Assembly: GCF_023703795.1 (NCBI RefSeq)
Contig: NZ_CP098518.1
Location: 2,108,001-2,172,000 of the forward strand
From: Haloplanus sp. HW8-1
GTDB lineage: Archaea > Halobacteriota > Halobacteria > Halobacteriales > Haloferacaceae
Direction: 5' to 3'
Length of the DNA: 64,000 nucleotides
Under the pieces are notes generated by a model. It was not told the DNA's origin, did not search any database, and was given only the letters and a program-made list of their open reading frames with translations. Positions 1-64,000 of this stretch are shown in pieces. Position numbers and translations under genes: made by a program. Numbering within the stretch: position 1 is the first letter of the stretch; every line of letters starts with the position of its first letter.

Positions 1-22
1 CGGCGGGACCGCGTGGCGGACA

Positions 23-1171
23 CTATTCGGTCGGGTCGTCCGGGCGCTGGTCGCTCGGGAACCACGCGAGTTCGTGATCCGCGTCGAGTTCGATCCGGAC
101 CGCGGCGTCGAGGGGCATGGACTCGTCGTGGTTGTGCATACACTGGACGGTCGTGTCGTCGTCGAGACGGACCTCGTAGAGGACCGTCGGACCGAGGTAG
201 CGGCGGGCGACGACCCGGCCGTCGGCGGCGCCGTCGCCGACCGGGACCGCGCGGATGTCGTCCGGGCGGACGAGTACGTCGACCTGCGTCCGGTCGTAGG
301 TGCCCGCCAACCCGTTGATCTGGCTCCGCGGGATGGGGCCGAGGCCGGTCGTCACCTCCTCTCCGTGCACGTAGCCGGGGAGGAAGCTCGCGTGGCCGAG
401 GAAGCCGGCGACGAAGCGGGATTCGGGCTGCTGGAACACCTGTTCGGGGTCGCCCACCTGCTCGATCCGGCCGTCGTTCATGACGGCGACGCGGTCGGAG
501 ATGGACAGCGCCTCCTCCTGGTCGTGGGTGACGGAGACGGCGGTCACGCCCGTCTCCTTGAGGATGCGCCGGACCTCCTCGCGCATCTGGACACGGAGAT
601 CAACGTCGAGGTTCGAGAACGGTTCGTCCAGCAGGAGGACGTCGGGTTCGGGGGCGAGCGACCGCGCGAGCGCCACGCGTTGCTGTTGGCCCCCGGAGAG
701 TTCGTCCGGGTAGGAGTCGCCCTGTGCTTCGAGGCCGACGAGGTCGAGGAGGTCGTCGACCCGTGCCTCGCGGGCGTCGGCGTCCCAGTCCTCCAGGCCG
801 AAGGCGACGTTCTCGGCGGCGGTCAGATGCGGGAAGAGGGCGAACTCCTGAAACACGACGCCGACGCCGCGGTCCTCGGGGACGACGAAGTCGTCCGGGC
901 CGGACACCGTCGCGTCGTTGAGCGCGACGCGGCCGCCGTCCGGGCGGTCGAGGCCGGCGATCAGCCGCAGGGTGGTCGTCTTGCCACACCCCGACGGTCC
1001 GAGCAGCGTGAGGATCTCGCCCTCGTGGACCGACAGGGAGAGCCCTTCGATGACCCGTTCGGTGCCGAAGTTCTTCTCGACTCCGTCGAGTTCGAGGACG
1101 GGCGTCTCGTCCGTCGTGGTCGGTCGGTCGGCCGTCGTCTCGTGGGTCGCGTGCATCGTTCTATTTGACAT
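23..1171 (-). CDS. ABC transporter ATP-binding protein (iron/polyamine type)
   Basis: This is the ATPase of a metal importer; it powers the permease encoded just upstream. Seen: Walker A GPSGCGKTT near residues 59-67, a Q-loop in VVFQEFALF, the signature LSGGQQQR, Walker B LLLDEPFSNLD and the switch His in SVTHD. A C-terminal part of about 130 residues fits the TOBE/MOBE-like regulatory domain of FbpC/PotA ATPases. The 382-residue length suits that group. The start overlaps the permease stop by 11 bp, so translation is probably coupled; an ATG five codons downstream is an alternative. It is the last gene of a three-gene operon. The iron assignment is inferred from the neighbours and the operator upstream of the operon; spermidine or thiamine ATPases look similar. 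Confidence 0.93.
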   Translation of the reverse strand: MSNRTMHATHETTADRPTTTDETPVLELDGVEKNFGTERVIEGLSLSVHEGEILTLLGPSGCGKTTTLRLIAGLDRPDGGRVALNDATVSGPDDFVVPEDRGVGVVFQEFALFPHLTAAENVAFGLEDWDADAREARVDDLLDLVGLEAQGDSYPDELSGGQQQRVALARSLAPEPDVLLLDEPFSNLDVDLRVQMREEVRRILKETGVTAVSVTHDQEEALSISDRVAVMNDGRIEQVGDPEQVFQQPESRFVAGFLGHASFLPGYVHGEEVTTGLGPIPRSQINGLAGTYDRTQVDVLVRPDDIRAVPVGDGAADGRVVARRYLGPTVLYEVRLDDDTTVQCMHNHDESMPLDAAVRIELDADHELAWFPSDQRPDDPTE

Positions 1172-2762
1172 CGTATCCCTCCTGGGTGAGGATCACCAGC
1201 ATCGACAGCCCGGAGACGCCAAGCAGGATGAGTGCGGGCACCGCCGCGTGGCCGTAGTAGCCCGACGCGGTCGCCGTCCAGATGTGAGTGACGAGCGTCT
1301 TGAACCCCGAGGGCCGGAGCAGGAGCGTCGCCGGGAGTTCCTTCATCGTCGTGAGAAAGACGAGCGCCGCGCCGCCGAACAGGCCGGGCGCGATGAGGGG
1401 GAGCGTCACCGCGCGGAAGGCGCCGAACGAGGTGCGGCCGAGCGTCCGCGCCGCCTCGGGGAGCGCGGGGTTCACCCGGAGGAAGGAGGCCCGCATCGAG
1501 CCGACGGCCTGGGGCAGAAACCGGACGACGTAGGCGGCGACGAGGAGATACACCGTCTGGTAGAGCGGCCGCGCGTACGAGGTGCCGAGGTAGACGAGTG
1601 CGAGGCCGAGCACCACGCCGGGGACGGCGTAGCCGACGTACGTCGCCCGTTCGAACGCCTCGGCCAGCCGGGAACGGTAGCCCGCGGCGAGGTAGGCGAC
1701 GGGGAGGCCGGCGACGGTGGCGACCAGTGCCGCCGCCGCCGAGACGCCGACGGAGTTGAGGGCGTACTCGGCGCGGAAGGCGAGCGCGCTCCCCACGTCG
1801 GCGCCGCCCTGTGCGAGCCAGGTCAGCAGGATGCCGACCGGCACGACCAGCGCGAGGCCGGCGACCGCGAGACAGCCCGCGGCGGCGACGTACTTCCAGG
1901 GCCCGAGCGGGACGGTGCCGCTGGTCCGGCCGCCCTGTCGCCCGGCGTACAGCGGTTCGTTGCCGCGGACGTGGGATTCGAGCCCGAGGACCAACAGCGT
2001 CACCGCGACGAGTTGCAGGGAGAGCAGGGAGGCGACGTCCCGGCCGAAGCTCGTGAACTCGACGTAGATGACGCGCGTGAAGGCGTCGAACTGCATGATC
2101 GCGGGCGTCCCGAAATCCGAGAGGGTGTACAGCGCAACCAGGAGCGCGCCCGCGGCCACCGCCGGCCGAATCTGCGGGAGCGTCACCCGCCGGAACGCCG
2201 CCCACCGCGAGTGGTCGAGCGTCCGCGCGGCGTCGATCAGCGTCGTATCGAGCGACTTCAGCGCCGCCCGGGTCGTGATGAACACGTAGGGGTAGGTGTA
2301 GAGAGTCACGACGAGGGCGGCCCCCGGGAAGCCGTAGATTTCCGGCAGGCGCTCGACGCCGAGGGGGGCGAGCAGCCGCTGGAACGCACCTCGCGGGCCG
2401 AACGCCGAGACGAAGGCGAAGGCGCCGACGTAGCTCGGGATGACCAGCGGGAGCGAGACGGCGACGGTGAACGCCCGGCGAAAGGGGAGATCGGTCCGCA
2501 CCGTCAGGTACGCGAGCGGGACGCCGATGAGGACGGACGCGACCGTCACGGTGACCACGAGGGCGGCGCTGTTGAGAAACACCTGCACCGTCGAGGGACG
2601 GGTGGAGATGGCGACGGCCTCCGCGAAGCCGACGTCCAGCGACGTCTTGACCAGCCACACCAGCGGGAGGAGCACGGCCGCGGCGACGGCGCCGCTCGCT
2701 ATCGTCGTGGGGAGGGGCAGATCCTCGCTGCCGCCGTCGACGGTGTGCTGGTCGGTGGCCAT
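1161..2762 (-). CDS. ABC transporter permease, fused double-domain iron(III) type
   Basis: This membrane permease (533 residues) is predicted to carry the substrate across the cytoplasmic membrane. Seen: roughly a dozen hydrophobic segments in two homologous halves. Each half carries an EAA-type loop that contacts the ATPase: DAARTLDHSRWAAFRRV in the first and EAARTLGRTSFGAFRAV in the second. A single polypeptide with two BPD_transp_1 domains is the usual form of FbpB/SfuB iron(III) permeases. It lies 10 bp after the binding-protein gene and overlaps the ATPase start. The family is clear; the exact substrate is inferred. Confidence 0.93.
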   Translation of the reverse strand: MATDQHTVDGGSEDLPLPTTIASGAVAAAVLLPLVWLVKTSLDVGFAEAVAISTRPSTVQVFLNSAALVVTVTVASVLIGVPLAYLTVRTDLPFRRAFTVAVSLPLVIPSYVGAFAFVSAFGPRGAFQRLLAPLGVERLPEIYGFPGAALVVTLYTYPYVFITTRAALKSLDTTLIDAARTLDHSRWAAFRRVTLPQIRPAVAAGALLVALYTLSDFGTPAIMQFDAFTRVIYVEFTSFGRDVASLLSLQLVAVTLLVLGLESHVRGNEPLYAGRQGGRTSGTVPLGPWKYVAAAGCLAVAGLALVVPVGILLTWLAQGGADVGSALAFRAEYALNSVGVSAAAALVATVAGLPVAYLAAGYRSRLAEAFERATYVGYAVPGVVLGLALVYLGTSYARPLYQTVYLLVAAYVVRFLPQAVGSMRASFLRVNPALPEAARTLGRTSFGAFRAVTLPLIAPGLFGGAALVFLTTMKELPATLLLRPSGFKTLVTHIWTATASGYYGHAAVPALILLGVSGLSMLVILTQEGYDVK

Positions 2763-2772
2763 GGTGGTGGGG

Positions 2773-3948
2773 TCAGAGCATGCCGACGTCGCGGAGGAGG
2801 TCGACCGTCCCCTCCAGGTCGGACAGCTGAGTGAGGTCTAATCCTTCGGGGGGGTTCAATTCGTCGATACTGGGCAGGCGGCCGATGGGGTCGACGCCGG
2901 GGACCAGCGGATACTCGAACGTCTCCCGCGCGAAGTAGTCCTGCGCCTCCGCCGAGAGCAGGTGGCGGACGAACGCCGACGCCAGGTCCGGGTCCTCGGC
3001 CGTATCGAGGACGGCGGCGCCGGCGACGTTGAAGATGGCGCCGGCGTCGCCCTCGGTGAAGGCCGTGGCGATGGGGGCGTTCGGTCGCCCGGCGAGTACG
3101 CGCTGGATGTAGTAGTGGTTCGCGAACCCGGCGCGGAGTTCGCCGTCGGCGACGGCCTGGCTGACGAGGAACTCGTCGGCGTAGGTGGTCTGGAGCCCCA
3201 GATCGAGCATCCCGTTGAGCCACTCGCGCGTCTCGGACTCGCCGTTGAGCGCGCGCATCGCGGTGATGAACGCCTGGAACGAACTGTACGTCGGCGCACA
3301 CCCGATGGCGTCACGGAACGCCTCCGTCTCCGGGAACGCGAAGATGTCGTCGGGAATCTCGTCGTCGGAGAGCGCGTTCGTGTTGTAGGGAATCGTCCGC
3401 GCCCGGCCCGAGGTGCCGATCCACGTCCCGTCGGGGTCGTGGAACTGATCCGGCACCATATCGAGCACCTCGGTCGGGAGTTCGGCCGTCCGTCCACGGT
3501 CCTTGAGCGCGCCGAGCGACCCGGCGTTGACCGAGAAGAAGACGTCCGCCGGGCTCCCCGACCCCTCGGTTTCGATCTGGTTGACCAGTTCCGACGCCGA
3601 GTTGTACCGCGGTCGGATCGTCAGGTCGGGGTAGAGGTCCTGAATGAAGCCGATGAGCTGGCCGACGAGCGGCTCTCCGCGGCCGGAGTAGAGAGTCAAC
3701 TCGCCGCTCAGCTCCGGCATCTCGGTCATCGAGACGCCGCCGGTGATCGTCCGCTCGCCGAACGGCGACCGACCGGAGCCGATCTGACCGGCGACGGTAC
3801 CGCCGCCGCCCCCGTCGCCGCCGTTGTCGTCGCCGCTCCCGCTGCCACTGCCGCCGCCGAAGACCCCGTTACATCCGGCGATCGATGCCAATCCGGCTGC
3901 TCCTCCGAGACGCAGGACGCGACGACGAGAGCTGCGATGATCCGTCAT
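2773..3948 (-). CDS. iron(III)-type ABC transporter substrate-binding lipoprotein
   Basis: This extracellular binding protein is predicted to capture iron or an iron complex for the permease. Seen: a twin-arginine signal (SSRRRVLRLGG) and a lipobox ending ASIAGC within the first 26 residues, then a Gly/Ser/Asp-rich linker. The mature domain (391 residues in all) begins ELTLYSGRGEPLVGQLI, typical of the FbpA/Thi class of type 2 periplasmic-binding folds. Tat export followed by lipid anchoring is the normal haloarchaeal route. It is the first gene of the operon, directly behind a TTTAGG-N4-CCTAAA palindrome and a TATA-like element, so it is probably repressed when metal is plentiful. Confidence 0.92.
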   Translation of the reverse strand: MTDHRSSRRRVLRLGGAAGLASIAGCNGVFGGGSGSGSGDDNGGDGGGGGTVAGQIGSGRSPFGERTITGGVSMTEMPELSGELTLYSGRGEPLVGQLIGFIQDLYPDLTIRPRYNSASELVNQIETEGSGSPADVFFSVNAGSLGALKDRGRTAELPTEVLDMVPDQFHDPDGTWIGTSGRARTIPYNTNALSDDEIPDDIFAFPETEAFRDAIGCAPTYSSFQAFITAMRALNGESETREWLNGMLDLGLQTTYADEFLVSQAVADGELRAGFANHYYIQRVLAGRPNAPIATAFTEGDAGAIFNVAGAAVLDTAEDPDLASAFVRHLLSAEAQDYFARETFEYPLVPGVDPIGRLPSIDELNPPEGLDLTQLSDLEGTVDLLRDVGML

Positions 3949-3955
3949 ACATAGA

Positions 3956-3971
3956 TTTAGGCCGCCCTAAA
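3956..3971 (-). promoter_or_regulatory. predicted DtxR-family (iron-dependent) operator for the ABC importer
   Basis: A 16-bp palindrome, TTTAGG (3956-3961), four bases, CCTAAA (3966-3971), ends 7 bp before the importer start codon. A TATA-like AAATATAAG on the minus strand (about 3974-3983) lies just upstream, so bound repressor would cover the transcription start. The half-site TTAGG is the one used by DtxR/IdeR/SirR metalloregulators. An identical palindrome, differing only in the spacer, lies before the gene that starts at 5242. Confidence 0.75.
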
Positions 3972-4087
3972 GAACTTATATTTGCCGATTCGAAGAACGA
4001 TGGGCCGCGTCCCGGACTCTCGGCTGTCCCCGTTTCGAGCGAGTCGCCATCTCGGCGACTCTCTCGATCGACACCCGTCCGATCGTC

Positions 4088-5242
4088 TCAGTCGTCCGCC
4101 GGAACCGCCCGATCGACCGACTGGAGTTCGTCGAGACAGGCCAGCCAGTCGTGCATGTGTTCGCCCACGTGGGCGAGGAAGTCGCCGTTGCGGTAGTCGC
4201 CCTCCGCCTCGATCAGCGCGTCGGCCATCGCGGCGAAGGCGGTGGCGTAGGTGACTTCGCTCTCGGGGTCGGCGTCGTCGACCAGTTTCCAGAGGTGTTC
4301 GTTCAGTTCTAGCCCCGCCACCTCGTTGTGCAGGTCGTCGAACGTCGACCGCGGCGCCTTGTCGTGGCGACAGAGCGGGTCGCCCGTCAGGATCTCCTTG
4401 CCCAGCAGATCCGCCGCCCGCTTGAGGAACACGCCGCTCCAGATGTCGTCGAAGCGGCCGACCGACCACTCGTTGTCGTCCATCGGCAACTGGTAGAACG
4501 CGGGGACCACCTCGCGCCGGAAGGCGAGGTTCATCGAGCAGACGGTGAGATACTGGCCGGGTTCGGCGACGAAGTCGGGGCCGAAGTCGTCGGCGGTCAG
4601 ACGCGTCTCGGCCTGACCCTGCAGGTCGCCGTCCATCAGGATGCGAACGGCGTCCAGGTCGGGAACGTTCGTCCACAGGCCCTGCGAGGCGATCACGTCG
4701 TCGACGTGGGCCGTCCCCGTCTCGACCGTCTCGTCCATCGCCGCGTAGGGATATCCCCGCGGGTAGAGTCCGTGCTCCTCGGCGGCGTGATACAGAACGT
4801 TGACCCACCGCTCGTCCGAGCGCACCGACTCGACCGTCCGGTCGGCGTGCAGGTTCCGGAGGTGGGTTCCGAAGAAGTCGACGGCGTCGTGGGGCCGGGT
4901 GTCGTCGTCGATGAAGACGCCGTAGGGATGGTCGTGTGCCCAGAGGTACAGTAGCCCGAAACTCGTCTGGGCGTGACTCCGCGCCGGGATCAGGTGACCG
5001 TAGTCGCCGACGCCCCGTTCGGCCAGCCAAGATTCGCGTCGACTCCCGTCGAACACCTCGCCCGCGACGCCCAGGTCGTCGAGCATCGCCGCCATCTCGT
5101 CGGTCGGGCAGTGGTCCTCGGTCACGAGTACGAACTCCAGCCGATCCGTGTCGAACCCGTGGCGCTCCGCGTTCGCGACGTAGGACCGCACACATTCGTA
5201 CTCCCTGATCGTCGGCACGATGACGCAGACGTCCTCGCTCAT
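4088..5242 (-). CDS. RGP-family protein (alpha-1,4-glucan-protein synthase/UPTG-like)
   Basis: The 384-residue product begins CVIVPTIREYECVRSYV and has a VFIDDDTRPHD acidic motif. Both fit the reversibly glycosylated polypeptide (RGP, PF03214) family of GT-A-like enzymes, whose plant members are UDP-arabinopyranose mutases; haloarchaeal copies are usually annotated alpha-1,4-glucan-protein synthase. No signal peptide is seen, so it is probably cytosolic. The start at 5242 is preferred to a longer upstream ATG, because a putative iron operator (5255-5270) lies just 5' of it and the residues before it look random. Its role here is unknown. The shared operator suggests induction under metal limitation together with the neighbouring importer, perhaps for making or modifying a glycan or chelator; that is inference. 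Confidence 0.85.
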   Translation of the reverse strand: MSEDVCVIVPTIREYECVRSYVANAERHGFDTDRLEFVLVTEDHCPTDEMAAMLDDLGVAGEVFDGSRRESWLAERGVGDYGHLIPARSHAQTSFGLLYLWAHDHPYGVFIDDDTRPHDAVDFFGTHLRNLHADRTVESVRSDERWVNVLYHAAEEHGLYPRGYPYAAMDETVETGTAHVDDVIASQGLWTNVPDLDAVRILMDGDLQGQAETRLTADDFGPDFVAEPGQYLTVCSMNLAFRREVVPAFYQLPMDDNEWSVGRFDDIWSGVFLKRAADLLGKEILTGDPLCRHDKAPRSTFDDLHNEVAGLELNEHLWKLVDDADPESEVTYATAFAAMADALIEAEGDYRNGDFLAHVGEHMHDWLACLDELQSVDRAVPADD

Positions 5243-5254
5243 TGCCTGCCTTTG

Positions 5255-5270
5255 TTTAGGCGTACCTAAA
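5255..5270 (-). promoter_or_regulatory. predicted DtxR-family operator for the RGP-like gene
   Basis: TTTAGG (5255-5260), CGTA, CCTAAA (5265-5270): a perfect palindrome 12 bp before the start codon at 5242. The arms are identical to those of the operator at 3956-3971. No strong TATA box is visible on its upstream side. The position over the probable transcription start fits repression. Confidence 0.72.
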
Positions 5271-5340
5271 GTAACTGTCGTTCCGTGGCGACCGTCACTC
5301 CCGAGGACCAACGTGGGACCGTACGGCGGATGCTCGACGG

Positions 5341-7674
5341 CTAGTCCGTCCCGCTCAGTGCCTCCAGCAGGACGACGGCCGGCCCGGGCGCAAGCGGCTC
5401 GTTCGCGTTCCCGCAGTGGGGCGACTGGACGCAGGCCGGGCAGCTGTCGGCACACGCACAGCCGTCGATCAGCCGGGCAGTCCGCGGCACGAGCGACTCG
5501 AAGCGCTCGTAGCCGCCGCGAGCGAGGCCGACGCCGCCTGGATGGCCGTCGTAGACGAATATCGTGCTCGCGCCGGTGTGGGGATGAGACGGCGTCGAGA
5601 GACCGCCAATGTCCGCCCGGTCACAGAGCAGGTGGAGGGGAAACAGCGAGATCAGGCCGTGTTCGGCCGCGTGGATGCCGCCGTCGAAGTCGCCGATCGC
5701 CCGCATCTCCGCCTCGACGTCCTCCGGGACGGTGACATACAGCGCCGTCGTCGACAGCGTCGTCTCGGGCAGAGCGAGCGTCTCTCGCCCCAGCGTCTCG
5801 CCCCGACTGGCGTCCCGGCGCTCGTAGCCCGTCACCCGTTCCGTGACGGTTACGTCCGCGAGGTGGACGTCGGTGTCGGGCCGGGCGTCGAGCGGCGTTT
5901 CCTCCCGGTCCCGCTCGACCGTGATCGACTTCTCGGTCAGCACCCGGGTGTAGTAGTCCGCCCACGTGGGCTGGAGGGTCGCCACGTCCCGGTCCAGATC
6001 GAGATCCGTCACCTCGTAGGACTGGCCCTGGTGGTGGTAGATCGCCCCGGGGTGAGCGTCCCGGAGGGCGTCGCCGACGCCGAGGGTGGCGATCACGTCA
6101 CCGTCGGCCAGGAGGTCGACCTCCCGGTCGTCGACGCTCCGCAGGGTCGTCGCGTGCTGTGGACTCCGGTCGCCCGCGTGGGTCCACCGGACGCCCTCGG
6201 CCGTCTCCCGGCGTTCGAGTCGGCCGGCGGCTTCGAGGTCGCTCACCACGTCCCGAAAGTCGTCGCCGAAGTGGGCGGCGTCCGCTCGCGACAGCCAGTT
6301 CTCGGCCGCCGCCGACGCGACGTGAGCCGGGCGCAGGTGGTCGTTCTCGGGGTCGACCGTCGCGCGCTCGGGGTCGCCGTCGAACAGGGTGTCGGGGTTG
6401 GACATCAAGTACTGATCGAGCTGGTCCTCGCCGGCGACGAGGGCGACGAGCGCCGGGTCTGCCCCCCGACCTGCCCGCCCCGCACGCTGGAACGTCGACA
6501 TCCGCGTCCCGGCGTAACCGTCGAGGAGGACGGCGTCGAGTCCGCCGACGTCGACGCCGAGTTCGAGGGCGCTCGTGCTCCAGACTCCCCGGACGCTGCC
6601 GTCGTGGAGGCCGTCCTCGATCTCGCGGCGGCGCTCGTCCCGAAGCGAGGCTTGGTACGCCTCGATCCGCCCGGCCACCCCACGCTCTCCCCGGTCCCGG
6701 AGCGCATCGGCGCTCTCGGTCGCGTAGCGTTCGGCGGTCTGTCGCGCCCGGGTAAACGCGAGGGTCTGGTGGCCCGCGGCCACGAGGTCGGCGAAGAGCC
6801 GCTTCGTCTCGACGTGACTCGATCGCCGCCGTCCGGCGCCGCGGTCGTCCCTTTGTTCGGGCGGGTTCCACAGCAGCCAGTGGCGCGGTCCCCGTCCGCT
6901 CGCGTCCGTGTCGACGCAGTCGAAGGACGATTCGGAGCGACCGGTCAGGCGCGCGGCGTGTTCGACGGGGTTCGCGATGGTGGCCGAACAGCAGACGACG
7001 GCCGGATCGCTACCGAACCGCTCACACAGGCGTTCGAGCCGCCGTAGGACGAGCGAGACGTGGCTGCCGAAGACGCCGCGGTAGGTGTGTATCTCGTCGA
7101 TCACCACGAGTTCGAGCGACGAGAACAGCCACTCCCACAGGCGGTGGCCGTGCGGGAGGAGGCCGTAGTGAAGCATGTCCGGGTTGGAGAGCAGGACCGT
7201 CGGACGCCGGTCCCGCACGTCCCGCTTCTCGGCCGTCGAGAGCCGTCCGGTGTAGGTGTCGACCGAGACGCGGCTGCCGAACCCCAGGCCGCGAGCGAGG
7301 TCCCCGAGGCTCTCGGCCTGATCCGCGATCAGGGCGTTCTGCGGGCCGAGATACAGCGTCCGCCCGCCGTGGTCCATCGCCCGCTCGAACGCGGGGACGA
7401 TGTACGCGAGGCTCTTGCCGCTCGCCGTCGGCGTCGCCAACACGACGTCGCGCCCGTCGCGGACGGCCTCGATGGCCGCGACCTGGTGGCGATAGAGGCG
7501 GTCGATCCCGCGGTCTTCGAGCGCACTCGCCAGTCGGGGTTCGAGGTCGCAGTCGGCGTAGGCCGGGTCGCGCGCCGGCAGGACGCGGTAGTCCGCCACC
7601 CGGCCGTCCTCGGCATGCGCCCGGAGTCGGTCGACGACGTCGTCCACGTCCACCGGTGCGGCCGTCGCGAACAA
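5341..7674 (-). CDS. DEAD/DEAH-box helicase with DUF1998 domain (MrfA/YprA-like)
   Basis: This is a superfamily 2 ATP-dependent helicase of 777 residues. Seen: motif I ATPTASGKSL (residues 80-89), motif II DEIH (193-196), a helicase C domain with motif VI RAGRAGRG, and a C-terminal DUF1998 region ending in the cysteine cluster CACADSCPACVQSPHC. In Bacillus MrfA a comparable four-Cys cluster binds zinc and the protein unwinds DNA in repair of mitomycin C damage. A DNA-repair role here is by homology. The gene stands alone between the RGP-like gene and a divergent DUF123 gene. The start at 7674 is the first Met, and the segment after it fits the family's N-terminal extension. Confidence 0.93.
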   Translation of the reverse strand: MFATAAPVDVDDVVDRLRAHAEDGRVADYRVLPARDPAYADCDLEPRLASALEDRGIDRLYRHQVAAIEAVRDGRDVVLATPTASGKSLAYIVPAFERAMDHGGRTLYLGPQNALIADQAESLGDLARGLGFGSRVSVDTYTGRLSTAEKRDVRDRRPTVLLSNPDMLHYGLLPHGHRLWEWLFSSLELVVIDEIHTYRGVFGSHVSLVLRRLERLCERFGSDPAVVCCSATIANPVEHAARLTGRSESSFDCVDTDASGRGPRHWLLWNPPEQRDDRGAGRRRSSHVETKRLFADLVAAGHQTLAFTRARQTAERYATESADALRDRGERGVAGRIEAYQASLRDERRREIEDGLHDGSVRGVWSTSALELGVDVGGLDAVLLDGYAGTRMSTFQRAGRAGRGADPALVALVAGEDQLDQYLMSNPDTLFDGDPERATVDPENDHLRPAHVASAAAENWLSRADAAHFGDDFRDVVSDLEAAGRLERRETAEGVRWTHAGDRSPQHATTLRSVDDREVDLLADGDVIATLGVGDALRDAHPGAIYHHQGQSYEVTDLDLDRDVATLQPTWADYYTRVLTEKSITVERDREETPLDARPDTDVHLADVTVTERVTGYERRDASRGETLGRETLALPETTLSTTALYVTVPEDVEAEMRAIGDFDGGIHAAEHGLISLFPLHLLCDRADIGGLSTPSHPHTGASTIFVYDGHPGGVGLARGGYERFESLVPRTARLIDGCACADSCPACVQSPHCGNANEPLAPGPAVVLLEALSGTD

Positions 7675-7718
7675 ACCGGTTCCGGTCGAACTTTCCCCCC
7701 TGCGGCCCGCGTCACCGC

Positions 7719-8144
7719 ATGGACGACGCCGACGGCGGCACGTACACGCTGCTGCTCGACCTGCCGCGGGCGACCGAGATCGCGGTCGGCGCGCTCGGGA
7801 CCCACCGCTTCCCCGCCGGCGCCTACGCCTACACCGGCAGCGCCTTGGGCAGCGGCGGCTTCGCCCGTGTGGACCGCCACCGCCGGATCGTGGCCGGCGA
7901 GAACGACACCCGCCACTGGCACGTGGACTACCTCACCGGCCACCCGGCGACCGACCTGGTGACCGTCGTCACGAGCGAGGGCGACGACGTCGAGTGTGCC
8001 GTCGCCGACCGCCTCCCCGCGGGCCCGGTCGACGGCTTCGGCGCCTCGGACTGTGACTGCCGTTCGCACCTCGCCGGTGGCTCGTCGGTCGATGGACTGG
8101 CCGCGACCGCCCGGTCGGCCCACCGCGAGGCGACGAAGAAGTGA
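7719..8144 (+). CDS. DUF123 (GIY-YIG-related) domain protein
   Basis: A protein of 141 residues. The segment TYTLLLDLPRATEIAVGALG, followed by GAYAYTGSALG and later RHWHVDYL, is the typical DUF123 pattern. This domain is distantly related to GIY-YIG nucleases and is sometimes fused to endonuclease III in other archaea. Conserved cysteines appear in SDCDCRSHL. A DNA-repair-associated role is suggested by that fusion pattern and by the adjacent helicase, but is unproven. The ATG at 7719 is preferred to an upstream one because the extra N-terminal residues are basic and low-complexity, unlike the rest of the protein. Confidence 0.85.
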   Translation: MDDADGGTYTLLLDLPRATEIAVGALGTHRFPAGAYAYTGSALGSGGFARVDRHRRIVAGENDTRHWHVDYLTGHPATDLVTVVTSEGDDVECAVADRLPAGPVDGFGASDCDCRSHLAGGSSVDGLAATARSAHREATKK

Positions 8145-8343
8145 TCCCGACCGCTGTCGGGCGACCGGGGGCACCCGACCGCCGGCGGATCCGGGCGAAT
8201 CCGTCGGCGGTCCGGCGCCAGGTCGAATAGCGGGCCGGGCAACCCGCCACGACCCCTGTGTCAGAGGCACCCCGGCGGCCACGATTACTCCGATCGACGA
8301 CTTCATGTTGTCGTCCGCCGAATTCGTCACCGATTGAGACGTG

Positions 8344-8351
8344 TTATATAA
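8344..8351 (+). promoter_or_regulatory. TATA box for the HTH regulator gene
   Basis: TATATAAA stands in otherwise GC-rich sequence. Transcription is expected about 25 bp downstream, near 8373. That is exactly where a GTG opens the same reading frame, so either a leaderless GTG start at 8373 or a 28-nt leader to the ATG at 8403 is possible. Confidence 0.6.
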
Positions 8352-8402
8352 ATATTCCGCAGAAAGGCCCCTGTGCCGCGGGACGGGCGCCGGGGCGGGG
8401 CG

Positions 8403-9173
8403 ATGACCGACGTGTCGCCGGCCGCGGTCGTCGCCCGCCGACTCGACACGATCCGGGCGCTCGACGAAGGGCCGGCGTCGACGGCGACGCTCGTGGAGCG
8501 GACCGGCGTCTCGCGGTCGACCGTCGATCGGGCGCTCCGCGAACTGTCGACGGTCGGGTTCGTGGCGTCGACGGCCGCGGGCCACCGGCTGACCCAGACG
8601 GGGCGGCTGGCGCTCTCGACGCACCGCCGGTCGACCCGCCGTATCGACGCCCTGGCAGCGGCGGCGCCCCTGTTCGACGGGGTCGACCCGAGCGTCGACG
8701 TCGATCCGGCCGTCTTCGACGGGGCGACGCTGATCGAGTCGACACCGTACGCCCCCAACCGTCCCGCGGAGGCCGTCGGCGACGTCGTCGAGCGGGCGAC
8801 CCACGTCTCGGTGTACACCGGTCGCTTCCTCTCCAGACACGCGCGGCTCTACCACGACCGGGTGATGGAGTCGGGGCTAACCGGCTCCTTCGTGGCGACC
8901 GACCGAGTGATCGAACGGCATGCGGTGTCCCACCCCGGGGAGATGCGGGCGGCCGTCGAGAGCGGCCGCATCGCGATTCGACGTGCCGACCGGGACGAAC
9001 CGCTGACGCTCGTCTTGGCCGAGACGCCCGACGGTCCCGAGATGGGCCTGGTCGTCTACCGCGACGGCGGTGCCCGCGGGTTCGTCGGCAACGATTCCCC
9101 CGCTGCGACGCGGTGGGCGCGCGCGTTTCACGACCGCCTATGGAACGCGGCGACGCCCTTCGATCCTACCTGA
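8403..9173 (+). CDS. winged-helix transcriptional regulator (HTH + effector domain)
   Basis: A DNA-binding regulator of 256 residues from the ATG at 8403. The N-terminal ~70 residues form a winged helix (TATLVERTGVSRSTVDRALREL is its core). The remainder is the C-terminal sensor domain common in haloarchaeal regulators of the DUF1724/methanogenesis-regulator-like group. A GTG at 8373 would add ten residues and fits the TATA spacing. The gene converges on the lactate dehydrogenase gene with an 8-bp overlap. A second regulator of the same layout sits at 15622-16407, on the other side of the lactate locus. Control of that locus is possible but inferred only from position. Confidence 0.85.
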   Translation: MTDVSPAAVVARRLDTIRALDEGPASTATLVERTGVSRSTVDRALRELSTVGFVASTAAGHRLTQTGRLALSTHRRSTRRIDALAAAAPLFDGVDPSVDVDPAVFDGATLIESTPYAPNRPAEAVGDVVERATHVSVYTGRFLSRHARLYHDRVMESGLTGSFVATDRVIERHAVSHPGEMRAAVESGRIAIRRADRDEPLTLVLAETPDGPEMGLVVYRDGGARGFVGNDSPAATRWARAFHDRLWNAATPFDPT

Positions 9174-12100
9174 CCGCGGCGTCGAGTTTCTCCACCGGCG
9201 TTGGAGGCTCCGACTCGTAGTGATCGCCGAGTTGAGTCCGGCAGGACGCGCCGGGGGCGACGAGTTCCTCGCCCGAACTCTCGTCCACCTGGTCGAAGAG
9301 GATCGACCCGATGGCCTTGCTCATCGAGAAGTGTTCGGCCTCGTAGCCGAAGGACCCCGCCATCCCACAGCAGCCGGAGTCGAGCGGATCGACCGCGTAC
9401 CCCGCCCGCCGCAACACGCCGACGGCGTGGTGGTCCTTCTTGGTCGACTTCTGGTGACAGTGGCCGTGGTAGGTCAACGACCCCGTCGCGTCCGTCGACA
9501 GCGACTCGTCCAGGCGGAACGCGTCGAGATACTCCATGACGCCGTAGCTGTTGTCGGCGAGCGTCTCGACGTCGCCGTTGGACGTCGTCCGATCCTCCGA
9601 GGAACGTGGCTCCTCGCTGCCGCCCGGGAGCAGGTCGCGATAATCGGACTGGAACATCACGGCGTCGGAGGGTTCGACGAGTACCACGTCCCAGCCGTCG
9701 CGGACGCGGGGGGCGAGGGTCTCGACGTTCGTCGCCGCCTGCTCGCGCGCCTCGTCCAGAAAGCCCTTCGAGAACGGCGGCCGGCCGCTGCCGGCCACGT
9801 CGCGAGGAATCTCCACGTGGACGTTCGCCGCCTCCAGCACCCTGACCGCGGCCTTCCCCGATTCGGGGTGGTTGTACGTGGTGTAGGTGTCGGGAAAGAG
9901 GAGGACCCGGCGGTCCGCCTCGGCCGCGCTCACCCGCGCCCCACCCCGGTCGTCGAACCAGTCGACGAGCGACTGGCGGTGGAAGGTGGGCAGCGAGCGA
10001 TCCTTGGCGATGCCGAGCGTCTTCTCCATCACCGTCCGGGCGCCGGGAACCTTCGCCGCCCAGTTCGACAGCGGCGCCAGCGCCGAGCCGAGGGCGTTCA
10101 GTGTGTCGACGTTCGCGAACAGTTTATCGCGCAGCGAGGCGCCGTGGCGCTGGTGGTGTTCGTGGGTCACCTCCGCTTTCAACTTCGCGAGGTCGACCTC
10201 GCTCGGACAGTCCTTCGAACAGCCCTTGCAGCCGATACAGAGGTCCAGCACTTCGTGCATGAACTCCACGTCGGTGGCCTCGTCGTCCAGGTCGCCGCTC
10301 ATCGCCTGCCGGAGCAGGTTCGCCCGGCCGCGGGTGGCCTGGATCTCCTCCTGGCTCGCGCGGTAGGTGGGACACATTACGCCGCCGGTGGTCTCCTGTG
10401 GGCCGCGACAGCCCCCACAGCCGTGACAGAGTTCGACCATCCCCTGCATCCCGTTCTCGTTGTCCCAGTCGAGCGCGGGCGAGAAGCCGGCGTCGAACTC
10501 GTAGTCGGCGTCGAACCGCAGGTTCTCGGTCATGTCCACGTCGCCACAGACCGTCCCCGGGTTCAGCAGCCAGTCGGGGTCGAACGCCGACTTCAGGTCC
10601 CGGAACGTCTCCCAGAGACGGTCGCCGTACAGTTTCCGGTTCCACTGGGTTCGGGCGCGGCCGTCGCCGTGTTCGCCCGAGACTGAGCCGTTGTACTTCA
10701 CGACGAGGTCGGTCGCGGCGTCGGCGATGGACTCCATCCGCTCGATACCCTCGACGGTCTTGGTGTTGACCAGCGGCCGGATGTGGAGGACGCCCGGCCC
10801 GGCGTGGGCGTAGTAGCTCGCGAACGTGTCGTGATCGTCGAGCAGCGCCTGGAAGTCGGCGACGTAGGCCGGCAGGTTCTCGGGCGGGATGGCGGTGTCC
10901 TCGATGAACGAGATGTGTTTGGCGTCGCTGGTCCGACCCAGCAGGATCGGCAACCCCGACTTGCGCATCTTCCAGAACGTCGCCCGTTCCTCGGCGTCGT
11001 GAGCCTCCATCGCGTCGCGGGCGTAGCGCTCCTTCCCGGTCAGGTCGGCCGCCCCCTCGCTCGGCGACGCCTCGGTGTCGACGCCGCCGACGCGGTCGGC
11101 GATCAGGTTCGCGACCTTCCGTCGCCCCTCCTCGTCGCTGTCGGCGTAGAACTCGACGAGCAGGACCGAGTCCGTCCCCTCGGGCAACAGGCCGACCACG
11201 TCCGCGAACTCGGCCGTCTCCCGCGCCAGGTCGAGCAGGACGTCGTCCATCACCTCGACGGCCGCGGGGTCGTGTTCGAGGATCGGTGCCACGTCCTCCA
11301 TCGCGTCGATCAGGTCGTCGTAGGTCAGCAGGCCGATGGCCTTCGTCTCGGGGACGGGCTCCAGCGAGACGGTCGCCTCGGTGATGACCGCGAGGGTGCC
11401 CTCGCTGCCCGCCAGCAGGCGCGCGAGGTTGACCGACCCCGTCTCTGCCTCGTCGATCAGCACGTCCAGGTTGTACCCCGAGACGTTGCGCTTCAGATCC
11501 GGATACTTCTCGCGCACTTCGTCGGCCTCCTCGTCGACGATCCGGGCGACTTCGGCGTAGATGCGCTCGCGGATCGACCCCTCGGGGTCGGCGTCGGCCC
11601 GCAGGTCGTCGAGGTTGATCTCGCCGAACGTGGTGACGGTGCCGTCGGCCAGCACCGCCTCGACTTCCTCGACGTAAGCGTCCGTCTTGCCGTACTTCAG
11701 GGAGTGCGATCCGGTGGAGTTGTTGCCGATGGCGCCCCCGAGGGCGCTCTTGTCGCCCCACGCTGGGTCGGGGGCGAACTTCAGGTCGTGGGCGTCGAGT
11801 TCCGCGTTGAGGTCGCCGAGGTTGATGCCCGGCTGGGCGCGGGCCAGGCGGGCCTCGAGGTCCATCTCGATCACGTCGGTCATGTGCCGCGAGAAGTCGA
11901 GGACGACCGCCTCGTTGACGGTCTGTCCGGCGAGGCTCGTGCCGCCGCCGCGGGGGAGGACCGGCACCCCACGGTCGGCACAGTACTCGACGACCGCGGA
12001 CACGTCGGCAGTCGAGGTGGGGAAGACGACGCCGACGGGCGTCACTTCGTAGGCGCTCGCGTCGGTCGCGTAGAGCTGTCGGGAGTAGTCGTCGAACCGC

Positions 12101-12222
12101 ACGTCGCCCTCGATCAGCCCGTCGAGATCGTCGACCATCCCCGGACGGTCGACGTCGTCGCTCCGGTAGTCGTAATCCCCGTCTCGGGCGGGGTCGTCAG
12201 CGGGATCGCCTGTCGTTGCCAT
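9166..12222 (-). CDS. FAD-linked oxidase / Fe-S fusion, D-lactate dehydrogenase type
   Basis: This 1018-residue enzyme probably oxidises D-lactate (or glycolate) to the 2-oxoacid and passes electrons to the respiratory chain. Seen: an FAD-binding_4 domain (about residues 50-230, with PRGGGTSLAGQ), an FAD oxidase C-terminal domain with ISFIEDTAIP and SVSGEHGDGRART, two 4Fe-4S clusters (CHGCGGCRGP and CIGCKGCSKDCP), and a C-terminal CCG domain with HCHQKS and CCGMAGSFGYE. It is thus a single-chain GlcD-GlcF/Dld fusion, and the length is normal for that fusion. It is divergent from lutC across a 273-bp promoter region. TTTTAAG on the minus strand (12248-12254) suits a leaderless start. D-lactate is inferred from the lut neighbours. 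Confidence 0.92.
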   Translation of the reverse strand: MATTGDPADDPARDGDYDYRSDDVDRPGMVDDLDGLIEGDVRFDDYSRQLYATDASAYEVTPVGVVFPTSTADVSAVVEYCADRGVPVLPRGGGTSLAGQTVNEAVVLDFSRHMTDVIEMDLEARLARAQPGINLGDLNAELDAHDLKFAPDPAWGDKSALGGAIGNNSTGSHSLKYGKTDAYVEEVEAVLADGTVTTFGEINLDDLRADADPEGSIRERIYAEVARIVDEEADEVREKYPDLKRNVSGYNLDVLIDEAETGSVNLARLLAGSEGTLAVITEATVSLEPVPETKAIGLLTYDDLIDAMEDVAPILEHDPAAVEVMDDVLLDLARETAEFADVVGLLPEGTDSVLLVEFYADSDEEGRRKVANLIADRVGGVDTEASPSEGAADLTGKERYARDAMEAHDAEERATFWKMRKSGLPILLGRTSDAKHISFIEDTAIPPENLPAYVADFQALLDDHDTFASYYAHAGPGVLHIRPLVNTKTVEGIERMESIADAATDLVVKYNGSVSGEHGDGRARTQWNRKLYGDRLWETFRDLKSAFDPDWLLNPGTVCGDVDMTENLRFDADYEFDAGFSPALDWDNENGMQGMVELCHGCGGCRGPQETTGGVMCPTYRASQEEIQATRGRANLLRQAMSGDLDDEATDVEFMHEVLDLCIGCKGCSKDCPSEVDLAKLKAEVTHEHHQRHGASLRDKLFANVDTLNALGSALAPLSNWAAKVPGARTVMEKTLGIAKDRSLPTFHRQSLVDWFDDRGGARVSAAEADRRVLLFPDTYTTYNHPESGKAAVRVLEAANVHVEIPRDVAGSGRPPFSKGFLDEAREQAATNVETLAPRVRDGWDVVLVEPSDAVMFQSDYRDLLPGGSEEPRSSEDRTTSNGDVETLADNSYGVMEYLDAFRLDESLSTDATGSLTYHGHCHQKSTKKDHHAVGVLRRAGYAVDPLDSGCCGMAGSFGYEAEHFSMSKAIGSILFDQVDESSGEELVAPGASCRTQLGDHYESEPPTPVEKLDAAVR

Positions 12223-12247
12223 CGGGTGGGAATTGGTGTACGACCGC

Positions 12248-12254
12248 TTAAAAG
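12248..12254 (-). promoter_or_regulatory. TATA-like element for the D-lactate dehydrogenase gene
   Basis: On the minus strand the sequence reads CTTTTAAGC about 27 bp before the start codon at 12222. This is the spacing of a haloarchaeal TATA box serving a leaderless transcript. Confidence 0.5.
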
Positions 12255-12262
12255 CCGGGTAC

Positions 12263-12348
12263 TATGGTAGCCTTTGTAAGTCATCGCACACCTGATCGCC
12301 AGACTGCGTGGGATCAGGTGTGCAAACAGTTCCAAACGCTACTATAGC
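12263..12348. promoter_or_regulatory. long inverted repeat in the divergent lactate promoter region
   Basis: The inner arms GCACACCTGATC (12286-12297) and GATCAGGTGTGC (12312-12323) are perfect 12-bp complements around a 14-nt loop. The symmetry continues imperfectly outward to CTATGGTAGC (12263-12272) and GCTACTATAG (12339-12348). It lies upstream of the TATA-like box of the dehydrogenase and about 150 bp before lutC. The size and symmetry fit an operator for a dimeric or tetrameric regulator acting on both genes. Confidence 0.6.
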
Positions 12349-12495
12349 AGACGCCGGGGATCAGTACGTCCCCCGAACGGGGGTCGGGAGTCCCGTCGCC
12401 GGCGCCTCGTGCGCGAACGGGACGCGTCTCCGGCACGGAGATTCCACCCTGTCGGCGACCGAAGCTACAAAGCTCACGCGTCCCTACTGCGGGAC

Positions 12496-13005
12496 ATGGC
12501 TACCACCACGAACCCGACGCTGTCGACGTTCGCGGACGCCCTCGACGAACTCGGGGTCGCCCTCACCCGGACGACGGCCGACGAGTTCGCGGCGACGCTC
12601 GACGACGTCGTCCGCGACCCGGCGGTCGGCGTCCCCCTCCCGTTCGACGTCACGTACCCGGACCGCGTGACGGTCGATCCGACGCCCGCCGCCCTGGAAC
12701 GGGCGGCGACCGGCGTCACCCCCGCCACCTTCGGCGTCGCCAACTACGGCAGCGTCCTCCTCCCGTCGACCGCCGACGGGGCCGAACCCGTCTCCCTCTA
12801 TCCCGAACTCCACGTTCCGGTCGTCCGCGCGGGTGACGTCCTCCCGGACCTGCCCGAGGCACTGGACCGCTTCGGCGACATGGCCCGGACGGACGGTGCG
12901 AGTACGGTCGTCGCCACCGGCCCGAGCGCCACCGCCGACATGGGGGAACTCGTCCTCGGGGCGCACGGTCCCGAGGCCGTCCACGTGGTGATGCTCGATG
13001 AGTAA
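12496..13005 (+). CDS. lutC: LutC/YkgG-family lactate utilization protein (LUD domain)
   Basis: A 169-residue protein of the LUD domain family. Seen: GVANYGSVLLPST in mid-protein, then PSATADMGELVLGAHGPEAVHVV near the end. The latter is the LUD motif that also occurs in LutB. LutC is one of three proteins of the LutABC L-lactate oxidation complex. The ATG at 12496 is chosen because TACAAAG lies 27-30 bp before it and the longer frame adds atypical basic residues. Its stop overlaps the next gene by 8 bp, so the two are translationally coupled. Confidence 0.88.
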   Translation: MATTTNPTLSTFADALDELGVALTRTTADEFAATLDDVVRDPAVGVPLPFDVTYPDRVTVDPTPAALERAATGVTPATFGVANYGSVLLPSTADGAEPVSLYPELHVPVVRAGDVLPDLPEALDRFGDMARTDGASTVVATGPSATADMGELVLGAHGPEAVHVVMLDE

Positions 13006-15196
13006 GGGCAGGGGCGACAAGGCCGCCGAGATCCGGCGGCTGATGGCGACCGAAGGCTCCGCCATCGAGGCGAACACGAAGGGGTTCAACCGGAAGCGCC
13101 GGGAGGCGGTCGCGGAACTGGACAACTACGAGGAACTCCGGACGCGCGCCCGCGAGATCAAGGAGGACGCCATCGACCGCCTCCCCGAACTGATCGCGGA
13201 ACTCCGCGAGTCCGTCGAGGAAAACGGCGGTCACCTCTACGTCGCCGACGACGCCGCGGACGCGAACCGGTACGTCCGGGACGTCGTCGCCGACGAGGAC
13301 GCCGAACGCGTCGTCAAGAGCAAGTCGATGACCACCGAGGAACTGGACGTCAACGAGGCGTTGGAGGCCGACGGCGTGGACGTGGTGGAGACCGACCTCG
13401 GGGAGTGGGTCGTCCAGCTCGCCGACGAGACGCCCTCGCACCTGATCGCCCCGGCCATCCACCGCTCCCGGGAGAGCATCGCCGACCTGTTCGAGACGGT
13501 GTTCGACCCCGCGGACCCACCCGAGACGGCCGACGAACTCACCACGTTCGCCCGGACCCGACTCGGCGAACTCATCCGCGACGCCGACGTTGGGATGACC
13601 GGCGCCAACTTCGTTACCGCGGACTCGGGGACGCTGGCGCTGGTCACCAGCGAGGGCAACGCCCGGAAGTGTGCGGTCACGCCGGACACGCACGTCGCCG
13701 TCGCGGGCGTCGAAAAGGTCGTTCCCTCGACGGACGACCTCTCGCCGTTTCTCGAACTCCTCGCGCGCTCCGGCACGGGACAGGACCTCACGGCGTACGT
13801 CTCCCTGCTCACCCCGCCCGTCGACTCCCCGACCCTCGACTTCGACGACGACGAGACCCCGCTCTCCGAGCGGGAGTCCGACCGCGAGTTCCACCTCGTG
13901 CTCGTCGACAACGGCCGGATGGCGATGCGCGAGGACGAGCAACTCCGCGAGACGCTGTACTGCATCCGGTGTGGGGCCTGTTCGAACTCCTGTGCCAACT
14001 TCCAGCACGTCGGCGGGCACGCCTTCGGCGGCGAGACGTACTCCGGTGGCATCGGCACCGGCTGGGAGGCCGGGGTCGAGTCCCTCGACTCCGCGGCCGA
14101 GTTCAACGACCTCTGTACCGGCTGTTCCCGGTGTGTCAACGGCTGTCCCACCAAGATCGACATCCCGTGGATCAACACCGTCGTTCGCGACCGGATCAAC
14201 CGCGGGGCGGACCCCGAAGGGACCGACTTCCTCGTCGAGGGGCTGACGCCCGACGAGGAGCCAGGCGGCCTCGACCTCGACAAGCGCCTGTTCGGCAACT
14301 TCGCGACGCTCGCGAAAGTCGGGAGCGCGACTGCCCCCGTCTCGAACTGGATCGCCGACGCGGCGCCGGTGCGGTGGGCGCTCGAACGCGTCGCCGGCGT
14401 CGACGCCCGTCGCGACCTCCCCGAGTTCCGGCGGGAGACGCTCGTCGACTGGGCGCGGACGCGCACGGCGACGGTCACCGATCCGACCCGGGAGGTCGTG
14501 CTCTATCCCGACGTCTACACCAACCACGTCCAGGTCGAACGCGGCAAGGCGGCCGTCCGGACGCTGGAGGCCCTCGGCGTCTCGGTACGGGTTCCGTCCG
14601 TCCCCTCCAGCGGCCGCGCCCCGCTCTCACAGGGGATGATCGCCACCGCCGAGGAACACGCCCACGACGTCTATGGCGCCCTCGCCGAACACGTCGACGC
14701 CGGTCGCGACGTGGTCGTGATCGAACCGTCCGATCTCGCCATGTTCGAGCGGGAGTACGAGCGGTTCCTCGCCGACGCCGCCGTCGAGCGCCTGCAGGAG
14801 CACAGCTACGAGATCATGGAGTACGTCTACGGCCTGCTGGCGAACGGGGCCGACGCCGACGCGCTCCGCGCCGGCGACGGCCACGAGGTCGCCTACCACG
14901 CCCACTGCCAGCAGCGGACGCTCGGGCTCGACGCCCACACGACGGCCGTCCTCGACGACCTCGGCTACGACGTCGTCACCTCCGACGTGGAGTGCTGTGG
15001 GATGGCCGGCTCCTTCGGCTACAAGGACACCTACTACGAACTGAGCATGGACGTGGGCGAGGACCTGGCCGAGCAGTTCTCGACCCCCGAGACGCGCGAC
15101 CGGACGGTCGTCGCGAGCGGCACCTCCTGTCTGGAACAGCTCGACGCCCTCCTCTCCCGGCCGTCGCGGCACCCGATCGAACTGATCGCGCCGTAG
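12998..15196 (+). CDS. lutB: fused LutB-LutA type lactate oxidation iron-sulfur protein
   Basis: A 732-residue protein with three modules. A LUD domain (about residues 60-300) holds GANFVTADSGTLALVTSEGN. A ferredoxin-like region has two 4Fe-4S motifs, CIRCGACSNSCANF and CTGCSRCVNGCP. A C-terminal CCG domain has AHCQQRT and ECCGMAGSFGYK. In bacteria the last module resembles LutA, a separate protein; here it is fused behind LutB. With LutC it should oxidise L-lactate to pyruvate. Divergent to it is a Dld-type enzyme, so the locus covers both lactate isomers. Family membership is firm; the stereospecific split is from homology. Confidence 0.9.
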   Translation: MSKGRGDKAAEIRRLMATEGSAIEANTKGFNRKRREAVAELDNYEELRTRAREIKEDAIDRLPELIAELRESVEENGGHLYVADDAADANRYVRDVVADEDAERVVKSKSMTTEELDVNEALEADGVDVVETDLGEWVVQLADETPSHLIAPAIHRSRESIADLFETVFDPADPPETADELTTFARTRLGELIRDADVGMTGANFVTADSGTLALVTSEGNARKCAVTPDTHVAVAGVEKVVPSTDDLSPFLELLARSGTGQDLTAYVSLLTPPVDSPTLDFDDDETPLSERESDREFHLVLVDNGRMAMREDEQLRETLYCIRCGACSNSCANFQHVGGHAFGGETYSGGIGTGWEAGVESLDSAAEFNDLCTGCSRCVNGCPTKIDIPWINTVVRDRINRGADPEGTDFLVEGLTPDEEPGGLDLDKRLFGNFATLAKVGSATAPVSNWIADAAPVRWALERVAGVDARRDLPEFRRETLVDWARTRTATVTDPTREVVLYPDVYTNHVQVERGKAAVRTLEALGVSVRVPSVPSSGRAPLSQGMIATAEEHAHDVYGALAEHVDAGRDVVVIEPSDLAMFEREYERFLADAAVERLQEHSYEIMEYVYGLLANGADADALRAGDGHEVAYHAHCQQRTLGLDAHTTAVLDDLGYDVVTSDVECCGMAGSFGYKDTYYELSMDVGEDLAEQFSTPETRDRTVVASGTSCLEQLDALLSRPSRHPIELIAP

Positions 15197-15212
15197 CCCA
15201 CCGACGCGTCGC

Positions 15213-15527
15213 CTACGGCGTCCCGGTCGGTCGCTCATCCTCGACGACGGTCAACACGTCCTCGACGAACTCGCAGGACCGGTACCGGATCCGTCCACCC
15301 TCGGGATCGTACTCGACGAGGCCTGCCTCCTCCAACCGCGGCAACAGCGCGTGTCGAAGCGCGAGCGCCGCGTCGGCGGGCGGGTCGACGCTGTTGGACC
15401 GCACGTGTTCGGCCACCTCTCGACAGGTCGCGGTCCCGTCGGTCTCCTCCATCAAGTAGCGAACCGCGAGCCGTCGCCGTTCGTCGTCCAACGCACGGAA
15501 CACGGCGTCAGCGAGGTCGGCGTCCAT
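15213..15527 (-). CDS. small winged-helix protein (DUF7344-like)
   Basis: About 104 residues from the ATG at 15527. It matches the haloarchaeal stand-alone wHTH pattern: AVFRALDDERRRLAVRYLMEE, then a recognition region LRHALLPRLEEAGLVEYDPEGGRIRY. Such proteins are commonly annotated DUF7344 and are thought to bind DNA. An in-frame ATG at 15563 would add a Cys/His-bearing extension. The gene converges on lutB with 16 bp between stops. Its target is unknown. Confidence 0.75.
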   Translation of the reverse strand: MDADLADAVFRALDDERRRLAVRYLMEETDGTATCREVAEHVRSNSVDPPADAALALRHALLPRLEEAGLVEYDPEGGRIRYRSCEFVEDVLTVVEDERPTGTP

Positions 15528-15621
15528 GCCGTGGCGGTTCACCCGATGGGCACAAATTGTCATCCCGTAACGCGGCGACACCTCCTGTCGCCTCGCCGTC
15601 GACACCCGTCGTTCGGGCGAC

Positions 15622-16407
15622 TCAGTCCCCCGTCTTCTGCGTCGACTCGTCGCGGTACGTCTCGAACATCGATTCGACCGTCGCCAGCAGGTCGGGATCG
15701 TCCGAAACCGCGAGCGCGTGTGGCCGGCCCTCCTTGGACACGGCGACTGCGGCGGTGTCGTCCATGACCCCGGCGAAAAACGAGATTCGGTCCGGGTGGA
15801 CGTAGACGTCGACGGCGTCCGACTCGACGGTCGCCGCGTGGCCGTCGCGGTACTCGGCTCTCGACTCCGCCACGTCGCTCGCTCGCTGCGGGATCACCAC
15901 CTCGACGTCGATGTCCTCGTCGCCCTGCACCCGTGCTGCCAACTGGTCGATGCTCTCCCGTTGAACCCCGGGGGCGACCTCCCGAATGCGGGTCGCGTCC
16001 GCCCGTAGCGAGAGGATCCGATCGAGGATGCCGAAGGGATCCACGTCGGACGCGACGAGCAACTCCCCGTCCGCCAGTCCCTCGAGCGGGAGGCTACGAA
16101 AGGCGGGCGGCGCGTGGCGCAACAGGGGAGCGAAGTCGAGTGCTGTCCCTGCCCGCGTTCGGAACGCGTCGACTCCGTCGGCGACGTGTGTCCCAAGCGG
16201 CGTGAGTCGGAGAGGGCCGTCGGCCTCCCGGAGGTACCCCCGCTCTTCGAGCGAGTTCACGACCCGTACGACGGTCCGGTGTGACACGTCGAGCCGCGAC
16301 TCCACTGCCGCCCGTTCGATGGGTCCCTCCTCCGAGACGATGTCGAGGACCTTCGCTCGATTCTCTGACTGCGTTACGAACCGAAGTTCCGCGACGGCTT
16401 GCCCCAT
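15622..16407 (-). CDS. winged-helix transcriptional regulator (HTH + effector domain)
   Basis: A 261-residue regulator with the same layout as the gene at 8403-9173. The N-terminal wHTH has DVSHRTVVRVVNSLEERGYL. The C-terminal domain of about 180 residues contains repeated charged strands (DIDVEVVIPQRASDVAESR) and ends TVESMFETYRDES. This group is usually annotated as an HTH domain plus a methanogenesis-regulator-like C-terminal domain. The start at 16407 gives MGQAVAELRF; a Met six codons upstream also exists. It lies 94 bp behind the small wHTH gene on the same strand. Confidence 0.83.
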   Translation of the reverse strand: MGQAVAELRFVTQSENRAKVLDIVSEEGPIERAAVESRLDVSHRTVVRVVNSLEERGYLREADGPLRLTPLGTHVADGVDAFRTRAGTALDFAPLLRHAPPAFRSLPLEGLADGELLVASDVDPFGILDRILSLRADATRIREVAPGVQRESIDQLAARVQGDEDIDVEVVIPQRASDVAESRAEYRDGHAATVESDAVDVYVHPDRISFFAGVMDDTAAVAVSKEGRPHALAVSDDPDLLATVESMFETYRDESTQKTGD

Positions 16408-16527
16408 ACGCCCCGTGGACGGCACTCGCTTAAATCACGAGCGAACCCGGTCCGTCGGCGTGTCGAACCCTGTCGCGTACGCCGCCATCCGCGAACTATT
16501 AAGACCCGTCACGAACAGGAAGTGCAT

Positions 16528-16818
16528 ATGGACGGCACGCCACAGGAGATCACGACGCTCGTCGGGCGCGAGGTGTACTCGAACAACGGGGTTTTCGTCG
16601 GGGAGGTCGAGGACGTCCGCCTCGATCTCGGCCAGGAGTCCGTCACCGGACTCGCGCTCGGCGAACTGAGCCAGGAACTGTTCGCAGGGCGAGTCGAGGC
16701 CGGCAAGGGCGTGATGATCCCCTACCGCTGGGTCCGTGCCGTCGGCGACGTGATCCTCATCAACGACGTTGTCGAACGGCTCGAAGACGAGGACGAAGAC
16801 GAGGAAGTCGTCGCTTAG
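16528..16818 (+). CDS. PRC-barrel domain protein
   Basis: A small acidic protein of 96 residues. The beta-barrel pattern is clear: EITTLVGREVYSNNGVFVGEVEDVRLDL followed by IPYRWVRAVGDVILIND. PRC barrels occur in RimM and in stand-alone archaeal proteins linked to RNA processing or cell division (CdpB in haloarchaea); this copy cannot be placed in either group from sequence alone. The C-terminus is a run of Asp/Glu. The ATG at 16528 gives the family's normal N-terminus. Its stop overlaps the convergent DHH gene by 4 bp. Confidence 0.85.
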   Translation: MDGTPQEITTLVGREVYSNNGVFVGEVEDVRLDLGQESVTGLALGELSQELFAGRVEAGKGVMIPYRWVRAVGDVILINDVVERLEDEDEDEEVVA

Positions 16819-18275
16819 CTCCCGTTTCCGGCATCGTTCGCACTGCTCTCGACACCCATCGCGTCGAACAGTTTCTTGCGCACTGCCTCTTCGGCCAGCG
16901 CGAGCAGCGTGTCGCGATTGTCCTCGCTCGCCTCGATGCCGGTAAAGAGCCCGAGCGGAATCTCGGTGCTCCCTTGGGTGGAGTGTCCGCCGGCCTCGCC
17001 GATCTCGCCGTACGCGTCGTCGAGGACGTTCCCGATGTTGATGCGGATGTCCTTCGAGCGGGCGGCCAGATAGATGGTGTCGTCGGCGATGCCGAACACC
17101 GCGGTCGTGGTGATCCCCTCTAGGTTGAGGAGGTGCTGGGCGGCCTGCGCGAGCGCATCGCGGTCGCGGATGAATCCCGCGTTCGAGACGAGGTGGCTCC
17201 CCTGTACCTGCCGGTTCTGGATCGCCTCCGCCAGTACGTCCAGTGTCTCCGGCGACATCGACGGCGACTCCACCTGTTCGAGCGTGTCGTGGTCGGCGAA
17301 GGGGTAGAGGTACGCCGCCGCCGTCAGGTCCGCGGGCGTGGTGTCGCGCTTGAAATCAAGCGTCTCGGCGCGGATGCCGTACAGGAGCGCCGTCGCCACT
17401 TCCTGGTTCGGCGAGAGGTCGAACTCCTGGATGTACTTCGTGAGGATCGTCGACGTCGAGGAGACGTTCGGCCGCACGTCCATGAACTCGGCGTCGTAGT
17501 CGGTCTCGGGTTCGTAGTGGTCGATGAAGATGTCGACGCCGGTGTCGAGGCCGAGATCCCCTGATTTCATGTGGTCGACCAGTGCGATCAGCGCGTACTC
17601 ATCCAGTGACGCCACGTCCGACAGGGGAAGGAGTTCGATCCCGAGCAGGTTCACGAACGCCCGGTTCTCTTGGTGGCCGATGTCGCCGTGATAGAGGATG
17701 TCTGCCTCCACGTCGTGGGCGTCGGCGATGGCCTGCAGCGCCACCGCACTGGCGATGGAGTCCGGGTCGGGGTTGTCGTGAGTGAGGATAGCGAGTTTCC
17801 CGCCACCGGTGTGGAGGATGTCCGCGAGTTGTTGAGCCTTGTACTCCAGTTCGCCCGTCTCAAGGGCGCGCAGCGCCGACTCAGCGATCACCTGTGATGG
17901 ATTGATCACCACGTCCGCCCCCGCTTCGGTGAGTTCGTCTTCCGAGACGGGATCGGACGCCCGGACGATGATGAACTGGTCGCCGCCGCGCTCGCGGATC
18001 GTCGAGACGGCGGCCTTGTTCGCCTCGACGTCCGACGCCAGAATGAGGAGGACGTCGCGGTCGGCGACGAGATCAGCCACCTCGTCCTCGCGGATGTCGG
18101 TCCGACGAGCGTCGAGGTCCTGATCGCGGAGCGCTTCGACGCGGCTCTCGTCACGGTCGAGGATCAGCACGCTCTTGCCTTCCGACGCGAGGTCCTCGGC
18201 GACGGCGTGGCCGACGCTCCCACAGCCGAGGATCGCGTACGAAGACATAGTCGAGACTGAGGCCGCGTTACTCAT
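16815..18275 (-). CDS. TrkA-N plus DHH/DHHA1 phosphoesterase domain protein
   Basis: A 486-residue protein. An N-terminal Rossmann TrkA-N (RCK) domain, YAILGCGSVGHAVAEDL, occupies about residues 10-125. A DHH phosphoesterase domain follows, with LTHDNPDPDSIASAVAL and the metal-binding ALVDHMKSG, IFIDHYEPE. DHHA1 with GGHSTQGSTEI is at the C-terminus. The organisation matches archaeal RecJ/NrnA-like phosphoesterases that may cleave nano-RNA or cyclic dinucleotides, with nucleotide sensing by TrkA-N. The substrate is not known. The start at 18275 fits a TATA-like GTTAAGTG about 28 bp upstream; the next Met (18248) is an alternative. Confidence 0.88.
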   Translation of the reverse strand: MSNAASVSTMSSYAILGCGSVGHAVAEDLASEGKSVLILDRDESRVEALRDQDLDARRTDIREDEVADLVADRDVLLILASDVEANKAAVSTIRERGGDQFIIVRASDPVSEDELTEAGADVVINPSQVIAESALRALETGELEYKAQQLADILHTGGGKLAILTHDNPDPDSIASAVALQAIADAHDVEADILYHGDIGHQENRAFVNLLGIELLPLSDVASLDEYALIALVDHMKSGDLGLDTGVDIFIDHYEPETDYDAEFMDVRPNVSSTSTILTKYIQEFDLSPNQEVATALLYGIRAETLDFKRDTTPADLTAAAYLYPFADHDTLEQVESPSMSPETLDVLAEAIQNRQVQGSHLVSNAGFIRDRDALAQAAQHLLNLEGITTTAVFGIADDTIYLAARSKDIRINIGNVLDDAYGEIGEAGGHSTQGSTEIPLGLFTGIEASEDNRDTLLALAEEAVRKKLFDAMGVESSANDAGNGS

Positions 18276-18375
18276 GTGATCCGACGTATCGAGCCATCTC
18301 ACTTAACGTCGTCCCTTTTTCCCACCGGCGTGAAGGGAAACGCCTTTTAGTGGGCCACGGATACCGGATGTCGTA

Positions 18376-18449
18376 GGGCCGGTAGCTCAGTCAGGTAGAG
18401 CGACGGACTCTTAATCCGTCGGTCGGGGGTTCAACTCCCTCCCGGCCCG
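18376..18449 (+). tRNA. tRNA-Lys (anticodon CTT)
   Basis: A cloverleaf of 74 nt. The acceptor GGGCCGG (18376-18382) pairs with CCGGCCC (18442-18448), and G is the discriminator. The anticodon loop CTCTTAA between ACGGA and TCCGT gives CTT. The T-arm GGGGGTTCAACTCCC is canonical. CCA is not encoded and there is no intron. Confidence 0.96.
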
Positions 18450-18527
18450 CTTCTGCGCGACACTACGCGACGAGCAGAGCACGGAGTGAGCGACGCGAGG
18501 AGCCGTGTCGCGCGAACGGTATACGGA

Positions 18528-18595
18528 GGAGTTGAACCAGGGAGTGAAGCGAACGCAGTGAGCGGAACGACCGTGGTTCAACTCCCTCCCGGCCC
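18528..18595 (+). repeat. tRNA-Lys 3'-end copy within a hairpin cassette
   Basis: GGAGTTGAACCA (18528-18539) is the exact reverse complement of TGGTTCAACTCC (18574-18585). The second arm continues as a direct copy of the last 21 nt of the tRNA-Lys gene, up to GGCCC. Just before it is the core AACGACCGTGGTTCAA, also present downstream of tRNA-iMet at 52443-52458. Possible explanations are an attachment-site relic, a small mobile hairpin, or a processing or termination structure. Confidence 0.7.
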
Positions 18596-18702
18596 CTGCA
18601 CCGAACCGCCGAGCGACGACGTAGCCGTGAGGGAACTCGGTAGCCCGCGGCGGGAGGGCGGGTAGTTTTTTGCCGCTTCGTTCCGATCTGAGTCCAACAG
18701 TC

Positions 18703-20532
18703 GTGATCCGAGTTCTCTACGTCGCCGCGGACGAGGCCGACGCCGAGGGGGACGCCGCCGCCCTCGAACGGGCGGCCCCGTCGCTCTCGGTCGTCCCGGT
18801 GACGCCGTCCGGCGCCCTCGACGCTCTCGGTGAGACGTCGGTCGATTGCCTCGTGATCGGCCTCGACCCCGCCGACGAGGGGGTCGCCACCCTTCTCGGA
18901 TCGGTTCACGAACGGGGACCCGACCTCCCTCTGATCGTCGCGGGGGCGGCCGTCCCCGAACGCCTCGCGGCACGCATCGCCGCCGCCGTCCCGGACGACG
19001 AGGGGGCGACCGATCGGGACGTAGCGTCCGTCCCTGTGGCACCGCAGGGCTCGTGTCTCGACGCCATCCCCGGCATCGCCTGCATCGTGGACGCCGACGG
19101 CACGGTCCGGCGGTGGAACGAACGGACGGCGGCCCTGGTCGGGGGGCGCGACTCCACGCCGACCCTCACCGAACTTGTCTCACCCCCCGCGCGTGAGCGC
19201 CTGGCAGCCGCGCTCGACGAGGCGCTGGACGTGGGGCGCGGGACGACCGAGGAACCGGTCGAGACGGCGGCGGGACGGCACGTCGCCCACGAGTGGACGC
19301 TGACCCGCATCGGCGACGGGTCGGCGCGGCGGGGGTGTCGCGCGGTCGCGGTCGACGTCTCGGAGCGAGCGGCCATCGCCGCGGAACTGCGGGCCACCGA
19401 GTCGTCGCTCGCCGCGCTCTACGATATCCTCTCGGATCGGGAGGCGACGTTCGAGTCGCGCCTCGACCGCATCCTCGAACTGGGCTGTGATCGGCTCGGC
19501 GTCGAGTACGGCTTTCTGACGCACATCTCCGGCGAGACCCAGCGGATCGTCGACGCCCGCGGGAGTCACCCGCTGCTCCAGCCCGACGAGCAGTGCCCGC
19601 TCTCGGAGGCGTACTGTCGGAAGGCGATCCGGTCAGACGGCCTGCTCGGCGTTCAGGACGCGATAGACGAGGGCTGGAAGGCCGATCCGGCCTACGAGGC
19701 GTTCGGCCTCGGCTGTTATCTCGGCGGGAAGGTGATCGTCGAGGCGGACCTCTACGGGACCCTGTGTTTCGCCGACGACGACGCGCGAGAGCGCGCGTTC
19801 ACCGACGCCGAGCGGACGTTCGTCGAACTGCTGACCCGGTGGGTGAGCTACGAACTCGAGGGGCGGGCGGCCACCGAGGAACTGCGCCGCCGGAACGAGC
19901 GGCTCTCCGAGTTCGCGAGCATCGTCTCTCACGACCTCCGCAACCCGCTGAACGTCGCGAAGGGGAAACTCCAGGTGAGCCGCGAGACGGGCGAGATGGA
20001 CCACCTCGACCACGTCGACGAGGCGCTCGATCGCATGGAGGATCTGGTGACCGGGCTGCTGGATCTCGCCGAGCAGGGGACGGTCATCGAGGCCGTCGGC
20101 GACGTGGAACTGGCCGACGTCGTGGCGGCGGCGTGGGCGAACGTCGAGACCGAGGGTGCGGACCTCGTCGTCGACGCCGACGGGACGATATCCGCCGACC
20201 GCAACCGCCTCCTCCAGTCGTTCGAGAACCTGTTTCGCAACGCGATCGAGCACGGCGCCGCCGCGGACGGCGGGGTGGCCGACCTCACCGTCCGCGTCGG
20301 CGACCTCCCCGACGGGTTCTACGTCGAGGACACGGGGAAGGGCATCGACCCCGAGCGACGGGATAGCGTGTTCGAACGGGGGCGGACGTCGGGCGGCGGC
20401 ACCGGCCTCGGCCTCACCATCGTTCGTGCCGTCGCCGACGCCCACGGCTGGACGATCGACGTGACCGAGGCCGACGCCGGCGGCGCCCGCTTCGAGTTCT
20501 CCGGCGTCGACCGGCCCGTCCCGACGGCCTGA
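18703..20532 (+). CDS. sensor histidine kinase (receiver-like, PAS, GAF, HisKA, HATPase)
   Basis: A signal-transducing kinase with no evident membrane segments. In order: a receiver-like N-terminal domain (to about residue 110) that keeps the fold pattern; a PAS region (CIVDADGTVRRWNERTAALVG); a GAF domain (LDRILELGCDRLGVEYGFLTH); the HisKA H-box SIVSHDLRNPLN; and an HATPase with N-box ENLFRNAIEH, G1 DTGKGI and G2 GTGLGLTIV. The GTG at 18703 starts directly with the receiver (VIRVLYVAADEAD), so it is preferred to a TTG 33 bp upstream. It stands alone after tRNA-Lys and converges on thrS; the partner regulator is not nearby. The signal sensed is unknown. Confidence 0.87.
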   Translation: MIRVLYVAADEADAEGDAAALERAAPSLSVVPVTPSGALDALGETSVDCLVIGLDPADEGVATLLGSVHERGPDLPLIVAGAAVPERLAARIAAAVPDDEGATDRDVASVPVAPQGSCLDAIPGIACIVDADGTVRRWNERTAALVGGRDSTPTLTELVSPPARERLAAALDEALDVGRGTTEEPVETAAGRHVAHEWTLTRIGDGSARRGCRAVAVDVSERAAIAAELRATESSLAALYDILSDREATFESRLDRILELGCDRLGVEYGFLTHISGETQRIVDARGSHPLLQPDEQCPLSEAYCRKAIRSDGLLGVQDAIDEGWKADPAYEAFGLGCYLGGKVIVEADLYGTLCFADDDARERAFTDAERTFVELLTRWVSYELEGRAATEELRRRNERLSEFASIVSHDLRNPLNVAKGKLQVSRETGEMDHLDHVDEALDRMEDLVTGLLDLAEQGTVIEAVGDVELADVVAAAWANVETEGADLVVDADGTISADRNRLLQSFENLFRNAIEHGAAADGGVADLTVRVGDLPDGFYVEDTGKGIDPERRDSVFERGRTSGGGTGLGLTIVRAVADAHGWTIDVTEADAGGARFEFSGVDRPVPTA

Positions 20533-20571
20533 TCGAACGGGAACTCCTATGAGGACTGCCGTTCCGGCGGT

Positions 20572-22506
20572 TCAGGCGTCGCTCGCGTCCAGAAAGTCGG
20601 GATCGACCCGCTTCTCGTCGCGCTCCGTCCGGAGGTGGGCCGCGAACGCCTCCCGGGCCACGTCCTTGCGCTCTCGCTCTTTCCGGTCCCGCACCGAGAC
20701 GGTGCCGCTCGCCTCTTCGTCGTCGCCGACGACGAGCATGTAGGGGACGCGGTCGCTGTGGGCCTGCTGGATCTTGCGACCTACGGTCCACGACCGGTCC
20801 TCGACCTCGACCCGGAAGTCGTCGAGGTCGTTCGCGATCCGGTGGGCGTAGCCGAGGTTGTCGTCGCTGACCGGGAGGATGCGTACCTGTTCGGGGGCCA
20901 GCCAGAGCGGGAACTTCCCGTCGAAGTGCTCGATGAGCACCATCAGGAACCGCTCGTAACTGCCGTAGAGCGCGCGGTGGATCATCACCGGCCGGTGGTC
21001 CTCGTTGTCCTCGCCGGTGTAGGTGAGATCGAACCGTTCGGGCATGTTGAAATCGAGTTGGACGGTCGGGCCGTCCCACTGTCGTCCGAGGGCGTCCTCG
21101 AACGCGAAGTCGATCTTCGGGCCGTAGAACGCACCGTCGCCCGCCTCGACGTCGTACTCGATCGCCCGGGATTCGAGGACTGCGCGGAGCTGTGACTCCG
21201 CCCGCTCCCAGATCTCGTCGCTCCCGACCGACTTCTCGGGACGGGTCGCGAGCGCCACCTCCGCGTCGAGGTCGAACGTCTCGAAGACGCGGACGATGTT
21301 GTCCATCACGAGCGTCACCTCGTCTTCGATCTGATCGGGGCGGACGAACTCGTGCCCGTCGTCGATGGTGAACGCCCACACCCGCGAGAGTCCCGACAGC
21401 TCCCCTCGTTGCTCCTTGCGGTACACCTTCCCGTCCTCGAAGTAGCGGACCGGCAGTTCCCGGTAGCTCCAGGATTTCTGGTCGAAGATGGTGGCGTGTC
21501 CCGGGCAGTTCATCGGCTTCAGGCCGTACTCCTCGTCGTTCACGTCGAGCAGGAACATGTCGTCGACGTAGTTCTCGTAGTGGCCCGACTTCTTCCAGAG
21601 TTCCGTCCGGAAGAGGTGGGGGGTCTCGACAGGTTCGTACCCCGAATCGAGGTTCAGATCGCGCGCGAACCCCGCGAGTTCGTCGAGGACGCGCTTGCCG
21701 TTGGGATGGTAGAGGGGCAGTCCCGGGCCGGTCGTGTCGTCGATGGAGAAGAGGTCGAGTTCCTGGCCGAGTTTCCGGTGGTCGCGCTCCTGGGCCTCGC
21801 GTCGCCGTTCGAGGTAGGCCTCCATCTCGTCCTCGTCGGCGAAGGCCGTCCCGTACACGCGCGTCAGGGTATCGTTCTCCTCGTCGCCCCGCCAGTACGC
21901 CGACGAGATGTTCAGGAGTTTGAACGCGCCGATCTCGCCGGTCGACTCGACGTGGGGACCCTGACAGAGATCCGCGAACTCCCCCTGCCGGTAGACGGTC
22001 ACGGGGTCTTCGCCCGCCGCCTCCGTCTCCAAAATGTCTTGCTTGTACGGGTTGTCGGCGTATCGCTCCAGTACTTCCGCCCTGGGGTGCTCCTCGCGCT
22101 CGAGGTCGAGGTCCTCGGCGATGATCTCTTCGGCTTCCGCCTCGATGTCCGCCAGGTCGTCGCTGTCGAGGTCGACGCCCGTGACGTCGTAGTAGAAGCC
22201 CTCGTCGGTCGGCGGGCCGATGGCGAGTTTGGCCCCCGGATACAGTCGCTGGAGCGCCTGTGCGAAGACGTGTGCCGCCGAGTGGCGCAACACGCGCAGA
22301 TACTCGTCGCTGTCCTCGGTGACGATGACGAGGTCGGCGCCGTCTTCGAGGGGCGTGGCCTTGTCGACGAGGTCGCCGTCGACGACGCCGGCGACGGTGT
22401 CGCGACCGAGTCCCGGCCCGATCTCGTAGGCGACGTCCTCCACCGTCGACCCCTCCGCGACGGAGAGTTCCGATCCGTCGGGAAGCGTCACTACGATTTC
22501 GCTCAT
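20572..22506 (-). CDS. thrS: threonyl-tRNA synthetase
   Basis: This 644-residue enzyme charges tRNA-Thr. Domains in order: an N-terminal TGS domain ([17 protein letters not shown]), the editing domain ([12 protein letters not shown], then [12 protein letters not shown]), the class II catalytic core with zinc-binding residues in [11 protein letters not shown] and [13 protein letters not shown], and a C-terminal anticodon-binding domain ([16 protein letters not shown]). It is the bacterial-type ThrRS common in haloarchaea. The start at 22506 gives the family N-terminus; the longer frame upstream is not conserved-looking. Confidence 0.97.
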
Positions 22507-22708
22507 ACCGGTGGAAGTCGGACGAGCGGAATAATACTGTCGAACACGCGTTTCGACGGGACGCTTCTGCCACGCGCGCCGACCGACAGCGCGCCCCCAC
22601 ACCACGCGACACGCACCACGAGCCGAGCCGTGGCTTCGACCGCCTCTCGACACCGCCTCCTGGGCACGGAAACGAAACCCCGAAACCCCGCCGGTCCAAC
22701 CCGGTGGC

Positions 22709-23623
22709 ATGGAACGCGGCACCATCCCGCTCGACGACCTCGACGGCCCGTTCGACCTGCAGGCGACCGTCGAGAGCGGCCAGAGCTACCTCTGGGACCG
22801 CCCCGACGACGGGATGTACGAACGGACCGACGTCCACGGGGGCGACGCGTGGTACGAGACGGTCGTCCCACCGCTTGACGCCGTCGGCAACGAACGTGCC
22901 GTCGTCCGGGTACGACAGACGGCAGGTCGTCTAGAGTGGGAGGCGACGACCGATCCCGTGCCGATCCTGACCCATCTCCTCCGTCTGGACGACGACTTGG
23001 ACGCCATCCTCGACGCGACGCCCGACGACCCCCTGCTTTCGCGTGCCTACGACAGGTACCGGGGGATGCGGCTGGTCCGCGATCCGCTCGTTCCCTGTCT
23101 GATCTCTTTCATCTGCTCGGCGCAGATGCGCGTCTCACGCATCCACGGGATGCAACGGGCGCTCGCCCGCGAGTACGGCGACACTCTGTCGGTCGACGGC
23201 CGGACGTACCACGCCTTCCCGACGCCCGAGCAACTCGCCGCCCGCACCGAGGACGAACTCCGCGACCTGAAACTCGGTTACCGCGCTCCCTACGTACGGC
23301 GGACGGCGGCGATGGTGGCCGACGGCGAGGCCAGCCCCGCGGACGCCCGCGGCCGCGACTACGAGGACGCCCGCGAGTATCTCACCCGGTTCGTCGGCGT
23401 CGGCGACAAGGTGGCCGACTGCGTGTTGCTGTTCTCGCTGGGGTATCTGGAGGCGGTCCCCCTCGATACCTGGATACGGTCGGTCATCGCCGACCACTAT
23501 CCGGACTGTGAACGGGGGTCCTACGTCGAGACGTCCCGTGCGATCCGCGAGCGGTTCGGCGGCGAGTTCGCCGGCTACGCCCAGACGTACGTGTTCCATC
23601 TCTTGCGGGCGGGCGGGGAGTGA
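22709..23623 (+). CDS. 8-oxoguanine DNA glycosylase / HhH-GPD family
   Basis: A 304-residue base-excision repair enzyme that removes oxidised guanine and nicks the strand. Seen: an N-terminal OGG-type beta domain ([11 protein letters not shown]), then the helix-hairpin-helix motif [18 protein letters not shown] with the predicted catalytic Lys at residue 234, and the conserved Asp at 253 in AVPLDTW. This Lys plus Asp arrangement is that of OGG1 rather than monofunctional AlkA. It is expressed divergently from thrS and meets the phosphatase gene end-to-end. Confidence 0.88.
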
Positions 23624-23626
23624 GCG

Positions 23627-24061
23627 CTATCCGAGTTCGTCGAACAGCGCCCGGACCCGCCCTCTCACCTCGTCACGGATCTCGCGCACGCGGTCGATGT
23701 CGGCGCCGTGTGGGTCGTCGAGCGCCCAGTCGCGGACGTCGACGTCGTCACGGATCGCGGCCACGTCGAGCGTCGAACAGCCCATCGTGGCGACGTAGTC
23801 ACAGGTTCGGAGTTCGTCGAGGGTGATCGCACGGGGGGTCCGCCCCGAGATGTCGATCCCGACCTCGCTCATGGCGTCGACGGCGACGTCGTGAACCGTC
23901 TCCGCGGGGTGGGTGCCGCCGGTCAGGACCTCTATGTCGTCGAGGCCGCGGCGCTCGCGTTCGCGTTCGGCGAAGGCCGCGGCCATCTGTGATCGGCCGG
24001 CGTTCTGCACACAGACGAAGGCGATGCGGGTCGGATCGGTGGTGTCGGTGTCGATGGTCAT
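23627..24061 (-). CDS. low-molecular-weight phosphatase / arsenate reductase-like protein
   Basis: A 144-residue protein with the CX5R phosphate loop CVQNAGRS at residues 17-24 and the general-acid motif DWALDDPHG near residue 115. These mark the LMW protein-tyrosine phosphatase/ArsC family. Position next to ACR3 and ArsR points to arsenate reduction, As(V) to As(III), as the role. Extra resolving cysteines are visible (RTCDYVATMGCS). It starts 4 bp after the ACR3 stop and appears intact although the rest of the operon is broken. Confidence 0.85.
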   Translation of the reverse strand: MTIDTDTTDPTRIAFVCVQNAGRSQMAAAFAERERERRGLDDIEVLTGGTHPAETVHDVAVDAMSEVGIDISGRTPRAITLDELRTCDYVATMGCSTLDVAAIRDDVDVRDWALDDPHGADIDRVREIRDEVRGRVRALFDELG

Positions 24062-24065
24062 GATC

Positions 24066-25096
24066 TCAGTCGTCGGTCGGTGGTTCGGCCGTCGTGACAT
24101 CCGTGCCGGTCGGGTCCCAGTCCAGTCGGCCCTGGAAGTAGAGCGCGACGTTGACGAGGGCGAGGAGGACGGGTACCTCGATCAGCGGGCCGCCGACGAT
24201 GGCGAAGGCGACGCCGGAGCCGACGCCGAAGACGGCCACGGCGACGGCGATGGCGAGTTCGAAGTTGTTCGACGCGGCGGTGAAGCCGATGGCGGTGGTC
24301 GTGGAGTAGTCGGCGCCGATGCCCCGTCCCATCCCGAAGCTCACGAGGAACATCACGACGAAGTAGATGGTGAGCGGGACGGCGATGAGGAAGACGTCGC
24401 CCGGCGCGGCGACGATGTTCTTCCCCTGGGTCGCGAACATGACGACCACGGTACAGAGCAGAGCGACGAGCGTCAGGGGATCGATCTTCGGGACGAACAC
24501 CTCGTCGTACCACTCGGTCCCCTTCCAGCGGGTGCCGACAAAACGGGTGAGAAAGCCTCCGGCGAAGGGGATGCCGAGGAAGACGACGATGGCCTCGAAC
24601 ACCTGCATCGGCGTCACGTCGAACGCCGTGATGCCGGCCACGAGCGTCTCCATCCCCAGTAGCGGCGGCAGGAACAGCCCGAAAAACCAGACGTAGACGC
24701 CGTAGGTGACGATCTGAAAGAGGCTGTTGAACGCGACTAGGCCGGTCACGTACTCGGTCGATCCCTCGGCGAGTTCGTTCCGGACGAGCGCCGACATAAT
24801 CAACGTTTCGCCGGCTGTCGGCTTCATCCCACCCCTGAAGGGGTGGGCTTTCGCCTCGAAATGCTGTAATCCGCCTTCGCGAGTGGCGGATACATCATCG
24901 CCACGAGTCCCACCTCGACGAGGTGGAAGTCCCGAATCGGCGCTGTCACCGACGGGGCCACGAACCCGGGGCCGACGCCGATGGCCATCGCGCCGAGGAT
25001 CCAGACGGAGAGGTACTTATCGAGGACGTCCATCGAGCGTGGGTCGCCACAGCTCGCACACTCGCAGTTCGGCCCGTGCTCGTGGGCGTTACTCAT
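24066..25096 (-). pseudogene. ACR3-type arsenite efflux pump, interrupted
   Basis: ACR3 exports arsenite. The N-terminal piece (25096 down to about 24870) starts MSNAHEHGPNCECASCG and ends [13 protein letters not shown]. The C-terminal piece resumes at [16 protein letters not shown] and runs to 24066 with several membrane segments. From knowledge of the family, roughly 85-90 residues covering two or three transmembrane helices are missing between them. They are replaced by about 50 bp that includes a perfect hairpin of the IS200/IS605 type. The remaining C-terminal part could still be translated from an internal ATG, but a functional pump is unlikely. Confidence 0.85.
24828..24847. mobile_element. 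IS200/IS605-type end hairpin (scar)
   Basis: CCCACCCC, TGAA, GGGGTGGG: an 8-bp perfect stem with a 4-nt loop, exactly at the break in the ACR3 gene. Haloarchaeal IS200/IS605/IS1341 elements carry this CCACCCCTGAAGGGGTGG-type hairpin near their right end. No transposase remains, so it looks like the residue of an imprecise excision or deletion. Confidence 0.6.
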
Positions 25097-25489
25097 CACC
25101 GACGCTCCCGTCGAGAACCGTCACGAGGGCGACGGCCGGGTTGGTCGCCCGGTATTTCTTCCACCGTCCCTCCTTCCAGCCATCCACGAGGCCCGCGTCG
25201 ACGAGCGCCGAGAGGGCGTGACTCAGCCCGCTCTCGCTCACGTCGACGACGGCGTTCAGTTCGCAGACGCACATGTTCCTCGCCCGCGGCCACGAGCGTC
25301 CGCACGAGGGTGTAGCGTCTCGTTGGCGAGCGCCGAGAGTACATCGAGTGCGGTCTCGACCCGCGTCAGTCCGAGCGCCGCTTCGAGCGTCCCGAGCTCT
25401 TCGAGCCGTCGCTCCACGTCTTCGGTACGACACTCCTCGAGCTCGTCTTCGAGGGCTGTGTTGAATCGCCATATTGCGGTGGAACTCAC
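25089..25489 (-). pseudogene. ArsR-family repressor, frameshifted and IS-disrupted
   Basis: Three reading frames must be joined to recover the protein: TALEDELEECRTEDVERRLE up to LSALANET; then RRYTLVRTLVAAGEEH; then MCVCELNAVVDVSESGLSHAL to the stop at 25089. The last section holds the ArsR recognition helix and the CVC metal-binding pair. The first ~20 bp of the recovered frame are the IS end at 25454-25467, so the original 5' end has been replaced. Two frameshifts and lost 5' sequence make this a pseudogene. It overlaps the 5' end of the ACR3 remnant by 8 bp. Confidence 0.8.
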
Positions 25490-26392
25490 TGTTTCACAGC
25501 CTGCTTGATGTTATAGACGACACACATCAGCGCGATTTCTCGGAACTCACGGAACCACGAACGCGCTCGCACGGCGAAGCCGAGCGAGCGCTTCACAGCC
25601 GAGTTCACGGTCTCGGTCATCGAGCGCTGATTGTAGCGCTGTTCGTCGATTCTGGCGTTGTGCGCGTGGTCGTACGGTGCGAAGATGCGATGTTTGATGA
25701 GCGGGCGAATCCCGAGGTCACGAAGGGATTCGCGGAGCGACTGCTTGTCATAGCCTTTATCGGCGGCAAGAGACCGCAGATCGCCCGCCGGAATGCGGGC
25801 GATCTGCTCGGCGAGGTCTGCGTCGCTCCCTTCACGGTTCGTCGAGCAGTGAACGTCAAGGATGGCTTGTGAGTCTGTATCGACGAGTTTCGTGACCTTC
25901 AGCTTCTGCACGCGGTAGCTTATTCGCTGGCAGTAGTGGCGGCTCGCTGCTGAGCGTTCGTAGAATGTCGCGTCGATCGCGCCGTGTTTCGAGGGGTCGT
26001 GCAGTTGCGCCGACTGGCGCAGCAGCACTCGGCAGACGCTCATACTGATCCGGTCGAACGCTTTACACAACGTGGATGGAGAGGGGAGATCGGCCGCGCT
26101 GAGGCCGATCTCCCCAGTTATTTGTGGCATCTCTTTGAGCAGGTCGATCGTCATTCGATAGGACGTGTCGAGGTAAATCCGCAGACAGTGGAGGGAAACG
26201 AGGGCATAGTCGGCGAATCCGCCGCCACCTTCCGGGGCGGCGGATTCGTCTCCATCGCCAGTAACTCTTTGAGAAATCGGGACGATTTCGCTAGTGAAGC
26301 GGGAGATTTGGGTCATGACAACTGAAGTCTCCCGCTTCAACTCCTTCGATTTAGCGGCCTATCCCAACGCCGTCTAGTGATTCAACACAGCC
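25454..26392. mobile_element. IS5-type insertion sequence, about 0.94 kb
   Basis: The ends are inverted: GGCTGTGTTGAATC (25454-25467) and GATTCAACACAGCC (26379-26392) match perfectly over 14 bp. A single transposase gene fills the interior on the minus strand. No direct target duplication is obvious in the flanks, which suggests a rearrangement after insertion. It cuts the 5' end of arsR and abuts the stop codon of the rhomboid gene. Confidence 0.85.
25486..26316 (-). CDS. IS5-family transposase
   Basis: A 276-residue DDE transposase. Candidate catalytic residues are Asp in GAIDATFYERS, Asp in AADKGYDKQS and Glu in MTETVNSAVKRSLG. The C-terminal REIALMCVVYNIKQAV is typical of haloarchaeal IS5-like enzymes. 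The ATG at 26316 (MTQISRFTSEIVPIS) is chosen over a TTG eight codons earlier. Intact inverted repeats and an open frame suggest the element may still be active. Confidence 0.88.
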   Translation of the reverse strand: MTQISRFTSEIVPISQRVTGDGDESAAPEGGGGFADYALVSLHCLRIYLDTSYRMTIDLLKEMPQITGEIGLSAADLPSPSTLCKAFDRISMSVCRVLLRQSAQLHDPSKHGAIDATFYERSAASRHYCQRISYRVQKLKVTKLVDTDSQAILDVHCSTNREGSDADLAEQIARIPAGDLRSLAADKGYDKQSLRESLRDLGIRPLIKHRIFAPYDHAHNARIDEQRYNQRSMTETVNSAVKRSLGFAVRARSWFREFREIALMCVVYNIKQAVKQ

Positions 26393-26395
26393 TAT

Positions 26396-27085
26396 CTATC
26401 GGATTCTACTCCGGGCCGCGGCGTATCCTATCCCGAATAGGAATCCAATAAGATGACCGACGATATCGGCCCGGCCAACCGGAAGAAGTCCGGCCAGCTG
26501 CCCGAGCATGTATGGAATCAGCACAATGGGAGTAAGTACCAAGACGATCCCCCAATACGTTCGTACTGGAGTGGTGATTGGACTGCCAGACGTGAGTGCG
26601 CCGAACTCGAACTCGTCTCGGTGCTCGAGGAACATGTGGACACTGTAAAAACCGATAAATGCCAATATGCCCCCACTAGCGCCCAGTGTACTCTCACCGG
26701 AGACTGCAGTTCCGATTAGTACCGCTACCTGCGCGGTAATCACAAAAAATGCGATAACTTCGGCCTGCCGCATATGCTGCTCGCTTTCTCCGGCAAATAG
26801 CCACAGGAAGGCTACATTCCCAAACAAGTGGGTTATTCGCGGTGGGAGCGCATGTGAGACAATCGCAAAGAACAGTCCAGGCGATAATGCGGGAAACGAC
26901 TCAGTTGTGAACATCCACTGGATGAGCTCTTTGTCCCACCCGAGAAACACCACTCCAATTTGGAAGAGGTACCACAGCATGATGACTGTAGTGAGGAATC
27001 CTGTCCCCAGCCGATTTTGGAAAAACAATCGGCTCTGAATTGCCTCGGCGACTTGTTCACAGTGGGGGTGATTGAATCCCATCAT
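26396..27085 (-). CDS. rhomboid-family intramembrane serine protease
   Basis: A 229-residue multi-pass membrane protein. Seen: RITHLFGNVAFLWLF (the HxxxN part of the family), LGASGGILAFIGF with the GxSG nucleophile Ser, and the catalytic His in IVGHLIGFLFGIGYA. All three rhomboid signatures are present over about six membrane segments. It cleaves membrane proteins within the bilayer; the substrate is unknown. The base composition is clearly more AT-rich than the core genes, marking the start of an accessory island. Its stop codon lies only a few bp from the IS end, so the original C-terminus may have been altered. Confidence 0.85.
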   Translation of the reverse strand: MMGFNHPHCEQVAEAIQSRLFFQNRLGTGFLTTVIMLWYLFQIGVVFLGWDKELIQWMFTTESFPALSPGLFFAIVSHALPPRITHLFGNVAFLWLFAGESEQHMRQAEVIAFFVITAQVAVLIGTAVSGESTLGASGGILAFIGFYSVHMFLEHRDEFEFGALTSGSPITTPVRTYWGIVLVLTPIVLIPYMLGQLAGLLPVGRADIVGHLIGFLFGIGYAAARSRIR

Positions 27086-27250
27086 AGTCGTACCCCGCAG
27101 ACGCTTCTCAGCACGGTTGCCCGTTTGCTTTGATGCGCTCGGCGCATATTAATCAAAAGAACCCCAGAATACTTTTAGAGGCATTGAGAATCGGGATTCG
27201 CCTGTTCACGATAGCCATTCGCCCAACCACGAATCACCAATTTCCTATCC

Positions 27251-27841
27251 ATGTCACGTTTTGACCTCCTTCCCCACGACGTCCACACGAAGCTCAAGAC
27301 CGATCCACGCCACGTTAGTGGCAACGAACTACTCCCGGCCGAGGTCGCGCTGACAATGTATGAAAATGACCGCCCGATATGGACAGCCTCGCAAATGCAG
27401 TCGGAACTTGATACCAGTCATGGTAAGGAGACTGTCCGCAAAAAGCTGAACACGCTTGATGAGGTGGAGGTTTGCGAGTCCATGCCCGCCAATAACGGTC
27501 GCATCTACTGGTGGAGCGACGATCGCAGTGATTGGCCGATTCCCCCAGATATCATCGTGGATGGCCAACAAGAACTGACTGTCGCCGAATTGATCAACCC
27601 GTGGTATTCGAAAGTCGGACTGATTGGGCTACTCGTCCCCGCACTCGCTGGTATACCACTCCTAGTCGGGATCTTCGCGATCGGCGGAACCATCTCGATC
27701 CCCGTCTCTGGCACAGAGTTGCTCTCGATGGGGATGATCGCGATCGTCCTCTCATATATACTCTTGGCGTACGCTGGTCTCATCGGTATTGTGCAATGGG
27801 CAACGGGCAACACCATCGGCGTCGGCTTCCTCGATTCCTAA
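27251..27841 (+). CDS. membrane-anchored winged-helix protein, function unknown
   Basis: A 196-residue protein. The first ~90 residues look like a winged helix (WTASQMQSELDTSHGKETVRKKLNTLDEVEVCES, ending in a wing YWWSDD). The C-terminal half has two or three strongly hydrophobic stretches (VGLIGLLVPALAGIPLLVGIF and MGMIAIVLSYILLAYAGLIG). This points to a membrane-bound DNA-binding or sensor protein. No close family is recognised. It stands alone on the plus strand within the low-GC island. Confidence 0.7.
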   Translation: MSRFDLLPHDVHTKLKTDPRHVSGNELLPAEVALTMYENDRPIWTASQMQSELDTSHGKETVRKKLNTLDEVEVCESMPANNGRIYWWSDDRSDWPIPPDIIVDGQQELTVAELINPWYSKVGLIGLLVPALAGIPLLVGIFAIGGTISIPVSGTELLSMGMIAIVLSYILLAYAGLIGIVQWATGNTIGVGFLDS

Positions 27842-27984
27842 CGAGAACACTCGTGATTCCCATGTACCTCCAATGCGTTCACGTAATATGGATGAAAAAA
27901 TCGTGTCTCTGACCGCTGATACTACTCGATTATCTTAGACTAAGTAAAGGTTATAACGTTTCGATTAGGTGATGTCTATATCCA
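27842..27984. other. short AT-rich gap with a TATA-like element
   Basis: No gene is seen here. TTATAACG at 27951-27958 lies about 31 bp before the small AbrB-like gene and is a fair TATA box. Confidence 0.4.
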
Positions 27985-28140
27985 ATGACTAAGAAGACAA
28001 TCGGACAGAACACCGGCCGATCGGGTCGGGTGAACTTGTCTGGCCCTGAACTTGAACAGTTCAGTGCCGAGGTTGGGGACTCAATCAAGGTTGATATTGC
28101 TGAGTCAAGTAAAACACTCAGAGTGGCTAAAATGATCTGA
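27985..28140 (+). CDS. small AbrB/SpoVT-like protein
   Basis: An open frame of 51 codons with a TATA-like element in the right place. The product (TIGQNTGRSGRVNLSGPEL, then VGDSIKVDIAE) has the beta-hairpin pattern of AbrB swapped-hairpin DNA-binding proteins: R-x-x-L-S, G-D-x-I-x-V. Such tiny proteins are often antitoxins or transition-state regulators in haloarchaeal islands. No partner toxin is visible next to it. Confidence 0.55.
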   Translation: MTKKTIGQNTGRSGRVNLSGPELEQFSAEVGDSIKVDIAESSKTLRVAKMI

Positions 28141-28179
28141 CTGTATCCATACAAAATCTCATTAACATAGAGACCCGGT

Positions 28180-28914
28180 TCAATCCTCAGTCGGTACCCC
28201 GTCAGTAAGATCAATAATTGGCTGCTCTTCGAATATGGTCTCAGGAACGCCCAGCCGTTTCAGCAGTTGATGCCACGAGATGTCTCGAGCGTAGCTCTCC
28301 CCCATAGTGGAGTGATCGCGGGCAGTCCACGAATCAGGGACTTCGTCAACGCGTTCTGCGGGGACGACCAATTTTCCTACTTCTCGTTCTCCCCCGTCCT
28401 CAATTGTATAGACACAAAAGAAGTAGAGAAACTGGGTTTCGAAATGCCACGAGCGGGCCGTTGAGACGAACTCGTCGTGATGTTGCTTCCAGATCCGAAA
28501 CCGCCCATACGGCCCTGATGGATAGCGGTGCACGCAACTTTTCGACTCGATTCGAAAAGCAATATCGTGACTCCCCTTGGCGAACGTGTCGTACCATGGA
28601 TCGCCACGGCATGCATCAAATATCAAACATTTATCAAAGACTGCACTAACCAATCGTTCGGTATTATATCCACGAACAGCAGCAGTGTTTTTCCCCCGAC
28701 CAGAGCACGTTGGGACGTCTCCAGAGACATCCTCAAGAGCAACTTCAGGCCGCTCAATCAGCTCTGTCAGTGCAAATTCCGACGAAATCTCTTCTCGGTT
28801 ACCATCTATTTCCGTCTCTCCACCCTGATCTGGACTGGGAGTCTCAACATCAATTGAGGAAGCACCCTGTCCTGAGCTCTCTACGCTGGATGACTCAGTT
28901 TTGTCGGACATCAA
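28180..28914 (-). CDS. putative PD-(D/E)XK nuclease-like protein, second gene of the Cas4-like operon
   Basis: A 244-residue protein. The first ~80 residues are Ser/Glu/Asp-rich and probably disordered. The core has YNTERLVSAVFDKC, then GDPWYDTFAKGSHDIAFRIESKSC: a spaced Asp with E-S-K that resembles the D-(D/E)XK nuclease signature. YGRFRIWKQHHDEFV follows, as in RE-fold proteins that handle DNA. Its start codon overlaps the stop of the Cas4-like gene (ATGA type), so both are co-translated. No exact family is recognised. A nuclease role is an inference from the motif and partner; an inactive nuclease fold or accessory subunit is possible. Confidence 0.65.
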   Translation of the reverse strand: MMSDKTESSSVESSGQGASSIDVETPSPDQGGETEIDGNREEISSEFALTELIERPEVALEDVSGDVPTCSGRGKNTAAVRGYNTERLVSAVFDKCLIFDACRGDPWYDTFAKGSHDIAFRIESKSCVHRYPSGPYGRFRIWKQHHDEFVSTARSWHFETQFLYFFCVYTIEDGGEREVGKLVVPAERVDEVPDSWTARDHSTMGESYARDISWHQLLKRLGVPETIFEEQPIIDLTDGVPTED

Positions 28915-30029
28915 TCGATCACCTCATCGGTGGCTGCTGGCGCTAGCCCCCGGAGCGTTGCAAGCCAGTCGTTGTCGGCGCAGGACGGACAGACTGGCGG
29001 ATCGGTTGGATTGCCGTCCCACTGGACGGTTTCCCAACTGAACGTGCTATCGCAGGCTGGACACTGCCAGTCAGAGACTTCATATTTAGACGCTAATTTC
29101 GGGTACTGTTGAGCGAGGGTCGGTGTGAGTTTCTCCGTGCCACTGTCTGCATTCAGTGCGCGTTCGACCTGCTCTCTGGGGTACGAAACCAGCGGGAGGA
29201 ATCCGTCTGGAGGCTGGTCGGTGTAGGGCTCATCACCTTTGCCACACCGCTGGCGATACGAGCAGTAGTCACACTCCCACCCGTGTTCGGGCTCGGCAGG
29301 AGGCAGTGTCCCCTCAAGTCGATACGTGGACTGGGTCGCCATCCACTCGCGGACGGTCTCCTTCCAGAATTCGTGGTCGAATTCGACGGTCATCGCTCGG
29401 AAGTCGTGCTGCTCGCGATCGATGTAGATCACCAGCCCGGTCCGGACGGGATAGGAAACAGTCTGATCGAGGCCGTAGAGATAGGCGTGCAACTGAGCAC
29501 GGTGATGATCGGCTGGTGTCGGGTCTTCGTTGTCAAGACTGGTGAGTGACTGTTTCGCTTTCACCTCTGTCGGCAGCAGTGGATCGCCCTGTCGCGTGCA
29601 GATGACGGGATCGGTCGCGCCTCGGACCTGCAACTCGCCGGCGTGCGTATCAAGCTGGTAATCGACCCACATCGAGTTCTGGACGTACGCCGGTGGGTCA
29701 GCTGTCTCGGCAGCGATATCCTCGACAAAGGGCATAACGATATCCTCCTCGATACGTGTCCCAGCCCAGAAGATGCCGGTGGGCTGTTGGTCTTCCTTCG
29801 GTGCATTCTGGGTTGCGTAGGCAGTTTTCCGGTGGCACTGCAACAGTCGGTGTGGCGCGTGCCGATCTGGTGGTGTGAGAGACGCGGGGGTATGCCGCCA
29901 CGGCTGCCCCTCGCGCATGTGCTGTTTGATTTGACGGGTCCGGTACCACTCACTGAAGGCATCTTGATGGATGGCTTCGACGACCGCCTGAATGTGTGAC
30001 TGTGGTTCTGCTGTGGTGATCGACGTCAT
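28911..30029 (-). CDS. Cas4/RecB-like PD-(D/E)XK nuclease with C-terminal zinc ribbon
   Basis: A 372-residue protein. An N-terminal Cys at 65 (RLLQCHRKTAY) and a C-terminal CDYCSYRQRC (Cys 253, 256, 262) form the four-Cys Fe-S pattern of Cas4/AddB-type exonucleases. Catalytic-type residues are D140 in ATDPV, E155-V-K157 in LPTEVKAK, and Q179 with Y in AQLHAYLYG. A zinc ribbon (CPACDSTFSW ... CPSC) is appended beyond the nuclease. No Cas1/Cas2 genes or CRISPR repeats lie in the window, so it is a non-CRISPR Cas4 homologue. It is the first gene of a two-gene operon, divergent from a phage-type HTH gene; an anti-element or element-borne recombination role is plausible. Confidence 0.8.
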   Translation of the reverse strand: MTSITTAEPQSHIQAVVEAIHQDAFSEWYRTRQIKQHMREGQPWRHTPASLTPPDRHAPHRLLQCHRKTAYATQNAPKEDQQPTGIFWAGTRIEEDIVMPFVEDIAAETADPPAYVQNSMWVDYQLDTHAGELQVRGATDPVICTRQGDPLLPTEVKAKQSLTSLDNEDPTPADHHRAQLHAYLYGLDQTVSYPVRTGLVIYIDREQHDFRAMTVEFDHEFWKETVREWMATQSTYRLEGTLPPAEPEHGWECDYCSYRQRCGKGDEPYTDQPPDGFLPLVSYPREQVERALNADSGTEKLTPTLAQQYPKLASKYEVSDWQCPACDSTFSWETVQWDGNPTDPPVCPSCADNDWLATLRGLAPAATDEVID

Positions 30030-30253
30030 GCTTGGAAAGACCGGGTTTGGATGGCTGGTGCTACTACCGGCTGAGGTCTAGAGCTACCAGAATATAAAAC
30101 CACATTAATTAGTGAGGTTATTATATTGAATACATCATCTCCGGTAGTCGCGTTTTATACAACAGCACAAATTCGTGTGAATATTATATCCAATTAGTTA
30201 TCCTTGCCTAATATATTGCCGCGGTAACGACGGCGGTGTAGGTGGCCTAAGAA
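30030..30253. promoter_or_regulatory. AT-rich divergent promoter region
   Basis: The region lies between the Cas4-like gene (minus) and the HTH gene (plus). It contains ATATAAAA near 30095, TTATTATATTG near 30120 and ATATTATATCC near 30182, all far richer in A/T than the core chromosome. No ORF or clear operator palindrome was found. Confidence 0.45.
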
Positions 30254-30517
30254 GTGCGACAGCCAGCGCCGTGGATGCAGCTGCCGCTCGACGAGCGGAT
30301 CCTAGAGGCGTTAGATTCGTCTGGACTGATTTTGTCTCCAGCCGTGATTTCGATCAACATCGACAAATCACGGAGCGAGGTGAATCGGCGGCTGTCCACA
30401 CTGGTTGAGTATGGGCTCGTCACTCGAGTCCAGCGAGGCTATTATGAGATCACGGAGACAGGCCAGCAGTACTTAGCTGGCGAGTTGGATGCTTCCACAC
30501 TCTCCGAGTCTGAGTGA
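30254..30517 (+). CDS. phage-repressor-like winged-helix protein
   Basis: An 87-residue regulator. The form MRQPAPWMQLPLDERILEAL, with ISINIDKSRSEVNRRLSTLVEYGLV and RGYYEITETGQQYLAGELD, is the standard phiH1-repressor-like wHTH found on haloarchaeal viruses, plasmids and integrated elements. The GTG start is kept because family members begin with the same basic-Pro-Trp-Met block. It faces away from the Cas4-like operon and may repress it or the neighbouring element genes. Confidence 0.8.
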   Translation: MRQPAPWMQLPLDERILEALDSSGLILSPAVISINIDKSRSEVNRRLSTLVEYGLVTRVQRGYYEITETGQQYLAGELDASTLSESE

Positions 30518-30760
30518 CCGAGCACCACTAAAGGTAGGCCAATCGGATCACGCAAACAGCCGAATTCAGTATGAGGTATCCGGAGTCTCCACGGCCGTGA
30601 TCAAAAACTCAGACAGCTATCTGACGGGGGCCTCATGGCCAACCCACCGTGGGGTCAGTCTCTCCAACTCTCCCGGCATTTAGCGGAGCGTCTGCGCGCT
30701 TGAGCAATATTATCTGATTCCCAGCGTCAGTGACGCTGTCGACGTTGGTGACACCGACAA

Positions 30761-30802
30761 GTTACCCCACGCGTAGCGAGAAATCCAACTATGTGGGGTA
30801 AC
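30761..30802. repeat. 10-22-10 inverted repeat, copy 1
   Basis: GTTACCCCAC (30761-30770) and GTGGGGTAAC (30793-30802) are exact complements, 22 bp apart. The same arms with the same 22-bp spacing, but a different spacer sequence, occur at 35933-35974. Conservation of the arms and spacing, not the interior, suggests a protein-binding or recombination site. Confidence 0.75.
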
Positions 30803-31156
30803 AAATCCAATCCAGACCGCCGGTCTGTTGCTATTCCCCGTTCAGCGAGGAGAGACATTTCACTCGGTACACGGGGCCTCGGACGTGGACGTCCCGGATC
30901 GCCGGGAGGTGAGTGCGCCACTCCCGCCACCTGGACACGCGCAGACGGCTGGACCACCGGGGTAACGGCGGTCGCAAGGCCGCCCACACCCTCATGAACG
31001 CGCTCGGCCACAGCCTCAGCCACCGGTGGTTTGAGAGAATTCGATTAAGAAATTCTTTGATTTCAAGCCCTCTACCCCGTATGACCGGCGCTTCTACATA
31101 AATCCTGTTGACAAGACTTTTTTTGCTACCTCCAAAATTCTCTCTCGCCTGCGGGA

Positions 31157-31358
31157 GCGCCCCCAACCAAGCACGCTCTTCCTCAGGCCTTGACAGGACC
31201 GTGTTCGAAATCATCCCTCGTGAGCTGCTGCTGTGGCTTCGGGCTGGGGCAGCAGTCCTCGCGATCGTCGTCCACATGTACAGGCTTCGAAACGAAATCG
31301 ATGCCTCTGGCGACGAGAGGTAGCGGGCGCCAGAATCGCCGGCGCCCCCAACCAAGCA
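31157..31358. repeat. 17-bp direct repeat pair
   Basis: GCGCCCCCAACCAAGCA occurs at 31157-31173 and again at 31342-31358, 185 bp apart, just upstream of the serine recombinase gene. It may be a duplicated recombination site or a footprint of insertion. Confidence 0.55.
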
Positions 31359-31481
31359 TCGGTTACTTTGCGCCCACATATTTTAAAAATTGGGTGGTGG
31401 AGAATTGACCAGTCGAGGTCTGTCCACGAACGGGCGTTCCTCAACAGACTGTCCGCAGCCCTTTTTTAATAACACGAATAG

Positions 31482-32141
31482 GTGTCCGTGAACGTCGCTT
31501 GCTACGTCCGGGTTTCGACCGCAGAGCAAAACCTGGACCGCCAGCTGCAATCCACGACCGACTACGCCACGGACGACCTCGGCGCCAATCTCGCGAATGT
31601 CGACACCTACCGAGACAAGTCCACGGGGACGAACACCGAGCGAGGCGGGTATCGTGAGATGATGGACGCCGTCGACGGCGGCGACGTGGACGCGGTGGTC
31701 GTCCACGAGATAAGCCGCCTCGCCCGATCGCTGCAAGACTTAGAACGGACGGTCTCGCGGGTCACAGACACCGGCACAGAGATTCATTTTGTCCGGGACG
31801 GCCTCTCGTTCGGCGACGGGAAGGAACAGCCGATGCACCGGCTACAGATGCAAATGCTCGGCGCGTTCGCGGAGTGGCAAGCGCGGGTCAAACAGATGAA
31901 CACCCGCGAGGGGATCGCGGCCCGGCAGCAAGAGGACGGGTACCACCACGGCCCCGCGCCGCTCGGGTTTGAGAAAGACGAGGGCCGTCTCATCGAGGCG
32001 GAGGACTATCACGACGTTGTGGCGGCGCTGGACATGGTCCAGAAAGACGAACTCTCGAAGCGGAAGGCCGCGCAACGACTCGACTGTTCGCGTTCGACCA
32101 TCGGCCGGGCGCTGGAGCGAACCGAGTTGTATGGAATCTAA
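31482..32141 (+). CDS. serine recombinase (resolvase/invertase family)
   Basis: A 219-residue site-specific recombinase. The N-terminal resolvase domain opens CYVRVSTAEQNLDRQL with the catalytic Ser at residue 12. Further family motifs are DAVVVHEISRLARSLQDLE and the dimer helix AFAEWQARVKQMNTREGI. The C-terminal HTH (SKRKAAQRLDCSRSTIGRALE) binds DNA. It is the size of Tn3-type resolvases. It is probably part of an integrated plasmid or a multimer-resolution system with the ParA locus 3 kb away; its target site may be one of the nearby repeats. Confidence 0.88.
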   Translation: MSVNVACYVRVSTAEQNLDRQLQSTTDYATDDLGANLANVDTYRDKSTGTNTERGGYREMMDAVDGGDVDAVVVHEISRLARSLQDLERTVSRVTDTGTEIHFVRDGLSFGDGKEQPMHRLQMQMLGAFAEWQARVKQMNTREGIAARQQEDGYHHGPAPLGFEKDEGRLIEAEDYHDVVAALDMVQKDELSKRKAAQRLDCSRSTIGRALERTELYGI

Positions 32142-32159
32142 CCCGGTGCCTTCGACCGG

Positions 32160-33334
32160 TTAGACGCGTTCGCGGGTTCCGAGGACGTAACCGAGAAACA
32201 CAATTGCCGCCGTCCCGGCGAACGTCTCAATGCCAGCAGCGAGCGTCCCAATTGTTCCAAATCCGACCCCTGAGGGGTCTGTTGGAGGCGCGGTCGTGAA
32301 CGTCACGACGCTATAATATAGACTCTGATCGATCGGCATCCCTTCCCAGAAGTAAGCCGCGACAGAGGCCAAGTATAGGGCTACCATGACTCCACTAATC
32401 CAAGTGAGTTGGACTCCATACCCGGTGAATACTTTCGATAATAATGATCCAAACCACGCAGCGGTCCCCCGCGGTCCGCCGCCAGCGAGTGCCTCTCGAC
32501 GTCGTGCTCGGCGTTCCCGAACACGGGCACTTCGAGCCTGGCTAATCAGCCCGTTCGCGCTGTAGGCGGTTCGCAACTCGTGATTCGCCCGGGCAATAAT
32601 ATCGTATTGCTGGTCCTCAGATACCGAGTCCTTGTCAGCAAGCTCATGCCTGATTCGTGTGCCAGGGGCGCCGATTTGTGTGTTCCGGGAGAGTGCCGCG
32701 TCGGTGAGGATGATGCCAGAAATGAAGGTGTTGCGGAGATCGGCGTCTCGGAAGTCCGCGTTGGAGAGGTCGGCGCTTCGGAGGTCCGCCTCGGAGAGGT
32801 CGGCGTCGGTGAGGCGCGCCTTGGAGAGGTCAGCACCGGCGAGCACCGCCTTGGGGAGGTCGGCGCCTCGGAGGTCTGCCTCGGAAAGGTCGGCGCCTAC
32901 GAGGTACGCCTCGGATAAGTCGGCGCGTACTAGGTCCGCCTTGGAGAGATCGGCGTGCTTGAGGCGCGCCTCGGAGAGGTCGGCGTTGGAGAGGTCCGCC
33001 TTGGAAAGGTCGGCGTGCTTGAGGCGCGCCTCTGAGAGGTCGGCGTATCCGAGGTCAGCCCTAGAAAGGTCGCCTTGGAGAGGTCGGCGTTGGAGAGGTC
33101 GGCAAGTCCGAGGGTCGCCTTGGAGAGGTCGGCGTTGGAGAGGTCGGCAAGTCCGAGGGTCGCCTTGGAGAGGTCGACATTTCGGAGGTCCGCTCCGGAG
33201 AGGTCGGCGTAGTTGAGATCCGCTCCGGAGAGGTCGGCGTAGTTGAGGTTCGCCCCGGAGAGGGCCGCTTCGGGTTGAATATCACCCGGCGAAATGTTCT
33301 CGTCGTTCGGTATTTCCCAGTCTGAATTTGGCAT
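32160..33334 (-). pseudogene. pentapeptide-repeat ion-channel protein, frameshifted
   Basis: The 5' part (from 33334, [14 protein letters not shown]) encodes A(D/N)LSx pentapeptide repeats and runs out of frame near 33062. The repeats continue in a second frame (ADLSEADL type) to 32160. That frame ends in two membrane segments with a pore-like YYSVVTFTTAPPTDP loop and the tail VFLGYVLGTRERV. One missing base at about 33062-33066 (AAGGC-GACC where AAGGCGGACC is expected) would restore one protein of about 391 residues. Family: beta-helical pentapeptide repeat fused to an ion_trans_2 channel. It may be non-functional or a sequencing error. Confidence 0.8.
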
Positions 33335-33537
33335 ATAGAGACCACGTCATGCCGGGTCTAATTTCTGGGGACGCCCTGCTGGCCGTGTCGGTCGCCCGTC
33401 TGACTGAGCTATTTGATTCAGTAGTGAATCAGATTGATTCATCGCCCTCGTCCTCGCCACTATCAACGACGAACAGAAGGCCTGGGTTGAATCACAATCT
33501 GATTCACTCGACGTGCCCAAAGCCGAGGTTATACGTT

Positions 33538-33579
33538 GTGTTTCTCGGCTACGTGCTGGGGACCCGAGAGCGGGTGTAA
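33538..33579 (+). pseudogene. 3'-terminal fragment of a second pentapeptide-channel gene
   Basis: Forty-two bases encode VFLGYVLGTRERV and a stop. This is the same C-terminus as the channel gene at 32160 but on the opposite strand and with many synonymous differences. It must come from a diverged paralogue whose remaining part has been lost. The upstream frame shows no other similarity. Confidence 0.6.
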
Positions 33580-33928
33580 GCTCTTTTCAGGTGGGGTTCC
33601 CCCAAGAGGCTCCAAGCACATCGGCACGATCGAAAAAGCAGTCGGCGACCGCTCCGACAGTCTCCGGGGCTCTCCATACCGATTGTATTCAATTGAGACC
33701 AGTCTACGTAGCGGTATCGAATGAGAAATTTCAGCCCCAGAAACAGTGTATTAGTGTTTAATATCTCTCTACCGTATTGTCAATATGCAGTTGGTCCCCC
33801 AGCCAACTGAGCTCCTGCTTCCCCGCACTGCCCTCCCCTCCTCCATTTTGCTTAGGATTCGGCTCGGAAGATAGCTTTGTAGCATGCTGAAACACTCTGT
33901 TGGAGAACGCCGAATACGACCTCCAGCG
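33580..33928. other. intergenic stretch without a recognisable gene
   Basis: About 350 bp of mixed composition. No open frame has a known motif. In particular no HicA toxin could be recovered downstream of the HicB-like gene. Confidence 0.5.
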
Positions 33929-34201
33929 TCAGTCGAAGATCGTCGAGTCATCGAGTGACCCTGACGTATTCCGTTCAGGGTCGATTCCTAACTCGCGGAG
34001 CTCGTCTTCGCTCGGGGGCTCGCCTGCTCCATGGTAGCCTTGGAGTGCTTCATCAAGGTTTTCGAGGGCCTCTCGGCGGCGTTTCCCTTGGCTGATGACG
34101 CCGGTTCCTTGCTCTTTTGCGAGCCACCACTCCCCCTCGCGTGTGAGCGTGATTACCGTCCCAGTCGGCAGGTCATCGGTAATGGGTGAGTCCGTAGTCA
34201 T
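33929..34201 (-). CDS. HicB-family antitoxin-like protein (solitary)
   Basis: A 90-residue protein. The core VITLTREGEWWLAKEQGTGVISQG followed by KRRREALENLDEALQGY is the partial RNase H-like fold of HicB antitoxins. The tail (SEDELRELGIDPE) is the usual haloarchaeal HicB ending. A HicA partner would be expected immediately downstream, but the sequence there contains no HicA motif in any frame. It is therefore an orphan, perhaps kept as a regulator or left after loss of the toxin. Confidence 0.75.
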   Translation of the reverse strand: MTTDSPITDDLPTGTVITLTREGEWWLAKEQGTGVISQGKRRREALENLDEALQGYHGAGEPPSEDELRELGIDPERNTSGSLDDSTIFD

Positions 34202-34291
34202 TGGTCGCCTGTATCTTACTACGCCAAGCGGGTGGACGCCTGATCCGTCTTCTGGTCACTGTCTTCTTCTTGGCCAAGCGGCTCGACCCCG

Positions 34292-34438
34292 TTACGTTCG
34301 CGATTCCCTGGGTTTGCTCCCGCTGCGAGTCATGTCCTCACAGCGGGGACAGGCACGCGGAGCATCGACGTTGTCGGGCGTGAATACACGGACGTACTGT
34401 TCGGTGACGTGCGCACCGCAGTTCTGACACTCCGGCAT
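34292..34438 (-). CDS. 48-residue zinc-ribbon protein (DUF7563-like)
   Basis: The translation begins MPECQNCGAHVTEQYVRVF and has CxxC (residues 4-7) and a second CxxC in ACPRCED. Two CxxC pairs give a minimal zinc ribbon. Tiny proteins of this form are frequent on haloarchaeal plasmids and proviruses, often annotated DUF7563. It lies 2 bp after the stop of the ParA-linked gene on the same strand, so it is probably the last gene of that operon. Confidence 0.65.
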   Translation of the reverse strand: MPECQNCGAHVTEQYVRVFTPDNVDAPRACPRCEDMTRSGSKPRESRT

Positions 34439-34440
34439 GG

Positions 34441-34869
34441 TTACTCTGGGTCACTCCCGTTGACATCGATCCCGCGTCCTTCGAGCAGTGCTGTCGCGAC
34501 TTCCTCAGGGTGGTTCGCCACAACTCGGAGGGCAGCATCGTGAAGTTCGCGCTTTGGAACATCTCGGACGCCGTATTCACGACGGAGGACCATGCCAACA
34601 TCAAGATCGAGTGTATCCTCAAACGCTTCCCATGCCGATTCACGAGCATAGAGCGGACGCTGTGTCGTCTCGTCGAATGTGAATGCTGGCATGTCGGCTG
34701 ACCGCTCGGTTGGCTTCTCATCGGCCGGCGTGGCGGCGTTGGGCGGCTCCTCAGCGGTCGTGTCATGCGTCGAGTCAGCTCCGGCTGTTTCATCGTCGGC
34801 ATCGTTGGCCTGATCGTCATCGCCTTCGAGTGCCTCACTGATCCCGTTGAATCGACTCTCATCAGGCAT
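34441..34869 (-). CDS. ParA-linked acidic protein (putative partition partner)
   Basis: A 142-residue protein. The first half is a highly acidic, low-complexity segment (EGDDDQANDADDETAGADS). The second half, PAFTFDETTQRPLYARESAWEAFEDTLDL with ELHDAALRVVANHPEEVATALLE, looks folded and resembles the C-terminal part of proteins that follow ParA in haloarchaeal plasmids. Its start overlaps the ParA stop by 8 bp. By position it could serve as the ParB-like adaptor that binds the upstream iterons, although no ParB or ribbon-helix-helix motif is recognised. Confidence 0.65.
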   Translation of the reverse strand: MPDESRFNGISEALEGDDDQANDADDETAGADSTHDTTAEEPPNAATPADEKPTERSADMPAFTFDETTQRPLYARESAWEAFEDTLDLDVGMVLRREYGVRDVPKRELHDAALRVVANHPEEVATALLEGRGIDVNGSDPE

Positions 34870-35710
34870 CGATACCACCTCGCTCGACGATTGCTGCCAG
34901 TTCATCAAGCCGCTCCAGTTGGTCGCACTCGCTGTCGTAGGCCGCGACTGGCTTGCCTTCTCGCCACGCCCGACGGAAGGCGATTCGTTTCCGGATCCCC
35001 GGTCCAGGAGAGTTGGGGTTGTCGAAGTGATCTGATCGACCGAATGCTGGGAGATTCTCCGCGAATGGTGAGGTCTCGATGTCTGTGATAATCCGTCGTT
35101 CTTCGTTGTCACCTTCGAGACGGTTGGGAACCAGCGCGAGGATATTGATATCCAGTTGTTGGCGGAGAGGAGCAATCTGGTCTTCGACCATCCGCTCTAA
35201 TCCGGAAATACTCGGCTCACTCATTTGGAGTGGCACGATTACGTTCTGGGAGGCGATCAGTGAGGCATCTGAGAGTGCGCCGAGATTTGGTGGCGAGTCG
35301 ATTACGACGTAGTCGTACAGGTCTCCGAGGACTGCTTCAACAACGTGCTTGCGAACCCACGTCTCAGCGAACGTCGTCGTCCGGATCCGGTCTTCAAGCG
35401 CGTCGAAGTCTCGGTTTGCCGGAATGACGTCGAACCACTCTGTCTCTTGGATGATGTCGTCGAGTGTTGCTGTCGCGTCATCACCGAAGACGTCCCCGAG
35501 ATGCGTCTCAGCATCGTATGCGTCTCGAAGCCCGACGCCCTCGGTTGCGTTCCCCTGCTGGTCAAGATCGACTAAGAGGACACGATGTCCTCGTGCGTGT
35601 AACCGCTCAGCGATGTTGATCGCGAGTGTCGTCTTCCCAACACCGCCTTTCTGGAGTGCTACGGAGACTGCGCGAGGTTGTGTTGCCGTGTCTTCTGAAT
35701 TCTGGGACAT
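34862..35710 (-). CDS. parA: ParA-family partition ATPase
   Basis: A 282-residue partition ATPase. Seen: the deviant Walker A KGGVGKTT at residues 21-28, LVDLDQQGNATEGVGL (Walker A'), YVVIDSPPNLG (Walker B) and VIVPLQMSEPSISGLERM. These identify the ParA/Soj family that segregates plasmids or chromosomal origins. Directly upstream is a block of 9-bp iterons suited to be the centromere and operator; downstream are an overlapping partner gene and a small zinc ribbon. This strongly suggests that the surrounding island derives from a plasmid. No Rep or Cdc6 gene is seen in the window. Confidence 0.92.
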   Translation of the reverse strand: MSQNSEDTATQPRAVSVALQKGGVGKTTLAINIAERLHARGHRVLLVDLDQQGNATEGVGLRDAYDAETHLGDVFGDDATATLDDIIQETEWFDVIPANRDFDALEDRIRTTTFAETWVRKHVVEAVLGDLYDYVVIDSPPNLGALSDASLIASQNVIVPLQMSEPSISGLERMVEDQIAPLRQQLDINILALVPNRLEGDNEERRIITDIETSPFAENLPAFGRSDHFDNPNSPGPGIRKRIAFRRAWREGKPVAAYDSECDQLERLDELAAIVERGGIDA

Positions 35711-35727
35711 GGTGGTCTCTCGTTAAG

Positions 35728-35911
35728 AATAGGTACAATAGGTGAAATAGGTGAGATTCCAACCTATCGTGCGCTATGTGGATACTCTACCTATTGTACC
35801 TATTCCTATTATAGAGGTCATATCGCGGAAGATATGTAAAAGTGCGTCAGACAATACAATAGCTAGAATAGGTGAGATAGCTAACTTAGGTAAGATAGGT
35901 AAAATAGGCGT
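35728..35911. repeat. 9-bp iterons upstream of parA (putative centromere/operator)
   Basis: Units of consensus RATAGGTRA repeat at exact 9-bp spacing. Three lie at 35728-35754. Two inverted units lie at 35789-35806, where ACCTATTGTACCTATTC is the exact reverse complement of 35727-35743. Six more lie at 35858-35911, some degenerate. The whole block is AT-rich and sits between the parA start and the GTTACCCCAC repeat. This is the architecture of a parS/parC-type centromere that also represses parA. Confidence 0.82.
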
Positions 35912-35932
35912 GATGGAATTTTATCGCCAATA

Positions 35933-35974
35933 GTTACCCCACAATTTGAACCAACAGCTGATTAGTGGGGTAAC
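35933..35974. repeat. 10-22-10 inverted repeat, copy 2
   Basis: GTTACCCCAC (35933-35942) and GTGGGGTAAC (35965-35974) are separated by 22 bp, as in copy 1 at 30761-30802. It lies just beyond the iterons. A lone half-site, GTGGGGTAA, is also present at 36200-36208. Confidence 0.75.
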
Positions 35975-36002
35975 TTCTACTGTCGCCATTCGTCGCTGTG
36001 AG

Positions 36003-36155
36003 TTATTCCTGAGGACTCACGACTTCGTCACAGATCGGACACTCTGCCCAGATCCCAGTCGTCCCGTCGTCTTTCTCGTATTCGACCAAGACGTGTACGC
36101 CAGAGAGCCCCTCACCACACTTCGGACAGCTTCCGAGTGGTGGATCGCCGGTCAT
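36003..36155 (-). CDS. 50-residue zinc-ribbon protein (DUF7837-like)
   Basis: From the ATG at 36155 the protein reads MTGDPPLGSCPKCGEGLSG, then VLVEYEKDDG and ECPICDEVVSP. The two CxxC knuckles around a short beta hairpin are typical of small haloarchaeal zinc-binding proteins annotated DUF7837. Longer starts exist (36182) but add no family-like sequence. Its role is unknown; related genes are common on plasmids and proviruses. Confidence 0.65.
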   Translation of the reverse strand: MTGDPPLGSCPKCGEGLSGVHVLVEYEKDDGTTGIWAECPICDEVVSPQE

Positions 36156-36309
36156 TAGGGGAGGGAAGGGAGCGTGTGACATATCCCTTCCATCCGAATG
36201 TGGGGTAATGATTGGGTGTAAGCCTTGTGTGGAATCGCATTGGCGATACACCGCTGTCGGTGAATTCAGCTCAGCCGCCACAACTAATTCCCTCGCAACT
36301 GACTTTCAG

Positions 36310-36540
36310 ATGATGAGTCTCCGGAAAGTACTCACTCGAGTACTCTTTGAGACCGACTCAACGGTCATCGTTGAGTGCCGTCACTGTGGGCTGACCGTTT
36401 CTCCGGAGATCGACTCGTGCCCAGCGTGCGGGGCGACGGATTTCTGTTGCTACGAGATACCCGAACAGGGAGTTCTGTCGCAATTCTCGGCAACTGAGAC
36501 TATTCTCTTGCTGAATATAGAGGATGGACCGGTCAGCTAG
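36310..36540 (+). CDS. small zinc-ribbon protein
   Basis: About 76 residues from the ATG at 36310 (MMSLRKVLTRVLFE). It contains VIVECRHCGLTVSPEIDSCPACGATDFCCYEI: two CxxC pairs of a zinc ribbon like those in haloarchaeal DUF7560-type proteins. A longer upstream frame is open but looks non-coding. The stop overlaps the convergent small membrane-protein gene by 4 bp. Confidence 0.65.
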   Translation: MMSLRKVLTRVLFETDSTVIVECRHCGLTVSPEIDSCPACGATDFCCYEIPEQGVLSQFSATETILLLNIEDGPVS

Positions 36541-36713
36541 TCACATAGCCAGCCACTTCGGTAAAGATAGCCGGTTATACCCGCAGTACACGCTGCTGCA
36601 AGGCCGAATGCGATTAGTCCTGTCGGGTCCGGGGCGAACAGTATACTGAGAGTGCTTCCCGTGAACAGGCCGATAATGAGGCAGAGGGCAAAACGGATGG
36701 AGGAACTGGCCAT
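36537..36713 (-). CDS. small two-helix membrane protein
   Basis: About 58 residues from the ATG at 36713. Two hydrophobic stretches, FALCLIIGLFTGSTLSILF and GLIAFGLAAACTAGITGYLY, predict a hairpin in the membrane. A TTTATATTC element on the minus strand (36734-36742) lies 25 bp before this start, which favours it over a Met six codons earlier. No family is recognised. Confidence 0.55.
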   Translation of the reverse strand: MASSSIRFALCLIIGLFTGSTLSILFAPDPTGLIAFGLAAACTAGITGYLYRSGWLCD

Positions 36714-36740
36714 GCTCAAATTTTCGGCCACGAATATAAA

Positions 36741-37006
36741 TCACTGACCGACTTGCGCTCTATATTCAGCACGACGACTGAAACCCCACAACGAATGAGA
36801 ATTTCAACGAAGTAGCCGACGTGTTGCGAAGATAGGGAATAATGCACAGGTCCGCGAGCGACCACTCGCCCCGTTGAGTGTTCTTGAGCACCCCTGTTCA
36901 CGAGTGAATAACGGCTTTCTCTCAGAGCGGCTAGAAGAATTCAGTCGCCTACGCCATTGTTCGTCTTACCGCTGATTTCTATGGGTTGTACGTCATTCTT
37001 ATCAGT
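36741..37006. other. intergenic stretch
   Basis: About 265 bp holding the upstream part of the small membrane-protein promoter and no further gene that can be supported. Confidence 0.4.
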
Positions 37007-37207
37007 ATGACCACCGGATCTGTTGACGATTTTGAGGAGATTTCGCACGCGAACGGAGACATACTCGCCGAACGCATCGAACTGCTCGATGATCTTGATG
37101 ATGAGGAGACGCTAACCGCCGATGAGGTCGGGGATAATCTCGGCATCGACCTTGGCGGCGATACCTGCACCACCGACGAGATGCGGGATCATCTCGATAT
37201 TTCTTGA
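37007..37207 (+). CDS. short acidic hypothetical protein
   Basis: A 66-residue acidic protein (MTTGSVDDFEEISHANGDIL, ending RDHLDIS). It is almost free of hydrophobic core except in the middle (LAERIELLDDLDD). The gene is convergent with a MazF-like toxin gene, 12 bp from its stop. No family is recognised; an antitoxin role is possible but unsupported by motif. Confidence 0.5.
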   Translation: MTTGSVDDFEEISHANGDILAERIELLDDLDDEETLTADEVGDNLGIDLGGDTCTTDEMRDHLDIS

Positions 37208-37219
37208 TTGCCTGAACCT

Positions 37220-37555
37220 CTATCGGACGCCTAAATACTTCGCCGCCTCCTCCGCGATCTTTTCGGTTGTCGCCTCGACGAGACGCCCCTCCTCTTTTTG
37301 AATATCCGCGTGGCGGATCGAGACGACCGTCCACGGGTTCACATAGGTCTCGCGTGGAAGGCCGCCGGCCGCGAAATCGTCCTCGCCAAGCGGGATCGCA
37401 ACCGCCCTCGGCGTCGTCGTGCCCGCGGCGTAGAGACCCTCCTCGTCGCTGAACGGGTGCGTGTCGTCGTTCAGGCAAACATACGGCCGGTAGTCGTGAT
37501 CGGCGAGGAGATCAGGACCCTTCACCACTGCGCCGCGAGTGTATCCGTCGGTCAT
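37220..37555 (-). CDS. PemK/MazF-like toxin
   Basis: A 111-residue protein. The pattern GAVVKGPDLLADHDYRPYVCLND, then RAVAIPLGEDDF and YVNPWTVVSIRHADI, matches the PemK/MazF beta-barrel of ribosome-independent mRNA interferases, including the P-Y-V strand and the W-T-V-V-S strand. Its start overlaps the upstream winged-helix gene by 4 bp, as expected for a toxin placed behind its antitoxin. RNA cleavage is inferred from family. Confidence 0.72.
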   Translation of the reverse strand: MTDGYTRGAVVKGPDLLADHDYRPYVCLNDDTHPFSDEEGLYAAGTTTPRAVAIPLGEDDFAAGGLPRETYVNPWTVVSIRHADIQKEEGRLVEATTEKIAEEAAKYLGVR

Positions 37556-37869
37556 TCCTCGCCGTAGTAGTCGTCTGTCGTCGACGACGAACTCGCACCC
37601 ATCTGAGCAGCGTACGAGGCGAGGCGGTCGTCCTCAGCGATCGCCCAGTACCGGCCACGGTGCCGGACGAGCCCCCGGTCCTCGAGACGGGACAGAGCCC
37701 CGCCAACGCTCCCGCGCTTGATCCCTGTCTCCTCGTGGAGTTCGGTCTGTGTGAACGCTTGGTCGCTGTGCTCGGCGAGGAACTGCAGAATCTGGTATGG
37801 TTGTGTGCCTTCTTGGAGATCGAGGACCTCGGCGGGCTCGTCATCGAACCGATCGATACTGATGGGCAT
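37552..37869 (-). CDS. winged-helix antitoxin/regulator of the MazF-like pair
   Basis: A 105-residue protein. A winged helix occupies residues 20-80: YQILQFLAEHSDQAFTQTEL, GIKRGSVGGALSRLEDRGLV and the wing RHRGRYWAI. The acidic C-terminal tail (SSSTTDDYYGEE) could occupy the toxin surface. In haloarchaea such MarR-like proteins commonly precede MazF-like toxins. It is first in the operon and has tandem repeats right before its start, so it probably represses itself. Confidence 0.72.
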   Translation of the reverse strand: MPISIDRFDDEPAEVLDLQEGTQPYQILQFLAEHSDQAFTQTELHEETGIKRGSVGGALSRLEDRGLVRHRGRYWAIAEDDRLASYAAQMGASSSSTTDDYYGEE

Positions 37870-37870
37870 A

Positions 37871-37900
37871 CGTAATAGAACGTAATAGATCGAAATAAGT
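37871..37900 (-). promoter_or_regulatory. tandem 10-bp repeats, putative antitoxin operator
   Basis: CGTAATAGAA (37871-37880) and CGTAATAGAT (37881-37890) are followed by the weaker CGAAATAAGT (37891-37900). They begin 2 bp upstream of the antitoxin start and include TATT-type sequence on the minus strand. Tandem helical repeats of 10 bp would let antitoxin molecules bind side by side on one face. Confidence 0.5.
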
Positions 37901-38010
37901 CTATGGGAGAGACATATCGGGTCCGTTCTCTTCGGAATGAGGGAAACATCCAGTAGCCGTTAATTTGCGAACGACAGAAAACGTGCACGTGATTATTTCA
38001 TAAAAAAGAG

Positions 38011-39072
38011 GGCATCATAGAACTCGTCTCACACCGTAATAATCGTACTTCCCGGATTGTCTCTACGTTCGTAGTTGGTGATAGCGACGACGAGCCGAAG
38101 GCACAGTACGAGGAACACCTGCGCTCGTGCGTGGACGCGGCCTCGGGTGTGGGTTCGCCCGAGGCCGCAGTCCTTGACTGATTCGTTGGTTCGTTCAACT
38201 CCAGTACGGCGGTTGTACGTCTCGTCTAGCGTCGATTGCTTCAGTTGAACGTCCTCGCTGTGTTTCTCGATGCGATCTTCGACCCTGTACTCGATGTATT
38301 TCGGGTCGTCGGTGTTTCGCGCGTTGTAGGCAGCGACTGGCACGACCCCTGCGGCCAACAGGTGGTCGTGCCAGTCGAGCGTGTCGTAGGCGCTGTCACC
38401 GACCATCCATATCGGCTGAGCGACGGCGAGCGCGTCACGCGTGACGCGCATCGCTGTCTCCTCTGGCGCTTGCTTACTCTCTGTAAACTCTGCTGCTATC
38501 GGGATCTTTTGCCCAGTCGAGACGATTGTGCAACCGTAGCCGTAGTAGTACTCGTCGTCGGTTGGATCGTAGCACTTCGACGCGTCTTGATCGGCGGGCA
38601 TCGCTCTCACGTCAGTTGAATCGACACAGTAGGTCAAGTCGAGCAGACCGCGTCGGGCGGCCTGCTCGACGAGTCGGTCAAAGACCTCGTCAACGACGTG
38701 TTCGAGGTCGGTGAGAAAGCGATCGACCGCGTCTCTCGACGGCGGTCGATCGAAGCCACAGCTCAGCCAAACGACCGTGTTCCGAAGCTCTCGTTCAACG
38801 GGACGAATCCCGCAGATGTCGTGGTAGTAGCAGTGGAGGAACCCACGCATCAACTCTGGTGGTTCATGCTCTCGTGTTCGCCCCGTCTCCGCCGGGGCGA
38901 ACACGTCGAACTCAAGCGACTCGAACTCAAGGGACTCGAATAGTGCCAGCGTCTCGGTAGCCACGACATTGAAGAACTCGTCGATAGAAGCCTCTCCTTG
39001 CAGGGTTTGGGAACTCGTAGACACAGTTTCCACACCCTGCCTCCTCGCGTGTGACTGTTTCTATGACGCTCT
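38011..39072. mobile_element. insertion sequence with IS4/IS5-type transposase, about 1.06 kb
   Basis: Imperfect inverted ends: CATAGAACTCGTCTCACAC at 38015-38033 and, reversed, the complement of GTGTGACTGTTTCTATG at 39049-39065. They share CATAGAA and a GTC..CACAC block. Almost the whole interior is one transposase gene. Together with the IS at 25454-26392 it brackets the accessory island. Confidence 0.7.
38029..39033 (-). CDS. DDE transposase (IS4/IS5-type)
   Basis: A 334-residue protein. Candidate catalytic triad: Asp in YCVDSTDVRAM, Asp in MVGDSAYDTLDW, Glu in RTGVERTNESVKDCGL. The C-terminus has the Tyr/Asn-rich ITNYERRDNPG typical of haloarchaeal IS transposases. A palindromic Leu/Glu/Phe-rich segment (LFESLEFESLEFDVF) contains a short internal duplication. 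The frame is open end to end, so it may be active. Confidence 0.85.
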   Translation of the reverse strand: METVSTSSQTLQGEASIDEFFNVVATETLALFESLEFESLEFDVFAPAETGRTREHEPPELMRGFLHCYYHDICGIRPVERELRNTVVWLSCGFDRPPSRDAVDRFLTDLEHVVDEVFDRLVEQAARRGLLDLTYCVDSTDVRAMPADQDASKCYDPTDDEYYYGYGCTIVSTGQKIPIAAEFTESKQAPEETAMRVTRDALAVAQPIWMVGDSAYDTLDWHDHLLAAGVVPVAAYNARNTDDPKYIEYRVEDRIEKHSEDVQLKQSTLDETYNRRTGVERTNESVKDCGLGRTHTRGRVHARAQVFLVLCLRLVVAITNYERRDNPGSTIITV

Positions 39073-39198
39073 CTCGAAGAAGTATTCAATACTCAGTCGA
39101 TACGTCCACTCAGGTCGATGGACTCCGGATACTCCTATCGTGATCCACAAACCCAGGCCCGTCTGGTGTGCCTGCCCAACGTTCGAGGTACTGGTGAT
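39073..39198. other. IS flank and operon 3' end
   Basis: About 125 bp between the IS right end and the kinase stop codon. No gene is visible. The short plus-strand frames overlap the kinase gene and are its shadows. Confidence 0.4.
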
Positions 39199-41496
39199 TT
39201 ATGCGGATGTTTTCTCACGCTTGTTCCGTTCAGAGAGATTCCGGAAGATGCCGTAGACGACAGGCCCATCGGGAAGCGATACCGTATCGACAGCGATTTC
39301 GATAGGAATGGTTTCACCGTCGGCGATCACCAGTTTCGGCTGCGAGCCATCCGGTAGCGTTTGGATTGTCGTTCGTTCGCCTTTAGCCCGCTTGAACCCT
39401 TTGCGGTACAGTTCGGCGTCCTCGGTTGGATGGAGTGAACTCTGGTGGCGGCCAATGATCTGATCGCGCGGTTCCCCGAGTAGCGTTTCGGCAGCGTCGT
39501 TTAGCTCGACGATTTCTCCCGTCTCGGCTTCCGCAACGAACACCGGATCCGGAGCCGCCGCAAGCAACGTTTCATACCGCTCTTTTTGTGCCGCCAACTC
39601 CCGGTCGCGCTCTTTGCGTTCGGTGATGTCGCGCCCCTCTGGAATCAATAGCGTAACGTTGTCTTCGTCATCGGTAATTGGTCGAATCGAAAAATCGATA
39701 ATGACCGCGCCCTCATCACCTTGCACTTCGACCTCATACCGGACGAACTCGCCCGTTGCGGCACGATTGACCGCATCCTGTAACTCTTGTTGAGTAGCGT
39801 CGTCGATCTGCCACCAATCCGCCTCCCAAAACGGCTTGCCGATAACGTCCTCCCGGTCAAGACCTCCGAAGTTGAGAGCTGTCTCGTTAGCCTCAAGAAC
39901 GGTCCCGTCAGGATCTAACAATCCGATAAACTGATATGTCTGATTGAAGATTGCGTTGTAGCGACGTTCGCGTTCCTTGCGTTCGGTGATATCCCGACCG
40001 ACGACGAGATGCTCGCCAGGGACAATATTGGCCTTCCCCGAGTATTCGACGGTGTGTTCCACTCCATCAGCATCAACGACGGTGATGTTGCCGTGGGTGG
40101 CTCCAGTGCCCGGGAAATCACCCATTTCGGCGTCGAAATCGAACGCATCAGGAACTAACTCGGTGAATGACCGACCGACCAACTCCTCCCAATCCAGCTC
40201 AAAAAGCGTCTCTGCCGCCCTATTGCCGTTCAAGATTTTGGCGTCGTCATTGAGAATGAGTATCGCGTCGTTTGCTTCTTCGAAGGCCGCCTGAAACCGG
40301 TCACGTCCCCGTGTGGCATCAGGGAGCTGTTGTTTCGGACTAAGGTTGGGGATTCGTGGGACCGAAAGCGTGATGGTCGTCCCGTCTTCCGTGACTGTCG
40401 TATCGATAGTCCCATCGTGGCCCGTCACGATCCAGTGGACCAGCCACAGCCCCAATCCGCTTCCATGGGAGAGCGGCGTTTCTTCTCCAGTAGTCAGTAC
40501 CCCAGCTTCCATATCGGGGAGTCCGGGTCCGTCGTCGGCGATCCGAATCTCGATAGCATTCGGCACGGTGTCGATGGTCACCGAGACAGTCGGGGTTTCA
40601 TCGCTGTGCTCGGTGGCGTTTTCGAGTAGTTCTCTGATGGCCCGCTCGAAGCTCGGCAGCAGGGCTACACTGATGTCTTTGTCGTATTCGACGGAAAGTG
40701 ACGCCTGCGGCTGTTCTTGTGCGACCGTCTCGACGACATCCTCAACGAGCGTGCCAACCGCGGTGGGCTGGCATTTGGTGTCAGACGTGACGATCTGTTC
40801 CAGTTCACGGGCTTTCTCGCTCAGATCGATGAGGGAATCGATATATTCGAAAGTGGTTTCGATAACGGCTTGATCCGGCAGTTGCTCGGTTAGCTGTCGT
40901 ATGTTTCCTCGAACGACGCTGATGTCGTTCCGGAGGTTGTGTCGAAGCACTCGGTTGAGAACGGCAGCGAGATTGGATTGACTCGTGAGTTCGGCCTTGA
41001 CATGCTCGCGTTCGCGTTCGCGTTCGAGCAACCGTGTGAGGTGCTCGGCAAACAGCGTCTCGATATCGCTGAACGGCTCAGAGCGGGGGTCGTCAGCGAC
41101 GAAACAGACCGTCCCGTAGAGGGTCGCGTTGACGATGAGTGGAATCCCGAGGTAGGTGTCGTGGTTGCGGGTCTGGAGTGCCGGGTCGTCGGTCCACCCC
41201 TGGGCGGACGCATCGTGGAGTGCGTAGTGAGTCTCTGTCGTGATAGTCTCACGACAGTACGTATCTTCAAGCGAACATCGTAGTCCGGCAGGAAACTGCT
41301 CAGTATCGGTCGTGATGACTACCTCCCAGTCTTCAATTTCGCTGTCGATCCGAGTGAGATATCCATAATCCAGATCGAGATACTCCACCCCGACTTCCAG
41401 GACTTCACGGGCTTTTTTATCGAACGGAACCTCCTTTCGCACGATGGAGTGTAGTTGCTGTCTGGTTTCTGTCGGTGGGACTGTCGTCTCCGCCAT
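39199..41496 (-). CDS. GAF-HisKA-HATPase sensor kinase with three C-terminal PAS domains
   Basis: A 765-residue cytosolic sensor kinase. In order: GAF (residues ~10-165, with EDTYCRETI), a histidine-kinase core with H-box RVLRHNLRNDISVVRG and HATPase motifs ENATEH, DDGPGLPD and GSGLGLWLV (to ~385), then three PAS/PAC units, each ending in a DITERKERE-type linker or FRNLSERN. Having PAS domains after rather than before the kinase core is unusual. It follows the receiver-PAS gene directly, start against stop, so the two are probably one signalling pair. The stimulus is unknown. Confidence 0.85.
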   Translation of the reverse strand: MAETTVPPTETRQQLHSIVRKEVPFDKKAREVLEVGVEYLDLDYGYLTRIDSEIEDWEVVITTDTEQFPAGLRCSLEDTYCRETITTETHYALHDASAQGWTDDPALQTRNHDTYLGIPLIVNATLYGTVCFVADDPRSEPFSDIETLFAEHLTRLLEREREREHVKAELTSQSNLAAVLNRVLRHNLRNDISVVRGNIRQLTEQLPDQAVIETTFEYIDSLIDLSEKARELEQIVTSDTKCQPTAVGTLVEDVVETVAQEQPQASLSVEYDKDISVALLPSFERAIRELLENATEHSDETPTVSVTIDTVPNAIEIRIADDGPGLPDMEAGVLTTGEETPLSHGSGLGLWLVHWIVTGHDGTIDTTVTEDGTTITLSVPRIPNLSPKQQLPDATRGRDRFQAAFEEANDAILILNDDAKILNGNRAAETLFELDWEELVGRSFTELVPDAFDFDAEMGDFPGTGATHGNITVVDADGVEHTVEYSGKANIVPGEHLVVGRDITERKERERRYNAIFNQTYQFIGLLDPDGTVLEANETALNFGGLDREDVIGKPFWEADWWQIDDATQQELQDAVNRAATGEFVRYEVEVQGDEGAVIIDFSIRPITDDEDNVTLLIPEGRDITERKERDRELAAQKERYETLLAAAPDPVFVAEAETGEIVELNDAAETLLGEPRDQIIGRHQSSLHPTEDAELYRKGFKRAKGERTTIQTLPDGSQPKLVIADGETIPIEIAVDTVSLPDGPVVYGIFRNLSERNKREKTSA

Positions 41497-42774
41497 TCAG
41501 TGCTCACCTCTCTGATGTGTGTGTCTTTGACTCTCGGCTGGTCGCTCTATACTGTCAAACAAATCAGATTGCGATTGAGCTGTTCGACCCGCTTCTCGGA
41601 GACTGTCGCGTTCCCCTCTGCCTTCGACTCGTTCGGTAATGTCTCTATTGACAGCAACAAAGTCAGTTATTTCTCCCGTCTCGTCAGTTACCGGTGTAAT
41701 CGTTTGATTGATAACATACCGGTCGCCGCCTTTCGTCGCATTGACTAATTCACCCTCCCACGTGTCTCCGGCGAGGATCGTCTCCCACAGTTCCTCGTAG
41801 AATTCCTCGTCGTGTTCGCCGGATTTGAGGATTTGCGGTGTCCGACCAATCGCTTCTTCGGCAGTGTATCCGGTGGTTGTTTCGAAGGCCGGATTGACGT
41901 ATTCGATGGTCCCGTCAGCGTCAGTAATATACACCGAATGCGATGTGGCCTCGATTGCTTGCTTGAACTGGCGAAGCTCACGTTCGCGTTCGTGGCGTTC
42001 AGTTATATCAATTGCCACACCGGTGACAGTACCGACGCCCCCATCCTCGTCGAACACGGGATTGTACGTCGTCTGGTAGACAGCATCAGCGATTTCGTGT
42101 GTTGCCGTCGTCTGTGCCCCCTTGAGGGCACTCTCGGCTGCAGCGATAATATCGGGATTGTCAGCAAATACGTCGAAGACAGACTCGCCAACCAGTTCGC
42201 CGGGCAGAAACCCCAGTGTACTCAGAGCCTTGCCCCGGGACAGCGTGAACACGCCGTCTGCATCGAATGCAAAGGAGATGAGCGGACTGTGTGAGAGGAC
42301 AGTATCGAGTTCCTCGGTCTGTTGGGTGAGTTTGTCATGGACACGTTCTTTTTCGACGCTATTTATAATCCGGTTGGCGAGGACAGTGAACTGGTCGGTG
42401 CCGGACTCCTTCTGGAGATAGTCGGTCACACCGGCCGAAATAGCGTCGCTGGCGACTTCTTCGGACCCTCTGCCGGTAAAGAGAATAAACGGGAGGTCCG
42501 GATAGGACTCACGGACAGCTGTGAGAAATTCGATCCCATCCATGCCAGGCATGTTATAATCGCTGACGATACAGTCAATATCGTCGCCGAGACGCTCACT
42601 TCCCTTCGCTGCGCTGGGCGCTTTCTCGACGCTGATCCGGTCTGTCTCCCTTTCGAGACACGTCACAGCCAGGTCAGCGAAGCCAGGGTCGTCCTCGACG
42701 TGAAGTACCTGGATCTGCTCGGGGCGACTCCCGTTCTTCGACCGTCCATTGGTGTGAGTTTGTTTGCGTGACAT
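41497..42774 (-). CDS. response regulator with two PAS domains
   Basis: A 425-residue protein. The receiver domain (about residues 20-140) has the acidic pair in HVEDDPGF, the phospho-acceptor Asp in CIVSDYNMPGMDG, and Lys in DYLQKES. Two PAS/PAC units follow (TVLSHSPLISFAFDADG and FETTTGYTAEEAIGRTP). There is no output DNA-binding domain, so it may relay phosphate or scaffold the kinase next to it. The start at 42774 (MSRKQTHTNG) is chosen over a Met five codons earlier. The C-terminus after the last PAS is Gln/Arg/Glu-rich. Confidence 0.83.
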   Translation of the reverse strand: MSRKQTHTNGRSKNGSRPEQIQVLHVEDDPGFADLAVTCLERETDRISVEKAPSAAKGSERLGDDIDCIVSDYNMPGMDGIEFLTAVRESYPDLPFILFTGRGSEEVASDAISAGVTDYLQKESGTDQFTVLANRIINSVEKERVHDKLTQQTEELDTVLSHSPLISFAFDADGVFTLSRGKALSTLGFLPGELVGESVFDVFADNPDIIAAAESALKGAQTTATHEIADAVYQTTYNPVFDEDGGVGTVTGVAIDITERHERERELRQFKQAIEATSHSVYITDADGTIEYVNPAFETTTGYTAEEAIGRTPQILKSGEHDEEFYEELWETILAGDTWEGELVNATKGGDRYVINQTITPVTDETGEITDFVAVNRDITERVEGRGERDSLREAGRTAQSQSDLFDSIERPAESQRHTHQRGEH

Positions 42775-42808
42775 TATCTCTCTTCTCACCGCAGGTTATC
42801 GGTCCATC

Positions 42809-43254
42809 TCAGGCGGTGAACTCCAGTGGGTTGAGCCAGAGCGTGAACCCATCGTCGTCTGTGATGAGTCCGCGCAGGAGGTCAGTGTCACCGACACTGT
42901 CGGTGTCCAAGGTCTCCTCAGTCACCTCGGTCACTTCGTGGACATCCGAGACGAGCCAGCCGGTTGCCCCTCCGTGCCGACGGTGTCCGAATCGAGGACG
43001 ACGATGCGACCGTTCGACCGACCTCCATCGGCACTTACCGCGTTCGATCTGTCGAGGAGTGCGGAGAGATCGACGATGGTCGTCGTCTGCCCCCGGAGAT
43101 CCATCATCCCTGCGACGTGGGCAGCATCGCTCGGTGTGGTCGTCAACTCGCCGGCTCTGACGATCTCGGCCACGTACGTGATGTCAACACAGCAGGTTTT
43201 CTCACCTAACCGAAACGTCAGCACCTGCGTCCCGGTGTCCGCTGTGGTCGCCAT
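42809..43254 (-). pseudogene. cheW: CheW-like chemotaxis coupling protein, frameshifted
   Basis: From 43254 the frame reads TQVLTFRLGEKTCCVDITYVA and MMDLRGQTTTIVDLSALLD, clear CheW sequence, then breaks at GQPAG near 42960. Continuing in another frame gives WLVSDVHEVTEVTEETL and GLITDDDGFTLWLNPLEF up to a stop at 42809, which is the normal CheW C-terminus. A lost GGCT unit in a GGCT repeat would account for the break. CheW links transducers to CheA; this copy would end truncated unless the shift is reversed. It follows the transducer gene by about 120 bp. Confidence 0.82.
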
Positions 43255-43375
43255 CAGGCACTCACCCTCCCATCCGGCGGCAGTGACGACACACCCGGCT
43301 GGCTCGGCCAGCGCGTGGGTGACCACGTGATGACGTCCCTCGACGTGGGTGTGGGCCCCGAGTGGACAGTCCCAA

Positions 43376-45610
43376 TCATCGGGTCTCACTCCCTGACTGT
43401 CTGGTCTCGGACGACCTACCGGACCCGACGCCACCGTCGGCTACAGCTGATGAGCGAGTGTCACCCGAGCCCGTGGCCCCCGCCGGATTCTGCGCCACGT
43501 TCTGAACCTCGAAATCCGCGACCTGTGCGTGCAGGTCGTCGGCGAGCGTGGAGAGGTGCTGGATGGTCTCTGCGGTTTCAGACAGCGAGGCGGACTGCTC
43601 TTCAGTCGCTGCTGAGACGCTGCTTGCCTCGGCCGCGGTCTGCTGACTCACACTCGACACTTCGTCCACCATCGAAACGACCTCTTCCGAGGAGGCTGCC
43701 TGATCGTCGGTGGCGTCACTGATCTCTGTAATGCCCGACTCGGCCTGTTGGACAGCCCCCGCGATCTCGTCGAACATTTCGATTGCGTCTTCGATGGTTT
43801 CTGACCCCCGCTCGACACGGCCACTCATCTGCTCCATCCTGTCGACTGTCTCGCCCGTCGTCGATTGAATGGCTGTGATGCGCTGTTCGATATCGGTCGT
43901 CGCGTCGGCGACCTCCTGAGCGAGCCCCTTGATTTCGTCGGCAACCACTGCGAAGCCTTCGCCAGCCTCGCCAGCACGGGCTGCCTCGATAGAGGCATTC
44001 AATGCGAGCATATTCGTCTGCTCTGCTATCCCAGTGATCATCTCGACAATCTCGCCGATTTCTTCCATCTTTTCGTCGAGAGTCTTCACCTGGGTGGCGG
44101 CCTGGTCTGCCTGTGTTTCGATGGCTTCGATTTCCTCGGTCGCGTCAGCGGCGTACTCCAGGCCGGTTTCACTCCGCTCGACGGCTGTCGAGGCGGTTGC
44201 GGCGACCTCCTCTGCCGAAGAGGCGATTTCTTCGACTGTGGCCGACATGTCGTTCATCTCGTTGGCGACTTCCTGGAGGTTCTCGCTCTGTGTGTCGGCA
44301 CCGTGTGAAATCTCCTCAACGGACTCGGCAACCTCAGACCCGGCCTGCTCGATTTCTTCGGCACCGCTGGCGGCCTCCTCGCTCGATGTCGATACCTCGT
44401 TGGCGATTGCCTGGACACGGCTGACGCTGTCGCTCAGTTGTTCGATTCCGTCTTCGAGCGTCGTCAGTACGTCGCCATAATCGCCGGGATAGTCGGTTTC
44501 GAACTGACGGTCCAGTTCGCCCGTTTGCAGACCCTCGCTCGCGATGGCAATCTGCTCGAACCCGTCCGAGAGTTGCCGCGATCCCGCGTCGAGACTATCC
44601 AGTACGTCGCCGTACTGGCCGGGCTGGTCCGTATCGATCTGCTGTTCGACCTGGCCCTGCTGGAGATTGTCGCTGACACGCTGTATCTCGTCGAAACTCT
44701 CGGTGAGCTGTGTCGTTCCCGAGTCGATGCTTTGCATGATATCTCCGTAGCTCCCAAGATAGTCGGTCTCGACATCCCGCTGGGGATTCCCGGTATCGAG
44801 GTCCTGGCCGACGGCGTCGAGTTCGGCGAAGACGTTGCGCAGGTTCGTCTGCATCTCGTTGAACGCCTCGACCATGCGTCCGATTTCGTCGCTTTCGACG
44901 TGATCGTCGAGATCAGTGTCGAGATCGCCCTCACTGGCGGCAACGGCCGCCTCCGAGAGCTGGTTGATTGGCGTCGTAATCCGTCGCGCCACGAACAGTC
45001 CAATTGCGATTGCAACGATGAACGCTCCCACGGTAAGTGCGAGGATGGTCATGCGAGCGGTTTGTGTGACGCTGTCGGCCTGGGCGTCCTGCTGGGCCTT
45101 GGTCTCCTCTGCTGAGGCGCCGAGGGCTTCCGTCGTTTCAATTAGCTCAGTGCGCACTCCCTCCATCTCGGCGGCTTTCTGTTCTGCGAGGTTCTCATCG
45201 CCCGCTTCCCTGGCCTCGAAATACTCGCTGGCGAGTTGCACATACTCTTCATCCTGTGATTTGATAGTTTCAAGTTGCTGTTGTTGCTCTTGGGTCAGAT
45301 CTCTCTCTTCTACCCGCTGTTCCTGTTGATCGAAGGTTTCCGAAGCCTCGTCAAATCGCTGCTGGGCGTTCTCTTCACCGATTTTCGCCAGCTGTACAGC
45401 TAATGCTTGCTCTTCAGCGGCAACACGCAATTCCGCCGTCGCATCCATCAGTTCTCCATCGTCTCCGATCTTGTCGGCCTGAGTGTTGACATCGGTAATC
45501 GACGTGTAGCCCACTAACCCTGTTACTCCGACAAGCAGTGCCACGATCATGAAGGCGATGAGCAGTTTCGGTCGCAGGTCCAGACTGTCGATTTTTATCT
45601 TGTCAATCAT
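43376..45610 (-). CDS. methyl-accepting taxis transducer (Htr)
   Basis: A 744-residue chemoreceptor-type transducer. Seen: TM1 near residues 15-36 ([20 protein letters not shown]), an extracellular four-helix-bundle region of about 150 residues, TM2 near 185-207 ([21 protein letters not shown]) followed by HAMP ([14 protein letters not shown]), a repeated [23 protein letters not shown] linker, and the long coiled coil with hairpin tip [19 protein letters not shown]. It should signal through CheW/CheA to the flagellar motor. The ligand is unknown. The cheW gene directly downstream is frameshifted. Confidence 0.92.
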
Positions 45611-45781
45611 TTTTTACACTCCTGCCTGGGGACACGCAGGTGTTCGGAGTACTTGTTCGCGCCTTGGGCCGCGTGTTACTGAGTTGCACAGTGGGTGGGC
45701 AGGACTATTTGATTACGAGACTGTGGGCTAAGAAGTCAGGTCGTGTCCGGACAGCAGTGCTAATATATTAGGTCGCCCTTC
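45611..45781. promoter_or_regulatory. Htr promoter region
   Basis: This 171-bp gap between the Htr start and the end of the Bat-type gene holds no ORF. TAATATATTA near 45762-45771 is an AT-rich element, but it lies closer to the Bat stop than a promoter for Htr should. Confidence 0.35.
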
Positions 45782-48700
45782 TCAGTCGGAGTCGGCGGAT
45801 TCGGTTGCGGCCACCAAATTCCCGTCGCCCTTCAACAGAGTGTCGAACAGTTTCCGTTCCGCTTCCCGGACGTGCTCGTGGAAGGTTGGGTTCGAGAACC
45901 CGAACATCTCCGCGATGTCTTTGCCACTCGCATCCCGGGGCGAGTCGAAGTACCCACACCGATAGGCTGTTTCGATGACCTCGCGCTGGCGGGTGGTGAG
46001 AGTTTCGAGTATGCTACCATGCATAGCGGCACTCGAATCGGAGGAGGTACTCGACTCCCGCTTGGCGAGCAGTTGTGCGTCCTCGAATTGGGACATCACC
46101 AGGTCGACTGCTTGCCGAGCATCACTCGCCCGCGGAACTTCCACTGTCAGCCGACCGCCAGTCTTGTCAGCCGAGAGTCGTCGCAGAATCAGTCCTCGGT
46201 CGGACAACTCGGAGCCAAGAAACGGTCCCGTGAAGTACATCTGAACGAACGTGTCCGTCTCTCTCTCTATCAGACGGTTCTTCTCGACCCCGTCCAGTTG
46301 TTCGGCCTCCTTCAGTACTTGAGCTGGCGTTCCATCAGTGACTTTGGCGAAGACGAGCGTGGACTGGTCGGACTGTGGAACGAATCCATCGAGTTCGAGG
46401 CCGAGATTGGTTCCGGCGGTGAGCCGGCAGAACAGACAGGTCCGGTCCTGAATCTCGAAGTCGAGTTCCATCGTCTGATCTGTGTGCAGTGCCTCTTTAT
46501 GCTCCATCGCAACAATCGAGCGGGCAAATAAGTCGCCCAGGTCTTCCAGGACGGAACGCATCGCAGCTGGAAAGCCCGATTGCGTACGTGCGTATACGCT
46601 GAGGACACCGTAGAGTGTCTCTTCATAGACGAGTGGAATACTCAGTACGGACTGGAATCCACGCTCGAGGGCCACACTCCGCCAGTTGTCGCGGTGGATA
46701 TCCGTCGCGATGTTCGCACTGCCACTCACATCTCGGGAGCGTGCAGCCTGCACGGACGGTTCGGACTTGCCTCCCGCATCTAATCCGAGAGGGATACTGT
46801 CGAGATACCCCTCCGCGTTACCGGCGCGTGCCTGGGGAGACAACTGCTTTTCTCCGAGGTCGACGCGACCGATCCAGGCAAAGTCCACAAGTTCGGACTC
46901 GACGAGGCACTCACAGACCATCTGTTCGAGTTCCGCCCGCGTTTCGGACTGCACGATTGCGTGACTGATGTCCCGTATCTGTTCGTTTATCGACTCGACT
47001 TGCTGGAGTTCACGGCGCTGGTCCTGGAGTTGCTGTTCATGCTCGACACGGCTGAGTGCCGCCTCGGCTGTGGCTCCCAGCGTCTCCACGAGACTGACTG
47101 TCTGGTCGGTGAACTCCGCGGGTTGGGTATCACCAGCCACGAGAACACCTCGGTCAGCGACTGGAATGACCAGTTCGCTTCGGACCGTCCGCTCGAATTC
47201 GTACTCCGTCTCACGTGTCCAGAAGTCATCGACGAGCGTGGTCTCGCCGGTGGAAAGTGCATGCCATTCGACGCCAACTCCCGGTTCCAGAACGGGAAAC
47301 TCTTGGGGTGGCTCCTCAGGTTGGTTCCCGTCAGTAGTGATCACTGGCTGGAGTTCCCAGTCTACCTCATCGAAATGATAGAAGGCGACGGTCGCGACGT
47401 TGAGGATCTCGCCCAAGGTCTTGACCACCGTCTGTTCCACGTCCCGTGCAGTTTTGGCGCCGAGCAACTCTCGCGTTGCCTCGTTGAGTGACCGCAAACG
47501 GCGTTCGTGTTTGAGTTGGTCGCTGATATTACGGATAATGCCGAAGGTAACGTCCCTCTCGCCCAGTTTGACCGTCCGTACGCTGACTTCAACTGGGATT
47601 TGAGTTCCCTCCCCGGTAACGACGTGAATTTGAGATCCATCGGACAAGCGCCGCCAGGTCCCTCCGTCGTCTATTGCGTCTGTAAAGAACGATTCGTACG
47701 CCGTTTTGGACTCAGTCGGATACAGAATGGAGCCTGGCCGACCGATGAGTTCGCTTTCTGGATACGCAAATAGACTTTCGGCGGCCTCGTTTACTTCGAT
47801 TATCTCGCCTGTTTCCGCGTCCGCAGCGACGATGGGGTCCGGTGCTGTCTCCAGTAGCGTCTGGTACTGTTTCTCGGCCCGCTGTCGTGCCTGCTCTCGC
47901 TCTTTCCGCTCGGTGACATCCCTGAAGTAGACGGCAATCCCACCGTCGTCGTTGGGGGATGCCTGAATATCGAACCAACTGTCGAGACCCGAGTAATACG
48001 CCACGAACGAGGTCGGCTCGCGTGTGTCCATCACCTCCCGGTACCGCTCCTCGAATGTCGTTCCACGTGCGTCGTCGAACACGTCCCAGATGGTCCGGTC
48101 GAGGAGTTCCACCTCGGGTGTGTTCAACAGTTCTGCGCCCTGATCGCTGATGAACGAGAACCGCCAGTCGGCGTCCACCTCGATGATCCCGTCAGTAATC
48201 CGGTCGATTACCTGTTTCCGTTTGCGTTCCTGCTGCTTGCGCTCGGTGATGTCACGTAACGTTACGATAATGCCGCTGACTTTCTGAGAATCGAGAAGGT
48301 TCCTAGCTCGACTCTCGACCCAAAGCCACGTCCCGTCTTTCCTTCGGACACGAAATTCCATCTTTTCCGAGACACTCTCCCCAGTGGTGTACTTCCGGAG
48401 GCGCTCTTTGATCCGGTCGCGGTCCTCGGGGTGAACGTAGTCGAACGCCGACTCACCGACTCGCTCGTTGGCCTCGTATCCGAGCATTCCGGTCACACCC
48501 GGACTCTCGTATTTGATGACCCCGTCCTCGTCGACGACGATAGTTAGGTCAGAGACGCTTTCGAGATACAGTTCGTGGCGTTCGAGTTCCGCCTCACGTT
48601 CCTTGCGCTCGGTGATGTCCGTAGACGTGCCAAACCATTCGACAATTTCGCCATCCTCCAGGATTGGGACTGCCCCCGAATGCGCCCACCCGGTGGCTCC

Positions 48701-49718
48701 ATCAGCGCGCTTGACACGGTGTTCCATCTCGAACGGGCTCTGTGTCTCGATCGCTTCGTCGATTGCCTCCCCCACGCGCTCTCTCGTCTCTCGGAATGTA
48801 GTCTTGCCACGTGTTGGGGGTATCGTCCGCGACAAACCCCTCCCCGGCAAGTTGGTCTATTTCAGACCAATCAGGACTTATTCGATAGACACCCTCTGTG
48901 GTGGCCTCCACCAACGCATTGAGCCGTTCCTCACGCTCCTGTACCGCTTGGTCGGCGTGTTTGCGCTCGGTGACGTCCCGAGTGGTGATAACGATCCCCT
49001 CAAACAGCGGATCATCCGTGAGAACGCGAGCACGGCTCTCGACCCAGATCCACTCACCATCTGTCGTCCGGGCGCGATATTCTATCGGACGCTGGGAACC
49101 TTCCTCCGCCACACGTTCTTGGAACCGCTCTTTGACCCGCTCTCTGTCCTCGGGATGAATGTGTGTGAACGCCGGTTCACCGACTCGCTCGCCAGGTTCA
49201 TACCCGAGTATCTCGCTGATTCCAGGACTATCATACCTGATGGTTCCATCCAACTCGACGACGGTGATGAGATCTGAGACGCTTTCGAGATACAGTTGCT
49301 GACGTTCGAGTTTCGCTTCGCGTTCCTTGCGGTCGGTCACCTCTTGCCCCGAACTGAGGGTCCCAGTGATACTGCCCTCGTCGTCACGGAGGACTGTGTT
49401 GTGCCATTCGGTGATGCGCTCTTGACCGTCCGCTGTCACGACCGCGTTCTCGTGGCGTTCGTCGGCCTCTATCTCACCGGTCATCAACCGGTCAAACACT
49501 CCACGAACCTCCTCCTGTATCCGGTCCGGAATGCACGTGTCGAACCAGTCTGCCCCGACGAGGGTGCCCGGTTCGTAGCCGAGAATATCACGGGCTTTGG
49601 CGTTTGTGTACGTCACTTCCCCAGTGGCGTCAATCGCTATCATCATCACATCGGCGATCTCGAGGAACCTGTCGCTGACATCCGAGGCGGGCGAAGGAGG
49701 TTGCGAGCGCGACTTCAT
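45782..49718 (-). pseudogene. giant PAS/GAF bacterio-opsin-activator (Bat)-type regulator, frameshifted
   Basis: Two frames form one protein of about 1,300 residues. The upstream part (49718 to about 48795, MKSRSQPPSPASDV) has two PAS units and half of a third, and breaks at IPRDERAR. The downstream part resumes at RERVGEAIDEAIETQSPFEME. It carries four or more PAS units, two GAF domains (LRSLNEATRELLG; IVQSETRAELEQM), the BAT domain (DFEIQDRTCLFCRLTAGTNL) and a C-terminal HTH_10 (LTTRQREVIETAYRCGYFDSPR). Bat proteins respond to oxygen or light and activate genes such as bop. The downstream frame alone (from about 48850) might still be made. The single shift near 48795 could also be a sequencing error. 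Confidence 0.82.
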
Positions 49719-49958
49719 AGTAACTATGGGGCGTTCTTTATGTTGTAGACAGAAATATCCTTGAAGAACTACGTACGCTCTTGAGTAGACTGGCGGAATA
49801 CTCTGTTAACAAGCCACAATTAGGCGTGTGTGACGGGCTGAGACGCCGGAATTCGTGGGGGGAAGCGATTCATCACCCCATTCCGAAGAGCCAGTTCCGC
49901 TGTACTACCGAAGAGCGAGTTAGCATGAAGAGTGAGGCGTGCTGATTTCTGAGTGTCT
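49719..49958. other. upstream region of Bat-type gene and IS flank
   Basis: A 240-bp gap. No gene is recognised. It should contain the promoter of the Bat-type gene and the left end of the IS6-type element, but no clear inverted repeat could be found by eye. Confidence 0.35.
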
Positions 49959-50597
49959 ATGCCCGAAATCAGCCGCCTCAGCGATGATAACGACTGGATC
50001 GAATTAGATTTTGTGGAGCGTCAGCGGACACCCGAGTTCGCGATGCGGCTCGGTATTCAGATGCACGTGGCAGGACTATCACTTTCGAATACAATCTCGA
50101 TTCTTGAAAGGTTGGGTGTCGAACGCTCTCGAACAGCCGTCCACAACTGGGTGCAGAAGGCCGATCTACAGCCCGAAGGCGGTGCAAGCCCGAATCACGT
50201 TGCACTCGACGAAACCGTGATTCGAATCAACGATCAGCAATACTGGCTGTATGCCGCCATCGATCCTGAAACGAACACATTCCTTCATATTCGGCTCTTT
50301 AGCACGTATACGACCGGCCTTACAGAAATCTTCCTGAGCGAGTTACGCGAGAAACACGATGTCGAAACCGCCGTGTTTCTCGTCGACGATGCTCAGTGGC
50401 TCAAAACTGCCCTCAATCGACACGGCCTCGATTGCAGATACGAACTCCATGGCAATCGGAATGCCGTCGAACGTATATTTAGAGAAGTAAAAAGACGAAC
50501 CTCTTCGTTTTCAAATACGTTCAGTCACGTGGAGCCGACGACAGCAGAATCGTGGCTCCAAGCCCTCGCCGTCTGGTGGAATCGATGCCAAAGTTAA
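49959..50597 (+). CDS. IS6-family (ISH14/ISH15-like) transposase
   Basis: A 212-residue DDE transposase of the small haloarchaeal IS6 type. Seen: RTPEFAMRLGIQMHVAGLSLSNT, then an HTH (GVERSRTAVHNWVQKA), catalytic Asp in HVALDETVIRIND, Asp in VFLVDDAQWLKTAL, and Glu in RNAVERIFREVKRRTSSF. The C-terminus is the family's FSHVEPTTAESWLQALAVWWN. The ATG at 49959 is used; a non-ATG start two codons earlier is possible. The inverted repeats were not identified, so the ends may be damaged. Confidence 0.83.
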   Translation: MPEISRLSDDNDWIELDFVERQRTPEFAMRLGIQMHVAGLSLSNTISILERLGVERSRTAVHNWVQKADLQPEGGASPNHVALDETVIRINDQQYWLYAAIDPETNTFLHIRLFSTYTTGLTEIFLSELREKHDVETAVFLVDDAQWLKTALNRHGLDCRYELHGNRNAVERIFREVKRRTSSFSNTFSHVEPTTAESWLQALAVWWNRCQS

Positions 50598-50655
50598 CGC
50601 GACCGCGTGACGCGGGCGAAGGTTCATGACGGTGGACGTACAATTCTTGTGTGGT

Positions 50656-51144
50656 ATGGACTGTCGAGTCGTCGTCGAGGCAGCGGTCCCGGTGTACGAC
50701 GTAGAGACCCCGGACGAGGCGATTCGGATCGCCATCGCCAAGACCGGTGAGATGCTGAATCCCGACCTCAACTACGTGGAGATCGAGATGGGATCGCGGA
50801 CCTCCCCGTCGGGGGAGGAGCTCCAGCCGGCCTTCATCGCGGCCGACGAGGCACTCGTCGCCCTTGAACTCGAAATGACGGTGTTCAACGTGGAACAGGA
50901 GGAACACGCCTCCCGGATCGCGCGCAAGGAGATCGGTCAGCGACTGGAGAACGTCCCGCTCACGATACTATCGGTCGAGCGGATCGAGTCGGACGACGAG
51001 ACGGACGAGGACGACGAGACGGACGAGGACGATGCGACGGACGAGGACGATGCGACGGACGAGGACGATGCGACGGACGAGGACGATGCGACGGACGAGG
51101 ACGACGAACTCATCCCCGAGTTCGAGGAACTGGTCGACGAGTGA
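50656..51144 (+). CDS. DUF555 (UPF0212) protein with acidic tandem-repeat tail
   Basis: A 162-residue protein from the ATG at 50656. The DUF555 core MDCRVVVEAAVPVYDVETPD, IAKTGEMLNPDLNYVEIEMG and EHASRIARKEIGQRLENVPL fills the first ~115 residues. A C-terminal tail follows, made of repeated DDATDE units (about 50991-51110) and ending LIPEFEELVDE. The family is archaea-specific and of unknown function. The tail is a DNA minisatellite encoding a polyacidic arm, likely to vary in length among strains. Confidence 0.88.
   Translation: MDCRVVVEAAVPVYDVETPDEAIRIAIAKTGEMLNPDLNYVEIEMGSRTSPSGEELQPAFIAADEALVALELEMTVFNVEQEEHASRIARKEIGQRLENVPLTILSVERIESDDETDEDDETDEDDATDEDDATDEDDATDEDDATDEDDELIPEFEELVDE
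50991..51110. repeat. coding minisatellite (15-18 bp units)
   Basis: GACGAGGACGATGCGACG-type units repeat about seven times in frame within the DUF555 gene. The last four copies are almost identical, which points to recent expansion. Confidence 0.75.
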
Positions 51145-51204
51145 TCGCCGGCGCCACCGCTGGTCGATCGAAGCGTGTCGGGAGACCGCGCCGTACGTTC
51201 GCGT

Positions 51205-51438
51205 TCAGTCCGCGCGAGGAGCGACGCGCTCCTCGGACGTGTCCAGGGAGGAAGTGATTCCCTTCGCCAACTTGAAAACAGCCGCCTTGTGATCGGTCTT
51301 GGACTTGTGGATGGATGTGGGTCGTACCCCCATCTCCTCGTATGCCGTCAGGTCGATTTCGTCGTCATGCCACGCCGCACACTGTTTCTCTACCTCGGCC
51401 AGAAGGCCGTGCAGGTGAATGAGCTCCTGCTTTTTCAT
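51205..51438 (-). CDS. UPF0058 family protein
   Basis: A 77-residue protein. The opening MKKQELIHLHGLLAEVEKQC and the invariant GVRPTSIHKSKTDHKAAVF identify UPF0058, a small archaeal family of unknown function found in nearly all haloarchaea. An AT-rich TATATTATTA on the plus strand near 51465-51475 gives, on the minus strand, a TATA-like box upstream. It is convergent with the DUF555 gene. Confidence 0.88.
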   Translation of the reverse strand: MKKQELIHLHGLLAEVEKQCAAWHDDEIDLTAYEEMGVRPTSIHKSKTDHKAAVFKLAKGITSSLDTSEERVAPRAD

Positions 51439-51570
51439 AACAACGTCCCATAGCGAGTGGAAGGTTATATTATTATCCTGAGTGGAGTTAACATGCGTCT
51501 CGGCAAGCGTCGGGGTCCGTTGCCGGGGCGTTCTGAAACGTTTTAGTCGTCACGGTTGTCAGGTTGGGGT

Positions 51571-51978
51571 ATGGATTACGAAGACAGTCTCGACCGGGCG
51601 CTAACGGAGACGCCGGAGATAAGCGACGCTGTCGGCCGGTTTCAGGTCCCGGACCCCGAGGTTCGAACGGAGGGCAACGTCACCAGCTACGAGAACTTCG
51701 AGGAGACACACGACCGTCTGAATCGGGAGCGGGACCATCTCCTCAAGTTCTTCCAGTCGGAACTCGGGACGAGCGCCAGTATCGACGATCGGGGACGTGC
51801 GCGCTTCACCGGCGATTTCAAGCAGTCACGCGTGGCGGATGCCCTCGACGAGTACGTCGAAACCTTCGTGACGTGCTCGGAGTGTGGATCGCCCGACACT
51901 CGACTGGTCGAGGAGCGCGGCGCGACGGTCCTGAAATGTGACGCCTGTGGCGCGCTTTCCTCCGTTTCGGAGCTGTGA
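51571..51978 (+). CDS. eif2b: translation initiation factor aIF2 subunit beta
   Basis: A 135-residue subunit of aIF2, which brings initiator Met-tRNA to the ribosome. Seen: the N-terminal region MDYEDSLDRALTETPEI, the alpha/beta domain with NRERDHLLKFFQSELGTSAS and ARFTGDFKQSRVADALDEYVE, and a C4 zinc ribbon CSECGSPDTRL ... LKCDACGA. The ATG at 51571 gives the family N-terminus. It lies a few hundred bp upstream of the tRNA-iMet gene, a sensible but probably coincidental neighbour. Confidence 0.95.
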   Translation: MDYEDSLDRALTETPEISDAVGRFQVPDPEVRTEGNVTSYENFEETHDRLNRERDHLLKFFQSELGTSASIDDRGRARFTGDFKQSRVADALDEYVETFVTCSECGSPDTRLVEERGATVLKCDACGALSSVSEL

Positions 51979-52158
51979 TCAGTCGAACTGCTTGACGAGT
52001 TCGAGGTCGCGTTCGGTTCGCATGAACTCCGCGAGGCGGCGGGTCGCATGACACGTCGGACAGCTGAAATTATTTCGGTGACCGGGTAGATCGGTCGGTC
52101 CGGCTTCCCAGTCCTTGCCGCACTCGGGACACAACAGTCTCACGAACGCTTCGGCCAT
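51979..52158 (-). CDS. small zinc-ribbon protein (DUF7836-like)
   Basis: About 59 residues from the ATG at 52158: MAEAFVRLLCPECGKDWE, then NFSCPTCHATRRLAEFMRTE. Two CxxC pairs form a zinc ribbon; this chromosomal form is conserved in haloarchaea and usually annotated DUF7836. A Met nine codons earlier is possible, but a TTTAAT-type element lies right before it, which favours the inner start. Its stop directly abuts the aIF2-beta stop. Confidence 0.75.
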   Translation of the reverse strand: MAEAFVRLLCPECGKDWEAGPTDLPGHRNNFSCPTCHATRRLAEFMRTERDLELVKQFD

Positions 52159-52332
52159 ACCCTCTTCTGTGTCACGGAGTCTCATTAAACGTTCGGGGCT
52201 GCGACCGGGCGCCGATACACCTCCGGACCCCCACGACGGCCGCCGTACGACACCGTGGCCCGCCGGAACCGTTCCGGTCGGCTCCGTCACGATTTCAAAA
52301 CCCTTAACGCCGCCTCGCCGGTAGCGTACAGT

Positions 52333-52407
52333 AGCGGGATGGGATAGCCAGGAGATTCCGCCGGGCTCATAACCCGGAGATCGGTAGTTCAAATCTATCT
52401 CCCGCTA
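52333..52407 (+). tRNA. initiator tRNA-Met (CAT)
   Basis: The acceptor AGCGGGA (52333-52339) pairs with TCCCGCT (52400-52406) and A is the discriminator. The anticodon stem ends in three G-C pairs (CGGG-loop-CCCG) around CTCATAA, which is diagnostic of initiator tRNA, as is the A1-U72 pair used in archaea. No intron is present. Confidence 0.95.
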
Positions 52408-52422
52408 TTTTCGAACGCCTCG

Positions 52423-52470
52423 TAGATTTGAACAGTGAGTGAAACGACCGTGGTTCAAATCTATCTCCCA
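52423..52470 (+). repeat. tRNA-iMet 3'-end copy within a hairpin cassette
   Basis: AGATTTGAAC (52424-52433) is the reverse complement of GTTCAAATCT (52453-52462). The latter continues as a copy of the iMet T-arm and acceptor up to CTCCC (one mismatch follows). The preceding core AACGACCGTGGTTCAA matches the cassette downstream of tRNA-Lys at 18566-18581. Confidence 0.7.
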
Positions 52471-52645
52471 CTATCTTTCGGCGGCCGTCGGGACGAATCG
52501 GAGCCGAGATCGGTCGAACGAACCGTCGTTCCCCGTCTCCCCGACGTGGGTTTCTCGGCACCTTTCTCCGGAGTTGTCCCACGTTCGGCGACCCCGCCCT
52601 GTGGGACCGAAAGCCATAATCGCCGCGCGTCCCTGCCGATAGTCG

Positions 52646-53578
52646 ATGAGTCACCAGTTGCCTGACGTGCAGGCAAGCCAGCCCGACGTGACCGTCGGGC
52701 TCAGTCAGGTCGGCGTCACCGGAGTCGAGAAACTCGTCAAACTCGACCGGAACGGCAAGCGCCCGATCGTTCTGATGGCGGAGTTCGAAGTGTTCGTCGA
52801 CTTGCCGAGCGGCCGCAAGGGGATCGACATGAGCCGGAACATGCAGGTGATCGACGAGACACTGGAGGCGGCCGTCGCGGAACCGTCCTACCGCGTCGAG
52901 GAGGTGTGTGGCGACGTCGCCGAGCGACTCCTCGAGAAGCACGAGTACACCTCGACCGCCGAGGTCCGGATGGAGGCGGACTACGTCACCCGCGAGCGAA
53001 CGCCCGCCTCGGAGCTCGATACGCAGAACACGGCGACCATCATCGCCGGTGCGGTCGCCACCGACGAGGGAACACGTGAGGAAATCGGCGCCCGCGTCAC
53101 CGGGATGACGGTCTGTCCCTGCTCACAGGGGATGTCCGAGTCGCGCGCACACGATACGTTGACCGATCTCGGCGTCGACGACGGGAAGATCGAGGCGTTC
53201 CTCGATCAGGTACCCCAGCCCGGTCACTCACAGCGTGGCCACGCGACGCTCACGATCACGAGCGACGGCTCGCCGGACGTGGACCTGCGGGACGTGATCG
53301 ACGTGGCTCGCGACGCGATGAGCGCGCGCATCTACAACCTCGCGAAGCGCCCGGACGAAGACCACATGACATACCACGCCCACGCGAACGCCAAATTCGT
53401 CGAGGACTGCGTGCGGTCGCTCGCCGAATCCGTCGTCGAGGAGTTCGGACACCTCTCCGACGAAACGGTGATCCACATGAAGCAGTCGAACGACGAGTCG
53501 ATCCACCAGCACAACGCTCACGCGGAGCGTGAACTCACGCTGGAGGCGCTCCGCGAGGAAGTGGGCGACGCGTCCTGA
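52646..53578 (+). CDS. mptA: GTP cyclohydrolase MptA (type IB, FolE2-like)
   Basis: A 310-residue enzyme that opens the GTP ring for tetrahydromethanopterin/folate-type pterins and, in archaea, tRNA archaeosine precursors. Seen: [26 protein letters not shown], then [16 protein letters not shown] with the metal-binding/catalytic Cys, [12 protein letters not shown], and the C-terminal [20 protein letters not shown] with histidines. The family is Fe(II)-dependent in other archaea. The start at 52646 is the first ATG with the family N-terminus. Confidence 0.94.
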
Positions 53579-53582
53579 ACGG

Positions 53583-54389
53583 CTATCGAACGTCGAGCGG
53601 GGTGGAGTCGTTCCACTGGTTCTCGAAGACGGTACGGACGTCGTCCGCGAAGTCGGCATCCTTGAAGTCGATCATGGCGAAGGTCTCGGTCGAATCGAGC
53701 GGGTTCGGCACCTCGATACACACCTCCTCGCTGTCGATCAGCGTGAACGTGCCGTCGATCGCCGTCGACGTGCGGATCCGGTAGTTCTCGTGGCCGCGGA
53801 GGCGGGCCGAAAACTGCTCGTTGAGTTCGTCGGGGATCGTCTCGACCAGGCCCGGATCGATAATCGCTTGTATCGACACGCCGCGGTCGAGCGCCGCCTC
53901 GAAGGTCTCCAGGACACGCTGGCCGACCTCTCCGATGTCGATCTGTACGGGGGGGAGGTCGGCGACGTAGTAGATGCGTTCGTCGGCCGCCGAGACGCGT
54001 TCGAGGAACAGTTCGACCGTCTCCTCCGGCCCGACCGCCGCCGTCCAGAACTGTTCTTCGGGGGTGTCGACCGCGTCGAGGTCGCCGATCAGGTCGGCCG
54101 CGACCGCCTCGTACCGCTCGGCCTGCTGTTCGAGTTCTCGCTTTCGCGCGTCGACGAGTCGATCCAGCGCGGTGTCGGGCTCCACGGCGACGTACCTTTT
54201 GGGCCGACTGGCCGTCTGACTCCTGACGAGTCCGCTCCCCTCCAGATCGTTCAGTACGTCGTAGATTCGGCCCATCGGCACGTCACTGACCGACGACAAC
54301 TCTTTAGCCGTTGTCGGCCCCTGATCGAGCAGTTCGCGATAGGATCGTGACTCGTACTCAGACATGCCGAGATCTCGAAGTTCCGCCAT
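53583..54389 (-). CDS. TrmB-like transcriptional regulator
   Basis: A 268-residue regulator. An N-terminal winged helix (MSEYESRSYRELLDQGPTTAKELSS, IYDVLNDLEGSGLV) is followed by a coiled coil (DTALDRLVDARKRELEQQAERYEAV). The C-terminal domain resembles a PLD-like or TrmB-C sensor (LFLERVSAADERIYYVADLP). TrmB proteins control sugar and central metabolic genes. The gene converges on mptA, with 4 bp between stops, so regulation of mptA is unlikely. The ligand is unknown. Confidence 0.87.
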   Translation of the reverse strand: MAELRDLGMSEYESRSYRELLDQGPTTAKELSSVSDVPMGRIYDVLNDLEGSGLVRSQTASRPKRYVAVEPDTALDRLVDARKRELEQQAERYEAVAADLIGDLDAVDTPEEQFWTAAVGPEETVELFLERVSAADERIYYVADLPPVQIDIGEVGQRVLETFEAALDRGVSIQAIIDPGLVETIPDELNEQFSARLRGHENYRIRTSTAIDGTFTLIDSEEVCIEVPNPLDSTETFAMIDFKDADFADDVRTVFENQWNDSTPLDVR

Positions 54390-54430
54390 ACATCCCCGTG
54401 TTGGCCGGGAAACAAAAACGAAGCGGTAGT

Positions 54431-56026
54431 TTATTCGCTGGCGAGGGTCGCGACGGCCTCGGCGAGTGCCGCCGGCGTCTCGACGGCTTCCGAACGGTCA
54501 CCGACGATTACGCGCGCCGTCCCGGCGCTCGGAGCGGACGCGCCCGGTCGGACGACCTTCTCGTGGTCGGCGACGCGCAGGGCGGCCCGGTGGAGGTCGC
54601 TCCCCGGATCGGTCGCCACGTCGATCACCAGCGGGTCGCGCCGGAGGCGGGCGGCGACGGCGCCGTAGCCGGCGACCTGGACGCCCAGACGATCCCAGGC
54701 GCCCGCGAAGGCGGCGACGGCGTCGTGGGCCACTTCGTGATACCGCTCCTCCCCGGTCAGTGCCGCGAGGTCGAGCAACGCGTCAGCCATCTCGACGTTA
54801 CCGTCGAGCGGGTGGAACGACCGGTCGAGCAGTCCCGGCCCCTCGGCCGGTCCGTCGCGGAACACGCCGTCATCGAACAGCGCCTCGATCGTCCGGTCGG
54901 CGACCCGGCGGGCCATCGAGAGGGCGTCCTCGTCGCCGAGCACCTGCATCGCCCGGACGCCCGCGGCGACAGTCCACGCCTGGTCCGCGAGGACGAGTTC
55001 CGGCGCCTCCTCGTCGGCCCAGTGGCTGACCGTTCCATCGTCGACGAGATCCGTCCGGATCGTCGAAAGCGTCCGGCTGGCGTACTCGTGGGGACGGTCG
55101 GCGTCGGTGTACCCCGAGAGGGCGAGCAGGGCATCGACCGCGAGGGCGTTCGAGTCGGCGAAGGCAGTCAGATCCGTCCGTGGACCGGTGTCGTCCTCGG
55201 CGTTTGCCGGCCCCTGGCTCCCGCCGAACGCCGAGCCGTTCCACAGCGCGTCGATCAGATACTCGACGGTGCGGGCCGCGGGCCGCCGGTACGCGTCCTC
55301 GCCGGTGTAACAGTAGGCGTGGGCGAACGCACGGACCAGCGCGGCGTTGTCCGCGAGAAGTTTCGCGCGATCGGGGTCGCTCCAGTCGCGGGTCCGGGCG
55401 TACCGAAAAAACCCGCCCGCGTCCTCGTCGAAGAGGCCACGGGTGATGGCGTCCAGGGTCTGTCTGGCTTTCGCCCGATCCCGCTTGAGCGCGAACTCGA
55501 CCGTCCGCGGCAGCGGGAACTTCGGGGCGTCGCCCCATCCCCCGAACTCGGCGTCGAAGCTGCCGTCGATCTGCCCGGCGAGGTGTTCCTCGATCCGATC
55601 GGTCACGGAGCCCCGCGGTGGCCGGTCGTCCGCCAAGGAGCGTGGGATCCGACCGGCCTCGGCGCCGCTCGCGTCCCAGCGCTCCCGCACGCTGTCGAGC
55701 ACCTCTCGCATCCCATCCGGACCGAGAAACCCGGCGCTCGCGATGCGCTCACCGTTCGGCGTACAGAACACTGTCGACGGGAAGCCGCCGACGTTGTAAC
55801 GTTCGCGGACCCGCGGGTGTCGATCCACGTCGACCCGGACGGGGACGAACCCGTCGTTCAGGTTGGCGGCGATGCGTGGGTCGCCGTACGTCCGGGCGTC
55901 CATCTCGTGACACTCCCCACACCACGTCGCCGTCAGCGCGAGCAACACGGGCGCGCCGGTCCGGTGGGCCTCCTCGAAGGCCTTCTCGCCCCACGCTCGC
56001 CACTCGACCCGCGTCCCGTCGGTCAT
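54431..56026 (-). CDS. DUF255 thioredoxin-domain protein (YyaL/SSP411-like)
   Basis: A 531-residue protein. An N-terminal thioredoxin-like domain has WCGEC (TATWCGECHEMDARTYGD) and the conserved GGFPSTVF. A C-terminal (alpha/alpha)6 barrel similar to N-acylglucosamine epimerase folds follows (ALVRAFAHAYCYTGEDAYR). Family members are often about 700 residues, so this is a shorter version. The function is unknown; a redox or thiol-linked role is suggested by the CxxC. It stands between the TrmB-like gene and the divergent fxsA. Confidence 0.87.
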   Translation of the reverse strand: MTDGTRVEWRAWGEKAFEEAHRTGAPVLLALTATWCGECHEMDARTYGDPRIAANLNDGFVPVRVDVDRHPRVRERYNVGGFPSTVFCTPNGERIASAGFLGPDGMREVLDSVRERWDASGAEAGRIPRSLADDRPPRGSVTDRIEEHLAGQIDGSFDAEFGGWGDAPKFPLPRTVEFALKRDRAKARQTLDAITRGLFDEDAGGFFRYARTRDWSDPDRAKLLADNAALVRAFAHAYCYTGEDAYRRPAARTVEYLIDALWNGSAFGGSQGPANAEDDTGPRTDLTAFADSNALAVDALLALSGYTDADRPHEYASRTLSTIRTDLVDDGTVSHWADEEAPELVLADQAWTVAAGVRAMQVLGDEDALSMARRVADRTIEALFDDGVFRDGPAEGPGLLDRSFHPLDGNVEMADALLDLAALTGEERYHEVAHDAVAAFAGAWDRLGVQVAGYGAVAARLRRDPLVIDVATDPGSDLHRAALRVADHEKVVRPGASAPSAGTARVIVGDRSEAVETPAALAEAVATLASE

Positions 56027-56137
56027 ACCGACACTCCGTCGTGGGCGGGCCTAAGGGCTTCGTCATGTCTCCGGGAGTGGCGCCATCCCCCGGTCGACCG
56101 CAGCGACGTCAAAAGGGCTATGCGTAGGCACGCGGTA

Positions 56138-56650
56138 ATGACGATTATGCGCCTGCGCTGGGTGTTCGTCCTCCTGTTGCTCATCCCCCTCACCGACGCT
56201 CTGTTGCTCGTCGTCGTCGCCGACGCCGTCGGTGCACCGGCGACCGTCGCGCTGGTCGTCCTCACCGGCATCGTCGGAATGTTGCTGGTACGGGCCGAGG
56301 GCCGTCACACAGTCCGTCGCCTTCAGGAGAAACTGGCGACCGGTGACGTACCGACCAAGGAACTCATGGACGGCGGCCTGCTGATCGCCGCGGGCGCCTT
56401 CCTGCTCACCCCCGGACTCGTCACCGACGCCATCGGCTTCCTGCTCGGCGTGCCGCTGACGCGCGCGCCGATTCGAGCCCTCCTCGAGCGGACGGTCGTT
56501 GGCCCGTATCTGGAGCGGAAGAGCGGCGGCTTCGTCACCGGTGGGGTGTACACCGGTGGCTTCCCGAACGAGGACCCGTCCGCCGACGACTTCCGGAACG
56601 ACGACGTCTACGACGTCGACAGCGGTTCCTATCGTGTCGACGACGAGTAG
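56138..56650 (+). CDS. FxsA family membrane protein
   Basis: A 170-residue membrane protein. Hydrophobic segments RWVFVLLLLIPLTDALLLVVV, ATVALVVLTGIVGMLLV and LIAAGAFLLTPGLVTDAIGFLLG follow the FxsA topology, with the conserved LTPGLVTD-GF motif and the R-A-E-G turn. An acidic C-terminal tail follows (NEDPSADDFRNDDVYDV). FxsA was first described in E. coli, where it relieves phage T7 exclusion by the F plasmid. The archaeal role is unknown. The ATG at 56138 fits a TATA-like AAAAGG about 27 bp before it; 56147 and 56120 are alternatives. Confidence 0.85.
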   Translation: MTIMRLRWVFVLLLLIPLTDALLLVVVADAVGAPATVALVVLTGIVGMLLVRAEGRHTVRRLQEKLATGDVPTKELMDGGLLIAAGAFLLTPGLVTDAIGFLLGVPLTRAPIRALLERTVVGPYLERKSGGFVTGGVYTGGFPNEDPSADDFRNDDVYDVDSGSYRVDDE

Positions 56651-56706
56651 AACGCGAACGGAAACGCTTAACCGACCGACCGCGCAAGCAACTGATGCGC
56701 TCACCT

Positions 56707-56780
56707 GGGCCAATAGCTCAGTCAGGTTGAGCGCTCGGCTGATAACCGGGAGGTCCGCGGTTCAAATCCGCGTTGGCCCA
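56707..56780 (+). tRNA. tRNA-Ile (anticodon GAT)
   Basis: The acceptor GGGCCAA (56707-56713) pairs with TTGGCCC (56773-56779), and A is the discriminator. The anticodon loop CTGATAA gives GAT. The 3' half, GTTCAAATCCGCGTTGGCCCA, is repeated at 58542-58562 and in part at 61555-61568. The gene is therefore the integration site of the elements downstream. Confidence 0.96.
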
Positions 56781-57374
56781 CACCCATTTTCCACGAAACG
56801 TTGCTAATACAATAGATCGTCTTAAACCCTCGTCGTAGACAAATTACACCGCTCAAGTTCGGGATAGCTATGGCAGAGTGAGCGTTGGTTGAGCGGACTC
56901 ACTCGCGCGGTCGTCCTACATCTATGCATTGTCGATTAGTTAGATTCAGTCTACTCTGAACACGAATTTAAAATCGTCTGTCACATCCTATACGGAATAC
57001 TATAGCTTTCGCGAGTGCGTTTTCGGAAGGTTCTTGAATAAAATATCAAGTGCTAAAAAATTTAATTAATGAAATCTACTACAGGCACGTCGTTTATTAT
57101 CACAATATATAAATGCGGTGAACCTTAATTAAGAATGGGTAGCGCTAACGGTGCCAAAATTCCGATTACGTCCCTGACCGCGATGAGGCGGTAACGAAGC
57201 TTTCGTGGACGGGTTCGTGTTCCTGTCGCGGATGGCATGTCGCACCGTGGATGTTACCCACTTTTAGTGCCCGTCAACCCCGACCGCCTCACGATATTAT
57301 TATTATATTATATTTATTGAACCTTTCGGTGAATTTTCATGGGTGAATCTGGTGTATTTTGAGTAGAACATGCA
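56781..57374. other. AT-rich non-coding left part of the tRNA-Ile element
   Basis: About 590 bp without a supported gene. It is strikingly AT-rich (for example ATATTATTATTATATTATAT at 57294-57313) compared with the chromosome. It belongs to the integrated element between attL and the integrase; regulatory or origin sequences are possible, but none is recognised. Confidence 0.55.
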
Positions 57375-58394
57375 TTAAATCGAATCCAAGTACTCCCTTC
57401 GTTGTTCCGCCTTCTCGCGTTCGCCACGCCGGTCGTAATGTTTCTCAAGCACGTCGAGACTGACGTTCATTCGGTCGCTGACGACCTTCTCGGGGACATC
57501 CTTGGAGAGATGCTGTGTGATCGAGCCTCGGCGGATCGCGTGGGGACTGACGCTCGACGGACACCGACTGGCCTTGTTCTTCTCCATCGCCTCGCAGGAG
57601 TCAATCTCGCGGTCGTGCGGGCACTTCCCGGTGTACTCGCACGGACGAGTGGCCCGGTAGATGCTGTCTCGGAGTGATGACTTCGCCGCCCGTCCGTACC
57701 TACTGGAGAAGAGGGGCTTGCGTCCGTGGTCGTCCACGGCCTTCTCGCGGTTGTACCTGAGGTACGCATCCAGCGCGTCACACACCTCGGCGGTCAGGGA
57801 AACGTACCGCTCTCCCTCGTTCTTGTTTTTGAGTCTCGTTTCCGTGTCGGGGCGGTGTCGAACCTCGATGCGCTGTTCGTCGCTATCGTAATCGTCCACG
57901 TCGAGGCTGTGGGCCGCTCCGATCCGCATCCCCGTGTGCCACAACAACTCGACGAGAGCGTGCGTTCGCGTCGAAAATTCGAACTGGCGAAGGTACTCGA
58001 TGAGTTTCGTCGCGGCGGCCTTATCGAGGTATGCCGTGCGCCGGTCCTCGTTCTTTGATAACGAGGGCATCAGGATCTTGTCGTGTGTTCCGGAGGCAAC
58101 GGCGTCAATATCCTCACACCACTTGATGAACACACGAAGTGTGGACAGTTGCGTGACCATCGTGACGTTGTTGAGGTCGCCGTCGTCTCGCCGCCACATC
58201 TTGAATCGCTGGAGGTCGCGCCCGGTCAGGTCATTCAAGTTGTCGATCTCCGCGACCTTCTCGCACCATTCGACGAAGTGTTTCAACCTGTAGTGATGCG
58301 CTTGAATGGTTGACTCGGAGACTTCCCGCTTCCGCTGTTCGAGGTACAGTTCCTTCGCTTCGGCTGGCTCGATAGGTTCGAGGTCATCGTTCAT
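57375..58394 (-). CDS. tyrosine recombinase/integrase (XerC/D type)
   Basis: A 339-residue integrase. The N-terminal core-binding domain (HHYRLKHFVEWCEKVAEI) is followed by the catalytic domain. Arg lies in LLWHTGMRIGAAHSL, His-x-x-Arg in SPHAIRRGSITQHL, and the Tyr nucleophile in LEKHYDRRGEREKAEQ. A cysteine cluster in CEYTGKCPHDREIDSC is typical of haloarchaeal integrases. It lies between the tRNA-Ile gene and the next copy of the tRNA end, so it presumably inserted this element. It appears complete. Confidence 0.93.
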   Translation of the reverse strand: MNDDLEPIEPAEAKELYLEQRKREVSESTIQAHHYRLKHFVEWCEKVAEIDNLNDLTGRDLQRFKMWRRDDGDLNNVTMVTQLSTLRVFIKWCEDIDAVASGTHDKILMPSLSKNEDRRTAYLDKAAATKLIEYLRQFEFSTRTHALVELLWHTGMRIGAAHSLDVDDYDSDEQRIEVRHRPDTETRLKNKNEGERYVSLTAEVCDALDAYLRYNREKAVDDHGRKPLFSSRYGRAAKSSLRDSIYRATRPCEYTGKCPHDREIDSCEAMEKNKASRCPSSVSPHAIRRGSITQHLSKDVPEKVVSDRMNVSLDVLEKHYDRRGEREKAEQRREYLDSI

Positions 58395-58531
58395 GATTGG
58401 ATGGATGCGAAGTAGCGAAGGGGGCGCAAGTCACGGGGCGCTCGCACGCGGGGCATATTCTCCCGACGCGAGCGTTCGAGCGGATATACTCAGAGAGCCA
58501 TAGCGCCCGTTAGGGCACCTCGGAAACTCTT

Positions 58532-58562
58532 AGGTCCGCGCGTTCAAATCCGCGTTGGCCCA
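58532..58562 (+). repeat. att site: second copy of the tRNA-Ile 3' end
   Basis: GTTCAAATCCGCGTTGGCCCA (58542-58562 is 21 nt; the last 20 are identical to the tRNA too) is preceded by AGGTCCGCG with one extra C. This reproduces the last ~31 nt of tRNA-Ile. With the gene at 56707-56780 it bounds an element of about 1.8 kb. Confidence 0.88.
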
Positions 58563-58718
58563 TCCAAAATTAACCGGGAGCTACCCGGGAAAAACTGGGG
58601 CCTCAACTCCCCAGCCACCTAATTTCGGTTTCAACACACCTCGGAGACACTTCCCTCTTCGCGGGGTGTTTTGGCGCTCTATCGAACCCCGTAGCGAACG
58701 CTCCGGGCCTCGTCTCGG

Positions 58719-59520
58719 GAACTCCTCGCCACACAGGAGGGGACGCAGGGTGCCTATCACTGGGACAACGAGGACGTGGTCGGGAAGATGCACCGCCTGC
58801 AGTTGAGTCCAACCGACGCGGGGAAACTCGTCCCGACCCACCAGTACGGGAAGCTACTGAAATACTACCACCCGAAGTACGTTCGGTCGGAGGAGAACGG
58901 AGACGATTCGCTCTACAATCCGAAGGTCGGCGTCTTGGTCAGGAAGAAGTTCCACGGGAAAGCGATTCCGTGGAACGATCTCGGGGACGCTCGACGAGAG
59001 ATAGAAGAGACGCTGGTGAACCTCCTCGCGTGGTCGAACGTGCCGGCCTCCCGGACCCGACGACCTACGTCGAGGACGATCACTTCACGCCCGTCGAGTC
59101 CGACCAGGAAGTTGCCCGGTTCGAGGACCCGACACCGGAGATCGAGGCGCGGCAAGACGCGCTACTGGTGACGACGCTACGGGAGTTGTCCGGGTCCGCA
59201 TCGGAGGTCGTGGAGTCACTGGCGACTGACGGCGGTCAACACTACACGGAGTTGGCGGAGAACACAGAAACGTCGGCGAGTACGATCTACCGCGCGCTTC
59301 GACAGCTGGATGCCCTCGCTCGAAACGACGACGGGAACGTGGACCTCGCCAGCGAGAAACTCCGCCAGGAGATCGTCGGCATCGTCGAGCGGACGGACGA
59401 CCACCTGCGGTCGGCGGCGGACCGTGCGTGCAAGCTCGTGAACTTGGAGACGCGACAGGCCGCAGACAGCGCGCTCCAGCAGTGGATGAAACGCATCCTC
59501 TGTATCGGTCAGGATGGCTC
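58719..59520 (+). pseudogene. frameshifted remnant of a DNA-binding (DUF7845-like) protein
   Basis: The first frame reads GAYHWDNEDVVGKMHRLQLS and then VGVLVRKKFHGKAIPWNDLG. Near 59042 the sense passes to another frame, GLPDPTTYVEDDHFTPV, which continues into a winged helix (YTELAENTETSASTIYRALRQLDAL). The 5' end has no start codon with family-like sequence. Similar proteins with a C-terminal HTH occur next to integrases in haloarchaeal elements and are annotated DUF7845. Truncation plus frameshift mark it as dead. Confidence 0.6.
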
Positions 59521-59651
59521 CGATAGCGATTGGGTAGATCGGTCACGCTCTGCGAGACGCACAGCGCGTACTCAACGCTGGTGTCGTTCAGCAATACGAA
59601 AATCGCCGAGTATCTTTCCACCAGCAATCGCTTATCCAAGAGCGAATACCG

Positions 59652-60872
59652 TTATCCACCGAGCCACCAGCCGTAGATCTTCTCCCGCTCCTCGGCGTCG
59701 GGATGCTTCTTCGATTGGCCGTACGTTTTCCCCTTTAGGAGTTGCCGTTCGACTGCATTCGCCGCGAGACGGAGCGCATGGCTAGCGCCGTACCCCTCGC
59801 CGTCGGCGGTGAAGTAGCCCCGGTCAGTGACCAGCCGGATTCGTGCCAGCACGAGCGGCACGCCCCGGCTCTGTTCCTTGTGCTCTTGCAGTTCGATGCT
59901 GGCCTTGATCACCTGCATGTCGCCGTACTTCGAGGTCATACTCTCGATCAATGCGGAGATGCCGTCGTAGTCCATCCCATCGAGCAGGTCGAGCCCAAAC
60001 ACTTGCACAGGCTGGCGCTCGTCGTCTCGGTCCCAAGTGAGTGCCTCGATGATATCCGTCTTCGTGACGATACCGATGGACTCGCCCGTCTCACCGTCGG
60101 TGACGACAAGCGAGGAGATCTCCCGCTCGAACATCGTCTCGACGACCTCGTCGAGCGTTGCGTCTTTCCCGATGGTCATGACCACATCGGACATCAGGTT
60201 CCGGACCGGCAGATCGAGCATCCGATCGGACTCCCCCTCGCGCGCGCCGAAGCCCCCTTGGCTCCCACCGGCGGCTTTCCCGCCGCCCCGGCCGCCGATG
60301 TCGCCAGAGGACCCGCCTTGGCTCCGACTCCCCCCTCGGGTTGTGAATTCGATGACATCGTAGAGACTCAGTATTCCCACTACTTCGTCGTCCTCAACGA
60401 CCGGGAGATGGGCGATGCCCGATTCCCGGAGCGTGTTGAGCGCTTCTCCGGTCCCGGTATCGGGGGTCACGCTGATCAACTCGCCCGAGTACGCCTCGTC
60501 GACGGTAGCCGCGTCGAGGAACGGACGGACGGCCCCGAGGACGGCATCTGCGGTCACGACGCCGTAGACGCGTTCGTCGTCGAGGACGGGAAGTGTCTTG
60601 GCGTCGCTCGCGATCATGAGTCTGGCGACCTCGCGGACGTCTTCGGTGCGTTCGACGGCCGGGACATGTTGGACCTGTGAGCCGATCTTCGCCGAGGGTT
60701 GATTGGACGACGATGCCAGCTGTCGACGGCTGACGACGCCGCGATACTCGTCGCCGTCCGTGACGACGACGGCATCGAGTTCCTGGTTCTCGAACGCACC
60801 CGCGACCTTCGAGAGCGGTGTCCCAATGTCGAATTCGGTGAACGATGTGGAAACGATCTCGGCGATATCCAT
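59652..60872 (-). CDS. four-CBS-domain protein with C-terminal HPF/YfiA-like domain
   Basis: A 406-residue protein. Four CBS motifs bind adenine nucleotides: TPLSKVAGAFENQELDAVVV, VREVARLMIASDAKTLPVLD, GEALNTLRESGIAHLPVVED and TLDEVVETMFEREISSLVVT. A Gly/Ser-rich linker (GGSRSQGGSSGDIGGRGGGK) separates the second pair. The C-terminal ~110 residues (GDMQVIKASIELQEHKEQ, GASHALRLAANAVERQLLKG) resemble the ribosome hibernation factor HPF/YfiA. The protein may thus join energy sensing to ribosome silencing; this is inference. The start at 60872 gives the MDIAEIVSTSF N-terminus. It looks intact and chromosomal although flanked by element debris. Confidence 0.83.
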   Translation of the reverse strand: MDIAEIVSTSFTEFDIGTPLSKVAGAFENQELDAVVVTDGDEYRGVVSRRQLASSSNQPSAKIGSQVQHVPAVERTEDVREVARLMIASDAKTLPVLDDERVYGVVTADAVLGAVRPFLDAATVDEAYSGELISVTPDTGTGEALNTLRESGIAHLPVVEDDEVVGILSLYDVIEFTTRGGSRSQGGSSGDIGGRGGGKAAGGSQGGFGAREGESDRMLDLPVRNLMSDVVMTIGKDATLDEVVETMFEREISSLVVTDGETGESIGIVTKTDIIEALTWDRDDERQPVQVFGLDLLDGMDYDGISALIESMTSKYGDMQVIKASIELQEHKEQSRGVPLVLARIRLVTDRGYFTADGEGYGASHALRLAANAVERQLLKGKTYGQSKKHPDAEEREKIYGWWLGG

Positions 60873-61086
60873 ATTGATTCCCTCTAGGTTGACGGGCGCT
60901 GTACGGTTATGACTATCCCACCGACTGGGACGACGAGTCGTGAACATGAACTCGATTCCTCGACAGTCGGTGAGCGCCCCCAGAGGACCGTCAGCGATAA
61001 GAAAATATTCGCTCTTTGGTAATTGTTGGTAGCGTCATAGCGCAGTTTTGGGGACCGTTTCGAGTGTTTCGTCGCCCTCTCCTCGG

Positions 61087-61496
61087 GCATGGCGTCGCTG
61101 CTGGAGGACTACATCGACAACGTCCGGCAGGCTATCGAGGACGAGTACGGCCGCCGCCCGCTCGTCACCACCAACCAGGGTCGTCCCGCGACGGGAACGA
61201 TTCGACACTGGATCGACGGCGTGACGCGCCCGTGCCTGCACAACGAGTGCCCGCACGACCGCGACGTAGAGGAGTGTGAGGCGACCGAGCATGACCAGGC
61301 GAGCAAGTGCCCGTCGAGTCGGTCGCCCCACGACCTCCGGTCCGGCGCGATCACCGCGCACCTCCTCGACGACGTGCCGGTGGAGATCGTCAGCGACCGG
61401 ATGAACGTCAGTCAGGACATCCTGGATCGGCACTACGACCGCCGATCCCCCCGCGAGAAGATGGAACAGCGCCGCGAATACCTGCGGAACATCTGA
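61087..61496 (+). pseudogene. C-terminal fragment of a tyrosine integrase
   Basis: About 135 codons. Seen: RPCLHNECPHDRDVEECE (the Cys cluster), SPHDLRSGAITAHLL (His-x-x-Arg), and LDRHYDRRSPREKMEQRREYL with the Tyr nucleophile. It aligns well with the C-terminal third of the integrase at 57375-58394 but is a different copy. The N-terminal half, including the catalytic Arg, is absent. It ends about 60 bp before the third copy of the tRNA-Ile end. Confidence 0.8.
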
Positions 61497-61554
61497 AAGC
61501 CCATGATCCGATGCAATTCCCACACCGAGTGCCGCGTATCGTTCGAATCACTAT

Positions 61555-61568
61555 CCCGCGTTGGCCCA
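61555..61568 (+). repeat. att-like remnant: third copy of the tRNA-Ile end
   Basis: CCGCGTTGGCCCA (61556-61568) equals the last 13 nt of tRNA-Ile. A decayed GTTCGAATC at 61541-61549 precedes it. It directly follows the integrase fragment, as an attachment site would. Confidence 0.6.
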
Positions 61569-61735
61569 CTGGGACTCCACCCGAGATCTGTCCGGAACGG
61601 AACCCGCGTGCTACCTTCCCCAACCACCTCATTTCCGCAGTTTCACCCTTCCGAGAGAGGGGGTCTATCTCGCGCCTTCCAGTACACTCCGGGTATCCAT
61701 CTTATTTGAGACCGTTCTACAGCCACTCAGATTGG

Positions 61736-62404
61736 ATGAGTTTCATATGCACGCAAACTGTCTGGGGTACTATGCCCGGTGAGTTCTACGATCTTCTCGG
61801 TAAAATAACCGGTTACGGAATCGAGTTGGGCGATCAAATAAGCACTGTACATTATAACGAAGAGATGCCAGCCACGGCCGGATTGAAGATATCTCGGAAC
61901 AATAACAAAGTCTCCATTTATGGGAACCCGCTCGAACGTAGCTTGTCCGTCGAATATCGGTTCCGAATAAGCAACCACCTATCAGTAACGCGAGAGGAGG
62001 TGGAGGACCAGGCAGAACAAACCAACACCGGACTGCCTTCTGGCCGGACGCAAATCGAGACGAGCCTTCGACGCCAGAAGCTACAGCGTATAGCCGACGA
62101 GGACATCTCCAATGCAGTGGAGGAAGGGGAGCGGAAGATCCAAGACGTGGAGTCCTCGATCAACTGGCTAACCTTCTCCGAAGACGACCCTGATCTCTGG
62201 GATGGGTTCACAGCGGTAGCTCGTCTCTATCCTTATCAACCGGACTTCGGCATGGAGGATTACAACACCACGGTCAAACAGGTGATCCGTGACGGCGTGC
62301 CAGTTGCTCAAGCTATCTATCAGGAGCTAGAAGAACTCGGTGAAGAGGCTATTCCGGATGTGAGTGACTCCGGCGAGCAACGACACGACCGAACGTACCA
62401 GTAA
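61736..62404 (+). CDS. hypothetical protein within the tRNA-Ile element region
   Basis: A 222-residue protein from the ATG at 61736, or 210 from 61772. It has regular composition with both helices and strands (YDLLGKITGYGIELGDQIST, VSIYGNPLERSLSVEYRFRI, LRRQKLQRIADEDISNAVEE). No family is recognised, and there are no signal or membrane segments. The gene is AT-richer than its neighbours, which suggests it arrived with an integrated element. CTTATTT near 61702 may be its TATA box. Confidence 0.6.
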   Translation: MSFICTQTVWGTMPGEFYDLLGKITGYGIELGDQISTVHYNEEMPATAGLKISRNNNKVSIYGNPLERSLSVEYRFRISNHLSVTREEVEDQAEQTNTGLPSGRTQIETSLRRQKLQRIADEDISNAVEEGERKIQDVESSINWLTFSEDDPDLWDGFTAVARLYPYQPDFGMEDYNTTVKQVIRDGVPVAQAIYQELEELGEEAIPDVSDSGEQRHDRTYQ

Positions 62405-62448
62405 CGAGTTGTGGGTCAGGCGTGACCGACGCTACTCGGATGGCGCGG

Positions 62449-62778
62449 TCAGCGATGACCGTCGATCCAGCGACACCATGTGTCGAAGTCGCCGGTCCCA
62501 CACTGTTCGGCGATGGACTGGAACGTCCCAATCTTCACCCGGTCGTGGAACAGGACGCGTCGCCGTTCGACTTCCGCGGTATCGAGATCGGTATCCTTCA
62601 GAGTCGTCTGGATCCCGCGCTGGCGGTCCTTGTACCCCCACGATGTGAGGACACCGACGATCTCGTGTCCGGAGAAATCACCCGACGAGCCGCTCGTCCC
62701 TCGAACCACGGGGTGTCGGTGTCGGCGTCGTGGGGCCTCTTTCGCTAGCTCGACGGCCTCGTCGAGGTTGGCAAGCGT
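62449..62778 (-). CDS. possible hypothetical protein or gene remnant
   Basis: The minus-strand frame encodes LANLDEAVELAKEAPRRRHR, then GHEIVGVLTSWGYKDRQRGI and VLFHDRVKIGTFQSIAEQCG. The composition is protein-like, but no start codon is convincing because the 5' end runs into an integrase remnant on the other strand. No family is recognised. It is probably the 3' part of a lost element gene. Confidence 0.35.
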   Translation of the reverse strand, partial: TLANLDEAVELAKEAPRRRHRHPVVRGTSGSSGDFSGHEIVGVLTSWGYKDRQRGIQTTLKDTDLDTAEVERRRVLFHDRVKIGTFQSIAEQCGTGDFDTWCRWIDGHR

Positions 62779-62820
62779 CAGTCGTGAGTACGATCTCGAA
62801 CCGCAGTCGCCGACACCGCG

Positions 62821-63150
62821 ACGGAACTCTACCTCGGCCACTGGAGGGAGGGGTTCGGACTAGACGCTCCTCACCGCTACCGGCTGGAGTCGTTCGCCGA
62901 GTGGTGTGAGGCAAACGATCGTCGGACTCTGAGCGACCGCACCGAACGCGACCTCCATGCCTACCGCGTCTATCGCCGGTGAGAGGGCCACCTGACCCCC
63001 GTCAAGCCCCGGGAACGGCTCTCCACGCCCGGGGCGCTCCTCGAAATCTGCTCGCCCGTCGGCGTCGGTTCAGAAATTCCCCTATCGAATGTCTTCCTCA
63101 CGACGGTCAGCGACGAAGGGCGGGCTAAACGACGTTCGACCACGAACGCG
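62821..63150 (+). pseudogene. N-terminal fragment of a tyrosine integrase with in-frame stop
   Basis: The frame reads HRYRLESFAEWCEANDRRTL, then RTERDLHAYRVYRR, a TGA at 62980-62982, then LTPVKPRERLSTPGALLEIC. This matches the core-binding domain of the intact integrase (HHYRLKHFVEWCEKV, QLSTLRVFIKWCE). No catalytic domain follows. The fragment lies downstream, not upstream, of the C-terminal fragment at 61087, so the two belong to different or rearranged elements. Confidence 0.68.
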
Positions 63151-63223
63151 TGGTGAGGCCGTCGAGAAGACGACCCCGACCTCTACCGAGTTTGGAAGAT
63201 CCCATGCCCTGACCCCACAAGAG

Positions 63224-63231
63224 ATATATTT
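63224..63231 (+). promoter_or_regulatory. TATA box of the DUF7553-like gene
   Basis: ATATATTT stands in GC-rich surroundings about 26 bp before the ATG at 63253, so the transcript is probably leaderless. Confidence 0.6.
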
Positions 63232-63252
63232 GTCGTCCGCGTTTGGTCATAT

Positions 63253-63510
63253 ATGAACAAGCACTTCGAAGACGCGCTGTACTACATGGGACGGGCCGGC
63301 GAACACGCGAAGGAAGGCGTGATGGAAGAACTCGATCCGCTCGAAGAGCGGTTCCGGGAACTCACCGGTAAGGAGGAGGAACCGGAGCCGTCGCGACTGG
63401 AGACACTGGAGGACGACCTCCGAACCTTGGAGGCGCGGGCTGAAGGGGAGGCGAAGACCGCTATCGCAGATGCCCGTGAACGGATCGACCGGTACCGGTC
63501 GTCGGAGTAA
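63253..63510 (+). CDS. small helical protein (DUF7553-like)
   Basis: An 85-residue acidic protein (MNKHFEDALYYMGRAGEHAK, then LEERFRELTGKEEEPEPSRL and AKTAIADARERIDRYRSSE), predicted almost wholly helical with a coiled coil. Haloarchaeal homologues are annotated DUF7553; the function is unknown. It has a strong TATA box and no leader, and stands alone before tRNA-Val. Confidence 0.75.
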   Translation: MNKHFEDALYYMGRAGEHAKEGVMEELDPLEERFRELTGKEEEPEPSRLETLEDDLRTLEARAEGEAKTAIADARERIDRYRSSE

Positions 63511-63552
63511 GACAACCCTTAAGTCGGCGTCCCCAGTATCGGCGTACCACGC

Positions 63553-63627
63553 GGGTTGGTGGTCTAGTCCGGTTATGACGGCTCCTTCACACGGAGCAGG
63601 CCGGCGGTTCGAATCCGCCCCAACCCA
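63553..63627 (+). tRNA. tRNA-Val (anticodon CAC)
   Basis: The acceptor GGGTTGG (63553-63559) pairs with CCAACCC (63620-63626); A is the discriminator. The anticodon loop TTCACAC between GCTCC and GGAGC gives CAC. The T-arm GGCGGTTCGAATCCGCC is canonical. Confidence 0.96.
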
Positions 63628-63671
63628 TTCACTCTCCTCCGGTGTGATGCAGCAGTCCCGTTATCTGACTC

Positions 63672-64000
63672 TCAAGTTCGTCCCGTTTCAGTCACGAGGC
63701 CTCTAAGTTCGTCGATGGACAACGGTTCGATCTCCTGACGGCCACCCGTCTCCGTATACAGAATGCTGGCCGAGATATCCCGATCCGGGTAGACGTCCTC
63801 GGCCACGTGGTAGTAGACACTCAGTTGCTTGCGATACTCCGCTTCGGCGTGCCGCCCACGATCCGTCTTGTAATCGACGATTTCGATTCGATCCGGCAGC
63901 ACGTGGACGAGATCAACGACTCCCGAGATCGTCACTTGTTCGCCGTCGATTGAGAGCGGGAGGTACACATCCTCTTCGACCAGTAGCTTGCCGTCGAGCC
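63672..64000 (-). CDS. C-terminal end of a RecB/UvrD-type nuclease-helicase (partial)
   Basis: The frame is open to the window edge, so the gene continues beyond 64000. The visible ~109 residues contain ISGVVDLVHVLPDRIEIVDYKTDRG and YRKQLSVYYHVAEDVYPDR. This is the D...D-Y-K-T and Q-L-x-x-Y pattern of the RecB-type PD-(D/E)XK nuclease at the C-terminus of UvrD/AddA-like helicases. The helicase part is inferred; a stand-alone RecB-family nuclease is possible. It converges on tRNA-Val. Confidence 0.75.
   Translation of the reverse strand, partial: LDGKLLVEEDVYLPLSIDGEQVTISGVVDLVHVLPDRIEIVDYKTDRGRHAEAEYRKQLSVYYHVAEDVYPDRDISASILYTETGGRQEIEPLSIDELRGLVTETGRT

Follow-up and report, generated by a model that had tools for sequence, protein, structure and literature searches.

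Tandem hairpin units behind tRNA genes of Halobacteria: a candidate modular array at tRNA-Lys of Haloplanus sp. HW8-1

The sequence behind the tRNA-Lys(CTT) gene of Haloplanus sp. HW8-1 is, on an assessment that leans only somewhat in its favor, one unit of a non-coding modular array that is anchored at the tRNA gene and turned over through recombination where short flanks are shared. Sequence comparison within and between haloarchaeal genomes brings out repeats that match the tail of the host tRNA, tandem units, permuted modules, a first hairpin (HP1) whose sharing is restricted to one tail, and conserved hairpin structure; the recombination route and the folding of the hairpins as DNA are the interpretation that we place on these features. 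Mobile DNA classically docks at the 3' ends of tRNA genes, and a partial tRNA copy is usually dismissed as an att scar. The tail copies described here appear to be the repeats of a class-wide modular array, in which one module follows the tail and the other does not. If this is correct, such arrays provide a natural assay of short-homology recombination and of DNA hairpin selection in archaea, offer an alternative origin for tRNA-tail repeats, and warn annotators that a tRNA-tail copy need not signal a prophage.

The arrays at tRNA-Lys and tRNA-Met

The window is the whole 64,000-nt stretch of the HW8-1 chromosome that was analyzed. A preliminary description of it had reported an inverted T-arm, a core and a copy of the tRNA 3' end behind tRNA-Lys, and the sequence is as it described. 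The 21-nt copy is present and identical to the tRNA tail at 20 of 21 positions, at 18576-18596 rather than 18575-18595. Its hairpin also stands, as part of a larger feature that includes a first hairpin at about 18450-18519; the whole Lys unit occupies 18450-18596. The elements of the locus are as follows.

18376..18449, plus strand: tRNA-Lys(CTT), anchor of the array (ARAGORN and Rfam RF00005, 71.4 bits)
18429..18449, plus strand: tail of tRNA-Lys, T-loop GTTC to position 73, template of the copy
18450..18519 (approximate), plus strand: HP1, trailer hairpin with outer arms GCGCGACAC / GTGTCGCGC, unit class 'a'
18525..18539, plus strand: left arm of HP2, the anti-T-arm GGAGGAGTTGAACCA, complementary to the copied T-arm
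18540..18573, plus strand: HP2 loop, type A (GGGAGTG...AACGACCG)
18551, plus strand: GNA-triloop motif GAACGCAGTGA inside the HP2 loop
18566-18581: core (16 nt)
18574..18589, plus strand: right arm of HP2 (TGGTTCAACTCCCTCC)
18576..18596, plus strand: copy of the tRNA-Lys tail, 20/21, terminal repeat of the array
18597..18643, plus strand: remnant of a second HP1, class 'c'

The same plan had been recognized with another tRNA at 52423, and this locus is indeed a second array, anchored at tRNA-Met.

52332..52407, plus strand: tRNA-Met(CAT), anchor of the second array (ARAGORN and Rfam)
52387..52407, plus strand: tail of tRNA-Met, template of the copy
52408..52422, plus strand: short first module (TTTTCGAACGCCTCG)
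52423..52433, plus strand: left arm of HP2, anti-T-arm (TAGATTTGAAC)
52434..52452, plus strand: HP2 loop, minimal type A
52437, plus strand: GAGTGAAACGA in the HP2 loop, with tandem GA and a GAA triloop
52453..52473, plus strand: copy of the tRNA-Met tail, 20/21

The Lys HP2 hairpin is more stable than shuffled sequences (z -3.0, DNA parameters), and the Met hairpin only weakly so (z -1.65). HP1 of class 'a' is present also at Lys-CTT in the congeners G080 and G244 and at Lys-TTT of the same genome, and class 'c', of which a remnant follows the terminal repeat, is intact at Lys-CTT in congeners G135, G245, G243, G080 and G242. The short first module at tRNA-Met clusters with unit 2 at the genome's other tRNA-Met (L277).

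The core had been called constant, which holds for AACGACCGT and the upstream GGGAGTG; its GGTTCAA part is T-loop sequence universal to tRNAs, which leaves a shorter constant stretch for the core itself. The exact core matches twice in the window and, with R allowed at one position, five times in the genome (reversed control, 0). Fourteen chromosomal tRNAs of HW8-1 have copies of their own tails downstream, against one each in the upstream and reverse-complement controls. Within the window, no tail copies accompany tRNA-Ile(GAT) (56707-56781) or tRNA-Val(CAC) (63553-63627), and the Rfam 15 covariance models match its four tRNAs and nothing beyond tRNA. Two further matches to the type-A pattern elsewhere in the genome, away from tRNAs, were set aside, as arms or a tail copy are missing from them. 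The motif CGAGCGNAGCGA is not enriched genome-wide in HW8-1 (31 vs 27 in the control), and about 8 of these sites follow a tRNA within 300 bp. The smallest replicon of the genome (contig C3, 200 kb) carries about a dozen extra clustered tRNA genes at 5-15 kb, several of them weak or odd.

Distribution, anatomy and turnover of the units

The expectation that the core would be found next to tRNA genes, rather than mostly elsewhere, was borne out. Its matches are spread over 88 of 242 Halobacteria genomes, which represent 38 of 73 genera, with none for the reversed pattern used as a control, and nearly all haloarchaeal copies lie just 3' of a tRNA gene on the strand of that gene. When one locus was taken per genome, a tRNA on the same strand preceded 29 of 30; named genomes gave 126 matches, of which 112 lie within 700 bp downstream of such a tRNA, the remaining 14 being mostly at edges of stretches or contigs, in integrated elements, or chance matches in bacteria. 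The core accompanies tRNAs for at least 14 amino acids, and the pattern extends beyond it, since one genus that lacks the type-A core has tail copies with other loops at about one third of the tRNAs sampled from it. Many tRNAs have no arrays, and the number and order of units vary widely. Several loop types, tandem arrangement, the second hairpin, and shuffling between species all go beyond the preliminary description. A separate case is locus L077 (G173:C1:1470500-1473500), where the reverse strand at about 1010-1570 holds 11 exact core matches with an exact 50-bp period (GGTTCGATCCGTTCCGGAGGGCGGCTCGAATCAGGGAGTGAAACGACCGT), directly downstream of an S-adenosylmethionine synthetase-like gene and with no tRNA found nearby; we read these repeats as a tail array that may have lost its tRNA or escaped from one.

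Units are often tandem and measure about 95 bp (median 95.5 bp between tails). From one tail to the next, a unit consists of HP1, a variable trailer hairpin that begins where the tRNA ends and whose sequence does not come from the tRNA, followed by HP2, which comprises an anti-T-arm (against the T-loop and the 3' strand of the T-stem), a loop, and a copied T-arm with the acceptor strand. The tail copies extend from G53 to position 73, 21 nt in all. The claim that they track the host tRNA is supported: 111 of 172 copies are identical to the adjacent tRNA tail at all 21 positions, and the converse possibility, copies that mismatch their neighbor, did not materialize, as copy positions 11-21 match the adjacent tRNA with an identity of 0.90 and the tRNAs for other amino acids with one of 0.41 (172 units). 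The anti-tail tracks the host as well at the T-stem, with pairing at positions 11/12/13 of 0.78/0.71/0.51 to its own tRNA vs 0.55/0.38/0.26 to others; it may derive either from the 5' strand of the T-stem or by complement of the 3' strand, two origins that its frequent 1-nt deletions blur. A retro-copy of mature tRNA was rejected as the source, because no CCA follows the tail copies. Inner copies are perfect in 79% of cases and terminal ones in 34%. This decay is a step at the terminal copy, and no age gradient of the kind expected from growth at the tRNA end was found along the arrays; in three-copy arrays the first and second copies are equal and the last is degenerate.

Each of the loop types B, C and D was found at tRNAs of 5-6 amino-acid families, and 111 of 298 loops matched none of the loop patterns used; most class-wide loci were gathered through the type-A core, which biases the loop counts toward type A. 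A second kind of copy includes no more than the final ~14 nt of the tRNA and is preceded by hairpins in antisense orientation (CGCTCGCGGGAC); examples are L006 (Gly-TCC) and L018 (Ala-GGC) of HW8-1 and L299 and L309 of G006. The att sites of SNJ2-type integrases are reported to be ~13-14 bp long, a size that the ~14-nt copies fit.

The arrays differ between congeners. At Lys-CTT, unit orders of a, b-c-b, c, b, d, c-a, b-a and c-d were found between flanks that are 80-94% identical despite the different orders; G135 and G243 are 94% identical, yet have b-c-b and c, respectively. A single HP1 class at Lys-CTT occurs with different HP2 loop types. The Leu-TAA arrays read A-D-A in HW8-1, A-A-D in G240, and three A units in G135, and Lys-TTT and the two Met loci have HP1 classes in common with partner loci of the same tail. 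Within the genus, where the tail test covered two tail families, Lys and Met, similar HP1 pairs made up 88 of 882 (10.0%) for the same gene in other genomes, 99 of 972 (10.2%) for another tRNA gene with the same tail, and 1 of 1920 (0.1%) for different tails. Class-wide, in raw percentages without correction for phylogeny, HP1 similarity is 16.7% for the same anticodon and tail, 16.4% for another anticodon with the same tail, and 4-8% otherwise, and loop similarity is flat at 34-38% in all categories. HP1 sharing is limited to tRNAs with the same tail, and the loops are common to all tails. These comparisons of turnover are between species; among strains of a single species, no recombination event was seen. 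Because tRNAs with the same tail have similar bodies as well, ordinary gene conversion between paralogous tRNA genes could account for part of the sharing.

In the mechanism that we propose, the tRNA gene would be the fixed first element of the array and the 21-nt tail its repeat, with HP1, the anti-tail and the loop forming the unit between two tails. Modules would be exchanged, gained and lost through recombination or template switching at common flanking sequence. HP1 would stay within one tail family because its flanks are the tRNA-specific tail, and the loop would spread to all tRNAs because it is bounded by universal T-loop sequence. Tails would remain matched to their hosts because an event that places the wrong tail on a tRNA gene would be lethal. 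The hairpins may, more speculatively, fold from single-stranded DNA of the sense strand and form the recombinogenic structure. For the host, such arrays may be neutral or selfish.

Hairpin structure and the case for RNA function

Both hairpins are kept by compensatory changes, as judged from covariation in the aligned units. In HP1 of the Met family, 19 pairs are kept, with compensatory changes in 13 of them, and HP1 covariation is 0.49 vs 0.21 in shuffled controls; HP2 shows an excess of 0.161 vs 0.079, and the signal is lost when pairing partners are slid. In HP2, the copy and the arm both track the host tRNA, so that covariation alone cannot separate selection from the copying process. HP1 makes the stronger case for selected structure, because its sequence is not derived from tRNA. 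The folded units are rods, in which short stems alternate with tandem GA mismatches, capped by GNA triloops. A K-turn reading of the GA block was dropped, as there is no 3-nt bulge.

The strongest of the alternatives, though itself an unlikely one, is that the hairpins function in RNA as 3'-trailer or terminator structures of the pre-tRNA, the arrays serving as serial terminators or processing signals and the downstream copy acting as a decoy that holds the anti-T-arm off the real T-arm. The structures lie on the tRNA-sense strand and start right at the tRNA end, they are maintained by compensatory changes, and a conserved U.G pair in HP2 (33/44) is permitted on the sense strand only, all of which speak for this explanation. 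RNA hairpins prefer GNRA tetraloops. In very stable DNA mini-hairpins, GNA and GNNA loops are the rule (PMC4686876). The units contain 189 GNA triloops on the sense strand and 28 on the antisense strand, compared with 2.5 in shuffles, and their tetraloops are GNYA in 36 cases vs GNRA in 10. The loop types, which follow the DNA rule (GNA/GNYA) rather than GNRA, point indirectly to DNA hairpins of the sense strand; folding of the sense strand would be expected equally for RNA. Arguing further against an RNA function, unit number and order are highly variable and many tRNAs have no units, an RNA hairpin has no need of the exact acceptor strand to position 73, and the region has no Rfam match beyond tRNA.

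Mobile elements and known array systems

Integrative elements offer the next explanation, which we regard as improbable: the tail copy would be the attR of a tyrosine-integrase element whose interior was deleted, with HP1 and HP2 as its fused ends. The direct repeat of the 3' part of the tRNA that marks an att scar is present, and integrase elements occur at a few arrays only. In two genomes, integrase-bearing elements lie between the tRNA and the array (L129, L187), at tRNA-Val of Haloterrigena salina and at tRNA-Trp of a Halobacteriales MAG. In Haloquadratum, a 22-bp partial tRNA duplication has been tied to prophage integration (PMC3119063), which counts for the same explanation, as do gene-bearing intervals that end in HP2 and a tail (L184, L191, L216); a few intervals of 0.8-3 kb between tails hold genes or gene remnants. 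On the other hand, searches of 2.9 million viral contigs, 50,697 phage records and 72,556 plasmids did not find HP2 at the sensitivity used, although a free element would be expected to carry the scar's sequence as its attP. Twelve core matches in viral contigs were examined as possible virus att sites and rejected, none being an array unit downstream of a tRNA, and the core scan of phage and plasmid records gave no haloarchaeal match. The end of the L187 element is not HP2-like and keeps ~14 bp of the tail. For one core to be shared by tRNAs of 14 or more amino acids, tails would have to be switched, and neither the compensated arms nor the tail-restricted sharing of HP1 is predicted by simple scars; the earlier judgment that simple att duplication is insufficient is upheld. 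Arrays and integrative elements do use common docking sites. At tRNA-Val(CAC) of Natronococcus amylolyticus (L184), about 110-1810 bp behind the gene, an integrase remnant is followed by a partial tRNA-Val that starts in the anticodon loop. A type-B HP2 loop is inserted precisely into the T-loop of this partial tRNA, an arrangement that may directly record the entry of a loop module into a tRNA copy.

Slightly less probable again is a single-strand cassette system, in which tRNA anchors, DNA-hairpin recombination sites on the sense strand and a tail address that gates the cassettes would be served by a putative enzyme. Lowest in our estimate stands a dedicated integron-like system that arose by convergence, whose recombinase, of tyrosine or single-strand type, would recognize folded single-stranded HP2 and move units as circles between tails. 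The arrays are modular and anchored, and HP2 has a plan resembling attC, with imperfect inverted arms, a conserved bulged G, a central block of non-Watson-Crick pairs, a variable tip, one favored strand, and GTT at the junction (attC features from PMC2727003). Against this, the integron integrase model TIGR02249 scored above cut-off in 0 of 116 Halobacteria genomes, its matches below cut-off being weak ones to general tyrosine recombinases only; no candidate enzyme is co-located, and the exchange rule tracks flanking homology, for which no special enzyme is needed. By eye, DUF433 antitoxin-like genes were seen within or just behind tail arrays in two unrelated genomes, about 130-1100 bp behind tRNA-Pro(CGG) at L122, together with a candidate DUF5615 PIN-like toxin, and behind the Lys-CTT array at L234. 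They are reminiscent of the toxin-antitoxin cassettes of chromosomal integrons.

Each known system with which the arrays were compared departs from them in one or more of the defining features tested, which is why we regard the tRNA-anchored organization as a new category; the chief threat to that view is an earlier description elsewhere, and none was found in open-access papers. Integron arrays share the fixed anchor, tandem modular units whose order varies between relatives, and a hairpin with a bulge and variable tip at the unit boundary. They differ in having IntI, which is not found above cut-off here, and genes, which typical units here lack; moreover, the repeat here is the tail of the host tRNA, specific to each tRNA, and modules reassort within units too. 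CRISPR arrays likewise have anchored direct repeats, differing spacers and a degenerate terminal repeat; they are defined by a single repeat sequence and spacers that do not recur, next to cas genes. Unlike theirs, the repeat here is a tRNA tail that differs per tRNA, each genome has many small arrays, and the spacers (HP1 and loop) are hairpins that recur within and between genomes rather than foreign DNA.

Partial tRNA duplications at archaeal att sites of the SNJ2, pNOB8 and SSV types likewise begin within the tRNA and extend to its 3' end, and they lie downstream on the same strand; the units here differ from them in being gene-less, ~95 bp long and tandem with modular order, in having an anti-tail arm, and in sharing constant loop types across tRNAs for 14 or more amino acids. 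For insertion of casposon or Cas1 type at tRNA 3' ends, the target duplication could follow the host tRNA, but here the anti-tail tracks the host as well. Casposon target duplications are shorter than the tail repeats, and no terminal inverted repeats, genes or Cas1-linked genes were found in the ~95-bp units that were read. PATEs and other IS605-type remnants, SMRs, and REP/BIME hairpins are also short non-coding hairpin elements, and PATEs and SMRs are common in one haloarchaeon (PMC3119063). Their insertion sites are unrelated to tRNA tails, and they have neither tail-sized direct repeats nor arms specific to the host locus. IS605-type elements and PATEs carry palindromes near their ends, insert behind a short target motif and leave no target duplication, whereas a 21-nt tail repeat is present at each unit boundary of the arrays.
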